Of a stretch of DNA of 64,000 nt, positions 1 through 64,000 are shown one piece after another. The stretch is taken from assembly GCA_017938695.1 (NCBI GenBank), contig JAGBBA010000047.1, positions 1 through 64,000 on the forward strand, in the 5' to 3' direction. The notes beneath the pieces are model-generated. The model searched no databases. It was not told the DNA's origin and saw only the letters and a list, made by a program, of their open reading frames with translations. The DNA comes from Clostridia bacterium (lineage in GTDB: Bacteria > Bacillota > Clostridia > Christensenellales > Aristaeellaceae). Position 1 is the stretch's first letter. Every line of letters begins with the position of its first letter. Both the position numbers and the translations under genes were made by a program.

Positions 1-749
1 ATTACAGAAGCAAGGCCGTCACCGTTGTTTCTTGCTGTAATCTGAGAATCTTTAAGGGTTATATTACCCATTGTGCTACCAACATAACCTATACCGATTG
101 CTGGTGCATGCGAGGTGCTTTCATAATAACCACCTTCCGCAACGATGATTGAATTTTCAATGAGGATATCTCCCATTGATCCAGCTGATGTACCTATAGC
201 AGCACCGCTTATACTTGCAGGAGTTGAAAACTCCGGCGCTTCCCTTGAACTACCCGTAGCATCAACACGGGCATTGCGGATGGTAATATCACCTGCTGTA
301 ACGCCACCGTTTGCACCAATACCGGCGTTGCCATCTGTAGCCGTAACGGTCAGTTTGTTGTTCTCTTTGGTAAGGTCGCCTTCGATGATCACATTGGAGC
401 CATTGCCAAGGGAAATGCCGCCGTTCACGGTATGCTCTGCATCGCCTGTAACAAGGAGTGTCAAGGTCTTGCCGTCAGCCACGGTGATGGGAGCGTTCAG
501 CTTCACACCACTTGTTCCAACATCAAAAGTGACGGTTGCATCGGCTGCGATATTCAGCGAGATATTGTACTCGTTACCGTTGCCAACAATTCGACAAGCT
601 TCGGTAATTATAATTGTTTCGCCGTCGCTGTATTGGGACAGGTCGATGTAAGGCTCCTCCGCCATCGCCGAGCCCGCCATGCACACAAACAAAACGCACA
701 GCGTCAGCAGCACGGTCAGCATCTTATTGATTCGGGTCTGGTTCTTCAT
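1..749 (-). CDS. Secreted beta-helical repeat surface protein, 3' end cut by the window edge
   Basis: The reading frame stays open from an ATG at 749 (reverse strand) to the window edge, giving the first 249 residues. It begins with a signal peptide: basic start MKNQTRINK, a hydrophobic core and a likely cleavage after AMA (near residue 30). The rest is Gly/Ala/Ile-rich with repeating units such as NAGIGANGG-DITIRNARVDA, AAIGTSAGSMGDILIENSII and AIGIGYVGSTMGNITLKDSQI. This GIG...G-ITI pattern is typical of right-handed beta-helix repeats in secreted Firmicutes surface proteins. A run of G (about 757-763) provides the ribosome binding site, and a good promoter lies at 856-884. Function is unknown; adhesion or glycan contact is a guess. 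C-terminal anchoring cannot be seen. Confidence 0.8.
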   Translation of the reverse strand, partial: MKNQTRINKMLTVLLTLCVLFVCMAGSAMAEEPYIDLSQYSDGETIIITEACRIVGNGNEYNISLNIAADATVTFDVGTSGVKLNAPITVADGKTLTLLVTGDAEHTVNGGISLGNGSNVIIEGDLTKENNKLTVTATDGNAGIGANGGVTAGDITIRNARVDATGSSREAPEFSTPASISGAAIGTSAGSMGDILIENSIIVAEGGYYESTSHAPAIGIGYVGSTMGNITLKDSQITARNNGDGLASV

Positions 750-855
750 CGTAATTCCCCCTTGAATCAGATTGGCAAGTCGGTTTTTATCATGAAACAG
801 CATATCTGTCAGCTCATTTCAAAGCATGGATTTCCACATAATAATGGATACTATC

Positions 856-884
856 ATTATACAAAATAGAACCTCAAAAAACAA
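856..884 (-). promoter_or_regulatory. SigmaA-type promoter for the beta-helix surface protein
   Basis: On the minus strand, -35 TTGTTT (884-879) and -10 TATAAT (861-856) are 17 bp apart. Transcription would start near 849, about 100 nt before the ATG at 749. Confidence 0.75.
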
Positions 885-935
885 GATAAGCCAAGGCTTT
901 GCACCATCTTTTTTTCTGCTGGAAACTATGCAAAC

Positions 936-965
936 AGCCGCCTTGAGCGTAAGGCCAAGGCGGCT
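936..965. repeat. Perfect inverted repeat, 10-bp arms
   Basis: AGCCGCCTTG (936-945) and CAAGGCGGCT (956-965) flank a 10-nt loop. Neither strand has a U-tract after it, so it is not a standard terminator. It lies between the XRE terminator and the surface-protein promoter. Confidence 0.7.
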
Positions 966-1027
966 GGTAGGTGCGAAACAGAAGAGGCGCTGCAAGCACA
1001 GCAGTTTCAACACTTTTGTATTATAAA

Positions 1028-1051
1028 AGCGCTGCACCGCCGTGCAACGCT
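1028..1051 (-). terminator. Terminator of the XRE regulator gene
   Basis: On the minus strand an interrupted stem (AGCG..GCAC pairing GTGC..CGCT, loop GGCG) is followed by TTTTAT, five bases beyond the stop codon at 1056. Confidence 0.6.
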
Positions 1052-1055
1052 TCTC

Positions 1056-1421
1056 TTATTCATCACTCTGATCCAGCCCGGAAAGCTCCGCACAGATACG
1101 CATGATGATCTCTTTTGTGCGAGGACTTACCCGGTCAGATAATGCGTTCATGTACTCACTGAACTCCTCACTGGAGACAGGCAGATTATCCATGGGTTCC
1201 GCATCCGGGATAAACGCCCCTTTGAAAAGTGAATCAAACGGGATACGCAATGCCTGGCTGATCTCCGCCAGACGATCAATGTTAGGTTTGATCACTCCGC
1301 GTTCGATCTTACCATAGTAGGCAGTGGAAATCCCAATTCGGTCAGCTACCTCTGCCTGTGTCCATCCCAGACGCACACGGGCTTTATGGATATGCTGGCC
1401 AATGACAGTGTAGCTTACCAT
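1056..1421 (-). CDS. XRE-family transcriptional regulator
   Basis: Predicted 121 residues. The N-terminal half is a Cro/CI-type helix-turn-helix (about residues 8-62) with the classic run GWTQAEVADRIGISTAYYGKIERG; the C-terminal half is a charged tail without a known domain. A longer in-frame start exists upstream, but the ATG at 1421 has an AGGAGGTGG site seven bases ahead and aligns with the domain start, so I chose it. It is probably a DNA-binding repressor. The upstream region carries a pair of 12-bp inverted repeats, one overlapping a TATAAT element, suggesting autoregulation. The neighbouring gene on the same strand is a second, smaller XRE protein. Confidence 0.9.
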   Translation of the reverse strand: MVSYTVIGQHIHKARVRLGWTQAEVADRIGISTAYYGKIERGVIKPNIDRLAEISQALRIPFDSLFKGAFIPDAEPMDNLPVSSEEFSEYMNALSDRVSPRTKEIIMRICAELSGLDQSDE

Positions 1422-1496
1422 TGTTCCACCTCCTGCTTCGTATTTTATCCATAAACACTGAAAATACGAAATCCATATAGAGGCGGAAGCACCATT

Positions 1497-1580
1497 ATAA
1501 TGACTATTACGCAAAATAATGTCGTATTTACCATTATAGAGACAACGCCGAATATCCCTATATTGACAAATAGTCATTAT
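1497..1580. promoter_or_regulatory. Operator-like inverted repeat pair upstream of the XRE gene
   Basis: ATAATGACTATT (1497-1508) is repeated as its exact reverse complement at 1569-1580, about 60 bp away, with similarity extending to roughly 15 of 16 bases. The proximal copy overlaps a minus-strand TATAAT at 1499-1494. This arrangement fits a repressor bridging two sites. Confidence 0.5.
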
Positions 1581-1600
1581 GATGATAATTTGAGACAGTC

Positions 1601-1631
1601 AAAAAAGTCCCAACGCACCACACGCTGGGAC
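1601..1631 (-). terminator. Terminator of the small XRE gene
   Basis: On the minus strand GTCCCA (1631-1626) pairs with TGGGAC (1612-1607), followed directly by six T (1606-1601). It starts three bases after the stop codon at 1634. Confidence 0.8.
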
Positions 1632-1633
1632 AA

Positions 1634-1873
1634 TTATGGATCAAGATTGCTTTCCGCAAACAGCGGTGAATCAAAGAACTGAGGAATATCAATTCCCAGT
1701 CCCTGACACATTTCGTGGACAATGCGCAACTTAACTGAATCATAAGAGCAGTTGATTACATTGCCAATCGTGGACTTAGGCACGCCACTCTTCATAAACA
1801 GCTGGTACTGTGTCATTTGTTTTTCTTTCAGCAGCTCGGACAGCCGCTCGCTAATTGCTTGGTTCAGCTTCAT
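1634..1873 (-). CDS. Small XRE-family helix-turn-helix protein
   Basis: A 79-residue protein that is essentially one Cro/CI helix-turn-helix: LSELLKEKQMTQYQLFMKSG, VPKSTIGNV and later IVHEMCQGLGIDIPQFF. Proteins of this size and type are common repressors in phages and integrative elements. A GGTGAT site precedes the ATG. A 16-bp palindrome in its promoter region (1896-1911) suggests autorepression. It ends in its own terminator, so it is transcribed separately from the next XRE gene. Confidence 0.88.
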   Translation of the reverse strand: MKLNQAISERLSELLKEKQMTQYQLFMKSGVPKSTIGNVINCSYDSVKLRIVHEMCQGLGIDIPQFFDSPLFAESNLDP

Positions 1874-1891
1874 ACTATCACCATCCCTGTC

Positions 1892-1919
1892 GCTGTACTA
1901 ACATTTTAGTATTGCGCAA
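1892..1919 (-). promoter_or_regulatory. Possible promoter with palindromic operator (1896-1911)
   Basis: TACTAA-CATT-TTAGTA is a perfect palindrome with 6-bp arms at 1896-1911. On the minus strand it lies between a possible -35 TTGCGC (1919-1914) and -10 TACAGC (1897-1892), 16 bp apart. A repressor bound here would block the small XRE gene. Confidence 0.5.
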
Positions 1920-1996
1920 GAATCAAATGGTCCCTGTAACTGTACTGTTTGCCGGCTTTGTGATAGTATGTCAGCAAAGAAGTCGAGGTGATACCT

Positions 1997-2440
1997 ATGA
2001 GAGTCACATTCTGTGGTCACAAAGATGTCTATGATGCAGAAGCTGTAGAGCATTGGCTTCGACAAGTGTGTTCTGACCTTATTGCACAAGGCGCAGATGA
2101 ATTTCTATGTGGTGGATATGGCCGCTTTGACTATCTGTCAGCTACGGTGCTTCGTGATTTGAAACAACAGCATCCAAACATACGGCTGATCTTAGTATTA
2201 CCTTATTTGAACAGCACGATTCTAACAGACGGGTATGATGAAACCATATATCCCCCCTTGGAATCTGTTCCGAAAAAGTTCGCCATATCAAGACGCAATG
2301 AATGGATGGTACTTGAAAGTGACATTATTGTCGCCTATGTTCTTCGTGACTTCGGAGGTGCGGCAAAAACGCTACAATATGCTCGCAGGAAGAGAAAGAA
2401 GATCGTCATATACAACAATGACAGGAGGGATCAGGAATAA
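1997..2440 (+). CDS. SLOG-superfamily (DUF1273/YpsA-like) protein
   Basis: Predicted 147 residues. It opens with MRVTFCGHKD and has the glycine-rich FLCGGYGRFD loop (about residues 36-45) followed by a helix, the Rossmann-like nucleotide-binding core of SLOG proteins. A second conserved stretch, DFGGAAKTLQYARRKRKK, resembles the C-terminal half of the fold. A GTG at 1988 is in frame, but GAGGTG at 1985-1990 places the ribosome on the ATG at 1997. The next gene starts on the last base of this one's stop codon, so the two are translationally coupled. SLOG domains are known or predicted to bind nucleotide-derived ligands; no reaction is claimed here. Confidence 0.7.
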   Translation: MRVTFCGHKDVYDAEAVEHWLRQVCSDLIAQGADEFLCGGYGRFDYLSATVLRDLKQQHPNIRLILVLPYLNSTILTDGYDETIYPPLESVPKKFAISRRNEWMVLESDIIVAYVLRDFGGAAKTLQYARRKRKKIVIYNNDRRDQE

Positions 2441-2742
2441 TGCGGGCAGTACTCAGATGCGTCTTTCTGATAACTATAGCTATTTTTGCTTATCTAACGC
2501 TCACATTTGTACATTATCAATCAGATCGAGCAAGTTGTGTTTGCTCTTTCCTTTCTACGACGGAACAGACTTATGCGATTGATGAACGCCTATACAGAGT
2601 ATGCGAAAAGGACACTATGAGTTCTGGAACATTTATGCTTGTCAGAACAACCTGCAATCACGGGATGCGGCTTCAGTTGACAGTGATGCCTGATGAAGGG
2701 ATATTCAAAGGCTATATCGTAACAAATAGCGAAACAAATTAA
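2440..2742 (+). CDS. Small membrane-anchored or secreted protein coupled to the SLOG gene
   Basis: A 100-residue protein with one N-terminal hydrophobic segment (about residues 7-26, FLITIAIFAYLTLTF) and a polar remainder containing five Cys (two in the first part CVCS, others near residues 55 and 71 and in the membrane segment). The ATG overlaps the preceding stop codon (TAATG), with an AGGAGGG site at 2423-2429. The family is not recognised. Its coupling to a SLOG protein makes a sensor plus membrane-partner arrangement possible, but nothing in the sequence shows a mechanism. Confidence 0.65.
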   Translation: MRAVLRCVFLITIAIFAYLTLTFVHYQSDRASCVCSFLSTTEQTYAIDERLYRVCEKDTMSSGTFMLVRTTCNHGMRLQLTVMPDEGIFKGYIVTNSETN

Positions 2743-2753
2743 ATAAAGAAAGA

Positions 2754-2783
2754 CACACCCTCAAGCGGTCGCTCAGGGGTGTG
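2754..2783 (+). terminator. Hairpin after the SLOG-membrane pair
   Basis: CACACCC (2754-2760) pairs with GGGTGTG (2777-2783), followed by CCTATTAATTTTG. The stem is good but the U-tract is weak. Confidence 0.5.
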
Positions 2784-2937
2784 CCTATTAATTTTGTTGC
2801 CTCTGTATGCGAATTGAAAGGAGAGTTACCGAAATAGGTGGCTTCTACATCAATGGTGTTAACAGTACGCCTTTTGTGAAAAAGTGTGAAAACACCCTTG
2901 ACAAAACAACTCGCAGCGGCCAGCAAGGGTTCTTTTG
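2784..2937. other. Junction region between AT-rich accessory DNA and core DNA
   Basis: The stretch contains an open frame without a ribosome binding site (ATG 2807, stop 2960-2962, 51 codons) that runs into the 3' end of the DUF1292 gene. I do not annotate it as a gene. It may be the scar of an insertion or a decayed gene end. Confidence 0.35.
2894..2930 (-). terminator. Terminator of the icd-DUF1292 operon
   Basis: On the minus strand ACCCTTG (2930-2924) pairs with CAAGGGT (2900-2894), followed by GTTTTC, eight bases beyond the DUF1292 stop codon. Confidence 0.55.
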
Positions 2938-3213
2938 TTATTCAGCGTCGCAGAATTCATAATCCTCATCGGAGGAACGGAAAACATCGAACACGCGCTG
3001 CATCAGGTGTTCATCGTCAACGGACTCATACTGAATGCCCTCGTCTTTTTCGATGATCTGGAAGACCAGCACGCCGTCGTCATCATCCTCGTCAAGCGGC
3101 GCGAGCAGCGCATAGGTGCTGCCGTCCAGCTCCAGGGTGTCGATGATCTCAAAGGGGATATCCTCACCGGTGTCGTCGGTGAGCAGGATCACATCATCCT
3201 CAAACTGGCTCAT
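2938..3213 (-). CDS. DUF1292-family acidic protein
   Basis: A 91-residue, very acidic protein with the order typical of DUF1292: VILLTDDTGEDIPFEIIDTL, then YALLAPLDEDDDD, then VFQIIEKDEG and a helical C-terminus. The family is widespread in Firmicutes and has no established function. It starts one base after the stop codon of icd, with its ribosome binding site inside the end of icd, so it is the second gene of that transcript. DUF1292 genes more often sit beside ruvX/yrzL-type genes, so the partnership with icd is unusual. Confidence 0.85.
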   Translation of the reverse strand: MSQFEDDVILLTDDTGEDIPFEIIDTLELDGSTYALLAPLDEDDDDGVLVFQIIEKDEGIQYESVDDEHLMQRVFDVFRSSDEDYEFCDAE

Positions 3214-3214
3214 G

Positions 3215-4411
3215 TCAGTTCAGCCTTTCAGCGATGGCGGCCAGGAACTGCTTGGTGTAAACAGGGGTGGCTTCGCCTTCGTACATGATGGCCAGGTCGT
3301 TGGTCATGATGCCGGACTCAATGGTGTCGATGGTGGCCTTTTCCAGCTTGTCGGCGAAGGCGCACAGGTCGGGCAGGTTGTCCAGCTCGCCGCGCTTGCG
3401 CAGAGCACCACTCCAGGCGAAAATGGTGGCAACAGGGTTGGTGCCGGTCTGCTCGCCCTTCAGGTAGCGGTAGTAGTGACGGGTCACCGTGCCGTGGGCA
3501 GCCTCGTACTCAAACTTGCCGTCGGGGGATACCAGCACGCTGGTCATCATGGACAGGGAGCCGAAGGCGGTGGCGATCATGTCGCTCATCACGTCGCCGT
3601 CGTAGTTCTTGCAGGCCCAGATGAAACCGCCCTTGGAGCGCACAACGCGGGCTACGGCGTCGTCGATCAGGGTATAGAAATAGGTGATACCGGCAGCCTC
3701 GAAGGCAGCCTTGTAGTCCTTGTCGTAGATCTCCTGGAAGATATCCTTGAAGTTATGGTCGTAGGTCTTGCTGATGGTATCCTTGGTGGAGAACCACAGA
3801 TCCTGCTTTACGCTTAGGGCGTACTGGAAGCACGCGTGGGCGAAGGAGGCAATGGAAGCATCAATGTTGTGGATGCCCTGCAGAATGCCGGCGCTCTTGA
3901 AATCGAAGATGGTCTGGCGGATCTCCTGGCCGTCTTCGCCGGTGAAGACCAGCTCGGCTTTACCAGCACCGGGCACCTTCATTTCCACATTGCGGTAAAC
4001 GTCGCCATAGGCATGACGGGCAATGGTGATAGGCTGCTCCCAGGTGCGGACGGTGGGGCTGACGCCCTTCACCAGAATGGGTGCACGGAACACAGTGCCG
4101 TCCAGCATGGCGCGGATGGTGCCGTTGGGGCTTTTCCACATTTCGTGCAGGTTATACTCGGTCATGCGCTGGGCATTGGGGGTGATGGTGGCGCACTTGA
4201 CCGCAACGCCGTACTTCTTGGTGGCGTTGGCACTGTCGATGGTCACCTGGTCGCGGGTTTCGTCGCGGTGGGGCAGGCCCAGGTCATAATATTCGGTCTT
4301 CAGATCCACGAAGGGGAGGATCAGCATGTCCTTGATATCCGCCCAGAGGACACGGGTCATTTCGTCGCCGTCCATTTCCACCAGGGGCGTTGTCATTTTG
4401 ATTTTCTGCAT
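3215..4411 (-). CDS. icd: NADP-dependent isocitrate dehydrogenase
   Basis: Predicted 398 residues, normal for the homodimeric isocitrate dehydrogenase type shared with eukaryotes. It oxidises isocitrate to 2-oxoglutarate with NADP+. Diagnostic stretches are [10 protein letters not shown] (about 11-20), the substrate loop SPNGTIR (about 94-100), [18 protein letters not shown], the metal-binding region [16 protein letters not shown] and [12 protein letters not shown] near the cofactor site. In-frame sequence continues upstream, but the ATG at 4411 has AAGGAGCG ahead of it and matches the family's start. 2-Oxoglutarate feeds glutamate, linking it loosely to the arginine genes further along. It is divergent from padR and carries its own promoter at 4443-4471. 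Confidence 0.96.
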
Positions 4412-4442
4412 GGATATCGCTCCTTTGCGCCACTTTGCGGCT

Positions 4443-4471
4443 TGTATACAATCGTCGCTATCCATTGTACA
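4443..4471 (-). promoter_or_regulatory. Promoter for icd
   Basis: Minus strand -35 TGTACA (4471-4466), 17-bp spacer, -10 TATACA (4448-4443); about 30 bp ahead of the icd start. Confidence 0.6.
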
Positions 4472-4556
4472 GGAGGCCGGGGCGGACTTCAAGCCTTTGA
4501 ACAGCAAAAGAACAGAGAAGTGAAAGATTAGAATTTGCTAAGATTAACGAAATACA

Positions 4557-4585
4557 TTGACAGGCGAGGTATGTTGCGTTAGAAT
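4557..4585 (+). promoter_or_regulatory. SigmaA promoter for padR
   Basis: -35 TTGACA (4557-4562), 17-bp spacer, -10 TAGAAT (4580-4585), 18 bases ahead of the padR start codon. The PadR protein could repress here, but no clear operator is visible. Confidence 0.8.
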
Positions 4586-4603
4586 ATACCCGGAGGTGAG
4601 GAC

Positions 4604-4933
4604 ATGGCATTATCAGCGGATATCCTCAGAGGCTATACTGATTCGATCATCCTTCGGCAGCTGGCCGGGGGTGACAGCTACGGCTATCAGATCAACAAGC
4701 GCGTGGCAGAAATCAGCGGAGGAAGCTTCGAACTGAAGGAAGCCACGCTGTACACGGCTTTCAGGCGGCTTGAGAACGCTGGCTACATCCGCTCCTATTG
4801 GGGCGATGAAATGAGCGGTGCGCGCCGCCGATATTATTCCCTGACACCGCAGGGACACGAACGTCTGCGCCAGGACTGCGCAGCATGGCAGGAAACAAAA
4901 TTGCTGATCGACCAGCTATTGGAGGAAGTATGA
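4604..4933 (+). CDS. PadR-family transcriptional regulator
   Basis: A 109-residue winged-helix protein of short PadR type: ADILRGYTDSIILRQLAGGDSYGYQINKRVAE, then FELKEATLYTAFRRLENAGY (recognition helix), GARRRYYSLTPQGHERL (wing) and a short C-terminal dimerisation helix. PadR proteins of this kind usually repress the gene next to them. CGGAGGTGAG precedes the ATG. The stop codon overlaps the start of the DUF4097 gene (ATGATGA), so both are made from one message, a pairing well known for PadR plus HAAS/DUF1700-type genes involved in envelope stress or drug response. Confidence 0.93.
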   Translation: MALSADILRGYTDSIILRQLAGGDSYGYQINKRVAEISGGSFELKEATLYTAFRRLENAGYIRSYWGDEMSGARRRYYSLTPQGHERLRQDCAAWQETKLLIDQLLEEV

Positions 4934-6111
4934 TGAACGAAACTGTTGCCCGCATTGTGGAGATCATGTTTCAGAATACCGAGATGAACGACGAGGTTCA
5001 GGCCATCAAGGATGAAGTGATGAACAACTGCCAGGAGCGTTATCAGGACCTGGTCAACCGCGGCGTGAATGAGGACGAGGCCATCGCTGCTGTGGTGGAA
5101 AGCCTGAAGGGCATGGAAGAGGTGATCGCCCAGTATCCCCGGAAGCATGAGGAGCTGGAGGATATGGAAGACATGGATGACGACATGGATGACACAGAGG
5201 TGGACAAGGAGTTTGCAGCCTACCTGGTGAAGCAGGTGATGGTCACGCTGCCCTCTGACGACGTCAACGTGGAAACGTCCATGGATGAAAATGTGCATGT
5301 CTACTACGACAAAGAGGACTTCAAGAACATTCGTGTGCAGTTGAACAACGGCGTGCTGGCGATCGACCGCATGAATGAGGTGGAAAAGCCTGAATCGCCC
5401 CGTGTGAAGGTGGAAATATCCCAGAAGGATGACGAGGAAGAGGAAAGCGGCTGGCAGAATCTGTCCGACATGATCAGCAGTATTGGCAAAAAGCTGAACA
5501 AGCTGCGCGTCAACATTCAGATCAACAACCAGGGCGGCGGAGAAATCACCATTGCTGTGCCGGAAAATCACCCTGTTGAGCTTGATATTCATACCGCCAG
5601 CGGCGATGTGGATATTGACGGCGTGAATGCAACGACGATCGCAGCCGGAACCACCAGCGGCGATGTGACCGTGCAGCTGCCTGGCGATGTTAAGCCTCAG
5701 GAGATCAAGGTGAAGGGTACCAGCGGCGATGTGGACGTGCAGGCGGATGCAGCCAACCTGGTCGTCCAGACGGTGAGCGGCGACGTGGAGTACAACGGCG
5801 ACTGTCCTAACATCAATCTCCACACGGTGAGCGGCGATGCCGAGCTGAACGGCGTGATGCAGGCCGTGGCCTTGAAAACCGTCAGCGGCGATGTGAGCAT
5901 GCATGTGCAGGGCTGCGAGCTGCGCAATGTGAACTGCAATACCACCAGCGGTGATCTGAGCATCCATCTGTCCAAGGAACTGCGCGGTCAGGTGGCGGTG
6001 GAGCTGCATTCCGTCAGCGGCGATAAGCACAACCATTTTGGCGAACCTGTGGGTGCTCCGCTGGCCTATGTGAATGCAAACAGTGTATCCGGCGATGTGA
6101 CCATCAGCTAA
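4930..6111 (+). CDS. DUF4097 beta-solenoid protein with N-terminal HAAS-like domain
   Basis: Predicted 393 residues. Residues 1-75 are helical and resemble the HAAS/DUF1700 module that accompanies PadR regulators (MNETVARIVEIMFQN...GVNEDEAIAAVVESLKG). An acidic linker follows (EDMEDMDDDMDD). From about residue 215 come nine beta repeats, each with an SGD core (TASGDVDI, TTSGDVTV, GTSGDVDV, TVSGDVEY, TVSGDAEL, TVSGDVSM, TTSGDLSI, SVSGDKHN, SVSGDVTI), the DUF4097 pattern. No membrane segment or signal peptide is seen, so a cytoplasmic location is likely. Start: ATG at 4930 or 4933, both served by GGAGGAAGT. Its role with PadR is unproven. Confidence 0.85.
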   Translation: MMNETVARIVEIMFQNTEMNDEVQAIKDEVMNNCQERYQDLVNRGVNEDEAIAAVVESLKGMEEVIAQYPRKHEELEDMEDMDDDMDDTEVDKEFAAYLVKQVMVTLPSDDVNVETSMDENVHVYYDKEDFKNIRVQLNNGVLAIDRMNEVEKPESPRVKVEISQKDDEEEESGWQNLSDMISSIGKKLNKLRVNIQINNQGGGEITIAVPENHPVELDIHTASGDVDIDGVNATTIAAGTTSGDVTVQLPGDVKPQEIKVKGTSGDVDVQADAANLVVQTVSGDVEYNGDCPNINLHTVSGDAELNGVMQAVALKTVSGDVSMHVQGCELRNVNCNTTSGDLSIHLSKELRGQVAVELHSVSGDKHNHFGEPVGAPLAYVNANSVSGDVTIS

Positions 6112-6125
6112 GTACATATGGTTTT

Positions 6126-6155
6126 GAGGCGTTGGCAAGGGCCGACGCCTCTTTT
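6126..6155 (+). terminator. Terminator after the padR-DUF4097 operon
   Basis: GAGGCGT (6126-6132) pairs with ACGCCTC (6145-6151), followed by TTTTG; it begins 15 bases after the stop codon. Confidence 0.85.
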
Positions 6156-6216
6156 GCGTATAAGGGAAAGCGAAATGGAAATGATACTACCATCATGACA
6201 GGTGCATGGAGGCTTT

Positions 6217-6837
6217 ATGTCTGTTGGTATGGTAGTGCTGACGGTGGTAGCCGTCCTGGTGTTTTTCGGCGTGTTGCAGCGCGTGCTGGACAGAATGTAT
6301 CTGACGGATCGGATGGCCCTGCTGCTGATCGCCGCCATGTTTGTCGGAACGCTGCTGCCGAATATCACGATCGGTATGGTATCAGTGAATATCGGCGGTG
6401 CCCTCATTCCGCTGGGCGTTTGCATCTATCTGTTCTGCAAGGCTAATGAGGGCAAGGAACGGCTGCGGACACTGGTTGGCATTGCAGTCACGGCAGCGGT
6501 GGTGTATGGCTTGTCTGCGCTGCTGCCGGACGAACCGGAACAGATGTGGATCGATCCCAACTGGCTGTACGGCCTGGCGGGAGGCATAATCGCCTGGATA
6601 TTGGGCAGAAGCCGCCGGGGAGCGTTTATCTGCGGCGTTGTTGGCGTGATTCTGGCGGACATTGCGGTGGGTATCGTCAACTGGAGCAAAGGCATCGGCC
6701 AGCAGCTGGTGCTTGGCGGTGCAGGCATGGCGGATACGGTGGTCATCAGCGGCGTGCTGGCGGTGTTGCTGGCTGAACTGATCGGCGAAGTGACAGAACG
6801 CCTTGCAAGAAAGAAGCACGGGAGGGAAAACGCATGA
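6217..6837 (+). CDS. DUF1614-like multi-pass membrane protein
   Basis: Predicted 206 residues with about six hydrophobic segments. MALLLIAAMFVGTLLPNITI followed by VNIGGALIPLGVCIYLF matches the pattern I associate with DUF1614, whose function is not known. The ATG at 6217 has GGAGG four bases away; an alternative ATG at 6202 has no good site. Its last four bases overlap the start of the SpoIIP-like gene (ATGA), so the two proteins are made together. That pairing suggests a role at the membrane during spore engulfment, which is inference only. Confidence 0.7.
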   Translation: MSVGMVVLTVVAVLVFFGVLQRVLDRMYLTDRMALLLIAAMFVGTLLPNITIGMVSVNIGGALIPLGVCIYLFCKANEGKERLRTLVGIAVTAAVVYGLSALLPDEPEQMWIDPNWLYGLAGGIIAWILGRSRRGAFICGVVGVILADIAVGIVNWSKGIGQQLVLGGAGMADTVVISGVLAVLLAELIGEVTERLARKKHGRENA

Positions 6838-7970
6838 AGAGATATCTTGCGCTGCTGCTTGGCGTGTTACTGCTGCCTGCCTGGGCAGATGCAGAAGAAA
6901 CGGTGTGGCACCTGACGACACAGGACGGTCACCTGCTGACACAGATATGCTACGAGCCGGAAGTGGGGGATCAGTATATCTCCGGCGACAACCAGCTTTA
7001 TGAAGTAGTGCGTGTTGATGAGAATACAGCTGTTGCTGCATTGAAAGAGAGGGTGGAGCTGCCTGACGTCAGCTGGATAGACGCAGATGCTGCGCTTCCG
7101 GTAAGTGCGATGCAGGACAGATTGATCGCCCTGTACTGCACCCACAGCGATGAGAGCTACGAACCCTCGGATGGCAAGTACAGCGACGAGGAGCGCGGCT
7201 CGATCTATCAGGTTGCAGAGGCACTGGCTGATGCATTGGAGGATAAGGGCGCAGAAGCAGAGGTTTCGGATGCACTGCATCATCCTCATGATGCCGGGGC
7301 TTACCGCCGGTCCAGGCAGACCGCAGTGCAGCTGCTGAAGGCCATGCCGGATGCACTGCTGGATATCCACCGGGACGGTATTCCTGATCCTGATGAGTAC
7401 GCCGTGACCATTGGCGGTAAGGCGTGCTCCAAGGTCAGGCTGCTGGTGGGCCGGGGCAACCAGAACATGGAGGCTAACAAGGCTTTCGCTTTGAAGATTA
7501 AAGCCGTGGCAGATAAGGTGTATCCGGGGCTGATCAAAGATATTTACATGGGCAAAGGGACCTACAACCAGGATCTTGCACCTCACAGCGTCCTGCTGGA
7601 ATGCGGCACCTATACGCTCAGCAAAGAGAAGGTGCTGGCCAGCATGCCCATGATGGGCGACGTGATCTACCGTACCATGTATGGTGGTATTACAGGTGCA
7701 GCAGGCGTGTCGGATGCGCAGAACAAGAAAAGTGACGACCGCATCACGCCCGGTGCCACAGACACGCCTGTTTCTGAAAGCAACGAGGGCGCAGGCAGCG
7801 GCGTTGCGTGGGTGGTGGGCATCCTGGTGGTTGGTGTGATCGCCTTTGGGATTGCTTCAACCGGGTCATTCAAGGGCGGCATGCGGAAGGTCGGCCGACA
7901 TATGAGCGAAATGACCGGCGGCTTGCTGGGAAAAAAGCCGGATGACCATGAAAACCCGCCCCATAGTTAA
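6834..7970 (+). CDS. Stage II sporulation protein P-like cell-wall hydrolase
   Basis: 378 residues. The central part (about 95-275) is a SpoIIP-type amidase/endopeptidase domain: IALYCTHSDESYEP with a candidate metal-binding His104 and acidic residues just after, LDIHRDG (His179) and VLLECGTYTL near residue 255. In sporulators, SpoIIP acts with SpoIID and SpoIIM to degrade peptidoglycan and drive engulfment. The N-terminus is a cleavable-looking signal peptide (cut after ADA, near 20), and a clear membrane segment lies near the C-terminus (about 323-342, VAWVVGILVVGVIAFGIA) with a basic cytoplasmic tail. Known SpoIIP proteins are anchored at the N-terminus, so this topology is unusual. Confidence 0.85.
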   Translation: MKRYLALLLGVLLLPAWADAEETVWHLTTQDGHLLTQICYEPEVGDQYISGDNQLYEVVRVDENTAVAALKERVELPDVSWIDADAALPVSAMQDRLIALYCTHSDESYEPSDGKYSDEERGSIYQVAEALADALEDKGAEAEVSDALHHPHDAGAYRRSRQTAVQLLKAMPDALLDIHRDGIPDPDEYAVTIGGKACSKVRLLVGRGNQNMEANKAFALKIKAVADKVYPGLIKDIYMGKGTYNQDLAPHSVLLECGTYTLSKEKVLASMPMMGDVIYRTMYGGITGAAGVSDAQNKKSDDRITPGATDTPVSESNEGAGSGVAWVVGILVVGVIAFGIASTGSFKGGMRKVGRHMSEMTGGLLGKKPDDHENPPHS

Positions 7971-7976
7971 GAAAAA

Positions 7977-7999
7977 CCGTGCAGCATTCAACTGCACGG
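7977..7999. terminator. Bidirectional terminator between convergent genes
   Basis: CCGTGCAG (7977-7984) pairs with CTGCACGG (7992-7999). It is followed by TCTTTTG on the plus strand and TTTTTC on the minus strand, so it serves both the SpoIIP-like and the DUF6273 genes. Confidence 0.9.
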
Positions 8000-8006
8000 T
8001 CTTTTG

Positions 8007-8768
8007 TTACGGGTCAACGACCTCAAACAGATACGGATCTTCGATGGTGCCGGAACCGGTCACATTGTCCAGCATGGCCAGATCAACATAGCAGCCGGGT
8101 CGCACACCGCCATAGCGGTTGTTGGCCGCGGTGGAGGTATGACCGTCATAGCCGATCAGGTTATGGAAGCCGCGGCGCGGTACGCCGGTGGAGAAGTACC
8201 AGGTGTTGCCGTTGCCGCGATCCTGCCAGGCTTCGGGATGAGTCATGGCGTAGGGGGTGGGGGCGCACTCGCGGGGCTTCTGAGGGCGGAGCTGCCAGGG
8301 CTTGAAGCCATAGGCTTCGGTGCGCAGCTGCTTATTGGTCAGGTAGAACAGCCAGCCCATTTCCTCGGAGTAACGGACGGCCTTCAGCTCCTGCTCGGTG
8401 AACATCTTTTCACGGATGGTGAAGTTCAGCGTGGTATAAATATCGTTGAGCTTCCACTCCTCGATGGTGACCTTCTCGTGGTGATACTGCGCGAAGTCGA
8501 TCACGTACTGGGTGAGCAGAAAGGCATAATTGTTTTCGATGCCAAGCACCTTCCAGGTTACAGGGCGGATGTCGCCTTCAGCCGTGTAGGGATAATTGCC
8601 AAAGCCAATGTAGATATAGCCCTTTTCATCATCCCAGCCGCGGAGAAGACGTTCTGCATCGGTTTCGCGGGTGTTGACGATGGAAAAGCCCGTGGCATGG
8701 GCAGGAACAACGGCAAATAACATCAGGCATAAAAGCAAAAGAAAGGTGAATAACCGGCGGCAGCGCAT
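8007..8768 (-). CDS. Secreted DUF6273-family protein
   Basis: 253 residues with a strong signal peptide (MRCRRLFTFLLLLCLMLFAV..., cut after AHA near residue 25). The mature part has the DUF6273 layout: YIGFGNYPYTAEGDIRPVTWKVLGIE, FLLTQYVIDFAQYH, EWKLNDIYTTLNF and FTEQELKAV, ending in GYVDLAMLDN-like beta strands. The family is common in gut Firmicutes, often in surface proteins, with no assigned activity. GAGGAGG precedes the ATG by eight bases. The promoter at 8808-8836 lies in the end of the upstream gene, so it is transcribed alone and ends at the shared terminator. Confidence 0.85.
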   Translation of the reverse strand: MRCRRLFTFLLLLCLMLFAVVPAHATGFSIVNTRETDAERLLRGWDDEKGYIYIGFGNYPYTAEGDIRPVTWKVLGIENNYAFLLTQYVIDFAQYHHEKVTIEEWKLNDIYTTLNFTIREKMFTEQELKAVRYSEEMGWLFYLTNKQLRTEAYGFKPWQLRPQKPRECAPTPYAMTHPEAWQDRGNGNTWYFSTGVPRRGFHNLIGYDGHTSTAANNRYGGVRPGCYVDLAMLDNVTGSGTIEDPYLFEVVDP

Positions 8769-8807
8769 GGGTGCATGCCCTCCTCATCTTTGGCGTATAC
8801 GTCATCT

Positions 8808-8836
8808 ATTTTATGCGTCTGAGCAGGCTTTGTCAA
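8808..8836 (-). promoter_or_regulatory. Promoter for the DUF6273 gene
   Basis: Minus strand -35 TTGACA (8836-8831), 17-bp spacer, -10 TAAAAT (8813-8808), embedded in the last codons of the CmpB-like gene. Confidence 0.8.
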
Positions 8837-9155
8837 GGTGTAACCAAATGGCAGCCAGTCCGCACCACAGCAGGGAATAGGGCAGACAAACCTGTCCGCG
8901 CCAGTTCAGTGGCATGCGGCGGTAGTCCCAGACCTGGTGATGCTTGTTCCATATCTGGCCGCAGATGGCTTCGACTGCCGTGATGCTCATTCCGGCCAGG
9001 ACACACTGCATGCAGGGCCGAAGCTTTGTCCGGCTGATGCGATGCAGGAGCACGGTGCTCAGTCCACCTGCAATGGCCATGCTGTAATGTGTTCTGCCGC
9101 GCCAGGCAATTTCCAGCAAAGGATATCCAGCTGCACCAATAAGAAAATAGCGCAT
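8811..9155 (-). CDS. CmpB-like (putative ABC-transporter type IV) membrane protein
   Basis: 114 residues with three to four membrane segments. GYPLLEIAWRGRTHYSMAIAGG, then ITAVEAICGQIWN, VWDYRRMPLNWRGQVCLPYS and LLWCGLAAIW match the small membrane family labelled ABC_trans_CmpB, common in Clostridia and without proven transport function. GAGGTGAG precedes the ATG. No ATPase lies next to it, so the transporter label should be treated with caution. Confidence 0.8.
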   Translation of the reverse strand: MRYFLIGAAGYPLLEIAWRGRTHYSMAIAGGLSTVLLHRISRTKLRPCMQCVLAGMSITAVEAICGQIWNKHHQVWDYRRMPLNWRGQVCLPYSLLWCGLAAIWLHLDKACSDA

Positions 9156-9212
9156 TTGCTCACCTCGGCAATAGGGTGAACCGTCATACCACCTGCCATA
9201 CTGACAAGAAAA

Positions 9213-9237
9213 GAGAGCAGCCGTTTCGACTGCTCTC
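9213..9237 (-). terminator. Terminator of the SDR-hflK-hflC operon
   Basis: Minus strand GAGAGCAG (9237-9230) pairs with CTGCTCTC (9220-9213), followed by TTTTC, eight bases after the hflC stop. Confidence 0.88.
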
Positions 9238-9244
9238 CATGGGT

Positions 9245-10291
9245 TTACTTGATGTACTGCATCAGGTCGGCAAAGAGGGGATTGGTCTGATCCAGCACCA
9301 GGGTAGCGTTTTCGCCAATGGCGGCTTCCAGGGCCTGCAGGCTGCGCCAGTAGGCGTAGAAGTCAGGGTCAACGCTGTAGGTCTGTGCATAGATCTCGGC
9401 GGCCATAGCCTCGGCTTCACCGCGGATGGTACCGGCCTCGCTGACGGCCTCAGCTTCGATTTGACGGGCTTCCAGATCAGCGGCGGCAACGACCTTGTTG
9501 TATTCCTCGTCGCCTTCGCTGCGAAGCTGCTGGGCTTCCTTGGCACGGTCGGCCTGCATGCGGGCGTAGGTGGATTCGATGTTGCCGGTGGGCAGGATGG
9601 TGCGGTGGATCTGGATATCCACCACTTCAATGCCGCGGACGCACATATCCTGGTTGATGGTGCGCAGACCTTCCTGCAGGGCTGTATTCAGCGCATCCTT
9701 GTTGCTGATGAAGTTATCAGCCAGCATGCGGTTGATCAGCTGCACGATGACCGGGTGGATGATGTTATCCAGCTGGTTCTCGGCGGCGGTCATGCTGCCC
9801 AGCTTCAGGCTGAACAGAGCGGGGTCGGTGATGTTCCACTGGGCGTAGGTGGTGATGTAGTACTGCTTCTTTTCCAGGGTGTTCACCACTTCGCTGTCGG
9901 AAATGTAGGTGTACAGCCGGGAAGAGTACTTCTCTACCTTGTCGATGAAGGGTACCTTGAAGTGCAAGCCGCTGCCGATCTTGATCTTCACGCTGCCGGA
10001 GGTGGTGATCTCGTCCTTCAGCTGCTCGGCATACTCGCTGTGGAACTGATTGTCGCTGTTGACGATCAGGCGCTTGATCACGCCGAAGCGGCTGACCATG
10101 GCCTGCTCGGCCTCGCCGACGATGAACACGCTTTCGCTGAACAGGATCAGAGCGATCACGGCGATGACGGCGATCAGCACGGTGCGGGCACCATGCTTCT
10201 TAACGAAATTCTTGGCCTTGACCTCGTTGATGTTGATGGGCTGCTGGTAAGCAGTATTCTGCTGGGTGTTGTTGTTATTGTTCCAATCCAT
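9245..10291 (-). CDS. hflC: HflC, SPFH-domain membrane protein
   Basis: Predicted 348 residues. A polar, Asn/Gln-rich N-terminus is followed by one membrane segment (about 40-60) and an SPFH/band-7 domain (VGEAEQAMVSRFGVIKRL, GLHFKVPFIDKVEKYSSRL, QWNITDPALF, ATLVL near the end), then an Ala/Glu-rich coiled coil. In proteobacteria HflC and HflK form a large cage around the protease FtsH. An ATG six bases upstream is in frame but sits almost on the AGGAGGTGA site, so the ATG at 10291 (spacing nine) is preferred. It starts two bases after the hflK stop codon, consistent with a co-produced complex. Confidence 0.93.
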   Translation of the reverse strand: MDWNNNNNTQQNTAYQQPININEVKAKNFVKKHGARTVLIAVIAVIALILFSESVFIVGEAEQAMVSRFGVIKRLIVNSDNQFHSEYAEQLKDEITTSGSVKIKIGSGLHFKVPFIDKVEKYSSRLYTYISDSEVVNTLEKKQYYITTYAQWNITDPALFSLKLGSMTAAENQLDNIIHPVIVQLINRMLADNFISNKDALNTALQEGLRTINQDMCVRGIEVVDIQIHRTILPTGNIESTYARMQADRAKEAQQLRSEGDEEYNKVVAAADLEARQIEAEAVSEAGTIRGEAEAMAAEIYAQTYSVDPDFYAYWRSLQALEAAIGENATLVLDQTNPLFADLMQYIK

Positions 10292-10293
10292 GA

Positions 10294-11265
10294 TCATTCA
10301 CCTCCTGCCACGGCAGCTGCATCCTGGGCGGAAGCAGGGGAGCCGTTCAAGTCCAGGAGCTTGGTGGTGCCGGTATCGCTGTCAACAAGGTAGAGCTTGT
10401 TGGAGTTGGACAGCACCTTCTCCAGTGTTTCAATCAAAAGACGGGTACGGGTGATCTCAGGCGCGGCCTGATATTTCTCGTACACAGCCTTGAACACGGC
10501 CACGTCGGCTTCGGCGGCGGCGATGGTTTCGGCCTTGAAGCCTTCAGCCTCCTGCAGCACCGCATAAGCGCGGGAACGGGCGGTGGGCAGAACGTTATTC
10601 TTGTAACGCTCGGCTTCGTCAAGACGCTTGGTCTTTTCGTTCTTAGCGTTGTTCACGTCCTCGTAGGCGGAAGCAACTTCAGCAGGAACGGTGATGTTCT
10701 GGATGCGCACGTCGTTGATCTTTACGCCCATCTCGTAGCTGTCGATCAGGGCCTGGAAGTCGGGCAGCACCTCGCGCTCGATTTCCTCCTTGTTCAGCAG
10801 GGCGTCGTCCAGGCTGCGGTTCTGGATGTTGCGGCGGATCACTGCCTCAAAGGCCAGCTGCAGGGTGCCCTCGGGGTCATGTACGTCAAAGGCGTACTGC
10901 TTTACGTCGCGGATGGTGTACTGATAGATGGCCTCCAGGGACACGATGCTGTTGTCGTTGGTGAGCATCACGCCCTCGTCGGTTTCGTCGGCGTACTTGG
11001 CAGCCTGGCCATAGGAACCCTGGCGCGTGGTACGGAAGCCGTACTCCTTGGTGTGAATGGTGGTGACGGACTCGCTGATGATATCCTGCACCAGGGGGAA
11101 GTGCCAGTACAGGCCCGGGCCATGGGTGGCTGTGACGCGGCCGAAGGTGAGCACCAGGGCTTCTTCGCCCTGGCCCACGCGGTAGAAACCGCCCCAGGCG
11201 ATCAGAACCACCACGGCCAGCACGCAGATCAGCGCGATCATCCCGGCTTTCATTTTGGTTTTCAT
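10294..11265 (-). CDS. hflK: HflK, SPFH-domain membrane protein
   Basis: 323 residues: one N-terminal membrane helix (about 7-26), SPFH domain (YRVGQGEEALVLTFGRV, GPGLYWHFPLVQDI, IQNITVPAEVASAYEDVNNA) and a coiled-coil tail, then an Ala-rich end. It is the HflK-type partner of the following hflC. AAGGAGGTACCC lies directly ahead of the ATG. No ftsH is present in this window. The gene lies 18 bases after an SDR oxidoreductase gene and shares its promoter, an arrangement I do not recognise from other hflKC loci. Confidence 0.92.
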   Translation of the reverse strand: MKTKMKAGMIALICVLAVVVLIAWGGFYRVGQGEEALVLTFGRVTATHGPGLYWHFPLVQDIISESVTTIHTKEYGFRTTRQGSYGQAAKYADETDEGVMLTNDNSIVSLEAIYQYTIRDVKQYAFDVHDPEGTLQLAFEAVIRRNIQNRSLDDALLNKEEIEREVLPDFQALIDSYEMGVKINDVRIQNITVPAEVASAYEDVNNAKNEKTKRLDEAERYKNNVLPTARSRAYAVLQEAEGFKAETIAAAEADVAVFKAVYEKYQAAPEITRTRLLIETLEKVLSNSNKLYLVDSDTGTTKLLDLNGSPASAQDAAAVAGGE

Positions 11266-11283
11266 GGGTACCTCCTTAAGAAA

Positions 11284-12030
11284 TTAGTAGGGGCTGTTGA
11301 AATTGGCTTCGGCATGGGCCACGGCTTCTTCCAGGGTCATGCCGGTAAAGTGGGGCGCATTCAGATAACGGCCGGATTTCTTGTCATCCACAAAGGCACC
11401 CACAACGATGCCGGGAATGGCGCTTTCCGGTGCATTGGGGGCGTGAGGGCCGCCCAGGTCGGTACGGCACCAGCCGGGATCGGTGAGGTTGATCATCACA
11501 TCGGTACCCTGCACCTTGGAGCCCAGGTCGATGGTGAACTTATCCAGGGCGGCCTTGCTGGCGGAATAACCGGCCTGCTGGGGATCAAGCGCAATGCCGC
11601 TGGTGGTGTTCAGGATACGGCCAAAACCGCGCTCCACCATCTTGGGCAGGAAGTGATAGCAGATCATAGCTGGAGCAATGGTGTTGATGTTGAAGCTCTG
11701 GGTAAAGTCGCTGACGGGGGTCGCGCAGTAATCGTTACGGTAGGCGATCTGCACACCGGCGTTGTTCAGCACGATATCCACCTGCATACCCATTTCATCG
11801 ATGGTGTTCAGCATAGCCTGCACCTGATCCAGGTCCACCAGCTCGGCCTCCACCACAACGGCTTCCACGCCCTTGGCCTTCACTTCGCTGAGCACCTTGT
11901 CGCAGTGCTCCTTCTTGCGGCTGTGCAGGATCAGGTTGCAGCCCTGCTCGGCCATGAATAATGCGGTCAGGTAACCGATGCCGCGGCTTGCGCCGGTAAT
12001 CAGGGCCCACTTGCCCTTGACATTAACCAT
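11284..12030 (-). CDS. Short-chain dehydrogenase/reductase (SDR)
   Basis: 248 residues, a complete classical SDR. The NAD(P)-binding motif TGASRGIGYLTA is at about 14-25, NNAG near 91, the catalytic Ser in NTTSGIALD (about 140) and YSASK near 154, followed by the DPGWCRTDL loop. The substrate cannot be deduced; family members reduce or oxidise sterols, sugars or acyl groups. AAGGAGGACATCGTC precedes the ATG. It is the first gene of a three-gene unit with hflK and hflC, from a promoter at 12066-12094. Confidence 0.92.
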   Translation of the reverse strand: MVNVKGKWALITGASRGIGYLTALFMAEQGCNLILHSRKKEHCDKVLSEVKAKGVEAVVVEAELVDLDQVQAMLNTIDEMGMQVDIVLNNAGVQIAYRNDYCATPVSDFTQSFNINTIAPAMICYHFLPKMVERGFGRILNTTSGIALDPQQAGYSASKAALDKFTIDLGSKVQGTDVMINLTDPGWCRTDLGGPHAPNAPESAIPGIVVGAFVDDKKSGRYLNAPHFTGMTLEEAVAHAEANFNSPY

Positions 12031-12065
12031 GACGATGTCCTCCTTCGTTATCTTGCGATGATGGT

Positions 12066-12094
12066 ATCATACCACATTGCAGGCCGAATGTGAA
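12066..12094 (-). promoter_or_regulatory. Promoter of the SDR-hflK-hflC operon
   Basis: Minus strand -35 TTCACA (12094-12089), 17-bp spacer, -10 TATGAT (12071-12066), about 35 bp ahead of the SDR start. Confidence 0.75.
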
Positions 12095-12184
12095 GAAATT
12101 CCAGCCCAAGGATACATGTGGATGATCAAAAAATACACAGTTCGTACCGAAAGCAAAAATTTTGCCTCCTGCGCCCTGCAACAG

Positions 12185-12213
12185 TTGACCATCCGCCGCC
12201 AAAATGGTACATT
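12185..12213 (+). promoter_or_regulatory. Promoter of the radical SAM-RNase G-miaB gene run
   Basis: -35 TTGACC (12185-12190), 17-bp spacer, -10 TACATT (12208-12213), 33 bases ahead of the TTG start of the radical SAM gene. Confidence 0.55.
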
Positions 12214-12245
12214 ATAAAGAGTGCTTTTATAAGGAGGCAACCCCT

Positions 12246-14093
12246 TTGTTTTCTGAGAAGATCGAAGCGATGCTGGAGAAGGTGCAGAAGGCTCCCCGCT
12301 ACACTGGCGGCGAGATGAACACCAAGCTGAAGAGCTGGGACGAAACGGATCTGCACTTTGCTTTCTGCTTTCCTGATACCTATGAGGTAGCTATGTCCCA
12401 CCTGGGCATGAAGATCCTCTATGCGGTCATCAATCAGCAGCCCTGGAGCCTGTGCGAGCGCGTTTGCATGCCCTGGGTGGACATGATGGCCCTGATGCAG
12501 GAGGAGAACGTGCCCCTGTTCTCCCTGGAAAACCGCCGCGCGCTGAACGAGTTCGACGTGGTGGGCTTCACCCTGCAGTATGAGATGAGTTACACCAATA
12601 TCCTGGCCATGCTCAAGCTGGGCAATATTCCGCTGAAGAACGCCGACCGCGGGCAGGACGATCCCATCGTGGTGGCTGGCGGCCCCTGCGCGTTCAATCC
12701 GGAACCCCTGGCAGACTTTATTGATGCCTTCATGGTGGGCGACGGCGAAGAACAGATCGTGGAGCTGAACGCTGTGATCCGCGACTGGAAGAAGTCCGGC
12801 GAGCCCCGTGAAGCCTGTCTGAAAAAGCTGGCAGCGGTGCGCGGCGTGTATGTGCCCTCCCTTTATGATGTAAGCTACAACGAGGACGGCACCATTGCCT
12901 CCTTTGCGCCCAATTGTCCCGAAGCGCCGGAAAAGGTGGTCAAGGCCATCGTCACCGACCTGGACAAGGCGTTCTTCCCCACGGAGATCCCTGTGCCCTA
13001 CACGGAGATCATCCACGACCGCATTATGCTGGAGATCATGCGAGGCTGCACCCGTGGCTGCCGCTTCTGCGAAGCCGGTATGCTGTACCGTCCTGTGCGC
13101 GAGCGCAGCCTGGAACACCTGGTAGAGCTGGCTGAAAAGCTGGAAGGTGCCACCGGTTATGAGGAAATCAGCCTGTCCAGCCTGTCCAGCGGCGATTACA
13201 CCTGCCTGCCGGAGCTGATTCGCGAACTGATGAAGCGTCTAAATGAGAAGCGCGTGTCCATCAGCCTGCCCTCCCTGCGCATTGACAGTGTGCTGAAGGA
13301 GTCGCTGGAAGAAACCCAGAAGACCCGCAAGACTTCGCTGACCTTTGCTCCGGAGGCTGGTACCCAGCGGCTGCGCGACGTGATCAACAAGGGCGTGACG
13401 GAGGAAGACCTGATCGAGAAGGTGAACGATGCCTTCCAGGGCGGGTGGAGCAGCGTGAAGCTGTACTTCATGATGGGCCTGCCCACCGAAACCTACGACG
13501 ACCTGGACGGCATTGCCGACCTGGCCCGCAAGGTGGTTTCTGCCTACTTTGCTGTGCCCAAGGAGCAGCGCGCCAAGGGCCTGCGCGTGACCTGCTCTGC
13601 CTCTGTATTCGTGCCCAAGCCCTTTACGCCCTTCCAGTGGGAGCCTCAGGACACCCTGGATGTGGTGCAGGGCAAGCAGCTGCATCTGCGTGACGCCCTG
13701 CGCAAGGTGAAGGGTGTGAACTTCAACTACCACGAGTCCGGCCTGAGCTTCCTGGAAGCCTGCTTTGCCCGCGGCGACCGCCGTATGGGCCAGGTGCTGC
13801 TCTCTGCCTTTGAGAAGGGCTGCATGCTGGACGGCTGGACGGAGTATTTCAAGTACGATGCGTGGATGGATGCCTTCAAGGAGTGCGGCATTGATCCTGC
13901 ATTCTATGCCTATCGTCGCCGCGAAAAGGACGAGATCCTGCCCTGGGATTTCATCGATAGCGGCATCAGCAAGGAATTCCTGTGGCGCGAGAAGTGCAAG
14001 GCTGACCGCGCTGAAGTGACCCGTGACTGCCGTCAGGGCTGCAACGGCTGCGGCCTGCAGCGATTTAAGGGGGTGTGCTCGTTTTGCGAATGA
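12246..14093 (+). CDS. B12-binding-like radical SAM protein (TIGR03960 type)
   Basis: Predicted 615 residues. Residues 1-230 form a cobalamin-binding-like Rossmann region; the radical SAM domain carries CTRGCRFC near residue 268, the cysteines for the 4Fe-4S cluster, followed by AGMLYRPVRERS. A conserved Cys-rich end closes it (CRQGCNGCGLQRFKGVCSFC). It matches TIGR03960, always found beside a DUF2344 protein and RNase E/G in Clostridia; the substrate is not known to me. Start: TTG at 12246, eight bases after AAGGAGG, which aligns with family N-termini (MFSEKIEAMLEKVQKAPRY); the upstream ATG at 12204 lacks a site. Confidence 0.9.
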   Translation: MFSEKIEAMLEKVQKAPRYTGGEMNTKLKSWDETDLHFAFCFPDTYEVAMSHLGMKILYAVINQQPWSLCERVCMPWVDMMALMQEENVPLFSLENRRALNEFDVVGFTLQYEMSYTNILAMLKLGNIPLKNADRGQDDPIVVAGGPCAFNPEPLADFIDAFMVGDGEEQIVELNAVIRDWKKSGEPREACLKKLAAVRGVYVPSLYDVSYNEDGTIASFAPNCPEAPEKVVKAIVTDLDKAFFPTEIPVPYTEIIHDRIMLEIMRGCTRGCRFCEAGMLYRPVRERSLEHLVELAEKLEGATGYEEISLSSLSSGDYTCLPELIRELMKRLNEKRVSISLPSLRIDSVLKESLEETQKTRKTSLTFAPEAGTQRLRDVINKGVTEEDLIEKVNDAFQGGWSSVKLYFMMGLPTETYDDLDGIADLARKVVSAYFAVPKEQRAKGLRVTCSASVFVPKPFTPFQWEPQDTLDVVQGKQLHLRDALRKVKGVNFNYHESGLSFLEACFARGDRRMGQVLLSAFEKGCMLDGWTEYFKYDAWMDAFKECGIDPAFYAYRRREKDEILPWDFIDSGISKEFLWREKCKADRAEVTRDCRQGCNGCGLQRFKGVCSFCE

Positions 14094-14755
14094 TGGCTGT
14101 GTTTGAAAAGAGTGAACGCCTGCGCCACATCGGCCACCTGGACATCATGCGCTCCACCCAGCGTGCGCTGCGTCGCTCCGGGCTGCCGGTGAGCTACTCC
14201 AAGGGCTTCAATCCCCATATTCTGATCACCTTTGCCTCGGCCCTGTCCACGGGCGCGGTGGGTAAGAACGAGATCATGGACGTTACGCTGGACAGCGAGG
14301 TTTCTCCGGAAACCTTCCTTTCCGCCATGAACGCTGCCATGCCGCCGGATATGCAGCTTAAATCCGCCAAGGCACTGGACGACAAGCATCCTGCGCTGAT
14401 GGCCATGGTTCAGGCTGCGGAGTATGACCTGAAGCTGCTGGATGCGGATACGGCGGCCAAGTGCGTGGCGGCCATTCCGGCATTCCTGGAGCAGGAGAGC
14501 ATCATGGCCATGCGCAAGACCAAGAGCGGCATCAAGGAGTGCGATATCCGTCCGCTGCTGTTCGAGCTGCGCGGCGAAGGCGAGCATATTTACGCTACCA
14601 TGACGCTGACGGAGCACATGTCCTGCAAGCCTGATATGCTGGTGAAGGCCCTGTGCGATTTCGCCGGCTGCGAGGTGCCTCGCGTGCTGGTTACCCGCAA
14701 CGCACTGCTTGGCCACAACGAACAGGGCGAATTGACCCGCCTGGAGCTTTTGTGA
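14084..14755 (+). CDS. DUF2344 radical-SAM-linked protein (TIGR03936 type)
   Basis: Predicted 223 residues. The start VFEKSERLRHIGHLDIMRSTQRALRRSGLPVSYSKGFNPHI is characteristic of DUF2344/TIGR03936, the invariable partner of the radical SAM protein just upstream; in some genomes the two are fused. The TTG at 14084 has AAGGGGG ten bases ahead and overlaps the upstream gene by ten bases. The stop codon overlaps the rng start by one base. The conserved order radical SAM-DUF2344-RNase G suggests a role in RNA or ribosome maturation, which is inference. Confidence 0.88.
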   Translation: MRMMAVFEKSERLRHIGHLDIMRSTQRALRRSGLPVSYSKGFNPHILITFASALSTGAVGKNEIMDVTLDSEVSPETFLSAMNAAMPPDMQLKSAKALDDKHPALMAMVQAAEYDLKLLDADTAAKCVAAIPAFLEQESIMAMRKTKSGIKECDIRPLLFELRGEGEHIYATMTLTEHMSCKPDMLVKALCDFAGCEVPRVLVTRNALLGHNEQGELTRLELL

Positions 14756-15939
14756 TGCGCGAGATATACATCAAAAACGGTGCGCAGCGCGAGCTCGCCC
14801 TGGTGGAAGACGGCAAGCTGTGCGAATACCTGCTGGATGAAACCGGCGATGCCAGCACAGAGGCCATTTATCTGGGCAAAGTGGAACGCATTGTGCCCGG
14901 CATGAAAGCCGCCTTTGTGGACATCGGCCAGGAAAAGAACGGCTTTTTGCCCCTGGACGAGCGCAGCCAGACGGCGGCGGTCACCAAGCTGCAAACCGGC
15001 GACCGGGTGCTGGTGCAAATCAAGAAGACTGCCCAGGGGAGCAAAGGTGCATTCCTGACCAGAGATGTCACACTTTGCGGCCAGCAGGTGATTCTGATGC
15101 CGATGAACCGGTATATCGGCGTGTCTTCACGCATTGAAAATGAGGACACTCGCAAGCAGCTGGTCGCCTTGGGCAAGGGGATTGCCGACGGGCAGTTCGG
15201 CTTGATCCTCCGACACGGGGCAGCGGAAGCCAGCGAGCAGGATATCCGCAATGAGGTGGATGAACTGACATCCGTCTGGACAGAAATTCAGCATCGGGCT
15301 CCCACGGCCCATGCACCGTCGCTGGTGCATCGTCCGCGCACGGAGCTGGACAGCCTGCTGGACGATTATCAGCCCAGGGGCATCGACCGGATCGTGACCA
15401 ACGATGCTGCATTGGCAAAAACGCTGGAGCACATTGCACCGGTGACCATCGCCAAGGATGAAATGATGACCATTGCCCGGCTGGATCATCAGCGCGACAA
15501 GGCGTTGCAGCGGCATGTGTGGCTGGACAGCGGCGCATCGCTGGTGATTGACCCCTGCGAAGCCATGACGGTGATCGACGTGAACACCGCAAAATTCACC
15601 GGCAAGCGCGACCTGGAGCAGACGATCCTCAAGACGAACCTGGAGGCCTGCAAGGAGATTGCGCGGCAGATCAGGCTTCGGAATTTGGCCGGTATCATAC
15701 TGATCGACATGATCGACATGGAAGCTGAGGAACATCGCCAGCAGGTACTGGACGCCCTGCACGACGCCTTGAAGGCAGACCGTGTAAAAACCGTGGTGCA
15801 TGGCTTTACCTCACTGGGGCTGATCGAAATGACCAGGAAGAAGAGCCGGGCTACGCTGCGCGACGTGTGGACGCGCCCGTGCCGTGCATGCCGAGGCAGC
15901 GGAAGGGAAAACCAAACCGAGGAGGAACAACATGGCTGA
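14755..15939 (+). CDS. rng: Ribonuclease G
   Basis: Predicted 394 residues, the compact RNase G form. It has the S1-like RNA-binding domain (YLGKVERIVPGMKAAFVDIGQEKNGFL), an RNase H-like/DNase I-like catalytic core with the metal-binding aspartates in VIDVNTAKFTG (about 272) and IDMIDM (about 315), and the Zn-link CRACRGSG near the C-terminus. It cleaves single-stranded RNA endonucleolytically in rRNA maturation and mRNA decay. The ATG at 14755 overlaps the previous stop codon (TGATG). Its end overlaps miaB by eight bases. It lacks the long C-terminal scaffold of RNase E. Confidence 0.93.
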   Translation: MREIYIKNGAQRELALVEDGKLCEYLLDETGDASTEAIYLGKVERIVPGMKAAFVDIGQEKNGFLPLDERSQTAAVTKLQTGDRVLVQIKKTAQGSKGAFLTRDVTLCGQQVILMPMNRYIGVSSRIENEDTRKQLVALGKGIADGQFGLILRHGAAEASEQDIRNEVDELTSVWTEIQHRAPTAHAPSLVHRPRTELDSLLDDYQPRGIDRIVTNDAALAKTLEHIAPVTIAKDEMMTIARLDHQRDKALQRHVWLDSGASLVIDPCEAMTVIDVNTAKFTGKRDLEQTILKTNLEACKEIARQIRLRNLAGIILIDMIDMEAEEHRQQVLDALHDALKADRVKTVVHGFTSLGLIEMTRKKSRATLRDVWTRPCRACRGSGRENQTEEEQHG

Positions 15940-17332
15940 TAGAAAGCCTGTGATCATTACGCCGGAACAGCTGGAAGAGCAGCGGCAGTACATGCAGGAG
16001 ATCCGCAGCCTGCCCCATCGTCCCCGCAGCTACTTTGTGGTGACCTACGGCTGCCAGATGAACGCTCACGACAGCGAAATTCTGGCAGGCATGCTCAGCG
16101 ACATGGGCATGGAGGAAGCACCGGACAGGGAGCAGGCGGATTTTGTGATCTTCAACACCTGCTGTGTTCGCGACAACGCCGAGCGTCGTGCCCTGGGCAA
16201 TGTGACCTGGCTGAAGGAAGTGCGCAAGCGCAGCCCCAACTTGATCATTGCTGTCTGCGGCTGCATGATCCAGCAGCCGGGTATGGCTGAAAAGATACTG
16301 AAGCAATATAAGTTTGTGGACCTTGCCTTTGGCACCACCAACCTGTATAAGCTGCCGGAGCTTCTCCACCAGACGCTGAACAGCGACAGGGCCGTGGTAC
16401 AGGTTGAGGATGAGGACACCATTGCTGAAGATCTGCCTGTGAAGCGGCTGCGCAAAGATGCGGCATACATCACCATCATGTACGGCTGCGACAACTTCTG
16501 CTCCTACTGCATTGTGCCCTATGTCCGCGGCCGTGAACGTAGCCGCGAGATGGAAGCCATTCTGGCAGAGGCACAGCAGCTGAAGGACAGCGGCGTGAAG
16601 GAGATCATGCTGCTGGGCCAGAACGTGAACTCCTACGGCAAGGGGCTGGAAGGCCATGTGACCTTCGCAGAGCTCCTGCGCCGGCTGGATGACATGGACA
16701 TTCCGCGTATCCGCTTCATGACCAGCCACCCCAAGGATCTGTCGGACGAACTGATCGAGGTGATGGGGAAGAGCAAGCACATCCTGCCCCAGTTCCATCT
16801 GCCGGTGCAGGCAGGCAATGATGCCATCCTGCAGCAGATGAACCGCCGCTACACCCGTGAGCAGTACCTGAACAGGGTGTGTGCGCTGCGGGAGGCGGTG
16901 CCCGGCATTGGCTTGACCACAGATATTATCGTGGGCTTCCCCGGTGAAACCGAGGAACAGTTCCAGGACACCATGTCCCTGGTGAAGGAAGTGGGGTACG
17001 ACTCGGCATTCACCTTCATCTATTCGCCCCGCACTGGCACGAAGGCCGCCGCCATGGAAGGACAGATCCCCGAGGATGTGGCCACCGACCGCATCCAGCG
17101 GCTGATCGCCCTGCAGGAGGAATGCCAGCGCGAGGCCATGAAACGCTTCGTCGGCATGGAGGAAGAAGTGCTGGTGGAAGGCCTGTCACGCCGCAGCAAC
17201 ACGGCGGTGTCCGGAAAGGGCAGGCACGGCGTCAGCATCACACTGCCCGGCAGCGAAAAGGACATCGGCGAGATCATCCGAGTCCGCGTTACTGAAATCA
17301 AAAACAACACACTCATGGCTGAGCGCATTTAA
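15932..17332 (+). CDS. miaB: tRNA-2-methylthio-N6-dimethylallyladenosine synthase MiaB
   Basis: Predicted 466 residues. The N-terminal UPF0004 domain carries the three Cys of the auxiliary cluster (YGCQMNAHDSE, FNTCCVRDNAE, VCGCMIQ). The radical SAM motif CDNFCSYC lies near residue 186, then the family signature VPYVRGRERSR, and a C-terminal TRAM domain. MiaB adds the methylthio group to i6A37 of tRNAs reading UNN codons. MiaA, which makes the i6A substrate, lies downstream at 22393. GAGGAGGAAC precedes the ATG at 15932, which overlaps the end of rng. Confidence 0.96.
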   Translation: MADRKPVIITPEQLEEQRQYMQEIRSLPHRPRSYFVVTYGCQMNAHDSEILAGMLSDMGMEEAPDREQADFVIFNTCCVRDNAERRALGNVTWLKEVRKRSPNLIIAVCGCMIQQPGMAEKILKQYKFVDLAFGTTNLYKLPELLHQTLNSDRAVVQVEDEDTIAEDLPVKRLRKDAAYITIMYGCDNFCSYCIVPYVRGRERSREMEAILAEAQQLKDSGVKEIMLLGQNVNSYGKGLEGHVTFAELLRRLDDMDIPRIRFMTSHPKDLSDELIEVMGKSKHILPQFHLPVQAGNDAILQQMNRRYTREQYLNRVCALREAVPGIGLTTDIIVGFPGETEEQFQDTMSLVKEVGYDSAFTFIYSPRTGTKAAAMEGQIPEDVATDRIQRLIALQEECQREAMKRFVGMEEEVLVEGLSRRSNTAVSGKGRHGVSITLPGSEKDIGEIIRVRVTEIKNNTLMAERI

Positions 17333-17349
17333 GAAAGGAAGTATCATCT

Positions 17350-17766
17350 ATGCAGAATGTTATGCACAAGGCTCAGGAACTGGCTGAGGCGATCCTGGAG
17401 AGCAACGTTTACCAGCGCATGCACGCCGCTGAATTGCAGGTCAATAAGGACGAGGCTGCCGTGAAGGCTGTTTCCGACTTTGTGGAGAAGCGGCAGACGG
17501 TGGAGAATTTGCTGGCTTCCAACAACCTGGATCATGAAGAGCTGGCCAAGGCTGGCAAGGCCATGGAAGAAGCGGAGAAGACCTTGAACGCTGTGCCCCT
17601 GGTGCACGAAATGCAGGAAGCCCGCCAGGAATTCACCCAGATGATGGAGAACGTGAACCGCATCCTGCGCCTGGTGATCACCGGCGAAACGGAAGAAGAA
17701 TGCGACTGCGGCGGCGATTGCGGCGGCTGCAGCGGCTCCTGCTCCACCTGCGGCGGCTGCCACTAA
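17350..17766 (+). CDS. YlbF-family protein with Cys-rich tail
   Basis: 138 residues. Residues 1-110 form the helical YlbF/YmcA (DUF964) fold (AQELAEAILESNVYQRMHAAE, VKAVSDFVEKRQTVENLL, LVHEMQEARQEFTQMMENVNRIL). The last 21 residues hold seven Cys in a Gly-rich setting (CDCGGDCGGC, SGSCSTCGGCH). In Bacillus subtilis, YlbF, YmcA and YaaT form a complex that carries iron-sulfur clusters and influences RNase Y-dependent RNA processing, biofilm formation and sporulation. The position between miaB and mutS is the conserved Firmicutes location. GAAAGGAAG lies ahead of the start. Confidence 0.9.
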   Translation: MQNVMHKAQELAEAILESNVYQRMHAAELQVNKDEAAVKAVSDFVEKRQTVENLLASNNLDHEELAKAGKAMEEAEKTLNAVPLVHEMQEARQEFTQMMENVNRILRLVITGETEEECDCGGDCGGCSGSCSTCGGCH

Positions 17767-17802
17767 TCCACCGATTCCGATACCCAGAAGAGGAGGCCAT
17801 TC

Positions 17803-20409
17803 ATGGCTGGACTTACTTCCATGATGCAGCAGTACTTGAACATCAAGGCTGAGCATAAGGACTGCATTGTGTTTTTCCGCTTGGGCGACTTTTATGAAAT
17901 GTTCTTTGACGACGCCAAAACCGCATCCCGCGAGCTGGAACTGACGCTCACGGGCCGTGACTGCGGTCTGGAGGAACGCGCGCCCATGTGCGGCGTTCCT
18001 TACCATGCCTGCAACACCTATGTGGAGCGGCTCATCGCCAAGGGCTACAAGGTCGCCATCTGCGAACAGCTGGAGGACCCGGCTACCACCAAGGGCCTGG
18101 TGAAGCGCGACGTGGTGCGCATCATCACCGCCGGTACGGTGATCGAACCCACTATGCTGGACGAGCGTACCAACAACTTCCTTTTGTCGGTGTGCTTCAA
18201 CGGCGACAAGGTGGGCCTGGCCCTGGCGGATGTTTCCACGGGCGAATTTTCTGTGCACGAGGTCGACAAGCCGGAAATGAAGCTGGCGGACGAGATCGCC
18301 CGTATTCAGCCCATTGAGATCATCTGCAATGATCTGGTTCGTCTGCGCACCTGCCTGAACCGGGAGGATTCCTCGGCCTCTGAACAGCCACAGACCTGGT
18401 TCCAGTTCCAGAATGCGTCGGAAACGCTGTGCCGTCATTTTGAATTGAATGACCTTTCGCCTCTGGGCTTAAACGAGGAATACCGCATCGCAGCCTGTGC
18501 AGCAGGTGCGCTGATGCGCTACCTCAGCGAAACGCAGAAGAACTCCCTGGAACACATTACGGAGCTGCGCATTTACCAGGGCAGCGAAACCATGCTCCTG
18601 GACCGCAACACCCGCCGTAACCTGGAACTGACGGAGTCCCTCCGCAGCCGTTCCAGAAAGGGTTCGCTGCTCTGGCTGCTGGACAAGACCTCTACTGCCA
18701 TGGGCGGCCGACTGCTGAGATCCTGGATCGAGCAGCCGCTGATCAACCGGGATAAGATCCTGCGCCGCCTGGATGCCGTGGAGGAATTTACCGATCAGCA
18801 TGTGCTGACCATGACCCTGGCGGAAGAGCTGCAGAACGTATACGACATCGAACGACTGCTGAGCAAGGTGGCCTATAAGAGCATCAACGCCCGCGACTGC
18901 CTTGCCCTGGGCACTTCATTGAGCCATGTGCCCGGCATCAGGCAGCTGCTGGCCAATGCCAAATGCCAGGCGGTTCGGGATATCTGCGCCCAGCTTGATC
19001 CCCTGGAGGAGCTGACGGAGCTGCTGCAGCGGGCCATCAACCCGGATGCACCCATCACCATCAGCGAGGGTAATATCATCAGCAACGGCTATTCAGCCCT
19101 GTTGGACGAATACCGCGAAGCCTCTGCCAACGGCAAGCAGTGGATCCTGGAACTGGAGCAGAAGGAGAGGGAAGAAACAGGCATCAAGAACCTGCGCATT
19201 CCCTACAACAAGATTTTCGGCTACTGTATCGAGGTGACCAAGTCCTATTACGAGCTGGTGCCCCTGCGGTACCAGCGGCGGCAGACCCTGGCCAACTGTG
19301 AACGCTATGTGACCCCCGAGCTCAAGGAGATCGAGCGGAAGATCGTCGGCGCGCAGGAGCAGTCTGTGCGGCTGGAGCTGGAATTGTTCGGCGAGATCCG
19401 TGAGAAGATCGCAGAGCAGATCAGCCGCATCCAGCGCACGGCCATGGCTTTGAAGGAACTGGATGCGCTGCTTTCCCTGGCACGGGTAGCGGTAGCCAAC
19501 CACTATGTTCGTCCGGAGATCACCGAAGACGGTACGCTGGACATTGTGGAAGGCCGTCATCCTGTGGTGGAACAGACCATGCAGGACGGTGGCTTTGTGC
19601 CCAACGATACCCACATGAACGGCGACGGTCAGCGCATGCTGATCATCACGGGCCCCAACATGGCCGGTAAGAGCACCTACATGCGCCAGGTAGCACTCAT
19701 CAGCCTGATGGCACACATCGGCTGCTTTGTGCCTGCGAGGGAAGCAAGGATCCCGATTATCGACCGCATTTTCACCCGCGTGGGTGCCTCGGACGACCTG
19801 GCCAGCGGCCAGTCCACCTTCATGGTGGAAATGTCCGAAACGGCGTATATCCTGCGCAATGCTACGGCCAAGTCGCTGGTGATTCTGGATGAGATTGGCC
19901 GCGGCACCAGCACCTTTGACGGCCTGTCCATTGCCTGGGCCGTGGTGGAACACCTGTGCGACAAGAGCAAGGTGGGCGCAAAGACGCTCTTTGCCACCCA
20001 CTATCATGAGCTGTCCGAGCTGGAGGGCCATATCGAGGGCGTGGAAAACTACTGCATCTCGGTGAAGGAGCATGGCGAGGACGTGATTTTCCTGCGCAAG
20101 ATCGTCCGCGGGGGCGCAGACAAGAGCTTCGGCGTTCATGTGGCCCGGCTGGCAGGCGTGCCCCATCCTGTGCTGGTGCGCGCTCATGAGATCCAGGCCC
20201 GCCTGGAAGTGAGCAACATCAACCAGAACACCATCGGCCAGAACATTCTGGAAGACGGCCCGGCCCGTGAAAGCGAGCAGGTGGACATGTTCGACTATGC
20301 CAAGACGGAGATCATCAACGAATTGCAGAACATTGACGTGATGGCCCTGACCCCCATGGATGCCATCAACAAGCTGTTCCTTCTGCGCGAGAAGGCGCGA
20401 AAGCTGTAA
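17803..20409 (+). CDS. mutS: DNA mismatch repair protein MutS
   Basis: 868 residues, full length. The N-terminal mismatch-recognition domain carries the wedge motif in LGDFYEMFFDDA (Phe-x-Glu, about 30-36). The connector, core and clamp domains follow; the ATPase has Walker A GPNMAGKST (about 617), Walker B LVILDEIGRGTSTFDGLS and the signature THYHELSELE. It detects base mismatches and recruits MutL. GAGGAGGCC is ahead of the ATG. mutL follows 15 bases later. Confidence 0.97.
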   Translation: MAGLTSMMQQYLNIKAEHKDCIVFFRLGDFYEMFFDDAKTASRELELTLTGRDCGLEERAPMCGVPYHACNTYVERLIAKGYKVAICEQLEDPATTKGLVKRDVVRIITAGTVIEPTMLDERTNNFLLSVCFNGDKVGLALADVSTGEFSVHEVDKPEMKLADEIARIQPIEIICNDLVRLRTCLNREDSSASEQPQTWFQFQNASETLCRHFELNDLSPLGLNEEYRIAACAAGALMRYLSETQKNSLEHITELRIYQGSETMLLDRNTRRNLELTESLRSRSRKGSLLWLLDKTSTAMGGRLLRSWIEQPLINRDKILRRLDAVEEFTDQHVLTMTLAEELQNVYDIERLLSKVAYKSINARDCLALGTSLSHVPGIRQLLANAKCQAVRDICAQLDPLEELTELLQRAINPDAPITISEGNIISNGYSALLDEYREASANGKQWILELEQKEREETGIKNLRIPYNKIFGYCIEVTKSYYELVPLRYQRRQTLANCERYVTPELKEIERKIVGAQEQSVRLELELFGEIREKIAEQISRIQRTAMALKELDALLSLARVAVANHYVRPEITEDGTLDIVEGRHPVVEQTMQDGGFVPNDTHMNGDGQRMLIITGPNMAGKSTYMRQVALISLMAHIGCFVPAREARIPIIDRIFTRVGASDDLASGQSTFMVEMSETAYILRNATAKSLVILDEIGRGTSTFDGLSIAWAVVEHLCDKSKVGAKTLFATHYHELSELEGHIEGVENYCISVKEHGEDVIFLRKIVRGGADKSFGVHVARLAGVPHPVLVRAHEIQARLEVSNINQNTIGQNILEDGPARESEQVDMFDYAKTEIINELQNIDVMALTPMDAINKLFLLREKARKL

Positions 20410-20424
20410 GAGAGGAGGCTGCCC

Positions 20425-22383
20425 ATGGCAAAGATTCAACTGCTTGCAGACGAGGTCATAGGTAAGATCGCTGCCGGCGAAGTGGTGGAGCGGCCCTCTG
20501 CTGCCATCAAGGAACTGGTGGAAAACAGCCTGGACGCCGGTGCCAGCGCGGTAACGGTGGAGATCCGCGACGGCGGTATCAGCTACTTTCGCGTGACGGA
20601 TAACGGCAGCGGCATACCTTCCGGGGATATACGCATGGCCTTTGAGCGGCATGCCACCAGCAAGATCACCAAAGCACAGGATCTGCACTCCATTGCCACC
20701 TTGGGCTTCCGTGGTGAAGCACTGGCCTCCATTGCAGCGGTGAGCCATGTGACCTGCACCACCCGTACCAAGCAGGATGCCAGCGGCATCAAGGTGCAGA
20801 ACGACGGAGGACGGATTACCTCCATTGAGGAAGCGGCCTGCCCTGAGGGCACCACCTTTGTGGTGCGTGACCTGTTCTACAATACGCCTGTACGCCTGAA
20901 GTTCCTGAAGAAGCCCGCAACAGAAGCCGGCTTTGTATCCGACCTGATGATGCGGCTGATCCTGTCCAGGCCGGATGTGTCCTTCCGCTACATCAGTCAG
21001 GGAAAGACGCTGTACCATTCCGCCGGTGACGGCAAGCTGGAATCCGCGGTGTTCAGCATCTACGGCAGTGAAATGCTGCGAAGCATGCGCAAGGTGGAAG
21101 GCAATCAGAGCGGCGTGATGATCAAGGGCTTTGTGGGCATTGGCGAAAGTGCGCGAGGCAACCGCGGCCATCAGTCCTTTTTCATCAATGGACGATATAT
21201 GAAGAGCAACATCCTTTCTGCCGCCGTGGAAAGCGCATGCCGAGAGCGTGTGATGATCGGCAAGTTCCCGTCTTGCGTGCTGCACCTGACCATGCCCTAT
21301 GAAACCGTGGACGTGAACGTGCATCCCAACAAGCTGGAAGTCCGCTTCCAGAATGAAACGGCACTGTTTGCCGCTGTGGAAGCCATTGTGCAGGATGCAC
21401 TGGTGGAGCGCGATGCCCTGCAGCGTCCTGCGGAGATCAAGCTGACGCCGGAAAAACCGGCTGTTACGCCTGTCCAGGTTGTGCGGCAAACGGTGACACC
21501 GGTGCAGGAGAAGCCAGCTACTGTAACGCAAGTGCGGCAAGTGCCGACGACAGTTCCGTCTGTTCAGCCCAAGGCACCGATCCCGGAGCTGCCTCAGAAG
21601 GTAGCAATGGTCACTGCCGTGCAGCCCATGCGTCCGCCTGTGCCTGCGCCCCAGCCTGCAGTGCTCCGGGAGCCCGTCAAGGGTTGGGACGACAAGCCTG
21701 TTGTTAAGCCTGAAAACCGACCTGAGTCGGTACCGAGCGAGAAGAAACCGCAGGTCGCTTTTAAGGAACCGGAAGCAGAGCAGGTACCGTCCTTCCTGCC
21801 GGATGCCCCCAAGCCCTTGAAGCTGCTGGGCGTGGCGTTCAACACCTTTATTCTGGTGGAGTATGAGGATCACCTGCTGATGATCGACCAGCATGCCGTC
21901 CATGAGCGGCTGCTGTTTGACCGGCTGATGAAGGCCTATGACCAGCATGAAGCCGGGCAGGAGCTGCTGATCCCCATGATCGTTACGGTCACACGGCGCG
22001 AGCAGGAGCTGCTAATGGAAAACCGCGATATGCTGGAGCGCATCGGCCTGGATGTGGAGCCCTTCGGCGACCAGGAAATGGCCATTCGGTCGATTCCGAT
22101 GATCTTGGGCAATCCCCAGGCGAAGGACTTTCTGCATGATATCCTGGAGCAGCTGGAAAGCGAGCGCGGCACCATTTCCATGGAAAAGCGCAGAGCGTCC
22201 ATCCTGCAACTTGCCTGCAAAAAGGCAGTCAAGGGTGGCGATGCCCTGTCGGAAGATGAAATCCGCCACCTGGTCACCCAGATGATCGATCAGAAGGTGA
22301 CGCCCACCTGTCCCCATGGCCGTCCGCTGGTGATTTCCCTAAGCCATCAGGAGCTGGACAAGCGTTTCAAGCGCATTCAGTAA
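20425..22383 (+). CDS. mutL: DNA mismatch repair endonuclease MutL
   Basis: 652 residues. The GHKL ATPase has IAAGEVVERPSAAIKELVEN, DNGSGI and ATSKI/LGFRGEAL. A Pro/Val/Gln-rich linker (about 345-455) with repeating PVQ/TPVQ/VRQ units separates it from the C-terminal dimerisation domain. That domain has the endonuclease metal motif DQHAVHERLLFD, with Asp where the last Glu of DQHA(X)2E(X)4E is usual, plus ACKKAVKGGDAL and CPHGRP. The nicking activity is expected, since genomes of this group lack MutH. AGAGGAGG precedes the ATG. Confidence 0.96.
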   Translation: MAKIQLLADEVIGKIAAGEVVERPSAAIKELVENSLDAGASAVTVEIRDGGISYFRVTDNGSGIPSGDIRMAFERHATSKITKAQDLHSIATLGFRGEALASIAAVSHVTCTTRTKQDASGIKVQNDGGRITSIEEAACPEGTTFVVRDLFYNTPVRLKFLKKPATEAGFVSDLMMRLILSRPDVSFRYISQGKTLYHSAGDGKLESAVFSIYGSEMLRSMRKVEGNQSGVMIKGFVGIGESARGNRGHQSFFINGRYMKSNILSAAVESACRERVMIGKFPSCVLHLTMPYETVDVNVHPNKLEVRFQNETALFAAVEAIVQDALVERDALQRPAEIKLTPEKPAVTPVQVVRQTVTPVQEKPATVTQVRQVPTTVPSVQPKAPIPELPQKVAMVTAVQPMRPPVPAPQPAVLREPVKGWDDKPVVKPENRPESVPSEKKPQVAFKEPEAEQVPSFLPDAPKPLKLLGVAFNTFILVEYEDHLLMIDQHAVHERLLFDRLMKAYDQHEAGQELLIPMIVTVTRREQELLMENRDMLERIGLDVEPFGDQEMAIRSIPMILGNPQAKDFLHDILEQLESERGTISMEKRRASILQLACKKAVKGGDALSEDEIRHLVTQMIDQKVTPTCPHGRPLVISLSHQELDKRFKRIQ

Positions 22384-22392
22384 GGAGGGGCT

Positions 22393-23325
22393 ATGGAACA
22401 GAAACCGTTCTGCTGGGTGCTGGCTGGTCCGACGGCCAGCGGCAAAACAGCCCTTTCCATTCGCCTGGCCAAGGAGCATAACTGTGAGATCATCTGTATG
22501 GACTCCATGCAGATCTACCGCGGCATGACCATTGGCACGGCCAAACCCACCGCAGAGGAAATGGACGGCGTTCCGCACCATATGGTGGATATTGCTGATC
22601 CTGGTGAACCCTTCAGTGTTGCTCAATATCAGGAAATGGCGGAAAAGGCCGCAGCGGATATCATTGCCAGAGGGAAACAACCGCTGTATGTGGGCGGTAC
22701 GGGCCTGTACCTGCGGGCGTTGCGGCATCCGATGGCCATGGGTATGGTCACGGGGGATGGGACGATCCGTACTGAGCTTGAGCAGATTGCAGAACAGACC
22801 GACGGTCGGTATCTATTGCACAAGCAGCTGCAAGAAATTGATCCGGAAACGGCGGCTCGTCTGCATGTGAACGATGTGCGGCGGGTTGTCAGAGCCCTGG
22901 AAGTGTACCGGCTGACGGGTGTACCGTTTTCGCAGCAGCCTCAGGTGGAAGCCGAGCCACCCTTTGAATACCGCGTTGCTTCGCTGACCATGGATCGAAC
23001 ACTGCTCTATCAGCGGATCGAAAAGCGTGTTGACCTGATGCTGGAAGCAGGCTTAGTGGATGAAGTCCGCCAGCTGCTGGCAGCGGGCGTTCCGGCTGAT
23101 GCTCAGGCACTGAAAGGCTTGGGATACAAGGAACTGATCCCGTATCTCTCTGGCAATTGGACACTGGAAGAAGCGGTATATGAGCTGAAGCTGGGAACAC
23201 GGCACTATGCCAAGCGTCAGCTGACATGGATGCGCCGTGAAGAGGATGTGCTGTGGGTGGATAGCCTGCAGCCGGATGCTTATGAACAACTGGAACACTG
23301 GTTTGTACAAGGAGAAAAGCTATGA
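22393..23325 (+). CDS. miaA: tRNA dimethylallyltransferase MiaA
   Basis: 310 residues. P-loop LAGPTASGKTALS (about 11-23), DSMQIYRGMTIGTAKPT, HHMVDIADP, GGTGLYLRAL, and ALKGLGYKEL, all typical of MiaA. It transfers a dimethylallyl group to A37 of tRNA, the substrate of MiaB encoded upstream. AAGGAGGGGCT precedes the ATG. The stop overlaps the next start (ATGA). Confidence 0.96.
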   Translation: MEQKPFCWVLAGPTASGKTALSIRLAKEHNCEIICMDSMQIYRGMTIGTAKPTAEEMDGVPHHMVDIADPGEPFSVAQYQEMAEKAAADIIARGKQPLYVGGTGLYLRALRHPMAMGMVTGDGTIRTELEQIAEQTDGRYLLHKQLQEIDPETAARLHVNDVRRVVRALEVYRLTGVPFSQQPQVEAEPPFEYRVASLTMDRTLLYQRIEKRVDLMLEAGLVDEVRQLLAAGVPADAQALKGLGYKELIPYLSGNWTLEEAVYELKLGTRHYAKRQLTWMRREEDVLWVDSLQPDAYEQLEHWFVQGEKL

Positions 23326-24578
23326 CTGCCATTGAAGAAAGAATTGCCCGGGCAGAAACTGCATTGAAAGACGTTTTTGCTCGTATTGATGCCATGGAAG
23401 AATGCGGTACCCGCCGGGTGCTGAAGGCTTTCCAGAACCATCAGATCGCGTACCGTCACTTTGCGCCCACTACCGGCTATGGCTACGACGATGTGGGCCG
23501 CGACACCCTGGAGCGTGTGTTTGCCGACTTGTTTGGTACCGAAGCAGCCATGGTTCGTCCGCAGATCGCCAGCGGCACCCATGCCATTGCCCTGTGCCTT
23601 TTCGGCCTGACCTTGCCGGGCGACCACATCCTGTCTGCCACGGGTACGCCCTACGACACGCTGGAGGAGATCATCGGCTGGGACGAAAACAAGACGCCTG
23701 TGGGTTCCTTGAAGGAAATGGGCGTCAGTTACAGCCAGGTGGAGCTCACTGAGGATGGCAGTATTGATGTGGATGCAGTCGACCGTGCCATCCGCCCGGA
23801 AACCAAGCTGGTGATCGCCCAGCGCAGTCGCGGCTACGCCTGGCGTCCTTCGCTGATGCCCCAGGATTTTGCTGCGCTGGCCGATATGCTGCACCGCAAG
23901 CATCCCGGCGTCCGGCTGATGGTGGACAACTGCTACGGCGAGTTCGTTTGCGAGAAGGAACCGACCCACTACGGCGTTGACGTGTGCGTGGGCAGCCTGA
24001 TCAAGAATCCCGGCGGCGGACTGGCCCCCACGGGCGGCTATGTGGTCGGCACCCAGGAGGCGGTGACCCGCATTGCCTATCGGCTGACGGCACCTGGCAT
24101 CGGCCTGGAAGTCGGTTCCTACGCGGCCAGCTATCAGCCCTTCTATCAGGGGTTGTTTATGGCACCGCACACTGTTGCCCAGGCGATCAAAACCGCCTGC
24201 CTGGCAGCCCGCGTGTTTGAAGATCTCGGCATGACCACCACGCCTGCCTCCAACGAGCCCCGGGCGGATATCATCCAGGCCATCCAGATGCGCACGCCGG
24301 AGCGGCTTGTGGCATTCTGCCAGGGCATTCAGATGGCGTCGCCCATCGACAGCATGGCTCTGCCTGAACCCTGGGATATGCCCGGCTATCAGGATCAGGT
24401 GGTTATGGCCGCGGGTACGTTTGTATCCGGTGCCTCGGTGGAACTGAGCGCGGATGCGCCCATGCGCGAACCCTTCACGGCCTATTTGCAGGGTGGATTG
24501 ACCTATGCTCACGGCCGGATCGCTTTGGGGCAGGCATTACAACGCATGATTGACGTGGGTGCGCTGACCATTGAATAA
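23322..24578 (+). CDS. PLP-dependent enzyme of the aluminium-resistance/methionine gamma-lyase-like family
   Basis: 418 residues, fold type I PLP enzyme. Characteristic stretches are HFAPTTGYGYDDVGRDTLE, RPQIASGTHAI, VDNCYGEFVCEKEPT and the PLP-binding Lys in GSLIKNPGGGLAPTGGY (about 225). This is the family named after aluminium resistance (YnbB in Bacillus), often annotated as methionine gamma-lyase-like; its true substrate is unsettled. The gene is ATGA-coupled to miaA, as commonly seen in Firmicutes, and ends at the terminator hairpin at 24593-24629. Confidence 0.9.
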   Translation: MTAIEERIARAETALKDVFARIDAMEECGTRRVLKAFQNHQIAYRHFAPTTGYGYDDVGRDTLERVFADLFGTEAAMVRPQIASGTHAIALCLFGLTLPGDHILSATGTPYDTLEEIIGWDENKTPVGSLKEMGVSYSQVELTEDGSIDVDAVDRAIRPETKLVIAQRSRGYAWRPSLMPQDFAALADMLHRKHPGVRLMVDNCYGEFVCEKEPTHYGVDVCVGSLIKNPGGGLAPTGGYVVGTQEAVTRIAYRLTAPGIGLEVGSYAASYQPFYQGLFMAPHTVAQAIKTACLAARVFEDLGMTTTPASNEPRADIIQAIQMRTPERLVAFCQGIQMASPIDSMALPEPWDMPGYQDQVVMAAGTFVSGASVELSADAPMREPFTAYLQGGLTYAHGRIALGQALQRMIDVGALTIE

Positions 24579-24584
24579 TCCAGG

Positions 24585-24611
24585 GCATGATCACACCTTC
24601 CTTGGCATACT
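24585..24611 (+). promoter_or_regulatory. Sigma-E-like sporulation promoter inside a terminator hairpin
   Basis: GCATGAT (24585-24591) and CATACT (24606-24611) are separated by 14 bp, close to the mother-cell sigma-E pattern (KMATATT, 13-15 bp, CATACA-T). Predicted start is about 24617, within the right arm of the hairpin at 24593-24629 and just ahead of the ribosome binding site of the SpoIVFA-like gene. Confidence 0.5.
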
Positions 24612-24633
24612 TTTTGCCGAGGAAGGTGTTTTT
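24593..24633 (+). terminator. Terminator whose right arm contains the next gene's ribosome binding site
   Basis: ACACCTTCCTTGGC (24593-24606) pairs with GCCGAGGAAGGTGT (24616-24629), 14 bp with one G-U pair and a 9-nt loop, followed by five T (24629-24633). The AGGAAGGTG in the right arm is the ribosome binding site of the ATG at 24636. Confidence 0.85.
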
Positions 24634-24635
24634 GT

Positions 24636-25247
24636 ATGGGTAAGAAGAAAAGTCAAGTGGTGTGGTATACCGATCAAAAGGAAAGACCGGGCGCAGACCT
24701 GATGAAAAACCTTGCAGTGGCAGCATCGCTGGTGATTTGCGCCATCATGCTGAAAACCGGTGCTGTGCCTGGCATGGAACACATGACGGATGCGGTGGTG
24801 ACGGCTGTAACCGATGATACCATCATTGATGATCAGTTGGGCAAGCTCTCCTTTGTCAGCAAGCTCTTTCCGGAGGCGACGCTGGTCTTTGGTCAGCAGC
24901 AGGAAGGGGAGCTTATCCTGCCGGTGAGCGGCGGCAGCGTTGTGCACGCCTGGAGTGAAAGCGAGCCCTACCTTGCCTGGCGTTCTGCAAGCAGGGAAGT
25001 GGTTTCCTCCGGCGGTGTTGTTATGGGTGTTTATCATGGGCTGGACGAAGAACGGATCGTGCAGATCAAGCATGATGACATCGTGTGCACATACGGCAAT
25101 CTGCAGGAGGTGTATGTGCAGGAGGGACAGCGGGTGGAGATAGGGGAACGCATTGGTCAATTGCCGATGGAGAAGGATTGTGTGCTTGAAATTCATCTCG
25201 ACGGGATAAGCGTTGATCCCTTGCGATATATGGGCAATGTGCAATGA
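24636..25247 (+). CDS. SpoIVFA-like membrane protein with degenerate M23 domain
   Basis: 203 residues: basic start, one membrane helix (about 23-42, LAVAASLVICAIMLKTG) and a C-terminal LytM/M23-like beta domain (about 88-200: ELILPVSGGSVVHAWSE, VVSSGGVVMGVYHGLDEERI, HDDIVCTYGNLQEVYVQEGQ, LEIHLDGISVDPLRYM). The metal ligands of active M23 enzymes are mostly missing. Its C-terminal coupling to an M50 protease (ATGA overlap) is the spoIVFA-spoIVFB arrangement, in which SpoIVFA tethers and controls the protease that activates pro-sigma-K in the mother cell. AGGAAGGTG is seven bases ahead of the ATG but lies in a terminator stem. Confidence 0.82.
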   Translation: MGKKKSQVVWYTDQKERPGADLMKNLAVAASLVICAIMLKTGAVPGMEHMTDAVVTAVTDDTIIDDQLGKLSFVSKLFPEATLVFGQQQEGELILPVSGGSVVHAWSESEPYLAWRSASREVVSSGGVVMGVYHGLDEERIVQIKHDDIVCTYGNLQEVYVQEGQRVEIGERIGQLPMEKDCVLEIHLDGISVDPLRYMGNVQ

Positions 25248-26149
25248 TGTGCAGAAGATTGCTGCGTGTGGGGACAACGACGGTTTATATTCATACAGCA
25301 ACGCTGCTGTTTGCATTATACTGGGGTTTGGTGGGCAAGGGCATGCTGCTGGTGATTTCCATGCTCTCAATCTGCTTGCACGAGGCGGCGCATGCTGTGG
25401 TGTCAGCCCTGTGGGGGGCACCGCCCCAGGAACTCGAGCTGACGCCTTTGGGCATGTTGATGCGGCTTGAGGACGATACAAAGCTGTCGCCAGGGAAGCG
25501 GCTCACTGTGCTGCTGGCAGGGCCTGCCATGTCCCTGCTGCTGTGCGGAACTGCCATAGTTTTGACCAAATGGCATTTACTCCCTGTGAACGTTGGTCGG
25601 ATTTGCTTTGCATGCAATCTGCTGTATGCTTGCCTGAACTTGCTGCCTGCGCTTCCCTTGGACGGAGGTCGGATACTCAGCCTCTTGCTGGGGTTGCGGC
25701 TGAAAAACGGTACAATCAGGAAAATCATGCGAATTATCGGTAGTTTGCTGGGGATCAGCTTGATTGGCCTGAATGTGTGGTTTTCTATGCATGATGGCGG
25801 GTGGAACCTGTCCATGAGCATAGCAGGCTGCTTTTTGATTTACGCAGCATCTGCCGGGACAACCACGGCGGCAATGGCGGAACTACGCCAGCTGATGGAT
25901 CGAAAAATACGCTTTGAAAAGAAGCAACATGCCAAATGCTACTGGGTGGCTGTGGACGCACAACTGCCGGTTGGTGCGGTGATCAGGCTGCTCGCTCCTG
26001 GACGGTATACCATGTTTCTGCTGGTGGAACCGGGCTCATACAGGGTGCTGGGGCAGGCGGATGAAAGCATGGTGTTCAATGCCTATTGGGCTGATCCGAC
26101 GCAGGCCTGCAAGGTGCTGATCAGCATGGAAAAACCTTGCGCTGATTGA
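25244..26149 (+). CDS. SpoIVFB-like site-2 (M50) intramembrane protease
   Basis: 301 residues. Membrane segments frame the zinc motif HEAAH (about 48-52, within SICLHEAAHAVVSALWG) and the third ligand motif LPALPLDGGR (about 133-142). A C-terminal cytoplasmic CBS-like part (about 215-300) has VAVDAQLPVGAVIRLL and MFLLVEPGSYRVLGQADE. The order matches SpoIVFB, which cleaves pro-sigma-K in late sporulation. The start overlaps the SpoIVFA-like stop codon. The mixed sequence of the C-terminal domain resembles the CBS domain that senses ATP in SpoIVFB, though it is shorter. Confidence 0.88.
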   Translation: MMCRRLLRVGTTTVYIHTATLLFALYWGLVGKGMLLVISMLSICLHEAAHAVVSALWGAPPQELELTPLGMLMRLEDDTKLSPGKRLTVLLAGPAMSLLLCGTAIVLTKWHLLPVNVGRICFACNLLYACLNLLPALPLDGGRILSLLLGLRLKNGTIRKIMRIIGSLLGISLIGLNVWFSMHDGGWNLSMSIAGCFLIYAASAGTTTAAMAELRQLMDRKIRFEKKQHAKCYWVAVDAQLPVGAVIRLLAPGRYTMFLLVEPGSYRVLGQADESMVFNAYWADPTQACKVLISMEKPCAD

Positions 26150-26174
26150 CTTTTTCACGTTGATATGCTATCCT
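26146..26174 (+). promoter_or_regulatory. SigmaA promoter for the PIG-L/NAGPA gene
   Basis: -35 TTGACT (26146-26151), 17-bp spacer, -10 TATCCT (26169-26174). The -35 overlaps the last codon of the SpoIVFB-like gene. An imperfect hairpin (ATCCTTCATTT with AAATGAAAGGAT, about 26170-26201) overlaps the -10 and the AAAGGA that may serve as ribosome binding site. Confidence 0.7.
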
Positions 26175-26213
26175 TCATTTGATATGTTTAAATGAAAGGA
26201 TGCGTCCTTACCA

Positions 26214-28358
26214 ATGAAAAAATGGCTGACTGGACTCGTTCTCGTTTTGCTGATGACCTGCGCTGCCGTCGGTGCTTTTGCAGCTGAAGCACTGGACATT
26301 ACGGAAGAATGCAAGTTCAAGGCTTCCTATAATCAGCGCAAGCCCTCTCAGATGTATGACAAAAAGTTCACCACCCGCTGGGAAAGCGGCAAGGCTAAGG
26401 CACCCTGGCTGGCCATTACGGCTCCGGCCGGCATGCCGATCCATGGTCTGTATATCTGCTTTGCCACCGTGCCGGAAACCTGGGAGATCCAGGTGTCCGA
26501 CGGCAACGACTGGATGACCTATCAGCCGGGCGACACCCGCTTCCTGCACACCTATGTGAGCATCCCCGAGGGTGCGGAGAAGGTGCGCATTGTGGCGACC
26601 TCTACCAAGAAGATCGCCCTGAGCATCAACGAGATCTATGTCCTGTCCGAAGGTGATGTTCCTGCCTGGGTGCAGCGTTGGGAACCCACTCACGACAAGG
26701 CCGACATTCTGTTTATTTCCACCCATCCCGATGATGAACTGATTTTCTTCGGCGGCGCGATTCCCACCTATGCGGCTGAGCAGCAGCGCAAGGTGGTAGT
26801 GGCGTATTTCTCCAGCTCCAATGTGGCACGGCAGTCTGAGCTGCTCAATGGTCTGTGGCACATGGGTGTGAAGAATTATCCGGTGATCGGCACCTTTAAG
26901 GATACCTTCTCCAAGAACCTGCAGGCTGCTTACAAGGCAGCTGGCGGCCGGGAAAAGGTGATGGAGTGGATGACCGGCCTGTACCGCCGCTATCAGCCTG
27001 AGGTGGTTGTAACCCAGGACAAGGACGGCGAATACGGCCATTACCAGCACCGCCTGGTGGCCGAAGCTGCTCAGGAGTGCGTGGAATATGCCGCGGCTGA
27101 AGGCCAGTACATGGACTCCTTTACGGAGTACGGCACCTGGCAGGTGAAAAAGCTCTATCTGCACCTGTGGCCTGAAAACCAGATCGTCTTCGACTGGAAC
27201 GTGCCGCTGGTATCCATGAACGGCTCTACCGGCCTGGAGCTTGCTGAAGAAGCCTACGACCTGCACAAGACCCAGGCAACCTCCGGCATGTCCGTAACAG
27301 AAACCGGTGCGGAGTATGACAACCGCGTGTTCGGTCTGGCGTTTACCACGGTGGGCGAGGATGTGCGCAAGGACGACTTCCTTGAGAACATCTACGACTC
27401 CGTTGGTTCCTTCCAGGAGGTGCCGGCAACGCCCGTGCCCACGCCTGTGCCTACGCCCGTGCCCACGTATGTGTCCATCATGCCTCCGCTGAACGAGAAG
27501 GGCTTTATTGACGAAGGCGAGTTCATCTATTCCAGCGAAGAGGAAGGCCTGTGGATCTTCGTGGATCAGACGGCCAAGGTGATCATTCAGCGCAAGTATG
27601 ACGCTACCCAGCCCCTGACTTGGTTCGAGTGCGAGCTGTGGGGCGATGTAGAAAACGGGGAAGTGCTGAAGACCATCCAGAATGATCCCGAAAAGATGGG
27701 CAAGGTACGCGTGGATGCCACGGAAACCGCCAAGAAGCACGGTGTGGTGTTCGCCATGAACACGGACTACTACACCTATCGCGTGTCTGTGAACAATTCC
27801 CGTAAGACTGGCGTGGTCATCCGTGACGGCAAGATCCTCTACGACGATCGCTACGAGGCCCATCAGATCAGCGATTCCCTGTTCCCGAACCTGGATACGC
27901 TGGCCTTCTATCCCGATGGCTCGCTGAGCGTGCATCACTCCTACGAGCTGACGGCGCAGGATTATATCGACCGCGGCGCGTATGATGTGTTCTCCTTCGG
28001 CCCGTATCTGATCAAGGATGGCAAGCTGTCTGAGAAGGCTTATGATACCTCTGACACGCGCAATCCTCGTGCTGCTGTGGGCATGGTGGAGCCTGGCCAC
28101 TATGTGGCTATCATGTGCGAAGGCCGCCTGAAGCGTTCCAGCGGCGTGACCATGAGCTACCTGGCCAAGCTGATGCGTGCCAAGAACTGCGAAGTGGCCT
28201 TCAACCTGGATGGCGGCCAGACGGCTGTGGTCGTCTTTATGGGCAAGCAGCTGAACCAGATCGGTGCCTACGACGGCGGCAAGACCAACTCCCGCCCCAC
28301 CAGCGAAGTGATGGGCATCGGTTACTCCGACCAGGTTGGCGTGTACGAAGTGAAGTAA
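26214..28358 (+). CDS. Secreted PIG-L deacetylase fused to a NAGPA phosphodiester glycosidase domain
   Basis: 714 residues in four parts. A signal peptide is cut after AFA (near 23). Residues 25-145 form a beta domain resembling a discoidin-type module. Residues 160-390 are a PIG-L/LmbE deacetylase with the zinc motif HPDDE (171-175) and a later His in YGHYQHR. A TPVPTPVPTPVPT linker lies near 405-418. Residues 435-714 are a NAGPA/DUF2233 domain with NPRAAVGMV and NLDGGQTAVV. PIG-L enzymes remove N-acetyl groups from GlcNAc derivatives; NAGPA domains cleave sugar phosphodiesters. Together they suggest extracellular processing of wall or capsule glycans. Transcribed alone; no nearby substrate-defining gene. 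Confidence 0.88.
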   Translation: MKKWLTGLVLVLLMTCAAVGAFAAEALDITEECKFKASYNQRKPSQMYDKKFTTRWESGKAKAPWLAITAPAGMPIHGLYICFATVPETWEIQVSDGNDWMTYQPGDTRFLHTYVSIPEGAEKVRIVATSTKKIALSINEIYVLSEGDVPAWVQRWEPTHDKADILFISTHPDDELIFFGGAIPTYAAEQQRKVVVAYFSSSNVARQSELLNGLWHMGVKNYPVIGTFKDTFSKNLQAAYKAAGGREKVMEWMTGLYRRYQPEVVVTQDKDGEYGHYQHRLVAEAAQECVEYAAAEGQYMDSFTEYGTWQVKKLYLHLWPENQIVFDWNVPLVSMNGSTGLELAEEAYDLHKTQATSGMSVTETGAEYDNRVFGLAFTTVGEDVRKDDFLENIYDSVGSFQEVPATPVPTPVPTPVPTYVSIMPPLNEKGFIDEGEFIYSSEEEGLWIFVDQTAKVIIQRKYDATQPLTWFECELWGDVENGEVLKTIQNDPEKMGKVRVDATETAKKHGVVFAMNTDYYTYRVSVNNSRKTGVVIRDGKILYDDRYEAHQISDSLFPNLDTLAFYPDGSLSVHHSYELTAQDYIDRGAYDVFSFGPYLIKDGKLSEKAYDTSDTRNPRAAVGMVEPGHYVAIMCEGRLKRSSGVTMSYLAKLMRAKNCEVAFNLDGGQTAVVVFMGKQLNQIGAYDGGKTNSRPTSEVMGIGYSDQVGVYEVK

Positions 28359-28364
28359 TTTCCC

Positions 28365-28402
28365 GTCCGGTCTTCATGATTGGTGAAGATCGGACATTTT
28401 TT
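28365..28402 (+). terminator. Terminator after the PIG-L/NAGPA gene
   Basis: GTCCGgTCTTC (28365-28375) pairs with GAAGAtCGGAC (28385-28395), then A and six T (28397-28402). Confidence 0.88.
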
Positions 28403-28444
28403 ATGCAAAACCTGCTGAATTACTGGTTAAAACATGCCATTATC

Positions 28445-28473
28445 TTGACAAGGAAGCTTCTTCCATCTATAAT
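28445..28473 (+). promoter_or_regulatory. Perfect-consensus sigmaA promoter for the transketolase genes
   Basis: TTGACA (28445-28450), 17-bp spacer, TATAAT (28468-28473): both hexamers match consensus exactly, implying strong expression. Confidence 0.92.
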
Positions 28474-28543
28474 TTTCTTTGTACGGACAAAATTGTTTTT
28501 CACCTGAAAAATACGGTGACAAGGCATAAAAGGAGGTACTTTG

Positions 28544-29359
28544 ATGGACATCCAGGCTCTCCAGTCCACGTGCCGTCAGGTGCGGCGCAACATCATTACC
28601 ATGACCAACAAGGCAGGCGCAGGCCATCCCGGCGGCTCTCTTTCCTGCACTGAGGCAATGGTTGCCCTCTACTTCGATGTGATGAAGGGCATCGACCCCA
28701 AGGACGACAAGAACCCCAACCGTGACCGCTTTGTGCTGTCCAAGGGCCATGCTGCCCCTGCGCTGTACGGCACCCTGTGCGAGCGCGGCTACTTCGGCCG
28801 TGAGGAGTTCGACAAGTTCCGTCAGCTCCACGGCATTCTGCAGGGCCATCCCGATGTGAAGAAGTGCCCCGGCGTTGATGCCTCCACCGGATCTCTGGGC
28901 CAGGGCATCTCCATTGCTGTGGGTATGGCTCTGGGTGCCAAGCACACCGGCAATCCCTGCCATGTGTACACCATCGTCGGCGACGGCGAGAGCCAGGAAG
29001 GCCTCGTTTGGGAAGCTTCCATGGCCGCTGCTCACTACGGCCTGGACAACCTGACCGTGATCTTCGACCACAACGGTATGCAGATCGACGGCACCAACGA
29101 CGAAGTCATGTCCCTGGGCGATATCGGTGCCAAGTGGCGTGCTTTCGGCTATGACGTGATCGAAGTGGCCGACGGCAACGATATGCAGCAGGTGCTGGAT
29201 GCCCTGCATGCTCCTGCTTGCCCCGGCAAGCCCCGCCTGATCCACCTGCACACCACCAAGGGTAAGGGCATTTCCTTCATGGAAGGCCAGGTTGGCTGGC
29301 ATGGCAAGGCTCCCAACGCTGAGCAGACCGCTAAGGCTCTTGCAGAACTGGAGGATTAA
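28544..29359 (+). CDS. Transketolase, N-terminal (TPP-binding) subunit
   Basis: Predicted 271 residues, the N-terminal half of a split transketolase. Seen are GAGHPGGSLSCTEAMVALYF, DRFVLSKGHAAPALY, GSLGQGISIAVGMALG, and the TPP motif GDGESQEGLVWEA to FDHNGMQIDG. With the next gene it would form a complete enzyme moving two-carbon units between pentose-phosphate sugars. The ATG at 28544 has AGGAGGT seven bases ahead; the TTG at 28541 is not needed. Codons are strongly G/C-ending and uniform, as expected of a highly expressed gene. Confidence 0.95.
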   Translation: MDIQALQSTCRQVRRNIITMTNKAGAGHPGGSLSCTEAMVALYFDVMKGIDPKDDKNPNRDRFVLSKGHAAPALYGTLCERGYFGREEFDKFRQLHGILQGHPDVKKCPGVDASTGSLGQGISIAVGMALGAKHTGNPCHVYTIVGDGESQEGLVWEASMAAAHYGLDNLTVIFDHNGMQIDGTNDEVMSLGDIGAKWRAFGYDVIEVADGNDMQQVLDALHAPACPGKPRLIHLHTTKGKGISFMEGQVGWHGKAPNAEQTAKALAELED

Positions 29360-29362
29360 GCA

Positions 29363-30277
29363 ATGGAAAAGAAAGCTATTCGTGTTGCTTATGGCGAGGC
29401 CCTGGTGAAGCTGGGCGAAACCAACGATAAGGTTGTTGTTCTGGATGCTGACCTGGCTGCTGCTACCATGACCAACGGCTTCAAGGCTGCCTATCCCGAC
29501 CGTTTCTACGATTGCGGCATTGCCGAGGCCAACATGGTCGATATGGCTGCCGGTATGTCCACCATGGGCCTGGTGCCCTTCTGCTCCACCTTCGCGGTGT
29601 TCGCTGGCCGTAACTACGACCAGATCCGCAACGGTGTGTGCTATCCCAAGTTCAATGTGAAGTTCGGCTTCTCCCATGCTGGCATCACCCTGGGCGAGGA
29701 CGGCGGTTCCCATCAGGCCATCGAAGATATCGCCCTGATGCGCGTGCTGCCCAACATGACCGTGTTTGTTCCCTCTGACGCCAACGAGTGCTACAAGTGC
29801 GTGGAAGCCGCTGCCAAGATCGAAGGCCCCGTGTTCATCCGCACCGCTCGTCTGCCTTCTCCCGTGTATGAGGAGCGTCCCTTCGAGGTCGGCAAGGGCA
29901 ACGTGATCAAGGATGGCAAGGACCTGGTCATCTTCACCTGCGGCATTATGCTGGAGCACTGCCTGGAGGCCATCGAAATTTTGGCTTCCAAGGGCATCGA
30001 CGCTGCTCTGGTGAACCACCACACCCTGAAGCCCTTCGACGAGGAGCTGACCCGCGAATACGCTGCCAAGTGCGGCAAGGTGTTCACCGTGGAAGAGCAC
30101 TCCGTCATCGGCGGCCTGGGCGATGCCGTAGCTTCCGCCATCTGCGGCATGGGTCTGGAGAAGTTCCAGAAGATCGGCATCAACGACGAATTCGGCCAGA
30201 GTGGCAAGCCTGCTGACCTGCTGGTTGAATACGGCCTGACCGGTGCTCAGATTGCTGAGAAGATCCTGAACGCCTAA
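29363..30277 (+). CDS. Transketolase, C-terminal subunit
   Basis: 304 residues, the pyrimidine-binding and C-terminal domains of the split transketolase: VRVAYGEALVKLGE-like start, VVLDADLAAATMTNGFKAAYPDRFYDCGIAEANMV, MSTMGLVPFCSTFAVFAGRNYDQIRN, GEDGGSHQAIEDIALMR, and a C-terminal EEHSVIGGLGDAVA. The catalytic Glu lies in the CGIAEANM segment. It starts four bases after the N-terminal subunit's stop codon, so the two are produced in step, and ends at a GC-rich terminator. Confidence 0.95.
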   Translation: MEKKAIRVAYGEALVKLGETNDKVVVLDADLAAATMTNGFKAAYPDRFYDCGIAEANMVDMAAGMSTMGLVPFCSTFAVFAGRNYDQIRNGVCYPKFNVKFGFSHAGITLGEDGGSHQAIEDIALMRVLPNMTVFVPSDANECYKCVEAAAKIEGPVFIRTARLPSPVYEERPFEVGKGNVIKDGKDLVIFTCGIMLEHCLEAIEILASKGIDAALVNHHTLKPFDEELTREYAAKCGKVFTVEEHSVIGGLGDAVASAICGMGLEKFQKIGINDEFGQSGKPADLLVEYGLTGAQIAEKILNA

Positions 30278-30290
30278 GATACAATCATTT

Positions 30291-30328
30291 GCGACGCTCC
30301 TTGCATGCTAGGGAGCGTCGCATTTGTT
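30291..30328 (+). terminator. Terminator after the transketolase genes
   Basis: GCGACGCTCC (30291-30300) pairs with GGAGCGTCGC (30312-30321), followed by ATTTGTTT. Confidence 0.8.
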
Positions 30329-30343
30329 TAAGGAGCGATCAAC

Positions 30344-30838
30344 ATGATCCGACGAGCAACCAGAGATGATCTACCACAGGTCAACCTGATGCGTGCGGAG
30401 GTCGCGAGCATGCACAGCGCAGCCCGGCCGGATATCTTTCATGATGTTCCGCCGGAAGCGAGGCTGATCCCCATGCAAGCAACCAGCCTGGAGATGCTTG
30501 CGGATGAAAACAAAGATTTGATTGTATGGGACGAAGGCGAAACCATTGCAGGCTTTGTTTGTGCCGATTATGTGATCCGCCCGGCCAACGCCTATGCGCC
30601 CGAGCAGCGTTATTGCTATGTAAAGGAACTGGGCGTGGGGGAGGCTTTCCGCAACCAGGGCATTGCCAGAAAGCTGATGCAATGGGTACAGGCGGAAGCC
30701 CGACGCCGCAAACTTAACCGCGTCGAACTGGATGTATGGGCGTTCAATGAAGGTGCTGTGAGTCTGTATGAATCTTTGGGGTTCAAAACGCGATACTGCT
30801 ACATGGAGCTGGATATAGAAAACGCTGCAGATCATTGA
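30344..30838 (+). CDS. GNAT-family N-acetyltransferase
   Basis: 164 residues, one GNAT domain. MIRRATRDDLPQVNLMRAE starts the fold; acetyl-CoA binding is seen in VKELGVGEAFRNQGIARKLM (about 94-113), and the end has LYESLGFKTRYCYMEL. The acceptor is unknown. TTAAGGAGCG precedes the ATG. The stop codon lies in the loop of a hairpin shared with the convergent gene. Confidence 0.9.
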   Translation: MIRRATRDDLPQVNLMRAEVASMHSAARPDIFHDVPPEARLIPMQATSLEMLADENKDLIVWDEGETIAGFVCADYVIRPANAYAPEQRYCYVKELGVGEAFRNQGIARKLMQWVQAEARRRKLNRVELDVWAFNEGAVSLYESLGFKTRYCYMELDIENAADH

Positions 30839-30850
30839 TCCGCAGCGTTT
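30820..30850. terminator. Shared hairpin terminator of convergent genes
   Basis: AAACGCTGC (30820-30828) pairs with GCAGCGTTT (30842-30850); the GNAT stop codon is in the loop. Flanking T/A runs give each strand a short U-tract. Confidence 0.7.
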
Positions 30851-30863
30851 CGTATAAGGCTAT

Positions 30864-31283
30864 TTACTTTGCATTCCACCAGGCAATCGCACAGAGGACA
30901 GCCTGCGGCAGAAGCAGGTAGAAGTAGTTGACAAACAACAGGAGCGATACCAAATAGCCGGCAGCGGTAATCAACGAAATATCCTGCTTGCCGGTGAACA
31001 AAGCAACGCCGTTGATTACCGCAGTGAGCCAGACCAGGATCAAATGGGGGAGCAGCTTGGACAGCCACCAGAAGGAAATGGTTGCATACAGGGCATAAGC
31101 CAGCCCGAGAATGAGCGAGCACAGGAGCATGACAGCGCAGGGGTCGAGCTGCGCCCAAATGGCTTTGATACGATCGACCGGGCTGGACTGCACAGGTGCC
31201 TGCACCTGATAGGGCAAGGTGTTCATCCGGTCAGTGTTTTGCTGCGGGGAGTAGCCGCGAATAGTGGTCTGGTTGTTTTGCAT
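30864..31283 (-). CDS. Four-helix small membrane protein
   Basis: Predicted 139 residues. A Gln/Asn/Pro-rich N-terminal tail of about 45 residues precedes four hydrophobic helices (VMLLCSLILGLAYALYAT, LLPHLILVWLTAVINGVALF, ISLITAAGYLVSLLLFV, YLLLPQAVLCAIAWW). I do not recognise the family. An ATG six bases upstream is too close to GGGAGGT, so the ATG at 31283 is preferred. Confidence 0.7.
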   Translation of the reverse strand: MQNNQTTIRGYSPQQNTDRMNTLPYQVQAPVQSSPVDRIKAIWAQLDPCAVMLLCSLILGLAYALYATISFWWLSKLLPHLILVWLTAVINGVALFTGKQDISLITAAGYLVSLLLFVNYFYLLLPQAVLCAIAWWNAK

Positions 31284-31400
31284 GTTCATACCTCCCGCTG
31301 AAGAAATGGGTTCCTACTTATAAGACGAAGGAAAAGGGCTTTTTCATCACATAAATTCAAAAAATTTGAAAAAACCATGTTTTTCTATATCATAACATAT

Positions 31401-31435
31401 GCCCCGACGGATGGCAAGCCATTCCAGGTCGGGGC
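31401..31435. terminator. GC-rich hairpin after the DUF1653 gene
   Basis: GCCCCGAC (31401-31408) pairs with GTCGGGGC (31428-31435), with a second small stem (ATGG/CCAT) inside the loop. It lies just past the stop of the ABC-DUF1653 unit; the U-tract is weak. Confidence 0.6.
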
Positions 31436-31442
31436 ATCAAAA

Positions 31443-31667
31443 TTATTCTTCAGTTTCAGGGGTGAACCGCTGAAAGGTTTTGCCATCCCGCTGGATGGTT
31501 TCGTTCCACATGGCAGCCGGACGCACCCATAATTCGCCGTCGCCGTACAAAGCGCGATAGACTACCATGGGTTCCAGGGTTTCGGAATGTTTGGCGATAC
31601 CGATCACTTCGTAGCGATTTCCCTTGAAATGCCGGTAAATACCAGGCTTGATATCAGCGGCAGACAT
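31443..31667 (-). CDS. DUF1653-family protein
   Basis: 74 residues with the compact DUF1653 pattern: KPGIYRHFKGNRYEVIGIAKHSETLEPMVVYRALYGDGELWVRP, then MWNETI and FTPETE. The family is a small single-domain beta protein of unknown function. Its start overlaps the stop codon of the ABC ATPase (TAATG), making it the last gene of the amino-acid importer transcript. Confidence 0.88.
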   Translation of the reverse strand: MSAADIKPGIYRHFKGNRYEVIGIAKHSETLEPMVVYRALYGDGELWVRPAAMWNETIQRDGKTFQRFTPETEE

Positions 31668-32413
31668 TACACAAGCACCTTCCGCAGGAAGTCCTGGGTA
31701 CGCTGTTGCTGGGGATTCTCGAAGATCTCAGCAGGGGTGCCTTCCTCAATGATATGGCCTTCGTCCATGAAGATCACGCGGTCGGCAACTTCGCGGGCAA
31801 AGCCCATCTCATGGGTGACAACGATCATGGTCATACCTTCCATGGCCAGCTGCTTCATAACGTCCAGCACTTCGCCGACCATTTCGGGGTCAAGGGCAGA
31901 AGTAGGCTCGTCGAAGAGCATTACCTGGGGTTCCATGCACAGGGCGCGCACGATGGCGATACGCTGCTTCTGGCCGCCGGAAAGCTGGCTGGGATAGGCA
32001 TTGGAACGATCCGCCAGGCCCACGCGCCTAAGCAGGGTCATGGCCTTTTCCTCGGCTTCGGCCTTGCTCTTCTTCAGCAGCTTCATGGGGGCCAGGGTCA
32101 TATTCTTGAGGATAGTCATGTGGGGGAAGAGGTTGAAGTGCTGGAACACCATGCCCATCTTTTCGCGGTGCTTGTTGATGTTCACGCGGGGGTTGGTGAT
32201 GTCCACGCCCTCCACGGTAACGGTGCCCTTGTTAGGGACTTCCAGCAGGTTCAGGCAGCGCAGGAAGGTGGACTTACCGGAGCCGGAGGGGCCGATGACG
32301 ACGACCACCTCACCGCGCTTGATGTCGGTGGTAACGCCGCGCAGGGCCTTCAGCTTGCCTTCGTCGAAGTGCTTCTCCAGCCCTTTAACAGAAATGATGG
32401 TATCAGTGGTCAC
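31667..32413 (-). CDS. Polar amino-acid ABC transporter, ATP-binding protein
   Basis: 248 residues, GlnQ type. Walker [19 protein letters not shown] (about 40-57), Q-loop [11 protein letters not shown], signature [15 protein letters not shown], Walker [15 protein letters not shown] and the H-loop [13 protein letters not shown] are all intact. It powers import through the permease encoded just upstream, whose gene overlaps this one by 11 bases. Confidence 0.96.
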
Positions 32414-33221
32414 TGTTACGCAGCCTCCTTTCCAGCTTGCCGATGAGCCAGGTCAGCGTCAGCACAACGGACAGATAGAGCAGACCGGACACGATGTAGG
32501 GGGTAAATGCCGAGAACGTACGGGAGCGGATGTAGTCGCCAGCCTTGGTCAGCTCGGTCAGGGCGATGTAGGAAAGAATGGAGGTCTCCTTGATCAGGGA
32601 GATGAACTCGTTGCACATAGAAGGCAGGGCAGACTTGGCAGCCTGGGGTAGGATGATGTAGATCATCGTGCGCAGGGAGCTCAGGCCCAAGGAACGGCCG
32701 GCTTCCGTCTGGCCCTTTTCCACAGACATGATGCCGCCACGGACGATCTCAGCCACGTAAGCAGCACTGTTCAGGCCGCAGGCGATCACGCCGATGATGA
32801 CCTTGTCGATACGCACGGTGCCAAAGATGCCGAAGTTGATGATCAGCACCTGCAGCAGCAGAGGCGTGCCACGCATCAGGTTGATGTAGAATCCGGCAAA
32901 CTTGGACAGGGCGCGCACAACAATGGCACCCAGGTTCGCCCAGAAGCCCTTGCCCTTGCAGCTGATGCCCTGCACCTGGGGGAGGCGGAGGATGGCCAGA
33001 ATGGTGCCCAGAGCCAGGCCAACCAGAATGGCAAAGAAGGATACTTCCAGCGTAACGCCCAGGCCCTTCAGATACTGGAGCCAGCGGTCGCCCTGGATGA
33101 TGTTCATGTAGATCTCTTTATAGAGATTCTCCCAGAAATTGAGCGTATTGGCCTGAATACCGGGCTGGATATTCTGCCACCATTGCTCAAAGATGGAGAT
33201 GCTTTCAACTGCGCCGTTCAA
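32403..33221 (-). CDS. Polar amino-acid ABC transporter, permease
   Basis: Predicted 272 residues. About 60 residues of N-terminal extension precede a standard HisM/GlnP-type permease with five membrane helices ([23 protein letters not shown] ... [21 protein letters not shown]) and the EAA loop [22 protein letters not shown] that docks on the ATPase. A GTG at 33236 lies on the ribosome binding site itself; GGAGGG seven bases ahead favours the TTG at 33221. The start remains uncertain. Confidence 0.92.
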
Positions 33222-33260
33222 CGGGTTTCCCTCCACACGATTTTGTTAAGAGTACAAAGG

Positions 33261-33286
33261 CCGTAGAGAGGAAAAACTCTCTACGG
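33261..33286 (-). terminator. Hairpin between substrate-binding protein and permease genes
   Basis: CCGTAGAGAG (33261-33270) pairs perfectly with CTCTCTACGG (33277-33286). The U-tract is poor. Such hairpins usually allow partial read-through and protect the 3' end of the binding-protein message, giving more binding protein than permease. Confidence 0.7.
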
Positions 33287-33308
33287 CAAATTAGATCAGA
33301 GCAGGGGA

Positions 33309-34058
33309 TTACTCAGCAGCTTCTTCGCCGCCGCCGAAGTACTTCTGAGCCAGCTGATCGAAGTAGCCTTCGTTCTGCAGCTCGGTAATAGCATCGTCGA
33401 TCTTCTGCTGCAGCTCAGCGTTGTCCTTGTTGATGGCAATGCCGTACCAGTCAGCCAGGATCTCGATGTCCAGGATCTCCAGGGTGGGGTCATTCAGGGA
33501 AGCCAGGATGGCCAGACCAACGGGCTCGTCGATGATCACAGCGTCGATCTTGTTGCCCTGCAGCTCCATCACGGCGTTCAGGAAGGTCTTGTACTGGGCA
33601 ACGTTCTCCATGCCGGTGATTTCCTCGGCCTTGAAGTCGCTGGTGGTGCCCAGCTGCACGCCGATGATCTTGCCCTTCAGGTCATCAACGGTGGTGAAGC
33701 CGCTGCCAGTCTTGGCAATGACCACCAGGCCGGCGTTGACATAGGGCAGGGAGAAGTTGACGCTCAGCTTACGCTCGTCGGTGATGGAGATGCCGGACAG
33801 ACCCACAGTGTTGGGGTTGGTGGCAACGGCGTTCACCACAGCGTCGAAGTCCATGGGCAGGAATTCATACTCGAAGCCAGCCTTCTTGGCGATGGCGTCG
33901 AACATATCCACGTCGTAGCCCACGATGGCGTCGCCCTCAACATACTCGAAGGGGGGATACTCGGGGTTGGTAGCAACGATGATGGTTTCGTCGGCCAGGG
34001 CGGCGGTGCAGCCCAGCATCATGGCCATGGCCAGGATCATAGCAAGAAACTTCTTCAT
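33309..34058 (-). CDS. Polar amino-acid ABC transporter, substrate-binding protein
   Basis: Predicted 249 residues. N-terminal export signal MKKFLAMILAMAMMLGCTAALA, in which MLGC may serve as a lipobox (lipid anchor at Cys) or ALA as a type I cut. The mature part is a periplasmic-binding-protein type 2 domain: NPEYPPFEYVEGDAIVGYDVDMFDAIAKK, NTVGLSGISITDERKLSVNFSLPYV, IGVQLGTTSDF, AVIIDEPVGLAIL. Arg in DERKL is the usual contact for the amino-acid carboxylate. It is first in the unit with a strong promoter; GAGGAGG precedes the ATG. Confidence 0.95.
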   Translation of the reverse strand: MKKFLAMILAMAMMLGCTAALADETIIVATNPEYPPFEYVEGDAIVGYDVDMFDAIAKKAGFEYEFLPMDFDAVVNAVATNPNTVGLSGISITDERKLSVNFSLPYVNAGLVVIAKTGSGFTTVDDLKGKIIGVQLGTTSDFKAEEITGMENVAQYKTFLNAVMELQGNKIDAVIIDEPVGLAILASLNDPTLEILDIEILADWYGIAINKDNAELQQKIDDAITELQNEGYFDQLAQKYFGGGEEAAE

Positions 34059-34092
34059 AGTAGTTTGCCTCCTCAAATTTGAGATTGATGTG

Positions 34093-34121
34093 ATTATACG
34101 CCGGATAAAGTGGAAAGTCAA
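34093..34121 (-). promoter_or_regulatory. Promoter of the amino-acid ABC importer
   Basis: Minus strand -35 TTGACT (34121-34116), 17-bp spacer, -10 TATAAT (34098-34093), 35 bases ahead of the binding-protein start. Confidence 0.9.
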
Positions 34122-34233
34122 TAGATTTTCACAAGAAATTTGCATAAAAATTCACGCATGGTGAATATGGAACGAATCAAACCGAATCGGATAAGTCGGT
34201 GTGAGCATCATATTATTAGTATGATAAAATGCT

Positions 34234-34262
34234 TTGACTTTTTAAGGAAAATGCGGTAGCAT
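34234..34262 (+). promoter_or_regulatory. Promoter of the lipid kinase gene
   Basis: -35 TTGACT (34234-34239), 17-bp spacer, -10 TAGCAT (34257-34262), 33 bases ahead of the ATG. Confidence 0.75.
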
Positions 34263-34294
34263 AGATAGGAATCAGTTACGAAAGAAGGCTTGGG

Positions 34295-35161
34295 ATGTAT
34301 ACATTCATCGTTAATCCGGCGGCCGGAAACGGGCATGCGCTGAAAACAGAACGCCTGCTGGCAGAGCAGCTGCATAAAATGAATGTTGCGCATGAATTTC
34401 TGCATACGGAACATCCTGAACATGCAACCGAGTTAGCCCGGTTGGCTGCTGCGAAAGACGGCTGCCAGGGCGTGATCGCCGTGGGTGGCGACGGCACTGC
34501 CTATGAGGTAGCGTGCGGACTGATGAACAGCGGCGTTCCGTTTGGCATCATCCCGGCTGGTACGGGCAATGATTTTATCAAAACGGTGGACATCCCCAAG
34601 AAGCCCCTGGATGCATTGCAGGCCATCCTGGACAAGCAGGCTCGGCCTGTGGACGTTGGCAGGCTGAACGGTCGTATGTTTCTGAATGTATGCGGCACAG
34701 GCTTTGATGTGCAGACGCTGGAATATACTCAGGCGGCCAAGAAGTATGTCCGTGGGATTTTTCCCTATTTGATTGGCCTGGTCCGCGCGATTTTCTCCTA
34801 CAAGCCTGTGCATGTTCAGTTTACGGCCGACGGTGAAACTCAGGAGCGCGATGTGCTGCTTTGTTCCATTGCCAACGGACGGTTTATCGGCGGCGGCATT
34901 CCTGTTTGCCCGGATGCCAGGCCGGACGACGGTATGCTGGATATGGTCATCGTGGAAACCAAGCCCCGATGGAAGATTCCCTTCTACCTTCCCGGGCTGC
35001 TGATGGGGAAGATCGACCAGTTTAAGATTACCACGCATAAGCGGTGCAGAAGCATGACCATTGCATCCAAGGATATGCACCTGAATGTGGATGGCGAGAT
35101 CCTCTATCTCGACCAGGCTGAATTCGAGGTCATGCCAGGAAAATTACTGCTGTTTTGGTAA
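34295..35161 (+). CDS. Diacylglycerol kinase-family lipid kinase (DgkB/YegS type)
   Basis: 288 residues. DAGK catalytic domain with FIVNPAAGNG at the start, the ATP-binding GVIAVGGDGTAYEVACGL (about 60-77) and PAGTGNDFIKT (about 88-98), then a C-terminal beta domain (CSIANGRFIGGGIPVCPDARPDDGMLDMVIVE). It phosphorylates diacylglycerol or a related lipid at the inner membrane face. It stands alone with its own promoter. Confidence 0.93.
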   Translation: MYTFIVNPAAGNGHALKTERLLAEQLHKMNVAHEFLHTEHPEHATELARLAAAKDGCQGVIAVGGDGTAYEVACGLMNSGVPFGIIPAGTGNDFIKTVDIPKKPLDALQAILDKQARPVDVGRLNGRMFLNVCGTGFDVQTLEYTQAAKKYVRGIFPYLIGLVRAIFSYKPVHVQFTADGETQERDVLLCSIANGRFIGGGIPVCPDARPDDGMLDMVIVETKPRWKIPFYLPGLLMGKIDQFKITTHKRCRSMTIASKDMHLNVDGEILYLDQAEFEVMPGKLLLFW

Positions 35162-35241
35162 TTTTCATTCTGCGGCAGGAAAAAGAGCGCATAGAATCGA
35201 AATAAATAGAATAGCATGATGTTTGAAGGAGTGTGTGAATC

Positions 35242-35946
35242 ATGGCTGAGATCGGTAAGAGCCTGAAAGGCATTTGGCTGAAGAGCATGGAAGCGATCAG
35301 CAATACGGCGTCCAATATTGCCAGCAACACCAAGTATAAGGTGGACGAGATGAACATCGTCAACCGCCGCCGGGAGATCCTGTCTGACTTTGGTGCCCAG
35401 GCCTATGAGCTGTGGCAGAAGGGCGAGAAGTTCCCCGAAACGCTTGATTCTCTTTTGAAGGAGCTCAGCGAGCTTGACGAGGCCCTGAATGCTATCCGCA
35501 CTGAGAAACTGGCCGGTGTGAAGACCGACGAAGAGCCCAAGGAAGAAAAGGAAGAGGAAAGCGTTCTGGCTGCCACCGAAGACATGCTGGAAGACGTGGC
35601 CGACGCCATTGAAGATACGGCTGAGGATGCTGTGGAAATCGCCAAGAACACGGTATCTGAAAAGTTTGACAATGCTGTCGATGCGGTGGGTGCTACCTTC
35701 AAAAAGCTGGGCAGCAAGATCGAGGGCGGTATCGAAGCCCTGACCAAGGCCATGAAGCCCAAGACCGAAGAAGAAGCCAGGGCCGAGAAGGTTGAGGAAG
35801 AGGCCGCTGTTCCCACCATCGTTGTGGATGAACCTGAAGAGGCCGCCGAGGCTGAAGTGTCCCTTGAGGCTGAAATGCCTGCCGAGCCTGTTGCTCCTGT
35901 GATTTCTGTTGAAGAAGTTCAGCAGACCGAAGAAACCAACGAATAA
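35242..35946 (+). CDS. Acidic amphipathic-helix protein of unknown family
   Basis: 234 residues. Residues 1-70 are a basic/helical region with MNIVNRRREILSDFGAQAYELWQKGEKFP; residues 75-190 alternate Glu-rich stretches with Ala/Asp heptads (DMLEDVADAIEDTAEDAVEI, KFDNAVDAVGATFKKLGSKI) that look like long amphipathic helices; the end is a Pro/Val/Glu-rich tail. No membrane segment. I do not recognise a function; the layout is apolipoprotein/phasin-like, which might suit surface binding. GAAGGAGTGTG precedes the ATG and a strong terminator follows. Confidence 0.75.
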   Translation: MAEIGKSLKGIWLKSMEAISNTASNIASNTKYKVDEMNIVNRRREILSDFGAQAYELWQKGEKFPETLDSLLKELSELDEALNAIRTEKLAGVKTDEEPKEEKEEESVLAATEDMLEDVADAIEDTAEDAVEIAKNTVSEKFDNAVDAVGATFKKLGSKIEGGIEALTKAMKPKTEEEARAEKVEEEAAVPTIVVDEPEEAAEAEVSLEAEMPAEPVAPVISVEEVQQTEETNE

Positions 35947-35955
35947 TTGTCATTG

Positions 35956-35985
35956 AAAAACGCCCTCCGATCGGAGGGCGTTTTT
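35956..35985. terminator. Perfect bidirectional terminator
   Basis: A 30-nt perfect palindrome: five A, CGCCCTCCGA, its complement TCGGAGGGCG, five T. It serves the gene on the left and the convergent epimerase gene. Confidence 0.95.
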
Positions 35986-35996
35986 GTGTGCAATGG

Positions 35997-36884
35997 TTAG
36001 TCGATCAGGGTGGTGGTGAACCAGGTTTTGTAGCACTGGCCGGGTTGCAGCAGGGTGACGAAGGGCTTATCCTCAAAGTTGCCGCTTTCGCTGACCTGCC
36101 CAGGCATGCCATGCCAGGGCTCCAGGCAGAGATAATCTGCATGCTTGTTGGGCATGGTCCACACAGCCAGAACTTCCATCTTCGGGAAGGCAAAGTTGAT
36201 GCCCTTGCCGGTATCCTTGTGCACAAGCTTCACGCTGCGGCTCTTGAGCTTGGTGAAGATCAGCGCATCACGCTCGTCAAATAGCTCGTGGCGCAGGGGC
36301 AGCGTATCGCTGTTATGGAACTCCGGCAGGAACTCGCTGCCGTCGATCAGATAGCCGCCGGGAGCCAGTGCGTTCTCGCCTTCTTCAACCTGGGGGAACA
36401 CAAGCTGATAATCGCTGAACTTGGCACCGTCCTCCATGGGGCAAACGAAGCCGGGATGGCCGCCCACGCAGAAGGGCATCACCGTATCAGAACGGTTTTC
36501 TACCAGGAAGGTGGTGGTGAAGCCGTTTTCCAGCAGCGTATAGGTGACGTGGAAAACGAAATCAAAGGGGTACATGGGCTTGCTTTCCTCGGTGGGCCGG
36601 AGGATCAGCTCGACAAAATCTTCGCCCTGCTTAGCAATTTCAAACTCAGGATTGCGGGTGAAGCCATGCTTCGTCATGGGATAAGTTACGCCGGCGATCT
36701 TGATTTGCTGATCCTTGACTGAGCCGCAAATGGGGAAGAGAACGGGTGCATGCTGTGCCCAAACATCGGGATCAGCCTGCCAGATCACCTCACGGCCGTC
36801 AGGAGCCTTGAAGGATGCAATCTGTGCACCGCGCAGTTGTACCTCTGCTGTGCACTGGCCATAGGAAAGCTTAATGTTTGCCAT
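35997..36884 (-). CDS. Aldose 1-epimerase-family protein
   Basis: 295 residues, GalM-like beta-sandwich: AQLRGAQIASFKAPDGREVIWQADP at the start, LFPICGSVKDQQI, YPMTKHGFTRNPEFEI, VGGHPGFVCPM (candidate catalytic His) and CLEPWHGMPGQV (a Glu/His pair seen in glucose-6-phosphate epimerase-like members). It belongs to the wider family that interconverts sugar anomers; the substrate is unknown. AAGGAGGAATTC precedes the ATG. It lies 15 bases after the C39-like gene on the same strand. Confidence 0.9.
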   Translation of the reverse strand: MANIKLSYGQCTAEVQLRGAQIASFKAPDGREVIWQADPDVWAQHAPVLFPICGSVKDQQIKIAGVTYPMTKHGFTRNPEFEIAKQGEDFVELILRPTEESKPMYPFDFVFHVTYTLLENGFTTTFLVENRSDTVMPFCVGGHPGFVCPMEDGAKFSDYQLVFPQVEEGENALAPGGYLIDGSEFLPEFHNSDTLPLRHELFDERDALIFTKLKSRSVKLVHKDTGKGINFAFPKMEVLAVWTMPNKHADYLCLEPWHGMPGQVSESGNFEDKPFVTLLQPGQCYKTWFTTTLID

Positions 36885-36899
36885 ATGAATTCCTCCTTA

Positions 36900-37544
36900 T
36901 CAAATCGAATGCAGGAAATTGAAATCTCGGGGAAGGGATGCTTCGACCCAGAAAGCAGCATAGGCCGTATTCTCTCCAACAGGCAGCCCTTGCTGGTTCT
37001 TGACGGTATATATCACTTCGCTGCCTGGAATGACCTCCAGCACATGGTCACGTACCTTTTCAGACGCGCTTTCACTGTAACTGTCAATGGCAAGCACCTG
37101 CTTAATGCCGTCCTTCTCCCGGGCAGCCACCAGGCTGACGATGTGGCCGACCCGCAGGTTGCACAAAGCAACACCACGCTTGTGAAGCAGGAAATCATAA
37201 AGCGTGTCCTGGTCATTACGCAGGCCATCCTCTTCATAGCGGAAACCGAGGTGAACATTCATCCCCGTTGCCATCAGCGCATGGAGAAGGACAGGACGAT
37301 CTGTGCCGTCGTCACCGCGACCGCCGTTGGCGCAGGAAAAATCAGCCCACTTTTCAGGGATCTGCACATGCCCGGTCAACCACTGCGCACAATGACAAAG
37401 TGAAAAGATGCCGCAACCCGCAGAGGACAGAGTTTCTGTGTTGTGATAGGCATAAGGGTGTGTCCAGTCTTTGTTGCGCTGGTTGAAAAAGGTCAGCTTG
37501 CGCCCCTCAACCTGAATTTCCTTGCTGAGCCCTGTGATGTTCAT
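36900..37544 (-). CDS. C39-like papain-fold peptidase, no signal peptide
   Basis: Predicted 214 residues. FFNQRNKDW (Gln22), SSAGCGIFSLCHCAQWLTG (Cys44), a later His in RVGHIVSLVAA (about 145) and AIDSYS (Asp near 166) give the Gln-Cys-His-Asp set of the peptidase C39-like family. These enzymes usually work outside the cell, but no signal sequence is seen with the ATG at 37544, chosen for AAAGGAG eight bases ahead. Longer in-frame sequence upstream lacks a site. Co-transcribed with the epimerase. A 15-bp palindrome (37556-37570) covers the ribosome binding region. Confidence 0.75.
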   Translation of the reverse strand: MNITGLSKEIQVEGRKLTFFNQRNKDWTHPYAYHNTETLSSAGCGIFSLCHCAQWLTGHVQIPEKWADFSCANGGRGDDGTDRPVLLHALMATGMNVHLGFRYEEDGLRNDQDTLYDFLLHKRGVALCNLRVGHIVSLVAAREKDGIKQVLAIDSYSESASEKVRDHVLEVIPGSEVIYTVKNQQGLPVGENTAYAAFWVEASLPRDFNFLHSI

Positions 37545-37617
37545 AGCACGCACTCCTTTTGTATCAAAAGTTTGAAGCATTGCATAGGATGAAGAACAAC
37601 GGAAAGGGGAGTTGAGC

Positions 37618-37890
37618 ATGGATAAGCCGTCTGCCGTATCGCCTTTTGCAGCTTTGACCAGCCAGCAGCAAAAAGAACAATGGATATGCTGGCAAAGCCA
37701 GAAACAAACGGTGGAAACAATCGAACCTGCAAAACCGACTAATGTTGACGAGTGGTCGGAGTCGGTTTCTGATGATGCAAAACCGACCGTGAGTCTACAA
37801 CCGACGCGGACGCATCGCAGCCAATATAACGCTGTACTGGCCCGCATGAAGCAGGCACAGAAGCGTGCCAATGCTTATATCGACTGCTGA
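37618..37890 (+). CDS. Small hypothetical protein
   Basis: Predicted 90 residues starting MDKPSAVSPFAALTSQQQKE; Gln/Thr/Lys-rich, hydrophilic, ending KRANAYIDC. No family recognised. AAAGGGGAG lies six bases ahead of the ATG, and the frame is maintained to a stop that overlaps the convergent kinase gene by 16 bases. It is divergent from the C39-like gene and shares the 37545-37617 control region. Its reality rests on the ribosome binding site only. Confidence 0.5.
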   Translation: MDKPSAVSPFAALTSQQQKEQWICWQSQKQTVETIEPAKPTNVDEWSESVSDDAKPTVSLQPTRTHRSQYNAVLARMKQAQKRANAYIDC

Positions 37891-38900
37891 GGCTGTTCAA
37901 GAACGATGCATTGCTCATCCGGCAGGGTAAAGGCGGTGTGGTATGCTTTCTCCAGCGGAATCCAGCGGCGAATGAACATATCAAGCCCGGCTTCGCCGTT
38001 ACGGTGAAGGATGCGCGTATGCTGCAACTCGTGGCTGATAGATAGAAAAACGCTGATATCCGCATACTGCCGTATGGCCGGCATGAGGGAATAGCTGCCC
38101 TCGATCAGCGTGATGCGACGCGGAGGCGCGTTGACAGGTGCTGTGAAATCGCTGGCATGGCAGTCGTAAGGCCTGTAAGAAACGGGCTGCTGACTTGCCC
38201 AGGGCACCAGCACTTCGCTCACGACGCGTTCCCAATCAGCATTGCCGCCAGGCTGCGCGAGCCGCTCGGGCGTTTTCTGGGGATGGGGCAAAAAGAAATC
38301 ATCCATGGGGATCAATGCTGCATCCAGAACTTGCTGCAGGAGATTGCCCACGGTTGTTTTGCCGCTGCCGCAGGGGCCGTCGATGCATATGAGCAGCCGT
38401 TCCTTGTGCTTTAGCTTAGCTATGGCACACAGAACAGGCAGGAGGGTTGCGCATTGGGTCGAAATGACCCGGTAGGCCGGTGCGTAAGCCGCATGATAAG
38501 CCGGTGTGTGACTGGGCAACCACTCGGGTTCGGTCAGAAACCGCTTAGCGGCCTGAGTGACATCTTCGCCGAAGCCGGAGAGTACATCGACCACATCCTG
38601 CCGGGTATAAGTGCTGGCAGGGGAAAGCTTCATCAGGCGGGCGATCCGAAGGGCATCAAGTCCATCGGCAAGGGCGCGGCGGAGATTCAGCCGCACATAG
38701 TCAGGCCCTAATGGTTCCGTCAGCGGCTCCTCTGTGTCAGGCGTGAGGGAGGCTATTTCTTGCTCGATACGACGGGCAACAAGTGCTTCATCGCCCAGCA
38801 AATGGCCACAGCCCAGCATGGCCTGAAACACAAGCTTCACCACGTCCTGGGCTTCCATAAGTGGGTGGAGCTGACGGTGGTATTCAACCAGATCTTTCAA
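37875..38900 (-). CDS. Uridine kinase-like P-loop kinase with N-terminal helical domain
   Basis: Predicted 341 residues. The C-terminal half has Walker A GPCGSGKTT (about 175-183), ALIPMDDFFLPHPQKT, ITLIEGSYSLMP and the lid region TRILHRNGEAGLDMFIRRWIPLE: an uridine kinase/phosphoribulokinase-like NTPase. The N-terminal 150 residues (VVKLVFQAMLGCGHLLGDEALV...) form a helical domain that I cannot name. Start: TTG at 38900, seven bases after CGGAGG; the ORF extends upstream through the terminator of argD and was not used. Substrate unknown. Confidence 0.8.
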   Translation of the reverse strand: MKDLVEYHRQLHPLMEAQDVVKLVFQAMLGCGHLLGDEALVARRIEQEIASLTPDTEEPLTEPLGPDYVRLNLRRALADGLDALRIARLMKLSPASTYTRQDVVDVLSGFGEDVTQAAKRFLTEPEWLPSHTPAYHAAYAPAYRVISTQCATLLPVLCAIAKLKHKERLLICIDGPCGSGKTTVGNLLQQVLDAALIPMDDFFLPHPQKTPERLAQPGGNADWERVVSEVLVPWASQQPVSYRPYDCHASDFTAPVNAPPRRITLIEGSYSLMPAIRQYADISVFLSISHELQHTRILHRNGEAGLDMFIRRWIPLEKAYHTAFTLPDEQCIVLEQPQQSI

Positions 38901-38913
38901 AACGGTTCCTCCG

Positions 38914-38942
38914 AAAAAATGCGCGCTGGCAACAGCGCGCAT
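38914..38942 (-). terminator. Terminator of the argCJBD operon, in the leader of the kinase gene
   Basis: Minus strand ATGCGCGCTG (38942-38933) pairs with CAGCGCGCAT (38928-38919), then six T (38919-38914). The kinase ribosome binding site follows immediately, so the kinase may receive read-through. Confidence 0.88.
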
Positions 38943-38951
38943 TGTCATTGA

Positions 38952-40100
38952 TTATAGATTCTGTTTCAGAATGGCAATTCCCTGCTTGAGTTCGTCAAAA
39001 GAAATATTCAGCGGAGGCAGTAGTCGCACTTTATCCTTGGCGGTCAGCACCAGCAGGCCGTCTTTCAGGCAATCGGCGGCGATCTGCGCATTGGACTTTT
39101 CAGTGGCGATACCAAGCATCAGGCCCAAACCGGTGATGTTCTTAACGCCCGGGCAGCCTTCCAGCTCGCTGCGGATGTACTCGCTCTTGGCTTGCACGTC
39201 GGCCAGCAGCTCATCCGTCAAACGGGAGAGGACATTCACCGCACCAGCAGCGCAAATAGGATTGCCGCCGAAGGTGGAGCCGTGGTCGCCCTTACCAAGA
39301 ACGGTTTCTGCTTTTTCGCCGATCACACAGGCACCCATGGGGAGGCCGCCAGCCAGGCCCTTGGCGGTGGTGAATACATCCGGCTGCACGTCGTAGTGCA
39401 TGTAGCCATATAGCTTGCCGGTGCGTCCGTTGCCGGTCTGCACTTCGTCGATCATGAAGAGCACATCGTTCTCCTGGCAAAGCTTGTGGGCCAGCTGCAC
39501 ATAGCTCTTGTCCAGCACATTCACGCCGCCCTCGCCCTGCACGACTTCCATCAGAATACTGCAGACCTTGCCGGAGGTAAGCACATGGGTCAATTCGGCT
39601 TCATCGCCGGGGGTGATATAGCAGAAACCATCGGGGAAGGGGCCGAAGTGCTCGTGGAACTTGTCCTGGCCGGTGGCAGCCAGGGTGGCGATGGTACGGC
39701 CGTGGAAGCTGCTCTTCAGCGTAACGATGGTGCTGCGGCCAGTGGCTTCGCCGTACTTGCGGGCAATTTTCAGCGCGCATTCGTTGGCCTCGGCACCGGA
39801 ATTGCCGAAGAAGACCTTCTTCATGCCTGTTTTCTCGCACAGCATCTGTGCCAGCTGCACCTGGGGCGCAGAGTAGTACAGGTTCGACACATGGCCCATT
39901 TTGTTCAGCTGGGCAGTCACAGCAGCCACCCATTCCGGGTCGCAGGAGCCGAAGGTATTCACAGCAATACCGCTGCCGAAGTCGATGTACTTCTTGCCGT
40001 CTTCATCCGTATAAGTTGCGCCGGTACCGTTGTGCAGCGCAACGTCAAACCGGCCGTAGGTATTGGCCACATAAGCCAGGTCCGCCTGCTTGGTATTCAT
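38952..40100 (-). CDS. argD: Acetylornithine aminotransferase
   Basis: 382 residues, class III PLP aminotransferase. GTGATYTDEDGKKYIDFGSGIAVNTFGSCDPE, FFGNSGAEANECALKIARKYG, SFHGRT, MIDEVQTGNGRTG and the PLP Lys in TTAKGLAGGLPMG (about 240) are all intact. It converts N-acetylglutamate semialdehyde to N-acetylornithine. The start lies one base after the argB stop, with AAGGAGC inside the end of argB. Last gene of the arginine operon. Confidence 0.96.
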   Translation of the reverse strand: MNTKQADLAYVANTYGRFDVALHNGTGATYTDEDGKKYIDFGSGIAVNTFGSCDPEWVAAVTAQLNKMGHVSNLYYSAPQVQLAQMLCEKTGMKKVFFGNSGAEANECALKIARKYGEATGRSTIVTLKSSFHGRTIATLAATGQDKFHEHFGPFPDGFCYITPGDEAELTHVLTSGKVCSILMEVVQGEGGVNVLDKSYVQLAHKLCQENDVLFMIDEVQTGNGRTGKLYGYMHYDVQPDVFTTAKGLAGGLPMGACVIGEKAETVLGKGDHGSTFGGNPICAAGAVNVLSRLTDELLADVQAKSEYIRSELEGCPGVKNITGLGLMLGIATEKSNAQIAADCLKDGLLVLTAKDKVRLLPPLNISFDELKQGIAILKQNL

Positions 40101-40101
40101 G

Positions 40102-40971
40102 TTATACCAGCTCCTTCTTAAACATGGTGCCCAGGCCCTCGTCGGTGAGGGTTTCCATCAGCAGGGCATGGGGGATGCGGCCGTCGATGATGAACACCTT
40201 GCGCACGCCATCCATAATGGCCTTGGCGCAGCAGTCCACCTTGGGGATCATGCCGCCGGAGATGGTGCCGTCGGCCTTGAGCTCTTCGATGCCCTTGAGG
40301 TCAATGCGGCGGATGAGAGACTCAGGATCAGCGGGATCGCGGAGAAGGCCGGGGGTGTCCGTCATGGAAATCAGGCTTTCCGCCTTCAGGCTGGAAGCGA
40401 TGGCGGCAGCAGCGGTATCGGCGTTGATGTTGTACACATGGCCGTTTTCGTCGCAGCCGATGGTGGACACAACGGGGATGTAGCCCTTTTCCAGCAGATC
40501 CAGGACGGGCTGAGGATCCACCTTGGTGATCTCGCCCACATACCCCAGGCGTTCGTCGATCATTTTGGCCTTGATCAGGCCGCCGTCCATGCCGCAGATG
40601 CCCATGGCACGGCCGCCCAGGTTGTCCAGCTTGGCAACCAGGCTCTTGTTGATCTTGCCGGCCAGGATCATCTGCACGATCTCGCTGGTTTCTTCGTCAG
40701 TCACGCGCAGGCCGTTGACAAACTCGCTCTGCTTGCCCACGCGCTTCAGCATGGCGGAGATCTCGGGGCCGCCGCCGTGCACCAGCACCACCTTCACACC
40801 GATGAGGTGCAAAAGCACCATGTCGCGCATAACGTCGTGCTTGAGTTCCTCGTTGATCATGGCGTTGCCGCCGTATTTCACTACAACGATCTTGCCATTA
40901 TATTTTTGCACATAGGGCAGGGCTTCCACCAGCACCTGTGCGCGCTGGCTGTTGTTGAATTCCTTGGTCAT
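40102..40971 (-). CDS. argB: Acetylglutamate kinase
   Basis: 289 residues, amino-acid kinase fold: VVKYGGNAMINEELKHDVMRDMVLLHLIGVKVVLVHGGGPEI (phosphate and substrate loops), GLRVTDEETSEIVQMIL, YNINADTAAAAIASSLKAE and PGLLRD. It phosphorylates N-acetylglutamate. The first 20 residues form an N-terminal helix (FNNSQRAQVLVEALPYVQKY), which in other ArgB enzymes goes with hexamers inhibited by arginine, so feedback control is plausible. Follows argJ by 24 bases. Confidence 0.96.
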   Translation of the reverse strand: MTKEFNNSQRAQVLVEALPYVQKYNGKIVVVKYGGNAMINEELKHDVMRDMVLLHLIGVKVVLVHGGGPEISAMLKRVGKQSEFVNGLRVTDEETSEIVQMILAGKINKSLVAKLDNLGGRAMGICGMDGGLIKAKMIDERLGYVGEITKVDPQPVLDLLEKGYIPVVSTIGCDENGHVYNINADTAAAAIASSLKAESLISMTDTPGLLRDPADPESLIRRIDLKGIEELKADGTISGGMIPKVDCCAKAIMDGVRKVFIIDGRIPHALLMETLTDEGLGTMFKKELV

Positions 40972-40995
40972 TGTTTGATCCCTCCGTCAGATGTA

Positions 40996-42210
40996 TCAGG
41001 TGCGGTAATCGCCGTTGATCTTCACATAGTCGTAGGTCAAATCGCAGCCCCAGGCAGTGGCGGAGGCATCGCCGTCGTGCAGGGTGATGACCACATCCAC
41101 ATCGGCCTCCAGCAGGATCTCCTTGGCGATCTCCTCGGAGAAATCCACGCTGGCACCATTCTCGCACACAGAAATGCTGCCCTTGCAGGAGCGGAAGGAA
41201 ACATCCACCTTGGTCACGTCGATATCAGCACCGCTGTAGCCCAGGGCGCACAGTACGCGGCCCCAGTTTGCATCAGCACCGAAGATGGCGGCCTTCAGCA
41301 GGCTGGAGCACACCACAGACTTGGCGGCCAGCTTGGCATCCTTGATGGTCTTGCCGCCGGTGACATAACAGGTCAGCAGGTGAGAGGCACCCTCGCCGTC
41401 CTTGGCGATCATGCGGCAGAGGGTGGTGGTCACTTCGTTCAGCGCGGCGCAGAAGGCATCGAAGTCCGCGCCCTCTGCGTCAATCACAGCATTCCCGGCC
41501 ATGCCGTTGGCCATGATGCAGACCATATCGTTGGTAGACGTGTCGCCATCCACAGAAACCATGTTGAAGGTGTCCTTCACATCGCTGGACAGGGCTTTCT
41601 TCAGCATGGCGGGGGAGATGGCAGCGTCGCAGGTGAGGAACACCAGCATGGTGGCCAGGTTGGGGTGGATCATGCCGCTGCCCTTGGCAATGCCGCCCAG
41701 CTTGCAGGTGATGCCGCCAGCGGTGAAGGAAACAGCAACTTCCTTCAGCCGTGTGTCGGTGGTCATGATGCCCTCGGCGGCCTGCTGGCTGCCATCGTTG
41801 TTCAGCGCAGCTACCAGGGGCGCGATGCCGTTGGCAATGGGCTCCAGGGGCAGGGGCTGGCCGATGACGCCGGTGGAAGCTACGATGACGTTTTCAGGGG
41901 CAATACCGGTGGCTTCGCCAGCCAGCTTGCACATTTCCCAGGCGACTTCTTCGCCGTTGGCGTTGCAAGTGTTGGCGTTGCCGCTGTTGCAGATGGCCAG
42001 CTGTGCCACGCCGTCGGCGATATTGCGCTGGGTCACATAGATGGGCGCGCCCTTCACTAAATTTTGCGTATAAACAGCTGCTGCGGATGCAGGGACTTCG
42101 CTGATGATCATCGCCAGGTCGCGCTTGGACTTGTTCTTGCGCACGCCGCAGTGCACACCGCCTGCTTTGAATCCTTTAGGGGCACACACGCCGCCGGAAA
42201 TATGCTCCAT
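40996..42210 (-). CDS. argJ: Bifunctional ornithine acetyltransferase/N-acetylglutamate synthase
   Basis: Predicted 404 residues. ArgJ moves the acetyl group from N-acetylornithine to glutamate, recycling it. The self-cleavage site is visible in GSGMIHPNLATMLVFLTCD (Ala-Thr bond; the new N-terminal Thr is the nucleophile). The N-terminal part has GGVCAPKGFKAGGVHCG. With ArgJ present a separate ArgA is not strictly needed. The ATG at 42210 lies after GGGAGGAAATTTCC; further upstream in-frame sequence belongs to argC leader. Second gene of the operon. Confidence 0.96.
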   Translation of the reverse strand: MEHISGGVCAPKGFKAGGVHCGVRKNKSKRDLAMIISEVPASAAAVYTQNLVKGAPIYVTQRNIADGVAQLAICNSGNANTCNANGEEVAWEMCKLAGEATGIAPENVIVASTGVIGQPLPLEPIANGIAPLVAALNNDGSQQAAEGIMTTDTRLKEVAVSFTAGGITCKLGGIAKGSGMIHPNLATMLVFLTCDAAISPAMLKKALSSDVKDTFNMVSVDGDTSTNDMVCIMANGMAGNAVIDAEGADFDAFCAALNEVTTTLCRMIAKDGEGASHLLTCYVTGGKTIKDAKLAAKSVVCSSLLKAAIFGADANWGRVLCALGYSGADIDVTKVDVSFRSCKGSISVCENGASVDFSEEIAKEILLEADVDVVITLHDGDASATAWGCDLTYDYVKINGDYRT

Positions 42211-42239
42211 GGAAATTTCCTCCCTTAAATATGCTGTAT

Positions 42240-43193
42240 TTATGCAAGGTTCAGGCCGAAGGTTTCGTCCAGGCCCATCATCAGGTTCAGGCACTGCAGT
42301 GCCGCACCGGAGGAACCCTTGCCCAGGTTGTCAAAGCGGGAAACCAGCTGAATGCGTTCCTTGTTGCCGATGACCATCAGCTCCATGCCATCGTGGCCGG
42401 AAAGCTTGTTCGACGGGATGAAACCGTTCATTTCAGCTACTTCCGCCTGGTCAAGCACTTTCACAATGGGGCTGCCGAAGTAGTGTTCCTTCAGGCTCTG
42501 GGTGATTTCGGCCACAGGATCGTCGCCGCAGTTGAGCTGGCTGGCGAAGAGGGGAATGGTCACCTCCATGCCGCTGTAAAAATCAGCAACAATTGGAGCG
42601 AAAATGGGGGTGATATCCAGTCCGGACACATGCTGCATTTCGGGCAGATGCTTATGCAGCTGCGTCAGGCCGTATTGTCGGGGGCTGTCCAGTTCGGCGT
42701 TCCTGCCGTCTGCCTCGTATTCAGCGATCATCTTCTTGCCGCCGCCGGAGTACCCAGTGAGGGAGAAGCAGGTCAGCGGGGCATCCTTGGGGATGATACC
42801 CATCTTGACCAGGGGAGCCGCCAGTGCGATGAAGCCGCTGGCGTGGCAGCCGGGTACGGCCACCTTGTCGCCGATGGTAATGGCCTCGCGCTGGTGCAGG
42901 GACAGCTCGGGGAAACCATATGCCCAGCCCTGCTGGATGCGGTGGGCCGTGGAGGTATCCAGAATGCGGGCCTTACTGCCTTCTGCCAGGGCGACGGACT
43001 CCCGGGCCGCTGCATCGGGCAGACACAGGATTGCAATATCAGCTTCGTGGAGGCATTCCTTTCGGGCAGCGGGATCTTTTCGCTTGGCATCGTCCAGCGT
43101 CAGCATGGTGATGTCGCTTCGGCCAGCGAGTCTGTCGAAAATACGAAGCCCTGTGGTACCTTCTTTGCCATCAATAAAAACCTTGATCGCCAT
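42240..43193 (-). CDS. argC: N-acetyl-gamma-glutamyl-phosphate reductase (type 2)
   Basis: 317 residues. The short form (TIGR01851-like): MAIKVFIDGKEGTTGLRIFDRL with the Gly-rich NADP loop, LPDAAARE, the catalytic Cys in VPGCHASGFIALA (about 120) and YSGGGKKMIAEYE. It reduces N-acetylglutamyl phosphate to the semialdehyde. First gene of argCJBD. GGAGGCTTACC precedes the ATG; two ARG-box-like palindromes lie between it and the promoter. Confidence 0.95.
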   Translation of the reverse strand: MAIKVFIDGKEGTTGLRIFDRLAGRSDITMLTLDDAKRKDPAARKECLHEADIAILCLPDAAARESVALAEGSKARILDTSTAHRIQQGWAYGFPELSLHQREAITIGDKVAVPGCHASGFIALAAPLVKMGIIPKDAPLTCFSLTGYSGGGKKMIAEYEADGRNAELDSPRQYGLTQLHKHLPEMQHVSGLDITPIFAPIVADFYSGMEVTIPLFASQLNCGDDPVAEITQSLKEHYFGSPIVKVLDQAEVAEMNGFIPSNKLSGHDGMELMVIGNKERIQLVSRFDNLGKGSSGAALQCLNLMMGLDETFGLNLA

Positions 43194-43209
43194 GGTAAGC
43201 CTCCTTGCT

Positions 43210-43235
43210 TATGCGATAGTACGCATAAATATGCA
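43210..43235 (-). promoter_or_regulatory. Two overlapping ARG-box-like operators
   Basis: On the minus strand TGCATATTTATGCG (43235-43222) resembles the ArgR/AhrC box, and TATGCG-TACTAT-CGCATA (43227-43210) is a perfect palindrome overlapping it. Both cover the predicted start of transcription, so a bound arginine repressor would block argCJBD. Confidence 0.8.
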
Positions 43236-43238
43236 GAT

Positions 43239-43266
43239 ATTATACACCGTATCACTGCTTTGTCAA
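43239..43266 (-). promoter_or_regulatory. Promoter of argCJBD
   Basis: Minus strand -35 TTGACA (43266-43261), 16-bp spacer, -10 TATAAT (43244-43239), directly upstream of the operators. Confidence 0.92.
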
Positions 43267-43308
43267 GTAAAAAACTGGGGAAATACAACATTTGTTTGAC
43301 ATAAATCA

Positions 43309-43338
43309 GCCTGACGAACAGCATGGCATTCGTCAGGC
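43309..43338 (-). terminator. Hairpin after the DUF4230 gene
   Basis: GCCTGACGAA (43309-43318) pairs perfectly with TTCGTCAGGC (43329-43338), seven bases after the stop codon at 43346. The U-tract is weak. Confidence 0.6.
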
Positions 43339-43345
43339 ATGAAGG

Positions 43346-43957
43346 TTAGTTGGATGGAGCCTGCTCATATTGGACCGTGACACCGGCTTTGGCGATGCCA
43401 AGCCACCCGGCCACGGTGTTTTCCATAGCCGCTACGGTGTTGTTCCAGGCTTCCTGCGAGGCTGCATATTCACTCAGGCAACGCTGGCGACAGAGGGTAA
43501 TCTCGTCATCCAGCAGCTTTTGCCGTCGCTCCTCCGTGAGGGGATACCAGAAATCATCCTTTTCTACTTGCTGGGGGGTGATGCTGTCGTTGAGAATCTC
43601 CGGATGGGGAAGCGTCAGAGTGATGGTGTTGCCGCGCACGTTCATCTGCACTTTGCTCAGGTCGATGCCGATGCTGGCGCGGTAGAGATACTTCATGGTC
43701 ACGCTCTGCACCTGGCCAATGAACATGGCATTGGTGGTGGAGTTGAGGATGCCTTCATCCTCCACGATGCCGGTTTCCAGCCGGGCACTGCTTTCCATCT
43801 TGTGGGAAAGCAGCAGCGAGGTATTCAGTGCTGCGCCGCTGAGATCCGGCAGAACAGCAGAAGCAAGCTTGGATGCGTAGGGCAGCAGCACCACGATCAG
43901 CACAATGCACAGGGCAGTGGCCAGGATCTTGCCAAGCCAACGGAAAAACGGCTTCAT
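43346..43957 (-). CDS. DUF4230-family membrane-anchored protein
   Basis: Predicted 203 residues. One N-terminal membrane helix (about 12-32, ILATALCIVLIVVLLPYASK), then the DUF4230 domain outside: LLLSHKMESSARLETGIVEDEGIL, VTMKYLYRASIGIDLSKVQMNVRGNTITLTLPHPEIL and a C-terminal helix. The family is widespread with no assigned function. GGGAGGTGCCGC precedes the ATG. The start overlaps the stop codon of the small membrane protein gene upstream (ATGA). Confidence 0.88.
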   Translation of the reverse strand: MKPFFRWLGKILATALCIVLIVVLLPYASKLASAVLPDLSGAALNTSLLLSHKMESSARLETGIVEDEGILNSTTNAMFIGQVQSVTMKYLYRASIGIDLSKVQMNVRGNTITLTLPHPEILNDSITPQQVEKDDFWYPLTEERRQKLLDDEITLCRQRCLSEYAASQEAWNNTVAAMENTVAGWLGIAKAGVTVQYEQAPSN

Positions 43958-44178
43958 GCGGCACCTCCCAGCCACTGGGGCAGCATGACCAGCAGCGGCA
44001 CGATGGCATAGCGCATCAACAGTACCAATACGGTAATTGCACCGATGATCATCAGAATAGTGGAAAGCAAAGAATGACGTCTGCGGGGCTTGGCGCGACG
44101 CCGACGGGCGGGCTGCTGCTGCGGGACTGCGGTGGGGTATGACTGCGTGCGAAATTTCCGCTCATATTGGTTGTTCAT
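43954..44178 (-). CDS. Small membrane protein with Arg-rich N-terminus
   Basis: Predicted 74 residues. A polar start rich in Gln/Pro is followed by RRRRAKPRRRH (about 24-34) and one membrane segment (about 40-62, STILMIIGAITVLVLLMRYAIV). No family recognised. The basic stretch fits a cytoplasmic tail. The TTG one codon upstream (44181) has better spacing to AGGAGG, so the start may be there. Coupled to the DUF4230 gene. Confidence 0.65.
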   Translation of the reverse strand: MNNQYERKFRTQSYPTAVPQQQPARRRRAKPRRRHSLLSTILMIIGAITVLVLLMRYAIVPLLVMLPQWLGGAA

Positions 44179-44212
44179 CAACAGAACCAGCCTCCTTTCA
44201 CGCGATTATTTT

Positions 44213-44241
44213 ATTATATGACAAAAGCAGCAGAATTTCCA
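44213..44241 (-). promoter_or_regulatory. Promoter of the DUF4230 pair
   Basis: Minus strand -35 TGGAAA (44241-44236), 17-bp spacer, -10 TATAAT (44218-44213). Confidence 0.6.
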
Positions 44242-44332
44242 TAGTTTTTTCGGCATGGGAGGCAAGGTTTTACAACATGCGAAGTCTTGGCGGGCCGCAT
44301 TGAAGATAATAGGTGTACACCGAAAATATTAC

Positions 44333-44361
44333 TTGGTTTTTTTTGAAAACAATGGTATGAT
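44333..44361 (+). promoter_or_regulatory. Promoter of rbgA
   Basis: -35 TTGGTT (44333-44338), 17-bp T/A-rich spacer, -10 TATGAT (44356-44361), 34 bases ahead of the ATG. Confidence 0.7.
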
Positions 44362-44394
44362 ATTTTCGTATGAATATGCGTATAGAGGTGCTTT

Positions 44395-45300
44395 ATGGAG
44401 ATCAACTGGTACCCTGGACATATGGCGAAAGCCAAACGACTGCTGGCTGATCAATTGGGCCGGGTGGATGTCGTGCTGGAACTATGTGATGCGCGTTTGC
44501 CCCACGCCAGTCGTAACCCTGACCTGGATAAGCTGATCAGCGGCAAAAAGCGTGTTTTGCTGTTGAATAAAGCGGATCTGGCTGATCCGCAGGCGACCAG
44601 TGCCTGGCTGAATGAATTCCGCAAGCAGGGGCTGGATGTGGTCAGCTACAATGCCAATGCTGGCAAGGCCAAGGATGCTATGGCGGTCATCGAGCGTGCT
44701 GCCCGTGAAACTGTGGAGCGCGCCGCCCAGCGTGGCATCAAAAAGACAGTGCGGGCGATGGTAGTCGGTGTGCCCAATGTGGGCAAGAGCACCTTCACCA
44801 ACAAGCTGCACGGCGGCAGCATCGCCAAAACGGGCGACCGCCCCGGCGTGACCCGTTCCAACCAGTGGGTGCGGATCAATCCCTATCTGGAGCTGATGGA
44901 CTCTCCCGGTCTGCTCTGGCCCCGGCTGGATGACCAGGTGGCCGCCCGCCGCCTGTGCTATATCGGCACGGTGAAAGATGACGTGGTGGATCTGGCCATG
45001 CTGACCATCCATCTTTTGCAGGATATGCTGGACGTTAAGTCGGAAGCCGTGATGGAGCGGTTCCGATTCAACGATCCTACGCTGCGCGGGGAAGAGCTGC
45101 TGGAAGCCGTGTGCAAGGGCCGCGGTTTTCTGATGAAGGGCGGCGTGTACGATTATGATCGCTGCTGCTCGGTTGTGCTGGATGAATTCCGTGCTGGCAA
45201 GCTGGGCAGGATCACCCTTGAAATGCCTAAGAAAAACGAAAAGAACCGCCTGACGATCCCTGGCGCGAAGCAAGCGGAGGCACCCCATGCCGAAGATTGA
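44395..45300 (+). CDS. rbgA: Ribosome biogenesis GTPase RbgA (YlqF)
   Basis: 301 residues with the circularly permuted GTPase order: G4 LLNKADLAD (about 60), then G1 GVPNVGKSTFTNKL (about 124-137), G2 GDRPGVTR and G3 DSPGLLWP (about 164). MEINWYPGHMAKAKRLL is the family start. RbgA helps the large ribosomal subunit mature. GAGGTGCTTT precedes the ATG. rnhB follows with a 14-base overlap, as in Bacillus. Confidence 0.96.
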   Translation: MEINWYPGHMAKAKRLLADQLGRVDVVLELCDARLPHASRNPDLDKLISGKKRVLLLNKADLADPQATSAWLNEFRKQGLDVVSYNANAGKAKDAMAVIERAARETVERAAQRGIKKTVRAMVVGVPNVGKSTFTNKLHGGSIAKTGDRPGVTRSNQWVRINPYLELMDSPGLLWPRLDDQVAARRLCYIGTVKDDVVDLAMLTIHLLQDMLDVKSEAVMERFRFNDPTLRGEELLEAVCKGRGFLMKGGVYDYDRCCSVVLDEFRAGKLGRITLEMPKKNEKNRLTIPGAKQAEAPHAED

Positions 45301-45907
45301 TCGTGCAGAAAAGGTGCGCCTTCTGGCTGCCACGGATGAGCCCTTCTGGGCCCAGGGCCTTGTGGTGGCCGGGATGGACGAAGTTGGCCGGGGCCCTTTG
45401 GTGGGCAATGTGGTCGTAGCCTGTGTTGTGATGCCCAGGGAGCCGCTGATCGAATGGGTGGATGACTCCAAGAAGCTCAGCGAAAGCCGCCGGGAGAAAG
45501 TCTACCAGGAAATCCTGGATACGGCATTGCATATCGGCATCGGTCAGGCAACGCCCCAGGAGATCGACGAGATCAATATTTTGCAGGCTACTAAGAAAGC
45601 CATGCGCCAGGCTGCCGGACAAGTCCCGGCAGATGTGTTTCTGGTGGACGCTGTGTCCAACCTGGGGCTGAAAGGCCTTGAGGTACCGATCATCAAGGGC
45701 GATGCCACGTCTTATTCCATTGCTGCGGCCAGCATTGTGGCCAAGGTCGTTCGGGATCATCAACTGATGGAGCTGGACAAGCTTTATCCCCAGTATGGCC
45801 TGGCGCGCAACAAGGGCTACGGCACGGCCGAGCATATCGCCGCACTGAAGGAATACGGCCCCTGTCCTTATCACCGCAGGAGCTTTATCAAGAATTTCTG
45901 GCCATGA
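45287..45907 (+). CDS. rnhB: Ribonuclease HII
   Basis: 206 residues. VVAGMDEVGRGPLVGNVVVACVVMP (catalytic Asp-Glu), VDDSKKLSESRRE, VDAVSNLGLKGLEVPIIKGDATSYSIAAASIVAKVVRD and YGLARNKGYGTAEH are diagnostic. It cuts RNA-DNA hybrids and single ribonucleotides in DNA. GCGGAGGC precedes the ATG. It overlaps rbgA and shares ATGA with yraN. An RNase HI is also encoded at 60440. Confidence 0.95.
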   Translation: MPKIDRAEKVRLLAATDEPFWAQGLVVAGMDEVGRGPLVGNVVVACVVMPREPLIEWVDDSKKLSESRREKVYQEILDTALHIGIGQATPQEIDEINILQATKKAMRQAAGQVPADVFLVDAVSNLGLKGLEVPIIKGDATSYSIAAASIVAKVVRDHQLMELDKLYPQYGLARNKGYGTAEHIAALKEYGPCPYHRRSFIKNFWP

Positions 45908-46257
45908 AGCAATACGAAAAAGGCCTGACGGGCGAAGATATGGCCGAAGAATTTCTTCGCCAGCAGGGCATGCTGAATGTATCGAAGCGGTATCGCGGCC
46001 AGGACGGGGAGATCGACCTGATCATGCTGGATGGTGATACAGTTGTGATGGTCGAGGTGAAGTATCGTCCCGGTGCCCGAAAAGGTGCCGGGCTTATGGC
46101 GGTCACGCCTGCCAAACAGAAACGTATGCTGCATGCCGCGCAGCAATTTTTGCTGGAACGGGAATGGATGGACCGTATGGTTCGTTTTGATGTGGTGGAG
46201 ATTACCAGCGATGGTATCCTGCACGTTCCGCATGCTTTTACGCCTGGGTGGTATTGA
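45904..46257 (+). CDS. yraN: YraN-family (UPF0102) endonuclease-like protein
   Basis: 117 residues: GLTGEDMAEEFLRQQGMLNVSKRYRGQDGEIDLIMLDGDTVVMVEVKYRPG, the PD-(D/E)xK-like core with GEIDLI and VEVK, as in Holliday-junction-resolvase-like folds. Activity in vivo is unproven. ATGA-coupled to rnhB, matching the order in many Firmicutes. Confidence 0.93.
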   Translation: MKQYEKGLTGEDMAEEFLRQQGMLNVSKRYRGQDGEIDLIMLDGDTVVMVEVKYRPGARKGAGLMAVTPAKQKRMLHAAQQFLLEREWMDRMVRFDVVEITSDGILHVPHAFTPGWY

Positions 46258-46290
46258 TCCGGGCAATCTTTGGTGAAACGAGGTGTCATG

Positions 46291-49200
46291 ATGGTGAAGA
46301 AGCGCATCTTTGCTCTACTGATGACGATCATGATGTTATGTGTGTTGTCCCCGGCTGTTGCAGAGGGCGAAGATAACCTTCTGTTCAACGGCAGCTTTGA
46401 ACAGATTGATGACGACGGCCTGCCACTGGGCTGGTACACCGAGGCCTATATCAAGGACGACGGCTATACGGCATACGGCATCAGCGACGATGCTTATGAG
46501 GGCGAACAGTGCGCCGTGATCAACAACTTCGGCCTGAATGATGCCCGCTTTGCCCAGACTGTGGATGTGATCCCTGGCGGCACGTACTGCCTTTCCGGCT
46601 GGATCAAGGTGGATTCCATGCTGGATGGCGGCAGGGGAGCCAATCTGTCCATTGAGAATCTGTATGTTTTTTCTGAAAGCGTTTTTGAGGCGGACAATCA
46701 GTGGCACTATGTTGAAATGTACGGCACCACGGACGAAGACCAGTATGAAGTGACTGTTTTTGCCCGTGTCGGCGGATACAGCGGCGAGAGCCAGGGCAAG
46801 GCTTACTTTGATGCGCTTTCCCTGCGTGAAGTCGATGCAGTGCCTGCGGGATATCAGGCAGAGGCCTGGTATCGCATTCAGCAGCCCGTAGCCGTTGCGC
46901 CCGTGGAAGAGGACGATACCACTGAAGCAAAGCCCTTCTGGCCCTGGCTTCTGGTGATTTCGGCGGTCTATGCTGCTATTGCTGTGTGGATGCTTGGCCA
47001 CATAATGCAGGACAAGCATGAATTGAAAGAAAGCAAGTATCCAACCATCGGATATGGTCTGCTGCTGATCGCCGCATTGGCGACGCGGCTTATGATTGCA
47101 AGCGTGGTGGAAGGCTACCAGGTGGATGTGAATTGCTTCCGTTCCTGGGGCAATACCATGAAAACCTATGGGCCGGGGATGTTCTATCAGAGCACCAGCT
47201 TTTGCGATTATACCCCTGCGTATATCTATGTGATGGGCTTTGCAGACTGGCTGGCCGACATGGGCGGACACATTGGCTTGCAGCTGATGGAAGCATTCTA
47301 TCACAAGCTGGTGCCTGTCCTGTGCGATATCATCGGTGCTTATTTGATTTACCTGTTTGCCAGACATGAAAAATTCAGCCGCAGGCAAGCGGAATTGCTC
47401 AGCCTGTTGGTTGCGTTCAATCCGGCTATGTTTATCAACAGTGCCGCATGGTGCCAGATCGACAGCGTGCTCTGCCTGGGGCTGCTGATCGTGGCCTGGC
47501 TGGCGGTGAAACGCCAATGGAGCGCATTGCTGCCTGTTTATGTTCTGTGCGCGCTGATCAAACCCCAGGCACTGATGCTGGGCCCGCTGGGGCTGCTGGT
47601 CATCGTCCTGGATTGGATCAAGCATCCCAAGGAAGATACAAAGCCCATGCTGATCGGACTGGGCCTCTCGGCAGTGGTGGCACTGGTCGTTATCCTGCCG
47701 TTCTCCGTCAACCAGCAGCCTGGGTGGCTGATCGAAAAATACACGACCACCATGTCGTCCTATCCCTATGCGACGGTCAACACAGCGAATTTCTATTACC
47801 TTTTTGGTGCTAACTGGGTTGGTATCGAGCAAACAGCACATTGGCTGGCCGCGATTTGTTTGGCTGCAGCCTGCGCCGGGTGGGGCGCGGTGATGGTTCT
47901 TCGCCGCAGGAATAAAGCATTTTTCTGGCTTGAACCCTGCCTGATGGGCATCTGGGCCGTGGCCTATCTCGTGATGGCCTTTGCTGGCAGCAGCTGGGCG
48001 GTTCTGGGCTATGCCACCATGGGGCTTGCCTTCGCCATTGTGCTGCCGATGTACATCCGTTCTGGCAATGTGCGGCATGTGCCTCTGCTGGGTGCGGTGC
48101 TGTTTATGCTGCTGTATGTCATTGGTATCAAGATGCATGAACGGTATCTGTTCCCGGCTTTGCTGCTGCTGGCCCTGGCCATGATCCTCCACCGCGATCG
48201 GAAGATACTGGGGCTCTTTGTTGCATTGAGCTGCACTATGCTGATCAACGAAGGCATTGTGCTGGATAATTCTCTGCGGCTGGGGTCTTCCATGGGCCAT
48301 CTGAACAATGATACCCAGTTCCTGAATATGCTGATCGCTTGCGTTAATGTGTTCTGTGCAGGCTGGGGTGTATGGACGGCCTATTCCGTTTGCGTTGAAA
48401 ACGCTGAAGAGAAGCTCGGTCAGCAGGCACCGGTGCTGCCCGTGAAGCATTACGAAAAGCAGCCCTGCACCGTGCAGCATTACACCACCGACCACAAGCT
48501 GCATTGGCGGCCTGTGGATTGGATTCTAATGCTGATCGTAACGGCGGTCTATTCCGTTGTCTGTCTGTGCAATCTGGGCAGCACGAAAGCACCGCAAAAT
48601 GCCTGGACATCCACCGCCTATAACGAATCCATCATCGTTGACCTGGGGCAGAGATATGAAAATTTCAGCATGCTGTACTTCTGCCGTGTGAGCCACCATG
48701 ACTTCTCCGTAGCCGTCAGTGACGACGGGGAAACCTGGTCGGGTGAGCAGTGGGCCGAAATGGCGCAGGGACAATGCTTCCGCTGGAAATACCTTGCGCC
48801 CAGCTGGGAAAAGGATGACGGAACCCGTTCCTACTATTCGGTGTCGGATTACGACGATGTGCAGCGGCTGTCCGGCCGGTATGTGCGCATTACAGCGCAG
48901 CAGATCAATCTGGTGCTGAATGAGGTGATCTTCCGCGACTGCCAGCATCAGACGATCACGACGGCCAAGGTCATTGACCGGCTGAATGCCAACGAGGAAT
49001 CGGCCAATTACTCTGACCCGGCCAATATCCTGGATGAACAGGATACCCTGGACGGCGAACCCAGCTGGTATAACAGTACCTACTTTGATGAGATCTACCA
49101 TGCGCGCACGGCCTACGAGCACCTGCACGGTATGTCGCCCTATGAAACCAGCCACCCGCCGCTGGGCAAGGTGATCATGAGCTGGTTTGTGGGCATTTTC

Positions 49201-50409
49201 GGAATGACGCCCTTCGGCTGGCGTTTTGCCGGGGCGTTGGCCGGCATTCTGATGCTGCCTGCCATCTATGTGCTGGGCAAGCAACTGACGAAACGCACCG
49301 ACATGGCATTTGTTGCCATGACGCTCATGTCCCTGGATTGCATGCATTTCACTCAGACGCGCATCGCTACCATCGACAGCTTCCCGGTTTTGTTTATCAT
49401 CCTTAGCTATTTGTTCATGGCTCGCTTTATGCAGAGGGATATCGTTTTGCAGCCCATCAAGAAGGTGCTGCCTGATCTGGCCCTGAGCGGCTTCTTCATG
49501 GGGTGCAGCGTGGCCAGCAAGTGGATCGGTGCCTATGCAGGTGTGGGCTTGGCTGTGCTGTATTTCTGGACATGCGTGCGTCACCTGCGCTTTGCCAATC
49601 AGGCGCAGATTCTGATAGGCGAGGGCAAGGGCACTCCGGAGTTGGAGAAGCGAGCCCATGGCACATGGAAGCGAGTGTTTTACCTGTGCCTGTGGTGCGT
49701 GCTGTTCTTTGTGGTGATCCCGCTGGGCATTTATCTGCTGTCCTATGTGCCGTATTTTGCATATGCGCATATTGAGGATCTGGGTGATTTCCTGCAGCGC
49801 GTGTGGACAGCCAACTTTGGTGAAACCTACGGTATGCTGGATTACCACAGCGAGCCCGGCCGCGGCATGGATCATCCTTTCTATTCGCCCTGGTATGAAT
49901 GGCCGCTGATCATCCGTCCCATGTATTACGCTATGGGTCAGTTCGCACCTGAAGGATATGATTTCTCCATCTTCTGCTTTGGTAATCCGGCAGTGTGGCT
50001 GGTGGGCCTGGTGGGTCTGGCATTCACGCTGTGGCAGTGGAGCCGGAAGCATATGTACACGCTGGCTGACCAAACGCAGTGGATCCACCTGCAGGGCACA
50101 AGCTGGGATATTGCCCCGGCCTTTGTGCTGATCGGCTTCCTGGCGCAGTTCCTGCCCTGGGTGCTGGTACCCCGCGGAACCTACATCTACCATTATTTTG
50201 CCAGTGTACCTTTCCTGATCCTTTCCGTAATGCTGCTGTTCCATTGGCTGCGCTTGCACTGGCCCAGAACATGCAGGATTCTGCTGATAGCCTATCTTGT
50301 GACCTGCCTGCTCTTCTTCGTGGCTTACTATCCCTACGCCAGCGGCGTCATGACGCCGACCTGGTGGCTTGATGTGATGAAGCGGTTCCTGCGGGTATAC
50401 TACATCTGA
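46291..50409 (+). CDS. Giant membrane protein: signal peptide, lectin-like module, GT-C, discoidin domain, second GT-C (PMT)
   Basis: Predicted 1372 residues. Signal peptide (cut near 25, AVA). Residues 28-190 are a lectin-like beta domain (NLLFNGSFEQ to YFDALSLRE). A first GT-C membrane glycosyltransferase (about 225-690) has DVNCFRSWG and CDYTPAYIYVMG near 280-310. After one more membrane helix comes a discoidin/F5-8-type module (about 765-880, IIVDLGQRYENFSMLYF ... YVRITAQQINLVLNEVIF). The C-terminal PMT-like GT-C has FDEIYHA (Asp-Glu about 933) and HPPLGK (about 955). GT-C enzymes use lipid-linked sugars outside the membrane. The frame is unbroken. The ATG at 46291 fits GAGGTG best; 46288 is possible. 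Confidence 0.87.
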   Translation: MVKKRIFALLMTIMMLCVLSPAVAEGEDNLLFNGSFEQIDDDGLPLGWYTEAYIKDDGYTAYGISDDAYEGEQCAVINNFGLNDARFAQTVDVIPGGTYCLSGWIKVDSMLDGGRGANLSIENLYVFSESVFEADNQWHYVEMYGTTDEDQYEVTVFARVGGYSGESQGKAYFDALSLREVDAVPAGYQAEAWYRIQQPVAVAPVEEDDTTEAKPFWPWLLVISAVYAAIAVWMLGHIMQDKHELKESKYPTIGYGLLLIAALATRLMIASVVEGYQVDVNCFRSWGNTMKTYGPGMFYQSTSFCDYTPAYIYVMGFADWLADMGGHIGLQLMEAFYHKLVPVLCDIIGAYLIYLFARHEKFSRRQAELLSLLVAFNPAMFINSAAWCQIDSVLCLGLLIVAWLAVKRQWSALLPVYVLCALIKPQALMLGPLGLLVIVLDWIKHPKEDTKPMLIGLGLSAVVALVVILPFSVNQQPGWLIEKYTTTMSSYPYATVNTANFYYLFGANWVGIEQTAHWLAAICLAAACAGWGAVMVLRRRNKAFFWLEPCLMGIWAVAYLVMAFAGSSWAVLGYATMGLAFAIVLPMYIRSGNVRHVPLLGAVLFMLLYVIGIKMHERYLFPALLLLALAMILHRDRKILGLFVALSCTMLINEGIVLDNSLRLGSSMGHLNNDTQFLNMLIACVNVFCAGWGVWTAYSVCVENAEEKLGQQAPVLPVKHYEKQPCTVQHYTTDHKLHWRPVDWILMLIVTAVYSVVCLCNLGSTKAPQNAWTSTAYNESIIVDLGQRYENFSMLYFCRVSHHDFSVAVSDDGETWSGEQWAEMAQGQCFRWKYLAPSWEKDDGTRSYYSVSDYDDVQRLSGRYVRITAQQINLVLNEVIFRDCQHQTITTAKVIDRLNANEESANYSDPANILDEQDTLDGEPSWYNSTYFDEIYHARTAYEHLHGMSPYETSHPPLGKVIMSWFVGIFGMTPFGWRFAGALAGILMLPAIYVLGKQLTKRTDMAFVAMTLMSLDCMHFTQTRIATIDSFPVLFIILSYLFMARFMQRDIVLQPIKKVLPDLALSGFFMGCSVASKWIGAYAGVGLAVLYFWTCVRHLRFANQAQILIGEGKGTPELEKRAHGTWKRVFYLCLWCVLFFVVIPLGIYLLSYVPYFAYAHIEDLGDFLQRVWTANFGETYGMLDYHSEPGRGMDHPFYSPWYEWPLIIRPMYYAMGQFAPEGYDFSIFCFGNPAVWLVGLVGLAFTLWQWSRKHMYTLADQTQWIHLQGTSWDIAPAFVLIGFLAQFLPWVLVPRGTYIYHYFASVPFLILSVMLLFHWLRLHWPRTCRILLIAYLVTCLLFFVAYYPYASGVMTPTWWLDVMKRFLRVYYI

Positions 50410-50426
50410 CGAGAGGGGAGTTCCTC

Positions 50427-51959
50427 ATGCTGGCACGCACCCTGGGATATGGTTTGAATGGCGTTCATGGCTTTGCTGTGAAGGTGGAGGTCTATGCTGC
50501 CAACGGTATACCTGCGCTGGAAATCATCGGTCTGCCGGATGCATCCGTGAAGGAAAGCCGTGATCGCGTCAGCGCAGCCATCGTCAATTCCGGCTTTGCC
50601 ATGCCCATCGCACGGCTGACGGTCAATCTGGCCCCTGCCGATATGAAAAAAGCTGGCCCTGCCTTTGATCTGCCTATTGCCGTCAGCGTGCTGATGGCCT
50701 CCAGGCAGCTGGAATCCATGGATCTAAGCAAAACCCTGCTGCTGGGCGAACTGTCGCTGGATGGGTCACTGCAGCCGGTTAGAGGTGCGCTGCCCATGGT
50801 GATCAGTGCCAGCGAAGAGGGCATCCAGGAGGTCATCTTACCCGAGGGCAATGCAGCGGAAGTAGCATGTATCCAGGGGATACGCGTCTATCCGGCAAGA
50901 AATCTGGCCCAGGTGATTGCGCATTTAAAGGGCAGCGAGCATATTCCTGCACAGGTGCAGCGCAGCTATGATGAAATTCTGAGCGAAACACGCTGCATGG
51001 TCGATCTGGCTCAGGTGCAAGGTCAGCTTGGTGCGCGGCGTGCTTTGGAGGTCGCCGCAGCCGGTGGACACAACATGCTGATGATCGGTGTACCCGGTTC
51101 CGGCAAGACCATGCTGGCCCGGTGCCTTCCCGGCATCCTGCCGCCGCTGACCTTTGAAGAAGCACTGGAAACCACGCGCATCCACTCCATCGCAGGAAAA
51201 GTAGCCGCAGGACAGGGACTGATGGCAACTCGCCCCTTCTGTGCGCCGCATCATTCGGCTTCGGTGGCGTCGTTGATCGGCGGCGGTACCAATGCACGGC
51301 CTGGCGAGGTCTCCATGGCGCATAACGGCGTGCTGTTCCTGGATGAATTGCCGGAATTCAGCCGCAATGCACTGGAAGCACTGCGCCAGCCCTTGGAAGA
51401 CGGTATCGTTTCTGTGACCAGGGTGCAAAACCAGGCCCAATATCAATCCAGTTTTATGCTGGTCGCCAGCATGAATCCGTGTCCCTGCGGCTATTATGGC
51501 AGCAAACAGCGGGCATGCAGATGCTCACAGCATGAGATCAGACGGTACCTTGACAGAGTTTCTGGCCCCCTCCTTGACCGAATCGACATCCAGATCGAGG
51601 TGGATGCGGTGCCGGTGAAGGAGATCAACCAGTCGCGGCCCGCTGAATCCTCTGCGCAGGTTGCAGAAAGAGTGCGCAAGGCCCGTGAAGTGCAGCAGGC
51701 CAGGTATCGGCAGGATGGTATTCACTGCAATGCTCAGCTGGATGCTAAGCTCAGTAAACGTTACTGCGAGCTGACGCCGGAAGCTACCCAGGTGCTGCAT
51801 ATGGCTGTTGACCGTATGGGTATGAGCATGCGTGCCTATGGCCGTGTGCTGAAGGTTGCACGCACCATTGCCGACCTGGCCGGGGAGGAACGCATTGCAA
51901 CACCCCATGTGGCCGAGGCGATCCAGTACCGTGAATTGGATGGAAAGTACTGGCGATAA
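50427..51959 (+). CDS. YifB-family Mg-chelatase-like AAA ATPase (ComM type)
   Basis: 510 residues. N-terminal domain GYGLNGVHGFAVKVEVYAANGIPALEIIGLPDASVKESRDRV, then the AAA+ core with Walker A GVPGSGKTMLARCLPGILPPL (about 214), Walker B VLFLDELPEF, a zinc-like CPCGYYGSKQRACRCS loop and the C-terminal sensor region. ComM in Vibrio promotes branch migration during transformation; here it lies directly ahead of dprA, consistent with a role in natural transformation or recombination. GAGAGGGGAG precedes the ATG. Confidence 0.94.
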   Translation: MLARTLGYGLNGVHGFAVKVEVYAANGIPALEIIGLPDASVKESRDRVSAAIVNSGFAMPIARLTVNLAPADMKKAGPAFDLPIAVSVLMASRQLESMDLSKTLLLGELSLDGSLQPVRGALPMVISASEEGIQEVILPEGNAAEVACIQGIRVYPARNLAQVIAHLKGSEHIPAQVQRSYDEILSETRCMVDLAQVQGQLGARRALEVAAAGGHNMLMIGVPGSGKTMLARCLPGILPPLTFEEALETTRIHSIAGKVAAGQGLMATRPFCAPHHSASVASLIGGGTNARPGEVSMAHNGVLFLDELPEFSRNALEALRQPLEDGIVSVTRVQNQAQYQSSFMLVASMNPCPCGYYGSKQRACRCSQHEIRRYLDRVSGPLLDRIDIQIEVDAVPVKEINQSRPAESSAQVAERVRKAREVQQARYRQDGIHCNAQLDAKLSKRYCELTPEATQVLHMAVDRMGMSMRAYGRVLKVARTIADLAGEERIATPHVAEAIQYRELDGKYWR

Positions 51960-51976
51960 ATGACCGAGGGTGCACC

Positions 51977-52015
51977 AAAACTGTCTGTGATCAACAGGCA
52001 GTTTTGTTTTTGTTT
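51977..52015 (+). terminator. Terminator after yifB
   Basis: AAAACTGtCTG (51977-51987) pairs with CAGgCAGTTTT (51995-52005), followed by T-rich GTTTTTGTTTTG. Confidence 0.88.
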
Positions 52016-52046
52016 TGTGCAAGCTGAACAGAGGCTTCATTATATG

Positions 52047-52075
52047 TTGATTTTTTCAGAAAGATATGATAGCAT
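52047..52075 (+). promoter_or_regulatory. Promoter of dprA
   Basis: -35 TTGATT (52047-52052), 17-bp spacer, -10 TAGCAT (52070-52075); about 80 bases ahead of the start codon, leaving a long leader. Confidence 0.6.
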
Positions 52076-52122
52076 ATAACCCGATTGAGTTTTTCTTAAG
52101 CATCTTTGCAAATTGATTGTCA

Positions 52123-52139
52123 ATGGTAATTGTTACCAT
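52123..52139 (+). promoter_or_regulatory. 17-bp palindrome in the dprA leader
   Basis: ATGGTAA (52123-52129), TTG, TTACCAT (52133-52139). It abuts the TGGAGGTG ribosome binding site and could be an operator or a small RNA hairpin. Confidence 0.5.
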
Positions 52140-52152
52140 ATGGAGGTGAATC

Positions 52153-53259
52153 ATGCGCTACACACGCGAAGACGGCTGTCGTGCATGGCTCACCTATGCC
52201 CAGGCAAGGCCGGATATCCTTTGTAGCATCTTAGACTCCTTCGGCACGGCCGAAAAGGTCTATGACCAAATGATGAAGGATAGGGGCAAGTGCCTTCGGC
52301 CATATTTACCACAGGCACAGATTGATTTGCTGAGGGAAAGAGCTGCACCGGATGCCATGCACGACATGATGGTCGTGATGCAGCGTGAGCAGATGGGCGT
52401 GATGGGTATGGATGATATCCATTATCCCGAGGCGTTTCGGCAAATGAATGATCCGCCGGCCATTCTGTTTTACCAGGGTGATCCTGACTGCCTGATGGGG
52501 AAGTGCATTTCCATCATTGGCACGCGCAAGGCGTCGCCCAATACCATTGAGGCAACGCGAAAGATCGCAAGAGAGCTCAGCAACAGCGGAGTAACGATCA
52601 TCAGCGGACTGGCGGTAGGGATCGACTCGGCAGCCCATCAAGGGTGTCTGGAGGGAAGCAGTCCGACAGCCGGCCTGATGGCTTGCGGCCTGGATGTGGA
52701 TTATCCCATCGAAAGCGGTCCGCTGAAGAAGGAGATCATCAAGCAGGGCGGCGTGCTGCTCAGCGAGTATCCGCCGGGATGTCCGGCACTGTCGTGGCAT
52801 TTTCAGTTCCGCAACCGTTTGATCGCTGCCCTTGGCAAAGCTGTTGTGATGATGGAAGGCCGCATTCGCTCCGGAAGCATGCTGACAGTGCAACACGCGC
52901 TGGATCAGGGCAAGGATGTCTATGCTTATCCCGGCAACATCGGCTCGGAATGGGCAGAGGGCGCACACCAGCTGCTGCGAGAAGGTGCCTTGTACTTCAC
53001 CAGTGCCCAGGACATTCTGGAAGACATGCACTGGGAGAGTGAAGCACCTGCGCCAACACCGAAGGAAAAGGAAAGCCTTCCACCTATGAATGACAAGCAG
53101 CGGCAGATCTATGCGCTGCTGTGCCACCAGGAAATGTCCTTTGACGAGCTGGCTGCATCCACCGGCTTCGATGCCCCAACACTGTCCGGCGAATTGACCA
53201 TGCTGACGATTCTGGGGTATGTCAAAGCACTGCCAGGTAAAACATTCCAGAAAGCGTAA
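52153..53259 (+). CDS. dprA: DNA-processing protein DprA
   Basis: 368 residues. A helical N-terminal domain (about 1-95), then the Rossmann-like core: IIGTRKASPNTIEATRKIARELSNSGVTIISGLAVGIDSAAHQG, GLDVDYPIES, SEYPPGCPALSWHFQFRNRLIAALGKAVVMMEG, and a C-terminal winged helix (about 305-365). DprA loads RecA onto incoming single-stranded DNA. It follows yifB and precedes topA, as in Bacillus-type genomes. TGGAGGTG lies five bases ahead of the ATG. Confidence 0.95.
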   Translation: MRYTREDGCRAWLTYAQARPDILCSILDSFGTAEKVYDQMMKDRGKCLRPYLPQAQIDLLRERAAPDAMHDMMVVMQREQMGVMGMDDIHYPEAFRQMNDPPAILFYQGDPDCLMGKCISIIGTRKASPNTIEATRKIARELSNSGVTIISGLAVGIDSAAHQGCLEGSSPTAGLMACGLDVDYPIESGPLKKEIIKQGGVLLSEYPPGCPALSWHFQFRNRLIAALGKAVVMMEGRIRSGSMLTVQHALDQGKDVYAYPGNIGSEWAEGAHQLLREGALYFTSAQDILEDMHWESEAPAPTPKEKESLPPMNDKQRQIYALLCHQEMSFDELAASTGFDAPTLSGELTMLTILGYVKALPGKTFQKA

Positions 53260-53294
53260 TATTTCAAATTTGATTATTGGAGGCGTAGCTGACT

Positions 53295-55421
53295 ATGGCT
53301 GCTACCAAACAGAAACTGATCATTGTGGAGTCACCTGCCAAAGCGCGTACCATCAGCAAATTCCTGGGCAAAGGGTATAAGATTGAGGCGTCCCAGGGCC
53401 ATGTATGCGACCTGCCTAAGTCCCAGATCGGCGTTGACCCGGATAACGACTTCGAGCTGAAGTATATCACCATCCGCGGCCGCGGCGATATCCTGACCCG
53501 CATCCGTAAAGAAGCGAAGAATGCCTCGCAGATTTATCTCGCAACTGACCCGGACCGCGAAGGTGAAGCGATCTCCTGGCATCTGTCGAAGGTGCTGGGC
53601 ATGGATATTTCCAAGCCCTGCCGCATTGAATTCCATGAGGTGACCAAGAAGGCCATTCAGCAGGCTTTGAAGAATCCGCGCATGCTGAATATGGATCTGG
53701 TGGATGCTCAGCAGGCCCGCCGTGTGCTGGACCGCTTGGTGGGCTATAAAATCAGTCCGCTGTTGTGGGCGAAGGTCAAGAAGGGCCTTTCTGCCGGACG
53801 CGTTCAGTCTGTTGCGACCCGTATGGTGGTGACCCGTGAAGAGGAGATCGAAGCCTTTATTCCCGAAGAATACTGGGATGTAACGGCTAAGGCACAGCTG
53901 CCCCAGAGCCGCGGCAAGAAGAGCTTCTTCCAGGCGCGACTCAACACCATCGACGGGCAGAAGGCTGTGATCAACAATGCTGATGAAGCTGCCAAGGCAG
54001 TCAGCCGCATTGAAAAGGCTCATTTTGCCGTGACCAGCGTAAAGACTGGCGAGAAGCGCAAGGTGCCCGCTGCGCCCTTCACGACGTCCAGCCTGCAGCA
54101 GGAAGCCAGCCGCAAGCTGGGTTTCACCACGGCCAAGACCATGCAGGTCGTGCAGCAGCTCTACGAAGGCGTTGACCTGGAGGGCGAGGGTACGCAGGGT
54201 ATCGTCAGCTACATCCGTACCGACTCCGTCCGCATCAGCGACGAGGCTATGGCTGCGCTCCGTGCCTATATTCCCGAACGCTTTGGCGAGGAATATCTGC
54301 CTGAAAAGCCCATTGAGTACAAGGGCCGCAAGAACGCCCAGGACGCCCATGAGGCCATCCGTCCCACGGATGTGCGCCGTACCCCCGAAGCCATCAAGGC
54401 CTCGCTGACCAAAGAGCAGTACAACCTCTACCGGCTGATCTACAACCGCTTCCTGGCCAGCCAGATGATGCCTGCACTGTACGAAACCATGACAGCTGAG
54501 ATCAGCGGCGACGGCATTGGCCTGCGCTTCTATGGCGAGCATAAGAAGTTTGCTGGCTTCACCTCTGTGTATGAGGAAAGCGTGGATGACGCCGAAATCT
54601 CCAGCGAGGTCAATCTGCCTGCGCTGAAGGAAGGCGACGCTGTGACCGTCAATGACGTGGAAAGCGAACAGCACTTCACCCAGCCGCCGAGCCGCTATAC
54701 CGAAGCATCCCTGGTTCGCGCATTGGACGAAAAGGGTATCGGCCGTCCCTCGACCTATGCGCCCACCATCACGACAATTATTTCCCGCGGCTATGTGAGC
54801 CGTGAGAAGAAGCGGCTTTATCCCACGGAGCTGGGCCGCATGGTCACCAGCATGATGGAAGAATACTTTGCCGACATTGTTGATACCGAGTTCACTGCCG
54901 ACCTGGAAGAACGCCTTGACCGCGTGGAGGACGGCGAGGTGAACTGGAAGCAGATCCTGAGGGAGTTCTATCCCTCCTTTAAGGAAACGCTGGCTGTGGC
55001 CGAGCAGCAGATCGAAAAGGTGGAAGTCAAGGACGAACCCAGTGATGTTCCCTGCGATAAGTGCGGTGCCATGATGGTGTATAAAATGGGCCGGTTTGGC
55101 CGTTTCCTGGCTTGCCCCAACTTCCCGGATTGCCGCAACACCAAGCCGATTCTGAACTACATTGCGGCACCGTGCCCTGTGTGCGGCGGCCGTCTGCTGG
55201 AAAAGACCAGCCGCAAAAACCGCAAGTTCTACGGCTGCGAGCATTATCCCGAGTGCGACTTTGTCAGTTGGGAGATGCCTGTGGTGGACAAGTGCCCCCA
55301 ATGCGGCGGCTACATGGTGGAAAAGCGCGGCCGCAAGGGTGAAGTGCTCCACCTGTGCGCCAATGAAACCTGCCGCTATCGTGTGGAAGTGAAGCAGGAA
55401 GAGGATGCGGAGGAAGAGTAA
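53295..55421 (+). CDS. topA: DNA topoisomerase I
   Basis: 708 residues. [25 protein letters not shown] and DPDREGEAI, active-site Tyr in [10 protein letters not shown] (about 307), central toroid and three C-terminal Cys4 zinc modules ([44 protein letters not shown]). It relaxes negative supercoils. TTGGAGGCG lies ahead of the ATG. Its stop codon overlaps the trmFO start by one base (TAATG). Confidence 0.96.
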
Positions 55422-56761
55422 TGCCTGAATTACATGCAACGGTGGTCGGTGCCGGGTTGGCTGGCACCGAAGCCGCCTGGCAGCTGGCCAAGCAGGGGAT
55501 TCACGTCACGCTGATTGAAATGAAGCCTGATAAGATGTCGCCTGCGCATCATTCGCCGCTGATGGCCGAGTTGGTGTGTTCCAACAGCCTTCGTTCCGAC
55601 CGGCTGACCAACGCCGTGGGCCTGCTGAAAGAAGAGATGCGCCTGCTGGATTCCCTGGTGATGAAGGCCGCAGAGGTTGCCCGGGTGCCTGCTGGCGGTG
55701 CGCTGGCAGTGGACCGTGATACGTTCTCCGGGTATATCACCAAGGCACTGACCGAGCATCCGCTAATCACGGTGGAGAATAGGGAAGTGACGGAGATTCC
55801 TGACGGGCCGGTGATTATTGCCACGGGTCCGCTGACTTCCGATGCTATGAGCGAGGCTATCGCAGCTCTGCCGGGGCTGGGTACGCTGAATTTCTATGAT
55901 GCTGCGGCACCCATTGTTACCCTGGAATCGCTGAACATGGACAAGATTTTCCGCCAGTCACGTTATGACCGGGGCGATGATTATCTCAACTGCCCCATGA
56001 CGGAAGAAGAGTACAATGCCTTTGTGGATGCGCTGCTGGAGGCAGAAACCGCGGAGATTCATGGCTTTGAGGAAAAGAAGGTCTTCGAAGGCTGCATGCC
56101 TGTGGAATCCATGGCCCGTCGTGGCCGCATGGTGCTGGCCTATGGCCCTATGAAGCCCGTGGGCCTGCGTGATCCCCGCACCGGCAAGGAAGCCTATGCC
56201 GTGGTTCAGCTGCGCCAAGACAATGAAGCTGGTACGCTGTACAACCTGGTTGGCTTCCAGACACGGCTTAAATTCCCGGAGCAGAAGCGCGTGTTTGGCA
56301 TGATTCCCGGCCTGGAAAACGCAGCCTATGCTCGTTATGGTGTGATGCACCGCAACACTTTCCTCAATTCTCCGGGCTTCCTGAATGCTCATTTCGAGAT
56401 GATCAGCCGTCCGCAGTGCTATTTTGCCGGTCAGATGACCGGTGTGGAGGGCTATGTGGAAAGCGCAGCCAGCGGCTTGCTGTGCGGCCTTTCCTTGGGC
56501 CGTGATCTGCGCGGGCTGGGGACGGTGGAGTTCCCTGGCATCACCGCCATGGGTGCCATGGGCCGGTATATTTCGTCGCCCAACAAGAATTTCCAGCCCA
56601 TGAACTGCTCCTTCGGCCTGATCGACGGCCTTGTGGTGGACAAGCAGCACAAGAAGATCCGCAACAAGCAGCAGCGTTATGAGATCATTTCGGAGCGTTC
56701 GCTCGACTTTATGAGGGAATGGATCAAAGAAAACATGTTTTCAGACGAAGGTTCATGCTGA
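55421..56761 (+). CDS. trmFO: Methylenetetrahydrofolate-tRNA-(uracil-5-)-methyltransferase TrmFO
   Basis: 446 residues. FAD motif [20 protein letters not shown] at the start, [25 protein letters not shown], and [23 protein letters not shown] with LVGFQTRL are typical of TrmFO/Gid. It makes m5U54 in the tRNA T-loop using folate carbon. One-base overlap with topA. In Bacillus xerC/codV lies next; here hslV follows directly. Confidence 0.96.
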
Positions 56762-56818
56762 TTTCATTCTTTCATGCTATGATATACCCGTAATACATCA
56801 CATATTGGAGGGACAGAT

Positions 56819-57358
56819 ATGAGCAGTCCTTTTCGCGGTACGACCATCTGCGGTGTAAAGCGCAACGGCTGTATTGCTATTGCTGGCGACGGCCAGGTCA
56901 CCATGGGTGAGAAGACCATCTTTAAGTGCCATGCCCATAAGGTTCGCCGCATTTATGGTGGGGAAGTGCTTGTGGGTTTTGCCGGCGGCGTTTCCGATGC
57001 CTTTACCCTTTGCGAAATGTTTGAAGAAAAGCTGACCCAGTGCAACGGCAATCTGGAGCGCGCGGCTGTGGCGGTAGCCCAGTCCTGGCGCGGCAATCAG
57101 GCCATGCGTCAGCTGGAATCCCTGATGATCGTGGCCAACAAGGAGAATATGCTGATCCTCAGCGGCACGGGCGAAGTGATCGAGCCCGATGACGGCGTGG
57201 CGGCCATTGGCTCCGGCGGCAATTATGCACTGGCTGCTGCCCGGGCTCTGGTGGAGAACACCGACCTTTCCGCCAAGGAGATCGCAGAAAAGGCCCTGCA
57301 CATTGCAGCGTCCATCTGCGTGTTTACCAACGACAATATCATCGTGGATGAAGCGTAA
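56819..57358 (+). CDS. hslV: ATP-dependent protease subunit HslV
   Basis: 179 residues, proteasome-like. The N-terminal MSSPFRG would be removed to expose the catalytic Thr of [10 protein letters not shown] (Thr8); [21 protein letters not shown] and [15 protein letters not shown] follow. HslV is the peptidase chamber of HslUV. Extended -10 TGCTATGAT (56775-56783) may drive it. ATTGGAGGGACAG precedes the ATG. hslU follows 12 bases after. Confidence 0.96.
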
Positions 57359-57370
57359 GGAGGCAGCATC

Positions 57371-58735
57371 ATGGCAGAATTAACGCCCCGGCAAATCGTA
57401 CGGGAGCTTGATCGTTATATCGTGGGCCAGGATGAGGCCAAGAAATCCGTCGCCATCGCCCTGCGCAACCGCTACCGCCGTTCCAAGGTGGACGAAGCCA
57501 TGCGCGACGAGATCAGCCCCAAAAACATCCTGATGATCGGCCCCACCGGCGTTGGCAAGACCGAAATCGCCCGCCGCCTGGCGAAGCTGGTCGGCGCGCC
57601 CTTTATCAAGGTGGAAGCCACCAAGTTTACCGAAGTCGGCTATGTTGGCCGCGACGTGGAGAGCATCATCCGCGACCTGGTTGAGAATGCCATCCGCATG
57701 GTGAAGGACGAGCACATGAAGCGTGTGCAGCCCAGGGCCCAGGTGCTGGCAGAAGACCGGCTGGTAAGCCTGATGGTGCATCCGCCCAAGAAGCCCAGCG
57801 GCAATCCGCTGGACTTCCTGTTGGGTAAAAAGCAGGAAGAACAACCCTCTCAGGAAGAGCAGCAGAAGCTCACTGGCAAGCGTGAGGAGCTCCGCCAGCA
57901 GCTGATGCGCGGCGAACTGGAAGAACATGAATTGGAGATCGAGGTAGAGGAGGCTGCACCCTCCCTGGAGGTGGGCGGCAATTCCATCAGCATCGGCGAT
58001 ATGATGGGCAACATGATGCCCAAGAAGACCAAGCTTCGCCACGTTAAGGTGAAGGAAGCCCGCAAGATCCTGATGCAGGAAGAGGCCGACAAGCTGATCG
58101 ACCAGGATGCCGTGCAGGAAGAGGCCATCCGCCGCGCAGAGCAGCAGGGGATTGTGTTCATCGACGAGATCGACAAGATTGCTGGGCACCGCGCTGGTTC
58201 CGGGCCTGATGTGAGCCGTGAAGGCGTGCAGCGCGACATTCTGCCCATCGTCGAAGGCAGCACGGTCAATACCAAGTATGGCCCCGTGAAGACGGACTAC
58301 ATGCTGTTTATAGCCGCCGGTGCGTTCCATGTGGCCAAGGTCAGCGACCTGATCCCTGAGCTGCAGGGCCGCTTCCCTGTGCATGTGCAGCTCAAGAGCC
58401 TGACCAGGGAGGACTTCCAGCGCATCCTGACCCAGCCCGACAATGCTCTGACCCTGCAATACAAGGCTTTGCTTGCTGTGGACAAGGTTCTACTGGACTT
58501 TGAGGAGTCCGCCATCGAAGCCATTGCCGAGGCAGCCTTCACCGCCAATGAAACGGCGGAGGATATCGGCGCACGCCGTTTGCATGCGGTGTTTGAACAG
58601 CTGCTGGAGGACATTGCCTTCAATGCTGGCGACGAGGATATGCCGCCCGTGGAGTTGAAGATCAACGGCGAGTACGTGCGGCAGCATCTGCATGGGGAGA
58701 ATAAGCCTATGGATATGAAGAAATTCATCCTGTAA
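57371..58735 (+). CDS. hslU: ATP-dependent protease ATPase subunit HslU
   Basis: 454 residues. [34 protein letters not shown], Walker [16 protein letters not shown] (about 57-71), an I-domain insert (about 110-240) with Glu/Gln-rich stretches, Walker [13 protein letters not shown], the GYVG-type pore loop in EVGYVGRD and a C-terminal tail KKFIL that docks in HslV. It unfolds substrates for HslV. AAGGAGGCAGC precedes the ATG. codY, next in Bacillus, is absent here. Confidence 0.97.
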
Positions 58736-58747
58736 GGAGCTACCGGC

Positions 58748-59509
58748 ATGACAGATGCAGAAATCCTTCGTCACATTGATGCTGGTGCAAAGCACTGTAT
58801 TCGTCTTTTCGGCGAAGCACCGCACATGGAAAACCATGTAGAGGATCATTTTTCTTATGTGAAGCCCAAAGAAGGCGAGGAAGGTATCTCTTTCATATAT
58901 GATATTCATGTCGAAGACCTTCCATTATCGCAGCAGCAGAACGTGGCCGAGAGAATCAAGTCTACGGGTTATCCCTTCTGGCTTGACCTGACAGCTTCTG
59001 ACGCTGTGTTTCGCCTTTTCTTTGGTCATGACAAGCTGCATGGGCAAACGGTATTCCAGTTTGAGGATGAGCAATATCTGGCTATGTTCCCGAATGAACT
59101 CGCCATGCCTGAAGGGCCGTGGGAGATACGCCGCGTACAATCGGCGGAAGAGTTTGCGGTGTTTGCACAGATCGCTAACAATATGCTCGCAGACGGACGC
59201 ACCGACCTGCACCCTGTTCATCACTTTTCGCTGGTTGAGCACGGCAAAGCAAAGCCGTACATCCTTTATGCAGAAGGGGAGCCTGCTTCTGTCGTGATGG
59301 TGCTGGAACAGCAGGGGATTGCCTCATTGGAGCTTGTGGCAACGCTCCCGGCGTTTCGCTGCCGTGGCTATGCTGCTGCGGTTTGCGCCCAGGCTGCCCA
59401 AGATGCCTTTCACGAAGGTGCGGAGTTGCTCACGATCAGAGCAAACAATGCTGCATCCGGCCGAGTATACCAACGCATTGGATTCAAGGTCTATAATCAT
59501 GCCATCTGA
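58748..59509 (+). CDS. GNAT-family N-acetyltransferase with N-terminal extension
   Basis: 253 residues. The first 115 have no recognised fold (LRHIDAGAKHCIRLFGEAPHMENH...). The GNAT domain (about 120-253) has WEIRRVQSAEEFAVFAQI, the acetyl-CoA motif LPAFRCRGYAAAVCAQAAQ (about 200-218) and YQRIGFKVYNHAI at the end. Acceptor unknown. GGAGCTACC precedes the ATG. It stands where codY would be in Bacillus, probably on the hslVU transcript. Confidence 0.87.
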   Translation: MTDAEILRHIDAGAKHCIRLFGEAPHMENHVEDHFSYVKPKEGEEGISFIYDIHVEDLPLSQQQNVAERIKSTGYPFWLDLTASDAVFRLFFGHDKLHGQTVFQFEDEQYLAMFPNELAMPEGPWEIRRVQSAEEFAVFAQIANNMLADGRTDLHPVHHFSLVEHGKAKPYILYAEGEPASVVMVLEQQGIASLELVATLPAFRCRGYAAAVCAQAAQDAFHEGAELLTIRANNAASGRVYQRIGFKVYNHAI

Positions 59510-59528
59510 TCTATAAAGATTCAAATTT

Positions 59529-59570
59529 TGCCGTCTGTCAAGCCGAAAAGCCTTTGCAGGCGGCATTTTT
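59529..59570 (+). terminator. Terminator after the GNAT gene, overlapping the proC promoter
   Basis: TGCCGtCTG (59529-59537) pairs with CAGgCGGCA (59557-59565), followed by five T. The proC -35 lies in its right arm. Confidence 0.85.
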
Positions 59571-59581
59571 CATGCTATAAT
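59553..59581 (+). promoter_or_regulatory. Promoter of proC
   Basis: -35 TTTGCA (59553-59558), 17-bp spacer that contains the terminator's T-tract, -10 TATAAT (59576-59581), with TG one base before. Confidence 0.7.
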
Positions 59582-59614
59582 GGATACAATCAATGCAGAT
59601 GGAGGGATCATCAG

Positions 59615-60421
59615 ATGAGGAGACTCGGTCTGATCGGTGCTGGCAACATGGGCAGCGCGATCCTGCGCGGCATGCTGGACGCCAATTATGTCAAAGCAAG
59701 CCAGGTGGTGGTGTGCGACAGCAGTCGCCGCCGCATGGAGGAGCTTTCAGAAGAATTCCCCAGCGTGACCTATTGCGACACTGCTATTGATCTGGTGGAA
59801 CAGTGCGATATGATCATCCTGGCTGTGAAGCCGTACTTCCTTCAGGGTGTTATTGACGATGTGAAGGATGCCCTGGCTGGCAAGGCTGTGATTTCCATTG
59901 CCGCTGGCTGGACGGTTGCCATGCTGGCGGAGGCACTGGAAGGCACATCTGCTACCTACCTCCGCGTGATGCCCAATACGCCTGCTATGGTAGGCGAGGG
60001 TATGACCGCGCTTTGCGACGATTCCACCTTCTCAAAGGATGATTTTGCCTTCGCCAAGGGCATTTTCGACGCTGTGGGCCGTACCGTTATCCTGCCGGAA
60101 CGCCTGTTTGACGGTGTGATTGCCATCAGCGGCTCCAGCCCGGCCTACGTGTACATGATGATCGAAGCCATGGCAGATGCTGGCGTGAAAGAAGGCATTC
60201 CGCGGGCCTGCGCCTATGAAATGGCCGCCCAGAGCGTGCTGGGCAGCGCGTTGATGGTGCTGTCTTCCGGTACGCATCCTGCCAGTTTGAAGGACGCCGT
60301 GTGTTCGCCCGGCGGCACTACCATTGAAGCGGTTGAAGAACTGGAACGCAAGGGCTTCCGCGCCGCTGTGATGGACGCTATGGGCGTTTGCGCCGAAAAA
60401 TCCCGTCAAATGTCCAAGTAA
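59615..60421 (+). CDS. proC: Pyrroline-5-carboxylate reductase
   Basis: Predicted 268 residues. RRLGLIGAGNMGSAILRGML (NADPH loop), ILAVKPYFLQGVID, SIAAGWTV, VMPNTPAMVGEGMTAL and SGSSPAYVYMMIEAMADAGV...LKDAVCSPGGTTIEA are typical. It makes proline from pyrroline-5-carboxylate. The ATG at 59615 lies eight bases after GGAGGG; in-frame codons further upstream belong to the promoter region. Confidence 0.96.
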   Translation: MRRLGLIGAGNMGSAILRGMLDANYVKASQVVVCDSSRRRMEELSEEFPSVTYCDTAIDLVEQCDMIILAVKPYFLQGVIDDVKDALAGKAVISIAAGWTVAMLAEALEGTSATYLRVMPNTPAMVGEGMTALCDDSTFSKDDFAFAKGIFDAVGRTVILPERLFDGVIAISGSSPAYVYMMIEAMADAGVKEGIPRACAYEMAAQSVLGSALMVLSSGTHPASLKDAVCSPGGTTIEAVEELERKGFRAAVMDAMGVCAEKSRQMSK

Positions 60422-60439
60422 AAGGGGAGTAATCTCAAC

Positions 60440-60922
60440 ATGGAAACCGCGCCTCGCAAAAAGGTGAATATCTATACGGATGGTGCATGCTCGGGCAATC
60501 CTGGCCCTGGCGGCTGGGGCGTGATCCTGGAATTTGGCCCGCACCGCAAGGAACTCAGCGGCTATATGGCCGGCACCACCAACAACCGCATGGAGCTGTT
60601 CGCAGCCATCAGCGGTCTGGGCGCACTGAAGGAGCCTTGCGACGTAAATTTGTATTCTGATTCCAACTACCTGGTTCAGGCGTTTAACGATCACTGGATC
60701 GACGGCTGGAAGAAGAAGGGGTGGAAGACCTCGTCGGGGAGTGCGGTGGAGAATCAGGATCTCTGGTTCATCCTGATGGCGCAGACGAAGAAGCACAATG
60801 TGAAATTCATCAAAGTGAAGGGGCATGCGGATCATCCGCAGAATAATCGCTGTGATGAATTGGCACGTCAGGCCATCGAAGAGTACCGCAGGATCAACAC
60901 ACCCAAGGACGACGAAGAGTAA
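60440..60922 (+). CDS. rnhA: Ribonuclease HI
   Basis: 160 residues, complete. YTDGACSGNPGPGGWGVILEF (first Asp), NRMELFAAISGL (Glu), YSDSNYLVQAFNDHWIDGWKKKGWKTSSG (Asp) and KVKGHADHPQNNRCDELAR (His and Asp) give the catalytic set and the basic handle. AAAGGGGAGTAATC precedes the ATG. Together with the RNase HII at 45287, both RNase H types are present. Confidence 0.95.
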   Translation: METAPRKKVNIYTDGACSGNPGPGGWGVILEFGPHRKELSGYMAGTTNNRMELFAAISGLGALKEPCDVNLYSDSNYLVQAFNDHWIDGWKKKGWKTSSGSAVENQDLWFILMAQTKKHNVKFIKVKGHADHPQNNRCDELARQAIEEYRRINTPKDDEE

Positions 60923-60937
60923 CAAGACTGCCAAGCC

Positions 60938-60966
60938 CGGGTGGGCGAGAACCGCTCACCCGTTTA
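60938..60966 (+). terminator. Terminator after rnhA
   Basis: CGGGTGGGCG (60938-60947) pairs with CGCTCACCCG (60953-60962; one G-U), followed by TTTAT. Confidence 0.75.
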
Positions 60967-60977
60967 TCCATGTTTCT

Positions 60978-61015
60978 GCAACTATTCGCTAAACCACAGT
61001 TTCACGAATAGTTGC
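60978..61015. repeat. Inverted repeat upstream of the tyrosine recombinase gene
   Basis: GCAACTATTCG (60978-60988) and CGAATAGTTGC (61005-61015) are perfect 11-bp arms around 16 bases. No U-tract follows. It may be an operator, an RNA hairpin or a recombinase-related site. Confidence 0.6.
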
Positions 61016-61045
61016 GCCCGTAAAATACTGCCGGGAGGTGTATCT

Positions 61046-62182
61046 ATGTCTGAATCAGCCTACCGTGAGCAAATCGACGCCAAACGCATTTTGCAGATTC
61101 GTTCTATCACGCGCGAGCTTCCTCAGGCTTGTTCTGATTTTCTGCGCGGCATTGCGGTGACCACCGGCACGTTCACACGGCTGGCTTATGCCATCGATCT
61201 GCGCACGTTCTTTCATTTTCTACAAACGGAACGTGTCGCGTTTTCAGACAAGAATTTGACCCTTTGGTCGGATGAAGACCTCTCCCGCGTGTCTCAGAGC
61301 GATCTGACGGCGTATATCGAATATCTGACGTACTATTTCAAGTCTGACGACGAATCGTCGGATCAGCCGGTCAAGGCACTGGTCAATCATGATCTGGCCA
61401 TCAAACGCAAGCTGTGTTCGATCCGGTCATTCTATGATTTTCTTTTCAAGAATCATCGTGTGCCGTCTAACGTGACATTGCTTGTGCCGCTGCCGAAGAT
61501 TCACGAGAAGCCGATCCTGCGCTTGAATCGTGATGAAATGATCAAGATGCTGAATCAGGCAGAAACCGGCGAAGGCATGACCGACGGCCAGAAGCGTTAC
61601 CAGAAACTGACAGCCAAGCGCGACTATGCGATGCTGTCGCTGTTTCTGGGAACAGGCATTCGCGTATCTGAATGTGTTGGCATTAATCTGTCTGATGTAA
61701 ACCTGGAAGAAAATGCCTTCCTTGTCACAAGAAAAGGTGGCAATCAGGTCGTTTTGTATTTTCCGGCCGAAGTTGCGACCACTTTGGCGGAATATATGGA
61801 AGAGCGCAAGAAAATAGACACCCTCCCAGGCCATGAGGATGCCTTGTTTTTGTCGCTGCAAAAGCGGCGTATCACACAGCGAGCTGTGCAGAATCTGGTC
61901 AAAAAATATGCCATGGTAGCGGCTCCGCTGAAGCCGAAAATCAGCCCCCACAAGCTGCGCAGCACCTTTGCTACCAACCTATACAATGCCACCGGTGACA
62001 TTTATCTGGTGGCCGATGTGCTGGGCCATTCCTCTGTGGATACGACCCGCAAGCACTATGCCGATATGACCGACGCCCGCCGCCGCATGGCTGCTGAATA
62101 TGTCAAGCTGCCTGGCACCGATGCAGAGGAACCCGACTCCCCCGATATTGCTTTCGTCAAACCGGATAAGCCCGTGACCTGA
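61046..62182 (+). CDS. Xer-like tyrosine recombinase
   Basis: Predicted 378 residues. N-terminal SAM-like DNA-binding domain (about 35-150), then a phage-integrase catalytic domain with Arg in LGTGIRVSECVGINLSDV (about 210), Lys in TRKGG, HKLRSTFATNL (His-x-x-Arg), LGHSSVDTTRKHYA (His and the nucleophilic Tyr). It resembles XerC/XerA-type chromosome-dimer recombinases and could play that role, as the xer gene missing between trmFO and hslV. CGGGAGGTG precedes the ATG. Stop codon abuts the convergent gene. Confidence 0.9.
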   Translation: MSESAYREQIDAKRILQIRSITRELPQACSDFLRGIAVTTGTFTRLAYAIDLRTFFHFLQTERVAFSDKNLTLWSDEDLSRVSQSDLTAYIEYLTYYFKSDDESSDQPVKALVNHDLAIKRKLCSIRSFYDFLFKNHRVPSNVTLLVPLPKIHEKPILRLNRDEMIKMLNQAETGEGMTDGQKRYQKLTAKRDYAMLSLFLGTGIRVSECVGINLSDVNLEENAFLVTRKGGNQVVLYFPAEVATTLAEYMEERKKIDTLPGHEDALFLSLQKRRITQRAVQNLVKKYAMVAAPLKPKISPHKLRSTFATNLYNATGDIYLVADVLGHSSVDTTRKHYADMTDARRRMAAEYVKLPGTDAEEPDSPDIAFVKPDKPVT

Positions 62183-62419
62183 TCAATGATGGTGATGGCC
62201 GCAGTCGCAGTCATGATCATGATGATGGACGTTTGCAGGGGCGTTCAATTCGTTTTCCAAGGCAAAATGATCAACCATCACAGCGCGATATTCCGCATCA
62301 GAATTGACGCACTTCATGCAGTTATCGCAGATTTTGTTGGGATCCAGGTCGCAGCGGTCGCATTCGCCGCAGCCGATGCATTCGCGGTCTTCCAGGACGC
62401 ATTGCTTCTTCAAAGCCAT
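62183..62419 (-). CDS. Cys/His-rich mini-protein divergent from lexA
   Basis: Predicted 78 residues with ten Cys (7, 14, 17, 20, 23, 31, 34, 37, 71, 73) and a His-rich end (HHHDHDCDCGHHHH). The core CIGCGECDRCDLDPNKICDNCMKC has spacing like ferredoxin or zinc-knuckle folds, so metal or cluster binding is likely. I do not recognise a named family. AGGAGATGATTTCA precedes the ATG at 62419; longer in-frame sequence upstream lies in the promoter. Its promoter shares two SOS-box-like sites with lexA, suggesting induction by DNA damage. Confidence 0.8.
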   Translation of the reverse strand: MALKKQCVLEDRECIGCGECDRCDLDPNKICDNCMKCVNSDAEYRAVMVDHFALENELNAPANVHHHDHDCDCGHHHH

Positions 62420-62439
62420 TGAAATCATCTCCTGAACAT

Positions 62440-62468
62440 AGTATAACACATGTTCCCATTTTACGCAA
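62440..62468 (-). promoter_or_regulatory. Promoter of the Cys/His-rich gene
   Basis: Minus strand -35 TTGCGT (62468-62463), 17-bp spacer, -10 TATACT (62445-62440). A LexA-box-like site (62444-62455) overlaps the -10. Confidence 0.7.
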
Positions 62469-62488
62469 CAAACTGGGAACATGTGTTT
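62444..62488. promoter_or_regulatory. Pair of SOS (LexA) boxes in a divergent control region
   Basis: TAACACATGTTC (62444-62455) and GAACATGTGTTT (62477-62488) each match the Gram-positive SOS core GAAC-N4-GTTC with one mismatch. They are the ends of a perfect inverted repeat (CACATGTTCCCA 62447-62458, TGGGAACATGTG 62474-62485). One overlaps the left promoter's -10, the other the lexA -35. Confidence 0.78.
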
Positions 62489-62515
62489 GATTTTTTGTTT
62501 GCTTTATGCTATAAT
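62487..62515 (+). promoter_or_regulatory. Promoter of lexA
   Basis: -35 TTGATT (62487-62492), 17-bp spacer, -10 TATAAT (62510-62515) with extended TG; 34 bases ahead of the ATG. Confidence 0.85.
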
Positions 62516-62548
62516 ATCTGTAACTATACAAGCAAAGGCGGCGATATA

Positions 62549-63160
62549 ATGCAGCGTCCCCGTGGCGATAATCAGCAGCGCATTCTCGATTTTATCAAGG
62601 CTGAAATTCAGTTGAAGGGTTATCCTCCGTCTGTCCGTGAAATTGCCAATGCTGTGGGCCTTAAGTCCACCTCTACCGTGCACGGCCATCTGCAGCGGCT
62701 GGAGAAGCGTGGCCTGCTCCACCGCGATGCCATGAAGCCCCGCGCGATGGAAGTCGTTGGCGACCCCAATTTTGCGCGCAACAATTCTACTGCCGTGCCA
62801 GTGGTTGGCCGCGTGACGGCTGGCGTTCCCATCCTTGCAGAAGAAAATCTGGAGGAATACGTTGTTATTCCTGAGGTTATGCTGGGTGAAGGTGAACATT
62901 TTATTTTGCTTGTTCGCGGCGACAGCATGATCGAAGCCGGTATTCTGGACGGCGACTATATTGTCGTGAAAAAGCAGACGGAGGCCAACAATGGTGAAAT
63001 CGTGGTGGCCATGATCGACGATTCTGCTACCGTAAAGCGTTTTTACAAGGAAAACGGCCGTTTCCGCCTGCAGCCTGAGAACAGCACCATGGAACCCATT
63101 TATGCCGATGAAGTGACCATTCTGGGCAAGGTTATTTCTCTTTATCGTCTGGTGAAATAA
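62549..63160 (+). CDS. lexA: SOS repressor LexA
   Basis: Predicted 203 residues. N-terminal winged helix (about 6-65: GDNQQRILDFIK, GYPPSVREIANAVGLKSTSTVHGHLQRLEKRG), the self-cleavage site Ala91-Gly92 in RVTAGVPIL, and the protease dyad Ser126 (RGDSMIEAGI) and Lys163 (ATVKRFY). LexA represses SOS genes and cuts itself when RecA is active. The ATG at 62549 has AAAGGCGGCGAT ahead. It is autoregulated by the sites at 62444-62488. Confidence 0.97.
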   Translation: MQRPRGDNQQRILDFIKAEIQLKGYPPSVREIANAVGLKSTSTVHGHLQRLEKRGLLHRDAMKPRAMEVVGDPNFARNNSTAVPVVGRVTAGVPILAEENLEEYVVIPEVMLGEGEHFILLVRGDSMIEAGILDGDYIVVKKQTEANNGEIVVAMIDDSATVKRFYKENGRFRLQPENSTMEPIYADEVTILGKVISLYRLVK

Positions 63161-63192
63161 AGCAATTTTATCTTATTGGAGGCACTTATTCG

Positions 63193-63864
63193 ATGTCTGA
63201 TCAATCTATCCAGCCGCGTCATCGCATTTCTATTCCGAAATACACCCTGGGCGAAGAACTCACCAATGCCATTTCCCATGGGATCGGCGTTATTTTCGGC
63301 CTTGTGGCCATGGTGTTGTGTATTATCAAAAGCGTCCAGGCGCATGACACCTACAAAATCGTATCCAGCGCGGTCTTTGGCACCACCATCATGATCCTTT
63401 ATTTGATGTCCTGCCTTTATCACGCGCTGAAGGTCAACAAGGCCAAGCGAGTATTTCGCGTGATCGACCACTGCACCATTTTCTTATTGATTGCCGGAAC
63501 CTATACGCCTTACACGCTGGTTTCCCTGCGGCCGACCATCGGCTGGTGGGTCTTTGGAGTCATCTGGGGCACGGCTGTGCTGGGCATTGTGCTCAACGCT
63601 ATCAGCCTGAAGCGATTCGCCAAGCTTTCCGTCGCCTTATATCTGATCATGGGCTGGATCATCGTATTTGCCTACAAGTATATGGTCAGCGCAGTACCCG
63701 CCGGCGGCATGACGCTGCTGATTTGGGGTGGTGTTGCGTATACGGTGGGTGCCGTTCTTTATGGTTTGGGCTCAAAACGGAAATACTTTCACTCGGTTTT
63801 CCATATTTTCTGTCTGATCGGTACCTTCTTGCATTTCCTCTCCATTTATATGTATGTTCTGTAA
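63193..63864 (+). CDS. Hemolysin III family (TrhA/YqfA-type) membrane protein
   Basis: 223 residues with seven membrane helices. ISIPKYTLGEELTNAISHGIGVIFG, LYHALKVNKAKRVFRVIDHCTIFLLIAGTYTPYTL and SVFHIFCLIGTFLHFLSIYMYVL hold the conserved Ser/His/Asp/His residues of the PAQR/hemolysin III superfamily. Bacterial members affect membrane energetics or lipid balance; the toxin name is historical. ATTGGAGGCAC precedes the ATG; probably co-transcribed with lexA, 32 bases upstream. Confidence 0.93.
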   Translation: MSDQSIQPRHRISIPKYTLGEELTNAISHGIGVIFGLVAMVLCIIKSVQAHDTYKIVSSAVFGTTIMILYLMSCLYHALKVNKAKRVFRVIDHCTIFLLIAGTYTPYTLVSLRPTIGWWVFGVIWGTAVLGIVLNAISLKRFAKLSVALYLIMGWIIVFAYKYMVSAVPAGGMTLLIWGGVAYTVGAVLYGLGSKRKYFHSVFHIFCLIGTFLHFLSIYMYVL

Positions 63865-63878
63865 AAGGAGTTTTCGTC

Positions 63879-64000
63879 ATGTACAAGCTGATGTGTGCGC
63901 AAATGGAATCCCTGTTGGAAGGTTGTGCACTCCCCTTGCCTGCTTTGTCCAATTGCGCAGCTTTGCTGTGGCAGAATCTTGATCATATCAACTGGGCGGG
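63879..64000 (+). CDS. GAF-domain protein, possibly free methionine-(R)-sulfoxide reductase, cut by the window end
   Basis: Only about 40 residues are present. MESLLEGCALPLPALSNCAALLWQNLDHINWAG matches the start of fRMsr-type GAF proteins (LLEGE...LANAAALLF..L..INWVGFYL), which reduce free methionine-(R)-sulfoxide. The catalytic Cys residues lie beyond the window. AAAGGAG lies about eight bases ahead of the ATG. Confidence 0.7.
   Translation, partial: MYKLMCAQMESLLEGCALPLPALSNCAALLWQNLDHINWA

Follow-up and report, generated by a model that had tools for sequence, protein, structure and literature searches.

The gene that lies divergent from lexA in the window (the whole stretch of 64,000 nucleotides analysed here) encodes a small cysteine-rich protein, the cys protein, and belongs to a family spread over the Clostridia for which we found no Pfam or NCBIfam entry. 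It is a real gene under purifying selection. Its product is most likely a small protein that carries metal or Fe-S, and the core task of this protein would be independent of LexA. The reading that we prefer, with a probability of about 0.6, is that the product of cys is small and probably cytosolic and has two metal sites, that the gene is a resident of a lexA-yneA-xer neighbourhood, and that in five species LexA would block it at a box on the cys side of the intergenic region (the left box). The features of the region are as follows.

60941..62182, plus strand: Xer-like tyrosine recombinase, convergent with cys, its end adjoining the cys stop codon
62183..62419, minus strand: cys gene, 78-aa protein with two four-Cys modules (C7-C20 and C23-C37), an EYRAVMVD stretch and a Cys/His tail
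62428..62433, minus strand: ribosome-binding site AGGAGA of cys, 8 nt before the ATG, as read from the sequence
62440..62445, minus strand: cys -10 TATACT, extended by TGT (TGTTATACT after TTGCGT-17)
62444..62455, minus strand: left LexA-type box GAACATGTGTTA, in the cys promoter spacer; in 5 of 12 aligned genus species
62445..62487, no strand: perfect 14-bp inverted repeat formed from the two boxes, arms 62445-62458 and 62474-62487
62463..62468, minus strand: cys -35 TTGCGT, 17-bp spacer
62477..62488, plus strand: right LexA-type box GAACATGTGTTT, which overlaps the lexA -35; all 12 aligned genus species have a box here
62486..62515, plus strand: lexA promoter TTTGAT ... TGCTATAAT (TTTGAT 62486-62491, extended -10 TATAAT 62510-62515)
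62549..63160, plus strand: lexA, 203 aa; TIGR00498 E 2.5e-71

A conserved protein with two four-cysteine modules

The ORF product has ten Cys, eight in the core and two in the tail HHHDHDCDCGHHHH. A 78-residue protein with ten Cys and a tail, divergent from lexA, was exactly what a preliminary description of this DNA had reported, and the lexA match is a clear one. When the first 58 codons were compared among five species, including that of the window, dN/dS ranged from 0 to 0.14 in seven species pairs, dS being not computable in the other three of the ten. Homologues occur in 29 of 60 relatives, in 68 of 291 genomes of the class and in 36 of 299 genomes of the phylum, the own genome being counted each time.

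The eight core Cys are invariant in alignments of 28 and 78 rows, the larger of which leaves out three ORFs with a shorter linker. Both modules, C-x(6-9)-C-x2-C-x2-C and C-x(6-7)-C-x2-C-x2-C with two residues between them, are present in 125 of 133 distinct ORFs. The linker has one residue in L084, L091 and L097 and three in L125; L029, L135 and L136 contain the second module only, and for L112 the ORF list holds no ATG, GTG or TTG 5' of the second module, the frame being open for 91 codons in the homologue search. Because the linker varies in length and a whole module can be lost, the modules would form two separate four-Cys sites, and the core is probably a pair of metal or Fe-S sites. Inspection by eye showed no export signal in the protein; disulphides are therefore improbable, which makes a role with metal or Fe-S the natural expectation. 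Binding of a metal or cluster is a plausible fit to the eight-Cys core, and we picture a cytosolic protein whose two modules would hold two metal sites, more likely [4Fe-4S] clusters than zinc, as the CxxCxxC sets favour the former.

His-rich tails are found in three separate sets of loci: L001-L006, which form the subclade of the window; family f42 (L138-L141, L143 and L090, of which L090 and L143 are the same contig); and L099. As judged from these sequences, the His/Cys tail is a repeated add-on in some lineages and not part of the core, and it would bind metal where it occurs. An internal duplication of the two modules was considered and rejected: their spacing is alike, but the non-Cys residues are no more alike than permuted ones (366 of 2000).

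The intergenic region

Two promoters pointing apart can be read from the region, TTGCGT-17-TATACT for cys and TTTGAT/TATAAT for lexA, as had been proposed. The preliminary description also saw a perfect 12-bp inverted repeat placing one near-consensus LexA box on the left -10 and another on the lexA -35. The repeat is real, with arms of 14 bp rather than 12, and can be followed over 18 nt at 94% identity. When the 129-bp region was shuffled 5000 times with dinucleotides preserved, one shuffle gave a perfect repeat of 14 bp or more. The right box does overlap the lexA -35 (TTTGAT) as described. The left box is there too; it fills the cys promoter spacer, overlaps the -10 by 2 bp and departs from the core once, with a final A for T/C.

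Boxes were scored with a matrix of the 12-bp core made from 66 lexA-upstream boxes, some genomes being represented twice and the box of the window itself included. The right box reaches 18.2 bits, the top score of the whole 64-kb window, and the left box 12.6 bits, the third, an unrelated site at 43286 being second at 13.3. Taken alone, the left box has a p of about 0.007 (133 of 20,000 shuffles of the left part score as well). It persists, however, in five species between which divergence at synonymous sites ranges from strong to saturated.

Conservation of the boxes and promoters

The box overlapping the lexA -35 is conserved in all 12 aligned species of the genus. On the cys side, TTGCnn and a TATAAT-like -10 are kept: a simple script found the pair in 10 species, and in the remaining two it is visible by eye. 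The left box is found in five (L001-L005), all of them His-tailed, and L006 has a His tail without it. Judged by a box in the promoter of the gene, cys would belong to the LexA regulon in the window and four sister species, by sequence match; judged by conservation of the box with the orthologue it does not, since seven of the 12 aligned genus members are without the left box. LexA control of cys is plausible in the window genome and in its four sister species. The LexA tree did not resolve the species within the genus, the left-box group included, so any direction of gain and loss given here would be tentative.

In the window (62445-62487) and in L002-L005 the arms of the two boxes change together between species, reading either ATGT or ATAT. 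This joint change is not obviously required by LexA contacts, and may perhaps reflect homogenisation of the inverted repeat.

Beyond the genus, boxes were counted at a 12-bit threshold in 76 distinct divergent loci, four co-directional rows being set aside. Among the 20 loci with yneA, one has two boxes, 17 have three and two have four. The 56 loci in which cys and lexA were scored as direct neighbours have no box in 15 cases, one in 29, two in eight and three in four; the four with three boxes have gaps of more than 450 bp, in which a yneA may have escaped clustering. The left box of L003 escaped the count because the stretch ended there, and some of the zeros may share that cause. Just before cys, no LexA box was found in any of 22 yneA-bearing loci, the best score being 7.7 bits. 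Among 56 loci without lexA in the locus stretch, a LexA box lies within 200 bp upstream of cys in two (L015 and L089, from the same genome). There cys is away from lexA, which lies on another contig, and the palindromic box CGAACAGCTGTTC is found 106 bp upstream of it.

A scan for cys promoters was significant (p<=0.05) in about half of the loci (27 of 60, 10 of 20 and 27 of 53). TTGACC-18-TATAAT precedes cys in 18 of the 24 non-adjacent loci L035-L070.

The lexA, yneA and xer neighbourhood

Of the 3-kb stretches around cys in 29 relatives, 21 contain lexA, which is divergent in 20 cases and co-directional with cys in one (L013). The best 80 of 520 confirmed loci, a set overlapping that of the relatives, include 43 with lexA, 39 divergent and four co-directional; L031 and L034 are counted as divergent, a script having called them convergent from overlapping, over-long ORF starts. 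In the 68 class genomes with cys, lexA lies within about 2.5 kb in 32, at 8-9 kb in five and on another contig in 11, there is no lexA match better than 1.3e-39 in 17, and in three the distance was not readable among the matches listed. In L127 and L128, 8-9 kb from lexA, cys ends a run of membrane-complex-like genes and an Fe-S-looking protein gene. The cluster to which the recombinase of the window belongs was found in 110 of 149 loci, counting repeats of one genome; the recombinase itself does not reach the cut-off of the XerC, XerD or XerS model. COG4974 (XerD/CodV type) appears among candidate gut SOS genes in one study (PMC3998124).

In 20 distinct lexA-bearing loci of other Clostridia a LysM protein is encoded between lexA and cys, and it matches the YneA model NF010723 (cell-division suppressor) in all four cases tested, two of them above cut-off. 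Wherever both genes are present (22 of 22 loci), yneA and cys are on the same strand with cys downstream, other genes lying between them in some loci. The yneA-cys gap is 35-127 bp in 11 loci, in eight of which the promoter script was significant; in these 11, read-through from an SOS-controlled yneA promoter is possible, and cys could be damage-induced without a box of its own. No YneA match was found in the window genome, nor in 16 of 17 other genus members, with a model that is not very sensitive and assemblies that are incomplete; as no yneA was found there, cys is taken as the direct divergent partner of lexA.

The arrangement recalls the YneA/lexA pair of Bacillus subtilis and of C. thermocellum (Clo1313_1450), with a small gene divergent from lexA and boxes in the shared region. 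According to passages of PMC8457756, lexA of C. thermocellum has a divergent neighbour resembling yneA, with LexA sites, and three sites lie upstream of lexA; those passages mention no Cys gene after the neighbour, and no paper on the next locus tag was found. The proteins differ: those resembling YneA in the present loci have LysM and begin with a hydrophobic stretch, whereas the cys protein is soluble-looking, Cys-rich and encoded downstream of yneA where both occur. That YneA looks nothing like the cys protein, as the preliminary description held, agrees with the lack of any LysM or NF010723 match in the window protein and 27 relatives; the implied replacement does not, cys being a neighbour of yneA elsewhere. 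Gene order indicates that cys often stands in a lexA / yneA / cys / xer neighbourhood and is a neighbour of yneA, not an unrelated replacement for it.

Probable independence from LexA and possible size of the LexA regulon

The expectation that orthologues always lie divergent from lexA with both boxes does not hold. Many are away from lexA and without boxes (a box is present in 2 of 56), an arrangement that the preliminary description itself had named as refuting its reading, also in genomes with a good lexA: of the 37 genomes in which cys is not beside lexA, 24 have no TIGR00498 match over cut-off and 13 have one, better than 1e-60 in five. In the group L035-L070 (24 loci), 17 have no lexA match over cut-off and seven have weaker matches between 1e-32 and 1e-39, perhaps to divergent LexA or to proteins of phage type. 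In this group of related Clostridia cys lies away from lexA, often near era, a PUA methyltransferase gene and a beta-CASP metallo-hydrolase gene. Six genus members have neither cys nor lexA; their assemblies are 68-88% complete, so that absence of both is not loss. LexA control of cys looks local because the left box occurs in five of 12 genus species, none precedes cys in the 22 yneA loci and many genomes keep cys without a strong lexA. Such control would be plausible here as a lineage-bound trait, not as the core role of the gene.

In the own genome, recA (L184) has no LexA-like box, the best score in the 350 bp before it being 3.8 bits, and the only Y-family polymerase locus (L196, DinB-type) has none either, with a best score of 8.2 bits in the whole locus. 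A first LexA pattern, CGAACRNNNGTTYG, had no match, and two others were not above chance outside the lexA region, GAACANNTGTTY giving 5 matches against 9 for its reversed control and GAACNNNNGTTTG 10 against 23. LexA may therefore control little beyond itself and cys in this genome, with recA and the DinB-type polymerase gene without a box in an assembly that is 87.5% complete. It would be a long shot, though a conceivable one, that the LexA regulon of this genus has been reduced to nearly two genes, lexA and that of a twin-cluster Fe-S protein, and that these anaerobes would answer DNA damage by way of a metallo- or redox protein instead of a YneA-type division arrest.

Regulation of cys: weighing the readings

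In the preferred reading cys would long have belonged to the lexA-yneA-xer neighbourhood in Clostridia, normally expressed from its own promoter. In the window lineage, where yneA was not found, it would have come to lie directly divergent from lexA, and in a single five-species group its promoter spacer holds a second LexA box, so that LexA would block RNA polymerase and DNA damage would release the block. The cys protein might instead be a dedicated SOS effector (a metal scavenger, redox switch or checkpoint factor), maybe a stand-in for the missing YneA. Its gene is divergent from lexA in many genomes, and among the 60 relatives lexA is over cut-off in 27 of 29 with cys vs 11 of 31 without; the displaced cys of L015/L089 has a good LexA box, and the failure to find YneA in the window genome, with possible read-through from yneA in 11 loci, points the same way. 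Yet the 24 displaced-gene genomes noted above, and 16 of the 68 class genomes with cys, have no lexA over cut-off, and in the class the share of genomes with lexA over cut-off is alike for those with cys (52 of 68) and those lacking it (169 of 223). The coexistence of both genes in 22 loci, with no box before cys, further argues against a simple YneA substitute, and overall we consider a dedicated effector clearly unlikely.

Autoregulation of lexA could also account for both boxes, with two LexA dimers bound on one face of the DNA and cys hit by its position or hardly at all. The box centres are 33 bp apart, about three helical turns, each of 20 distinct lexA-yneA regions scanned holds two to four boxes, three sites lie upstream of lexA in C. 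thermocellum according to the passages cited (PMC8457756), and a single box is the commonest count in direct cys/lexA loci (29 of 56). The left box, however, fills the spacer of a genus-wide conserved promoter and overlaps its -10, where bound LexA should block transcription, and we hold that autoregulation is rather unlikely to be the whole function of the two boxes. It is very improbable that the inverted repeat is a hairpin or the site of another regulator instead of a LexA pair: its two arms share one core sequence and both change from ATGT to ATAT between species, but the repeat lies upstream of both predicted starts and should not be transcribed, and its right arm is the box at lexA found in 12 of 12 genus members and, in strict form, at 67 of 93 lexA loci.

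Comparison with known proteins and published work

A metal- or cluster-binding partner of this kind had been called undescribed, and no description of such a lexA-adjacent Cys gene was found in the titles, abstracts and passages of open-licence papers, subscription papers lying outside that search. No divergent Cys gene came up in term searches of papers on C. difficile and C. acetobutylicum LexA (PMC4234289, PMC4689574, PMC3828012), and in the first of these none of the terms occurred. These two-module Cys proteins are a widely conserved family of Clostridia that lacks a database entry as far as searched and has a recurrent place beside lexA and yneA. Loci with one box, with two boxes and with no strong lexA offer a natural series for asking how genes enter or leave the LexA regulon, and they raise the question of whether the SOS response of these anaerobes leaves recA and DinB outside LexA control.

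Database searches gave no convincing family match for the cys protein in Pfam, NCBIfam or PHROGs. The best PHROG match (E 0.0052, 2 of 28 members) was to a PHROG of unknown function, and a TPR_27 Pfam match (E 0.0028, below cut-off, 1 of 28 members) was taken as chance. The best hit of a PDB profile search was eS26 (E 0.11), and resemblances to ferredoxin, eS26, Fer4 and zf-CXXC all stood at E 0.01-0.7 only. The AlphaFold model was weak (pLDDT 76, pTM 0.39) and gave no PDB fold match with Foldseek or VIA-align. A phage or plasmid origin of the gene was considered and dropped, there being no tblastn match.

Like the clostridial 2[4Fe-4S] ferredoxins (1fca, 1fdn), the cys protein is small and has a CxxCGxC motif and eight Cys; unlike them, it is arranged as CxxCxxCxxC-x7-CxxCxxC with no CP, and the profile match is only E 0.28-0.67. 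Fer4_7 gave E 0.84 with the window protein, and Fer4 was matched in 1 of 28 members (E 0.013). The cys protein shares with zf-CXXC (PF02008) the pattern CGxCxxC then CxxCxxC, but its fourth ligands would sit upstream, and no significant Pfam match was obtained (2 of 28 members, best E 0.028). HypB and SlyD have His-rich metal tails, and the cys protein is like them in its His/Cys-rich C-terminal tail, although this tail is optional in the cys family. In L130-L136 the C terminus carries long acidic extensions, with a PG stretch near the end.
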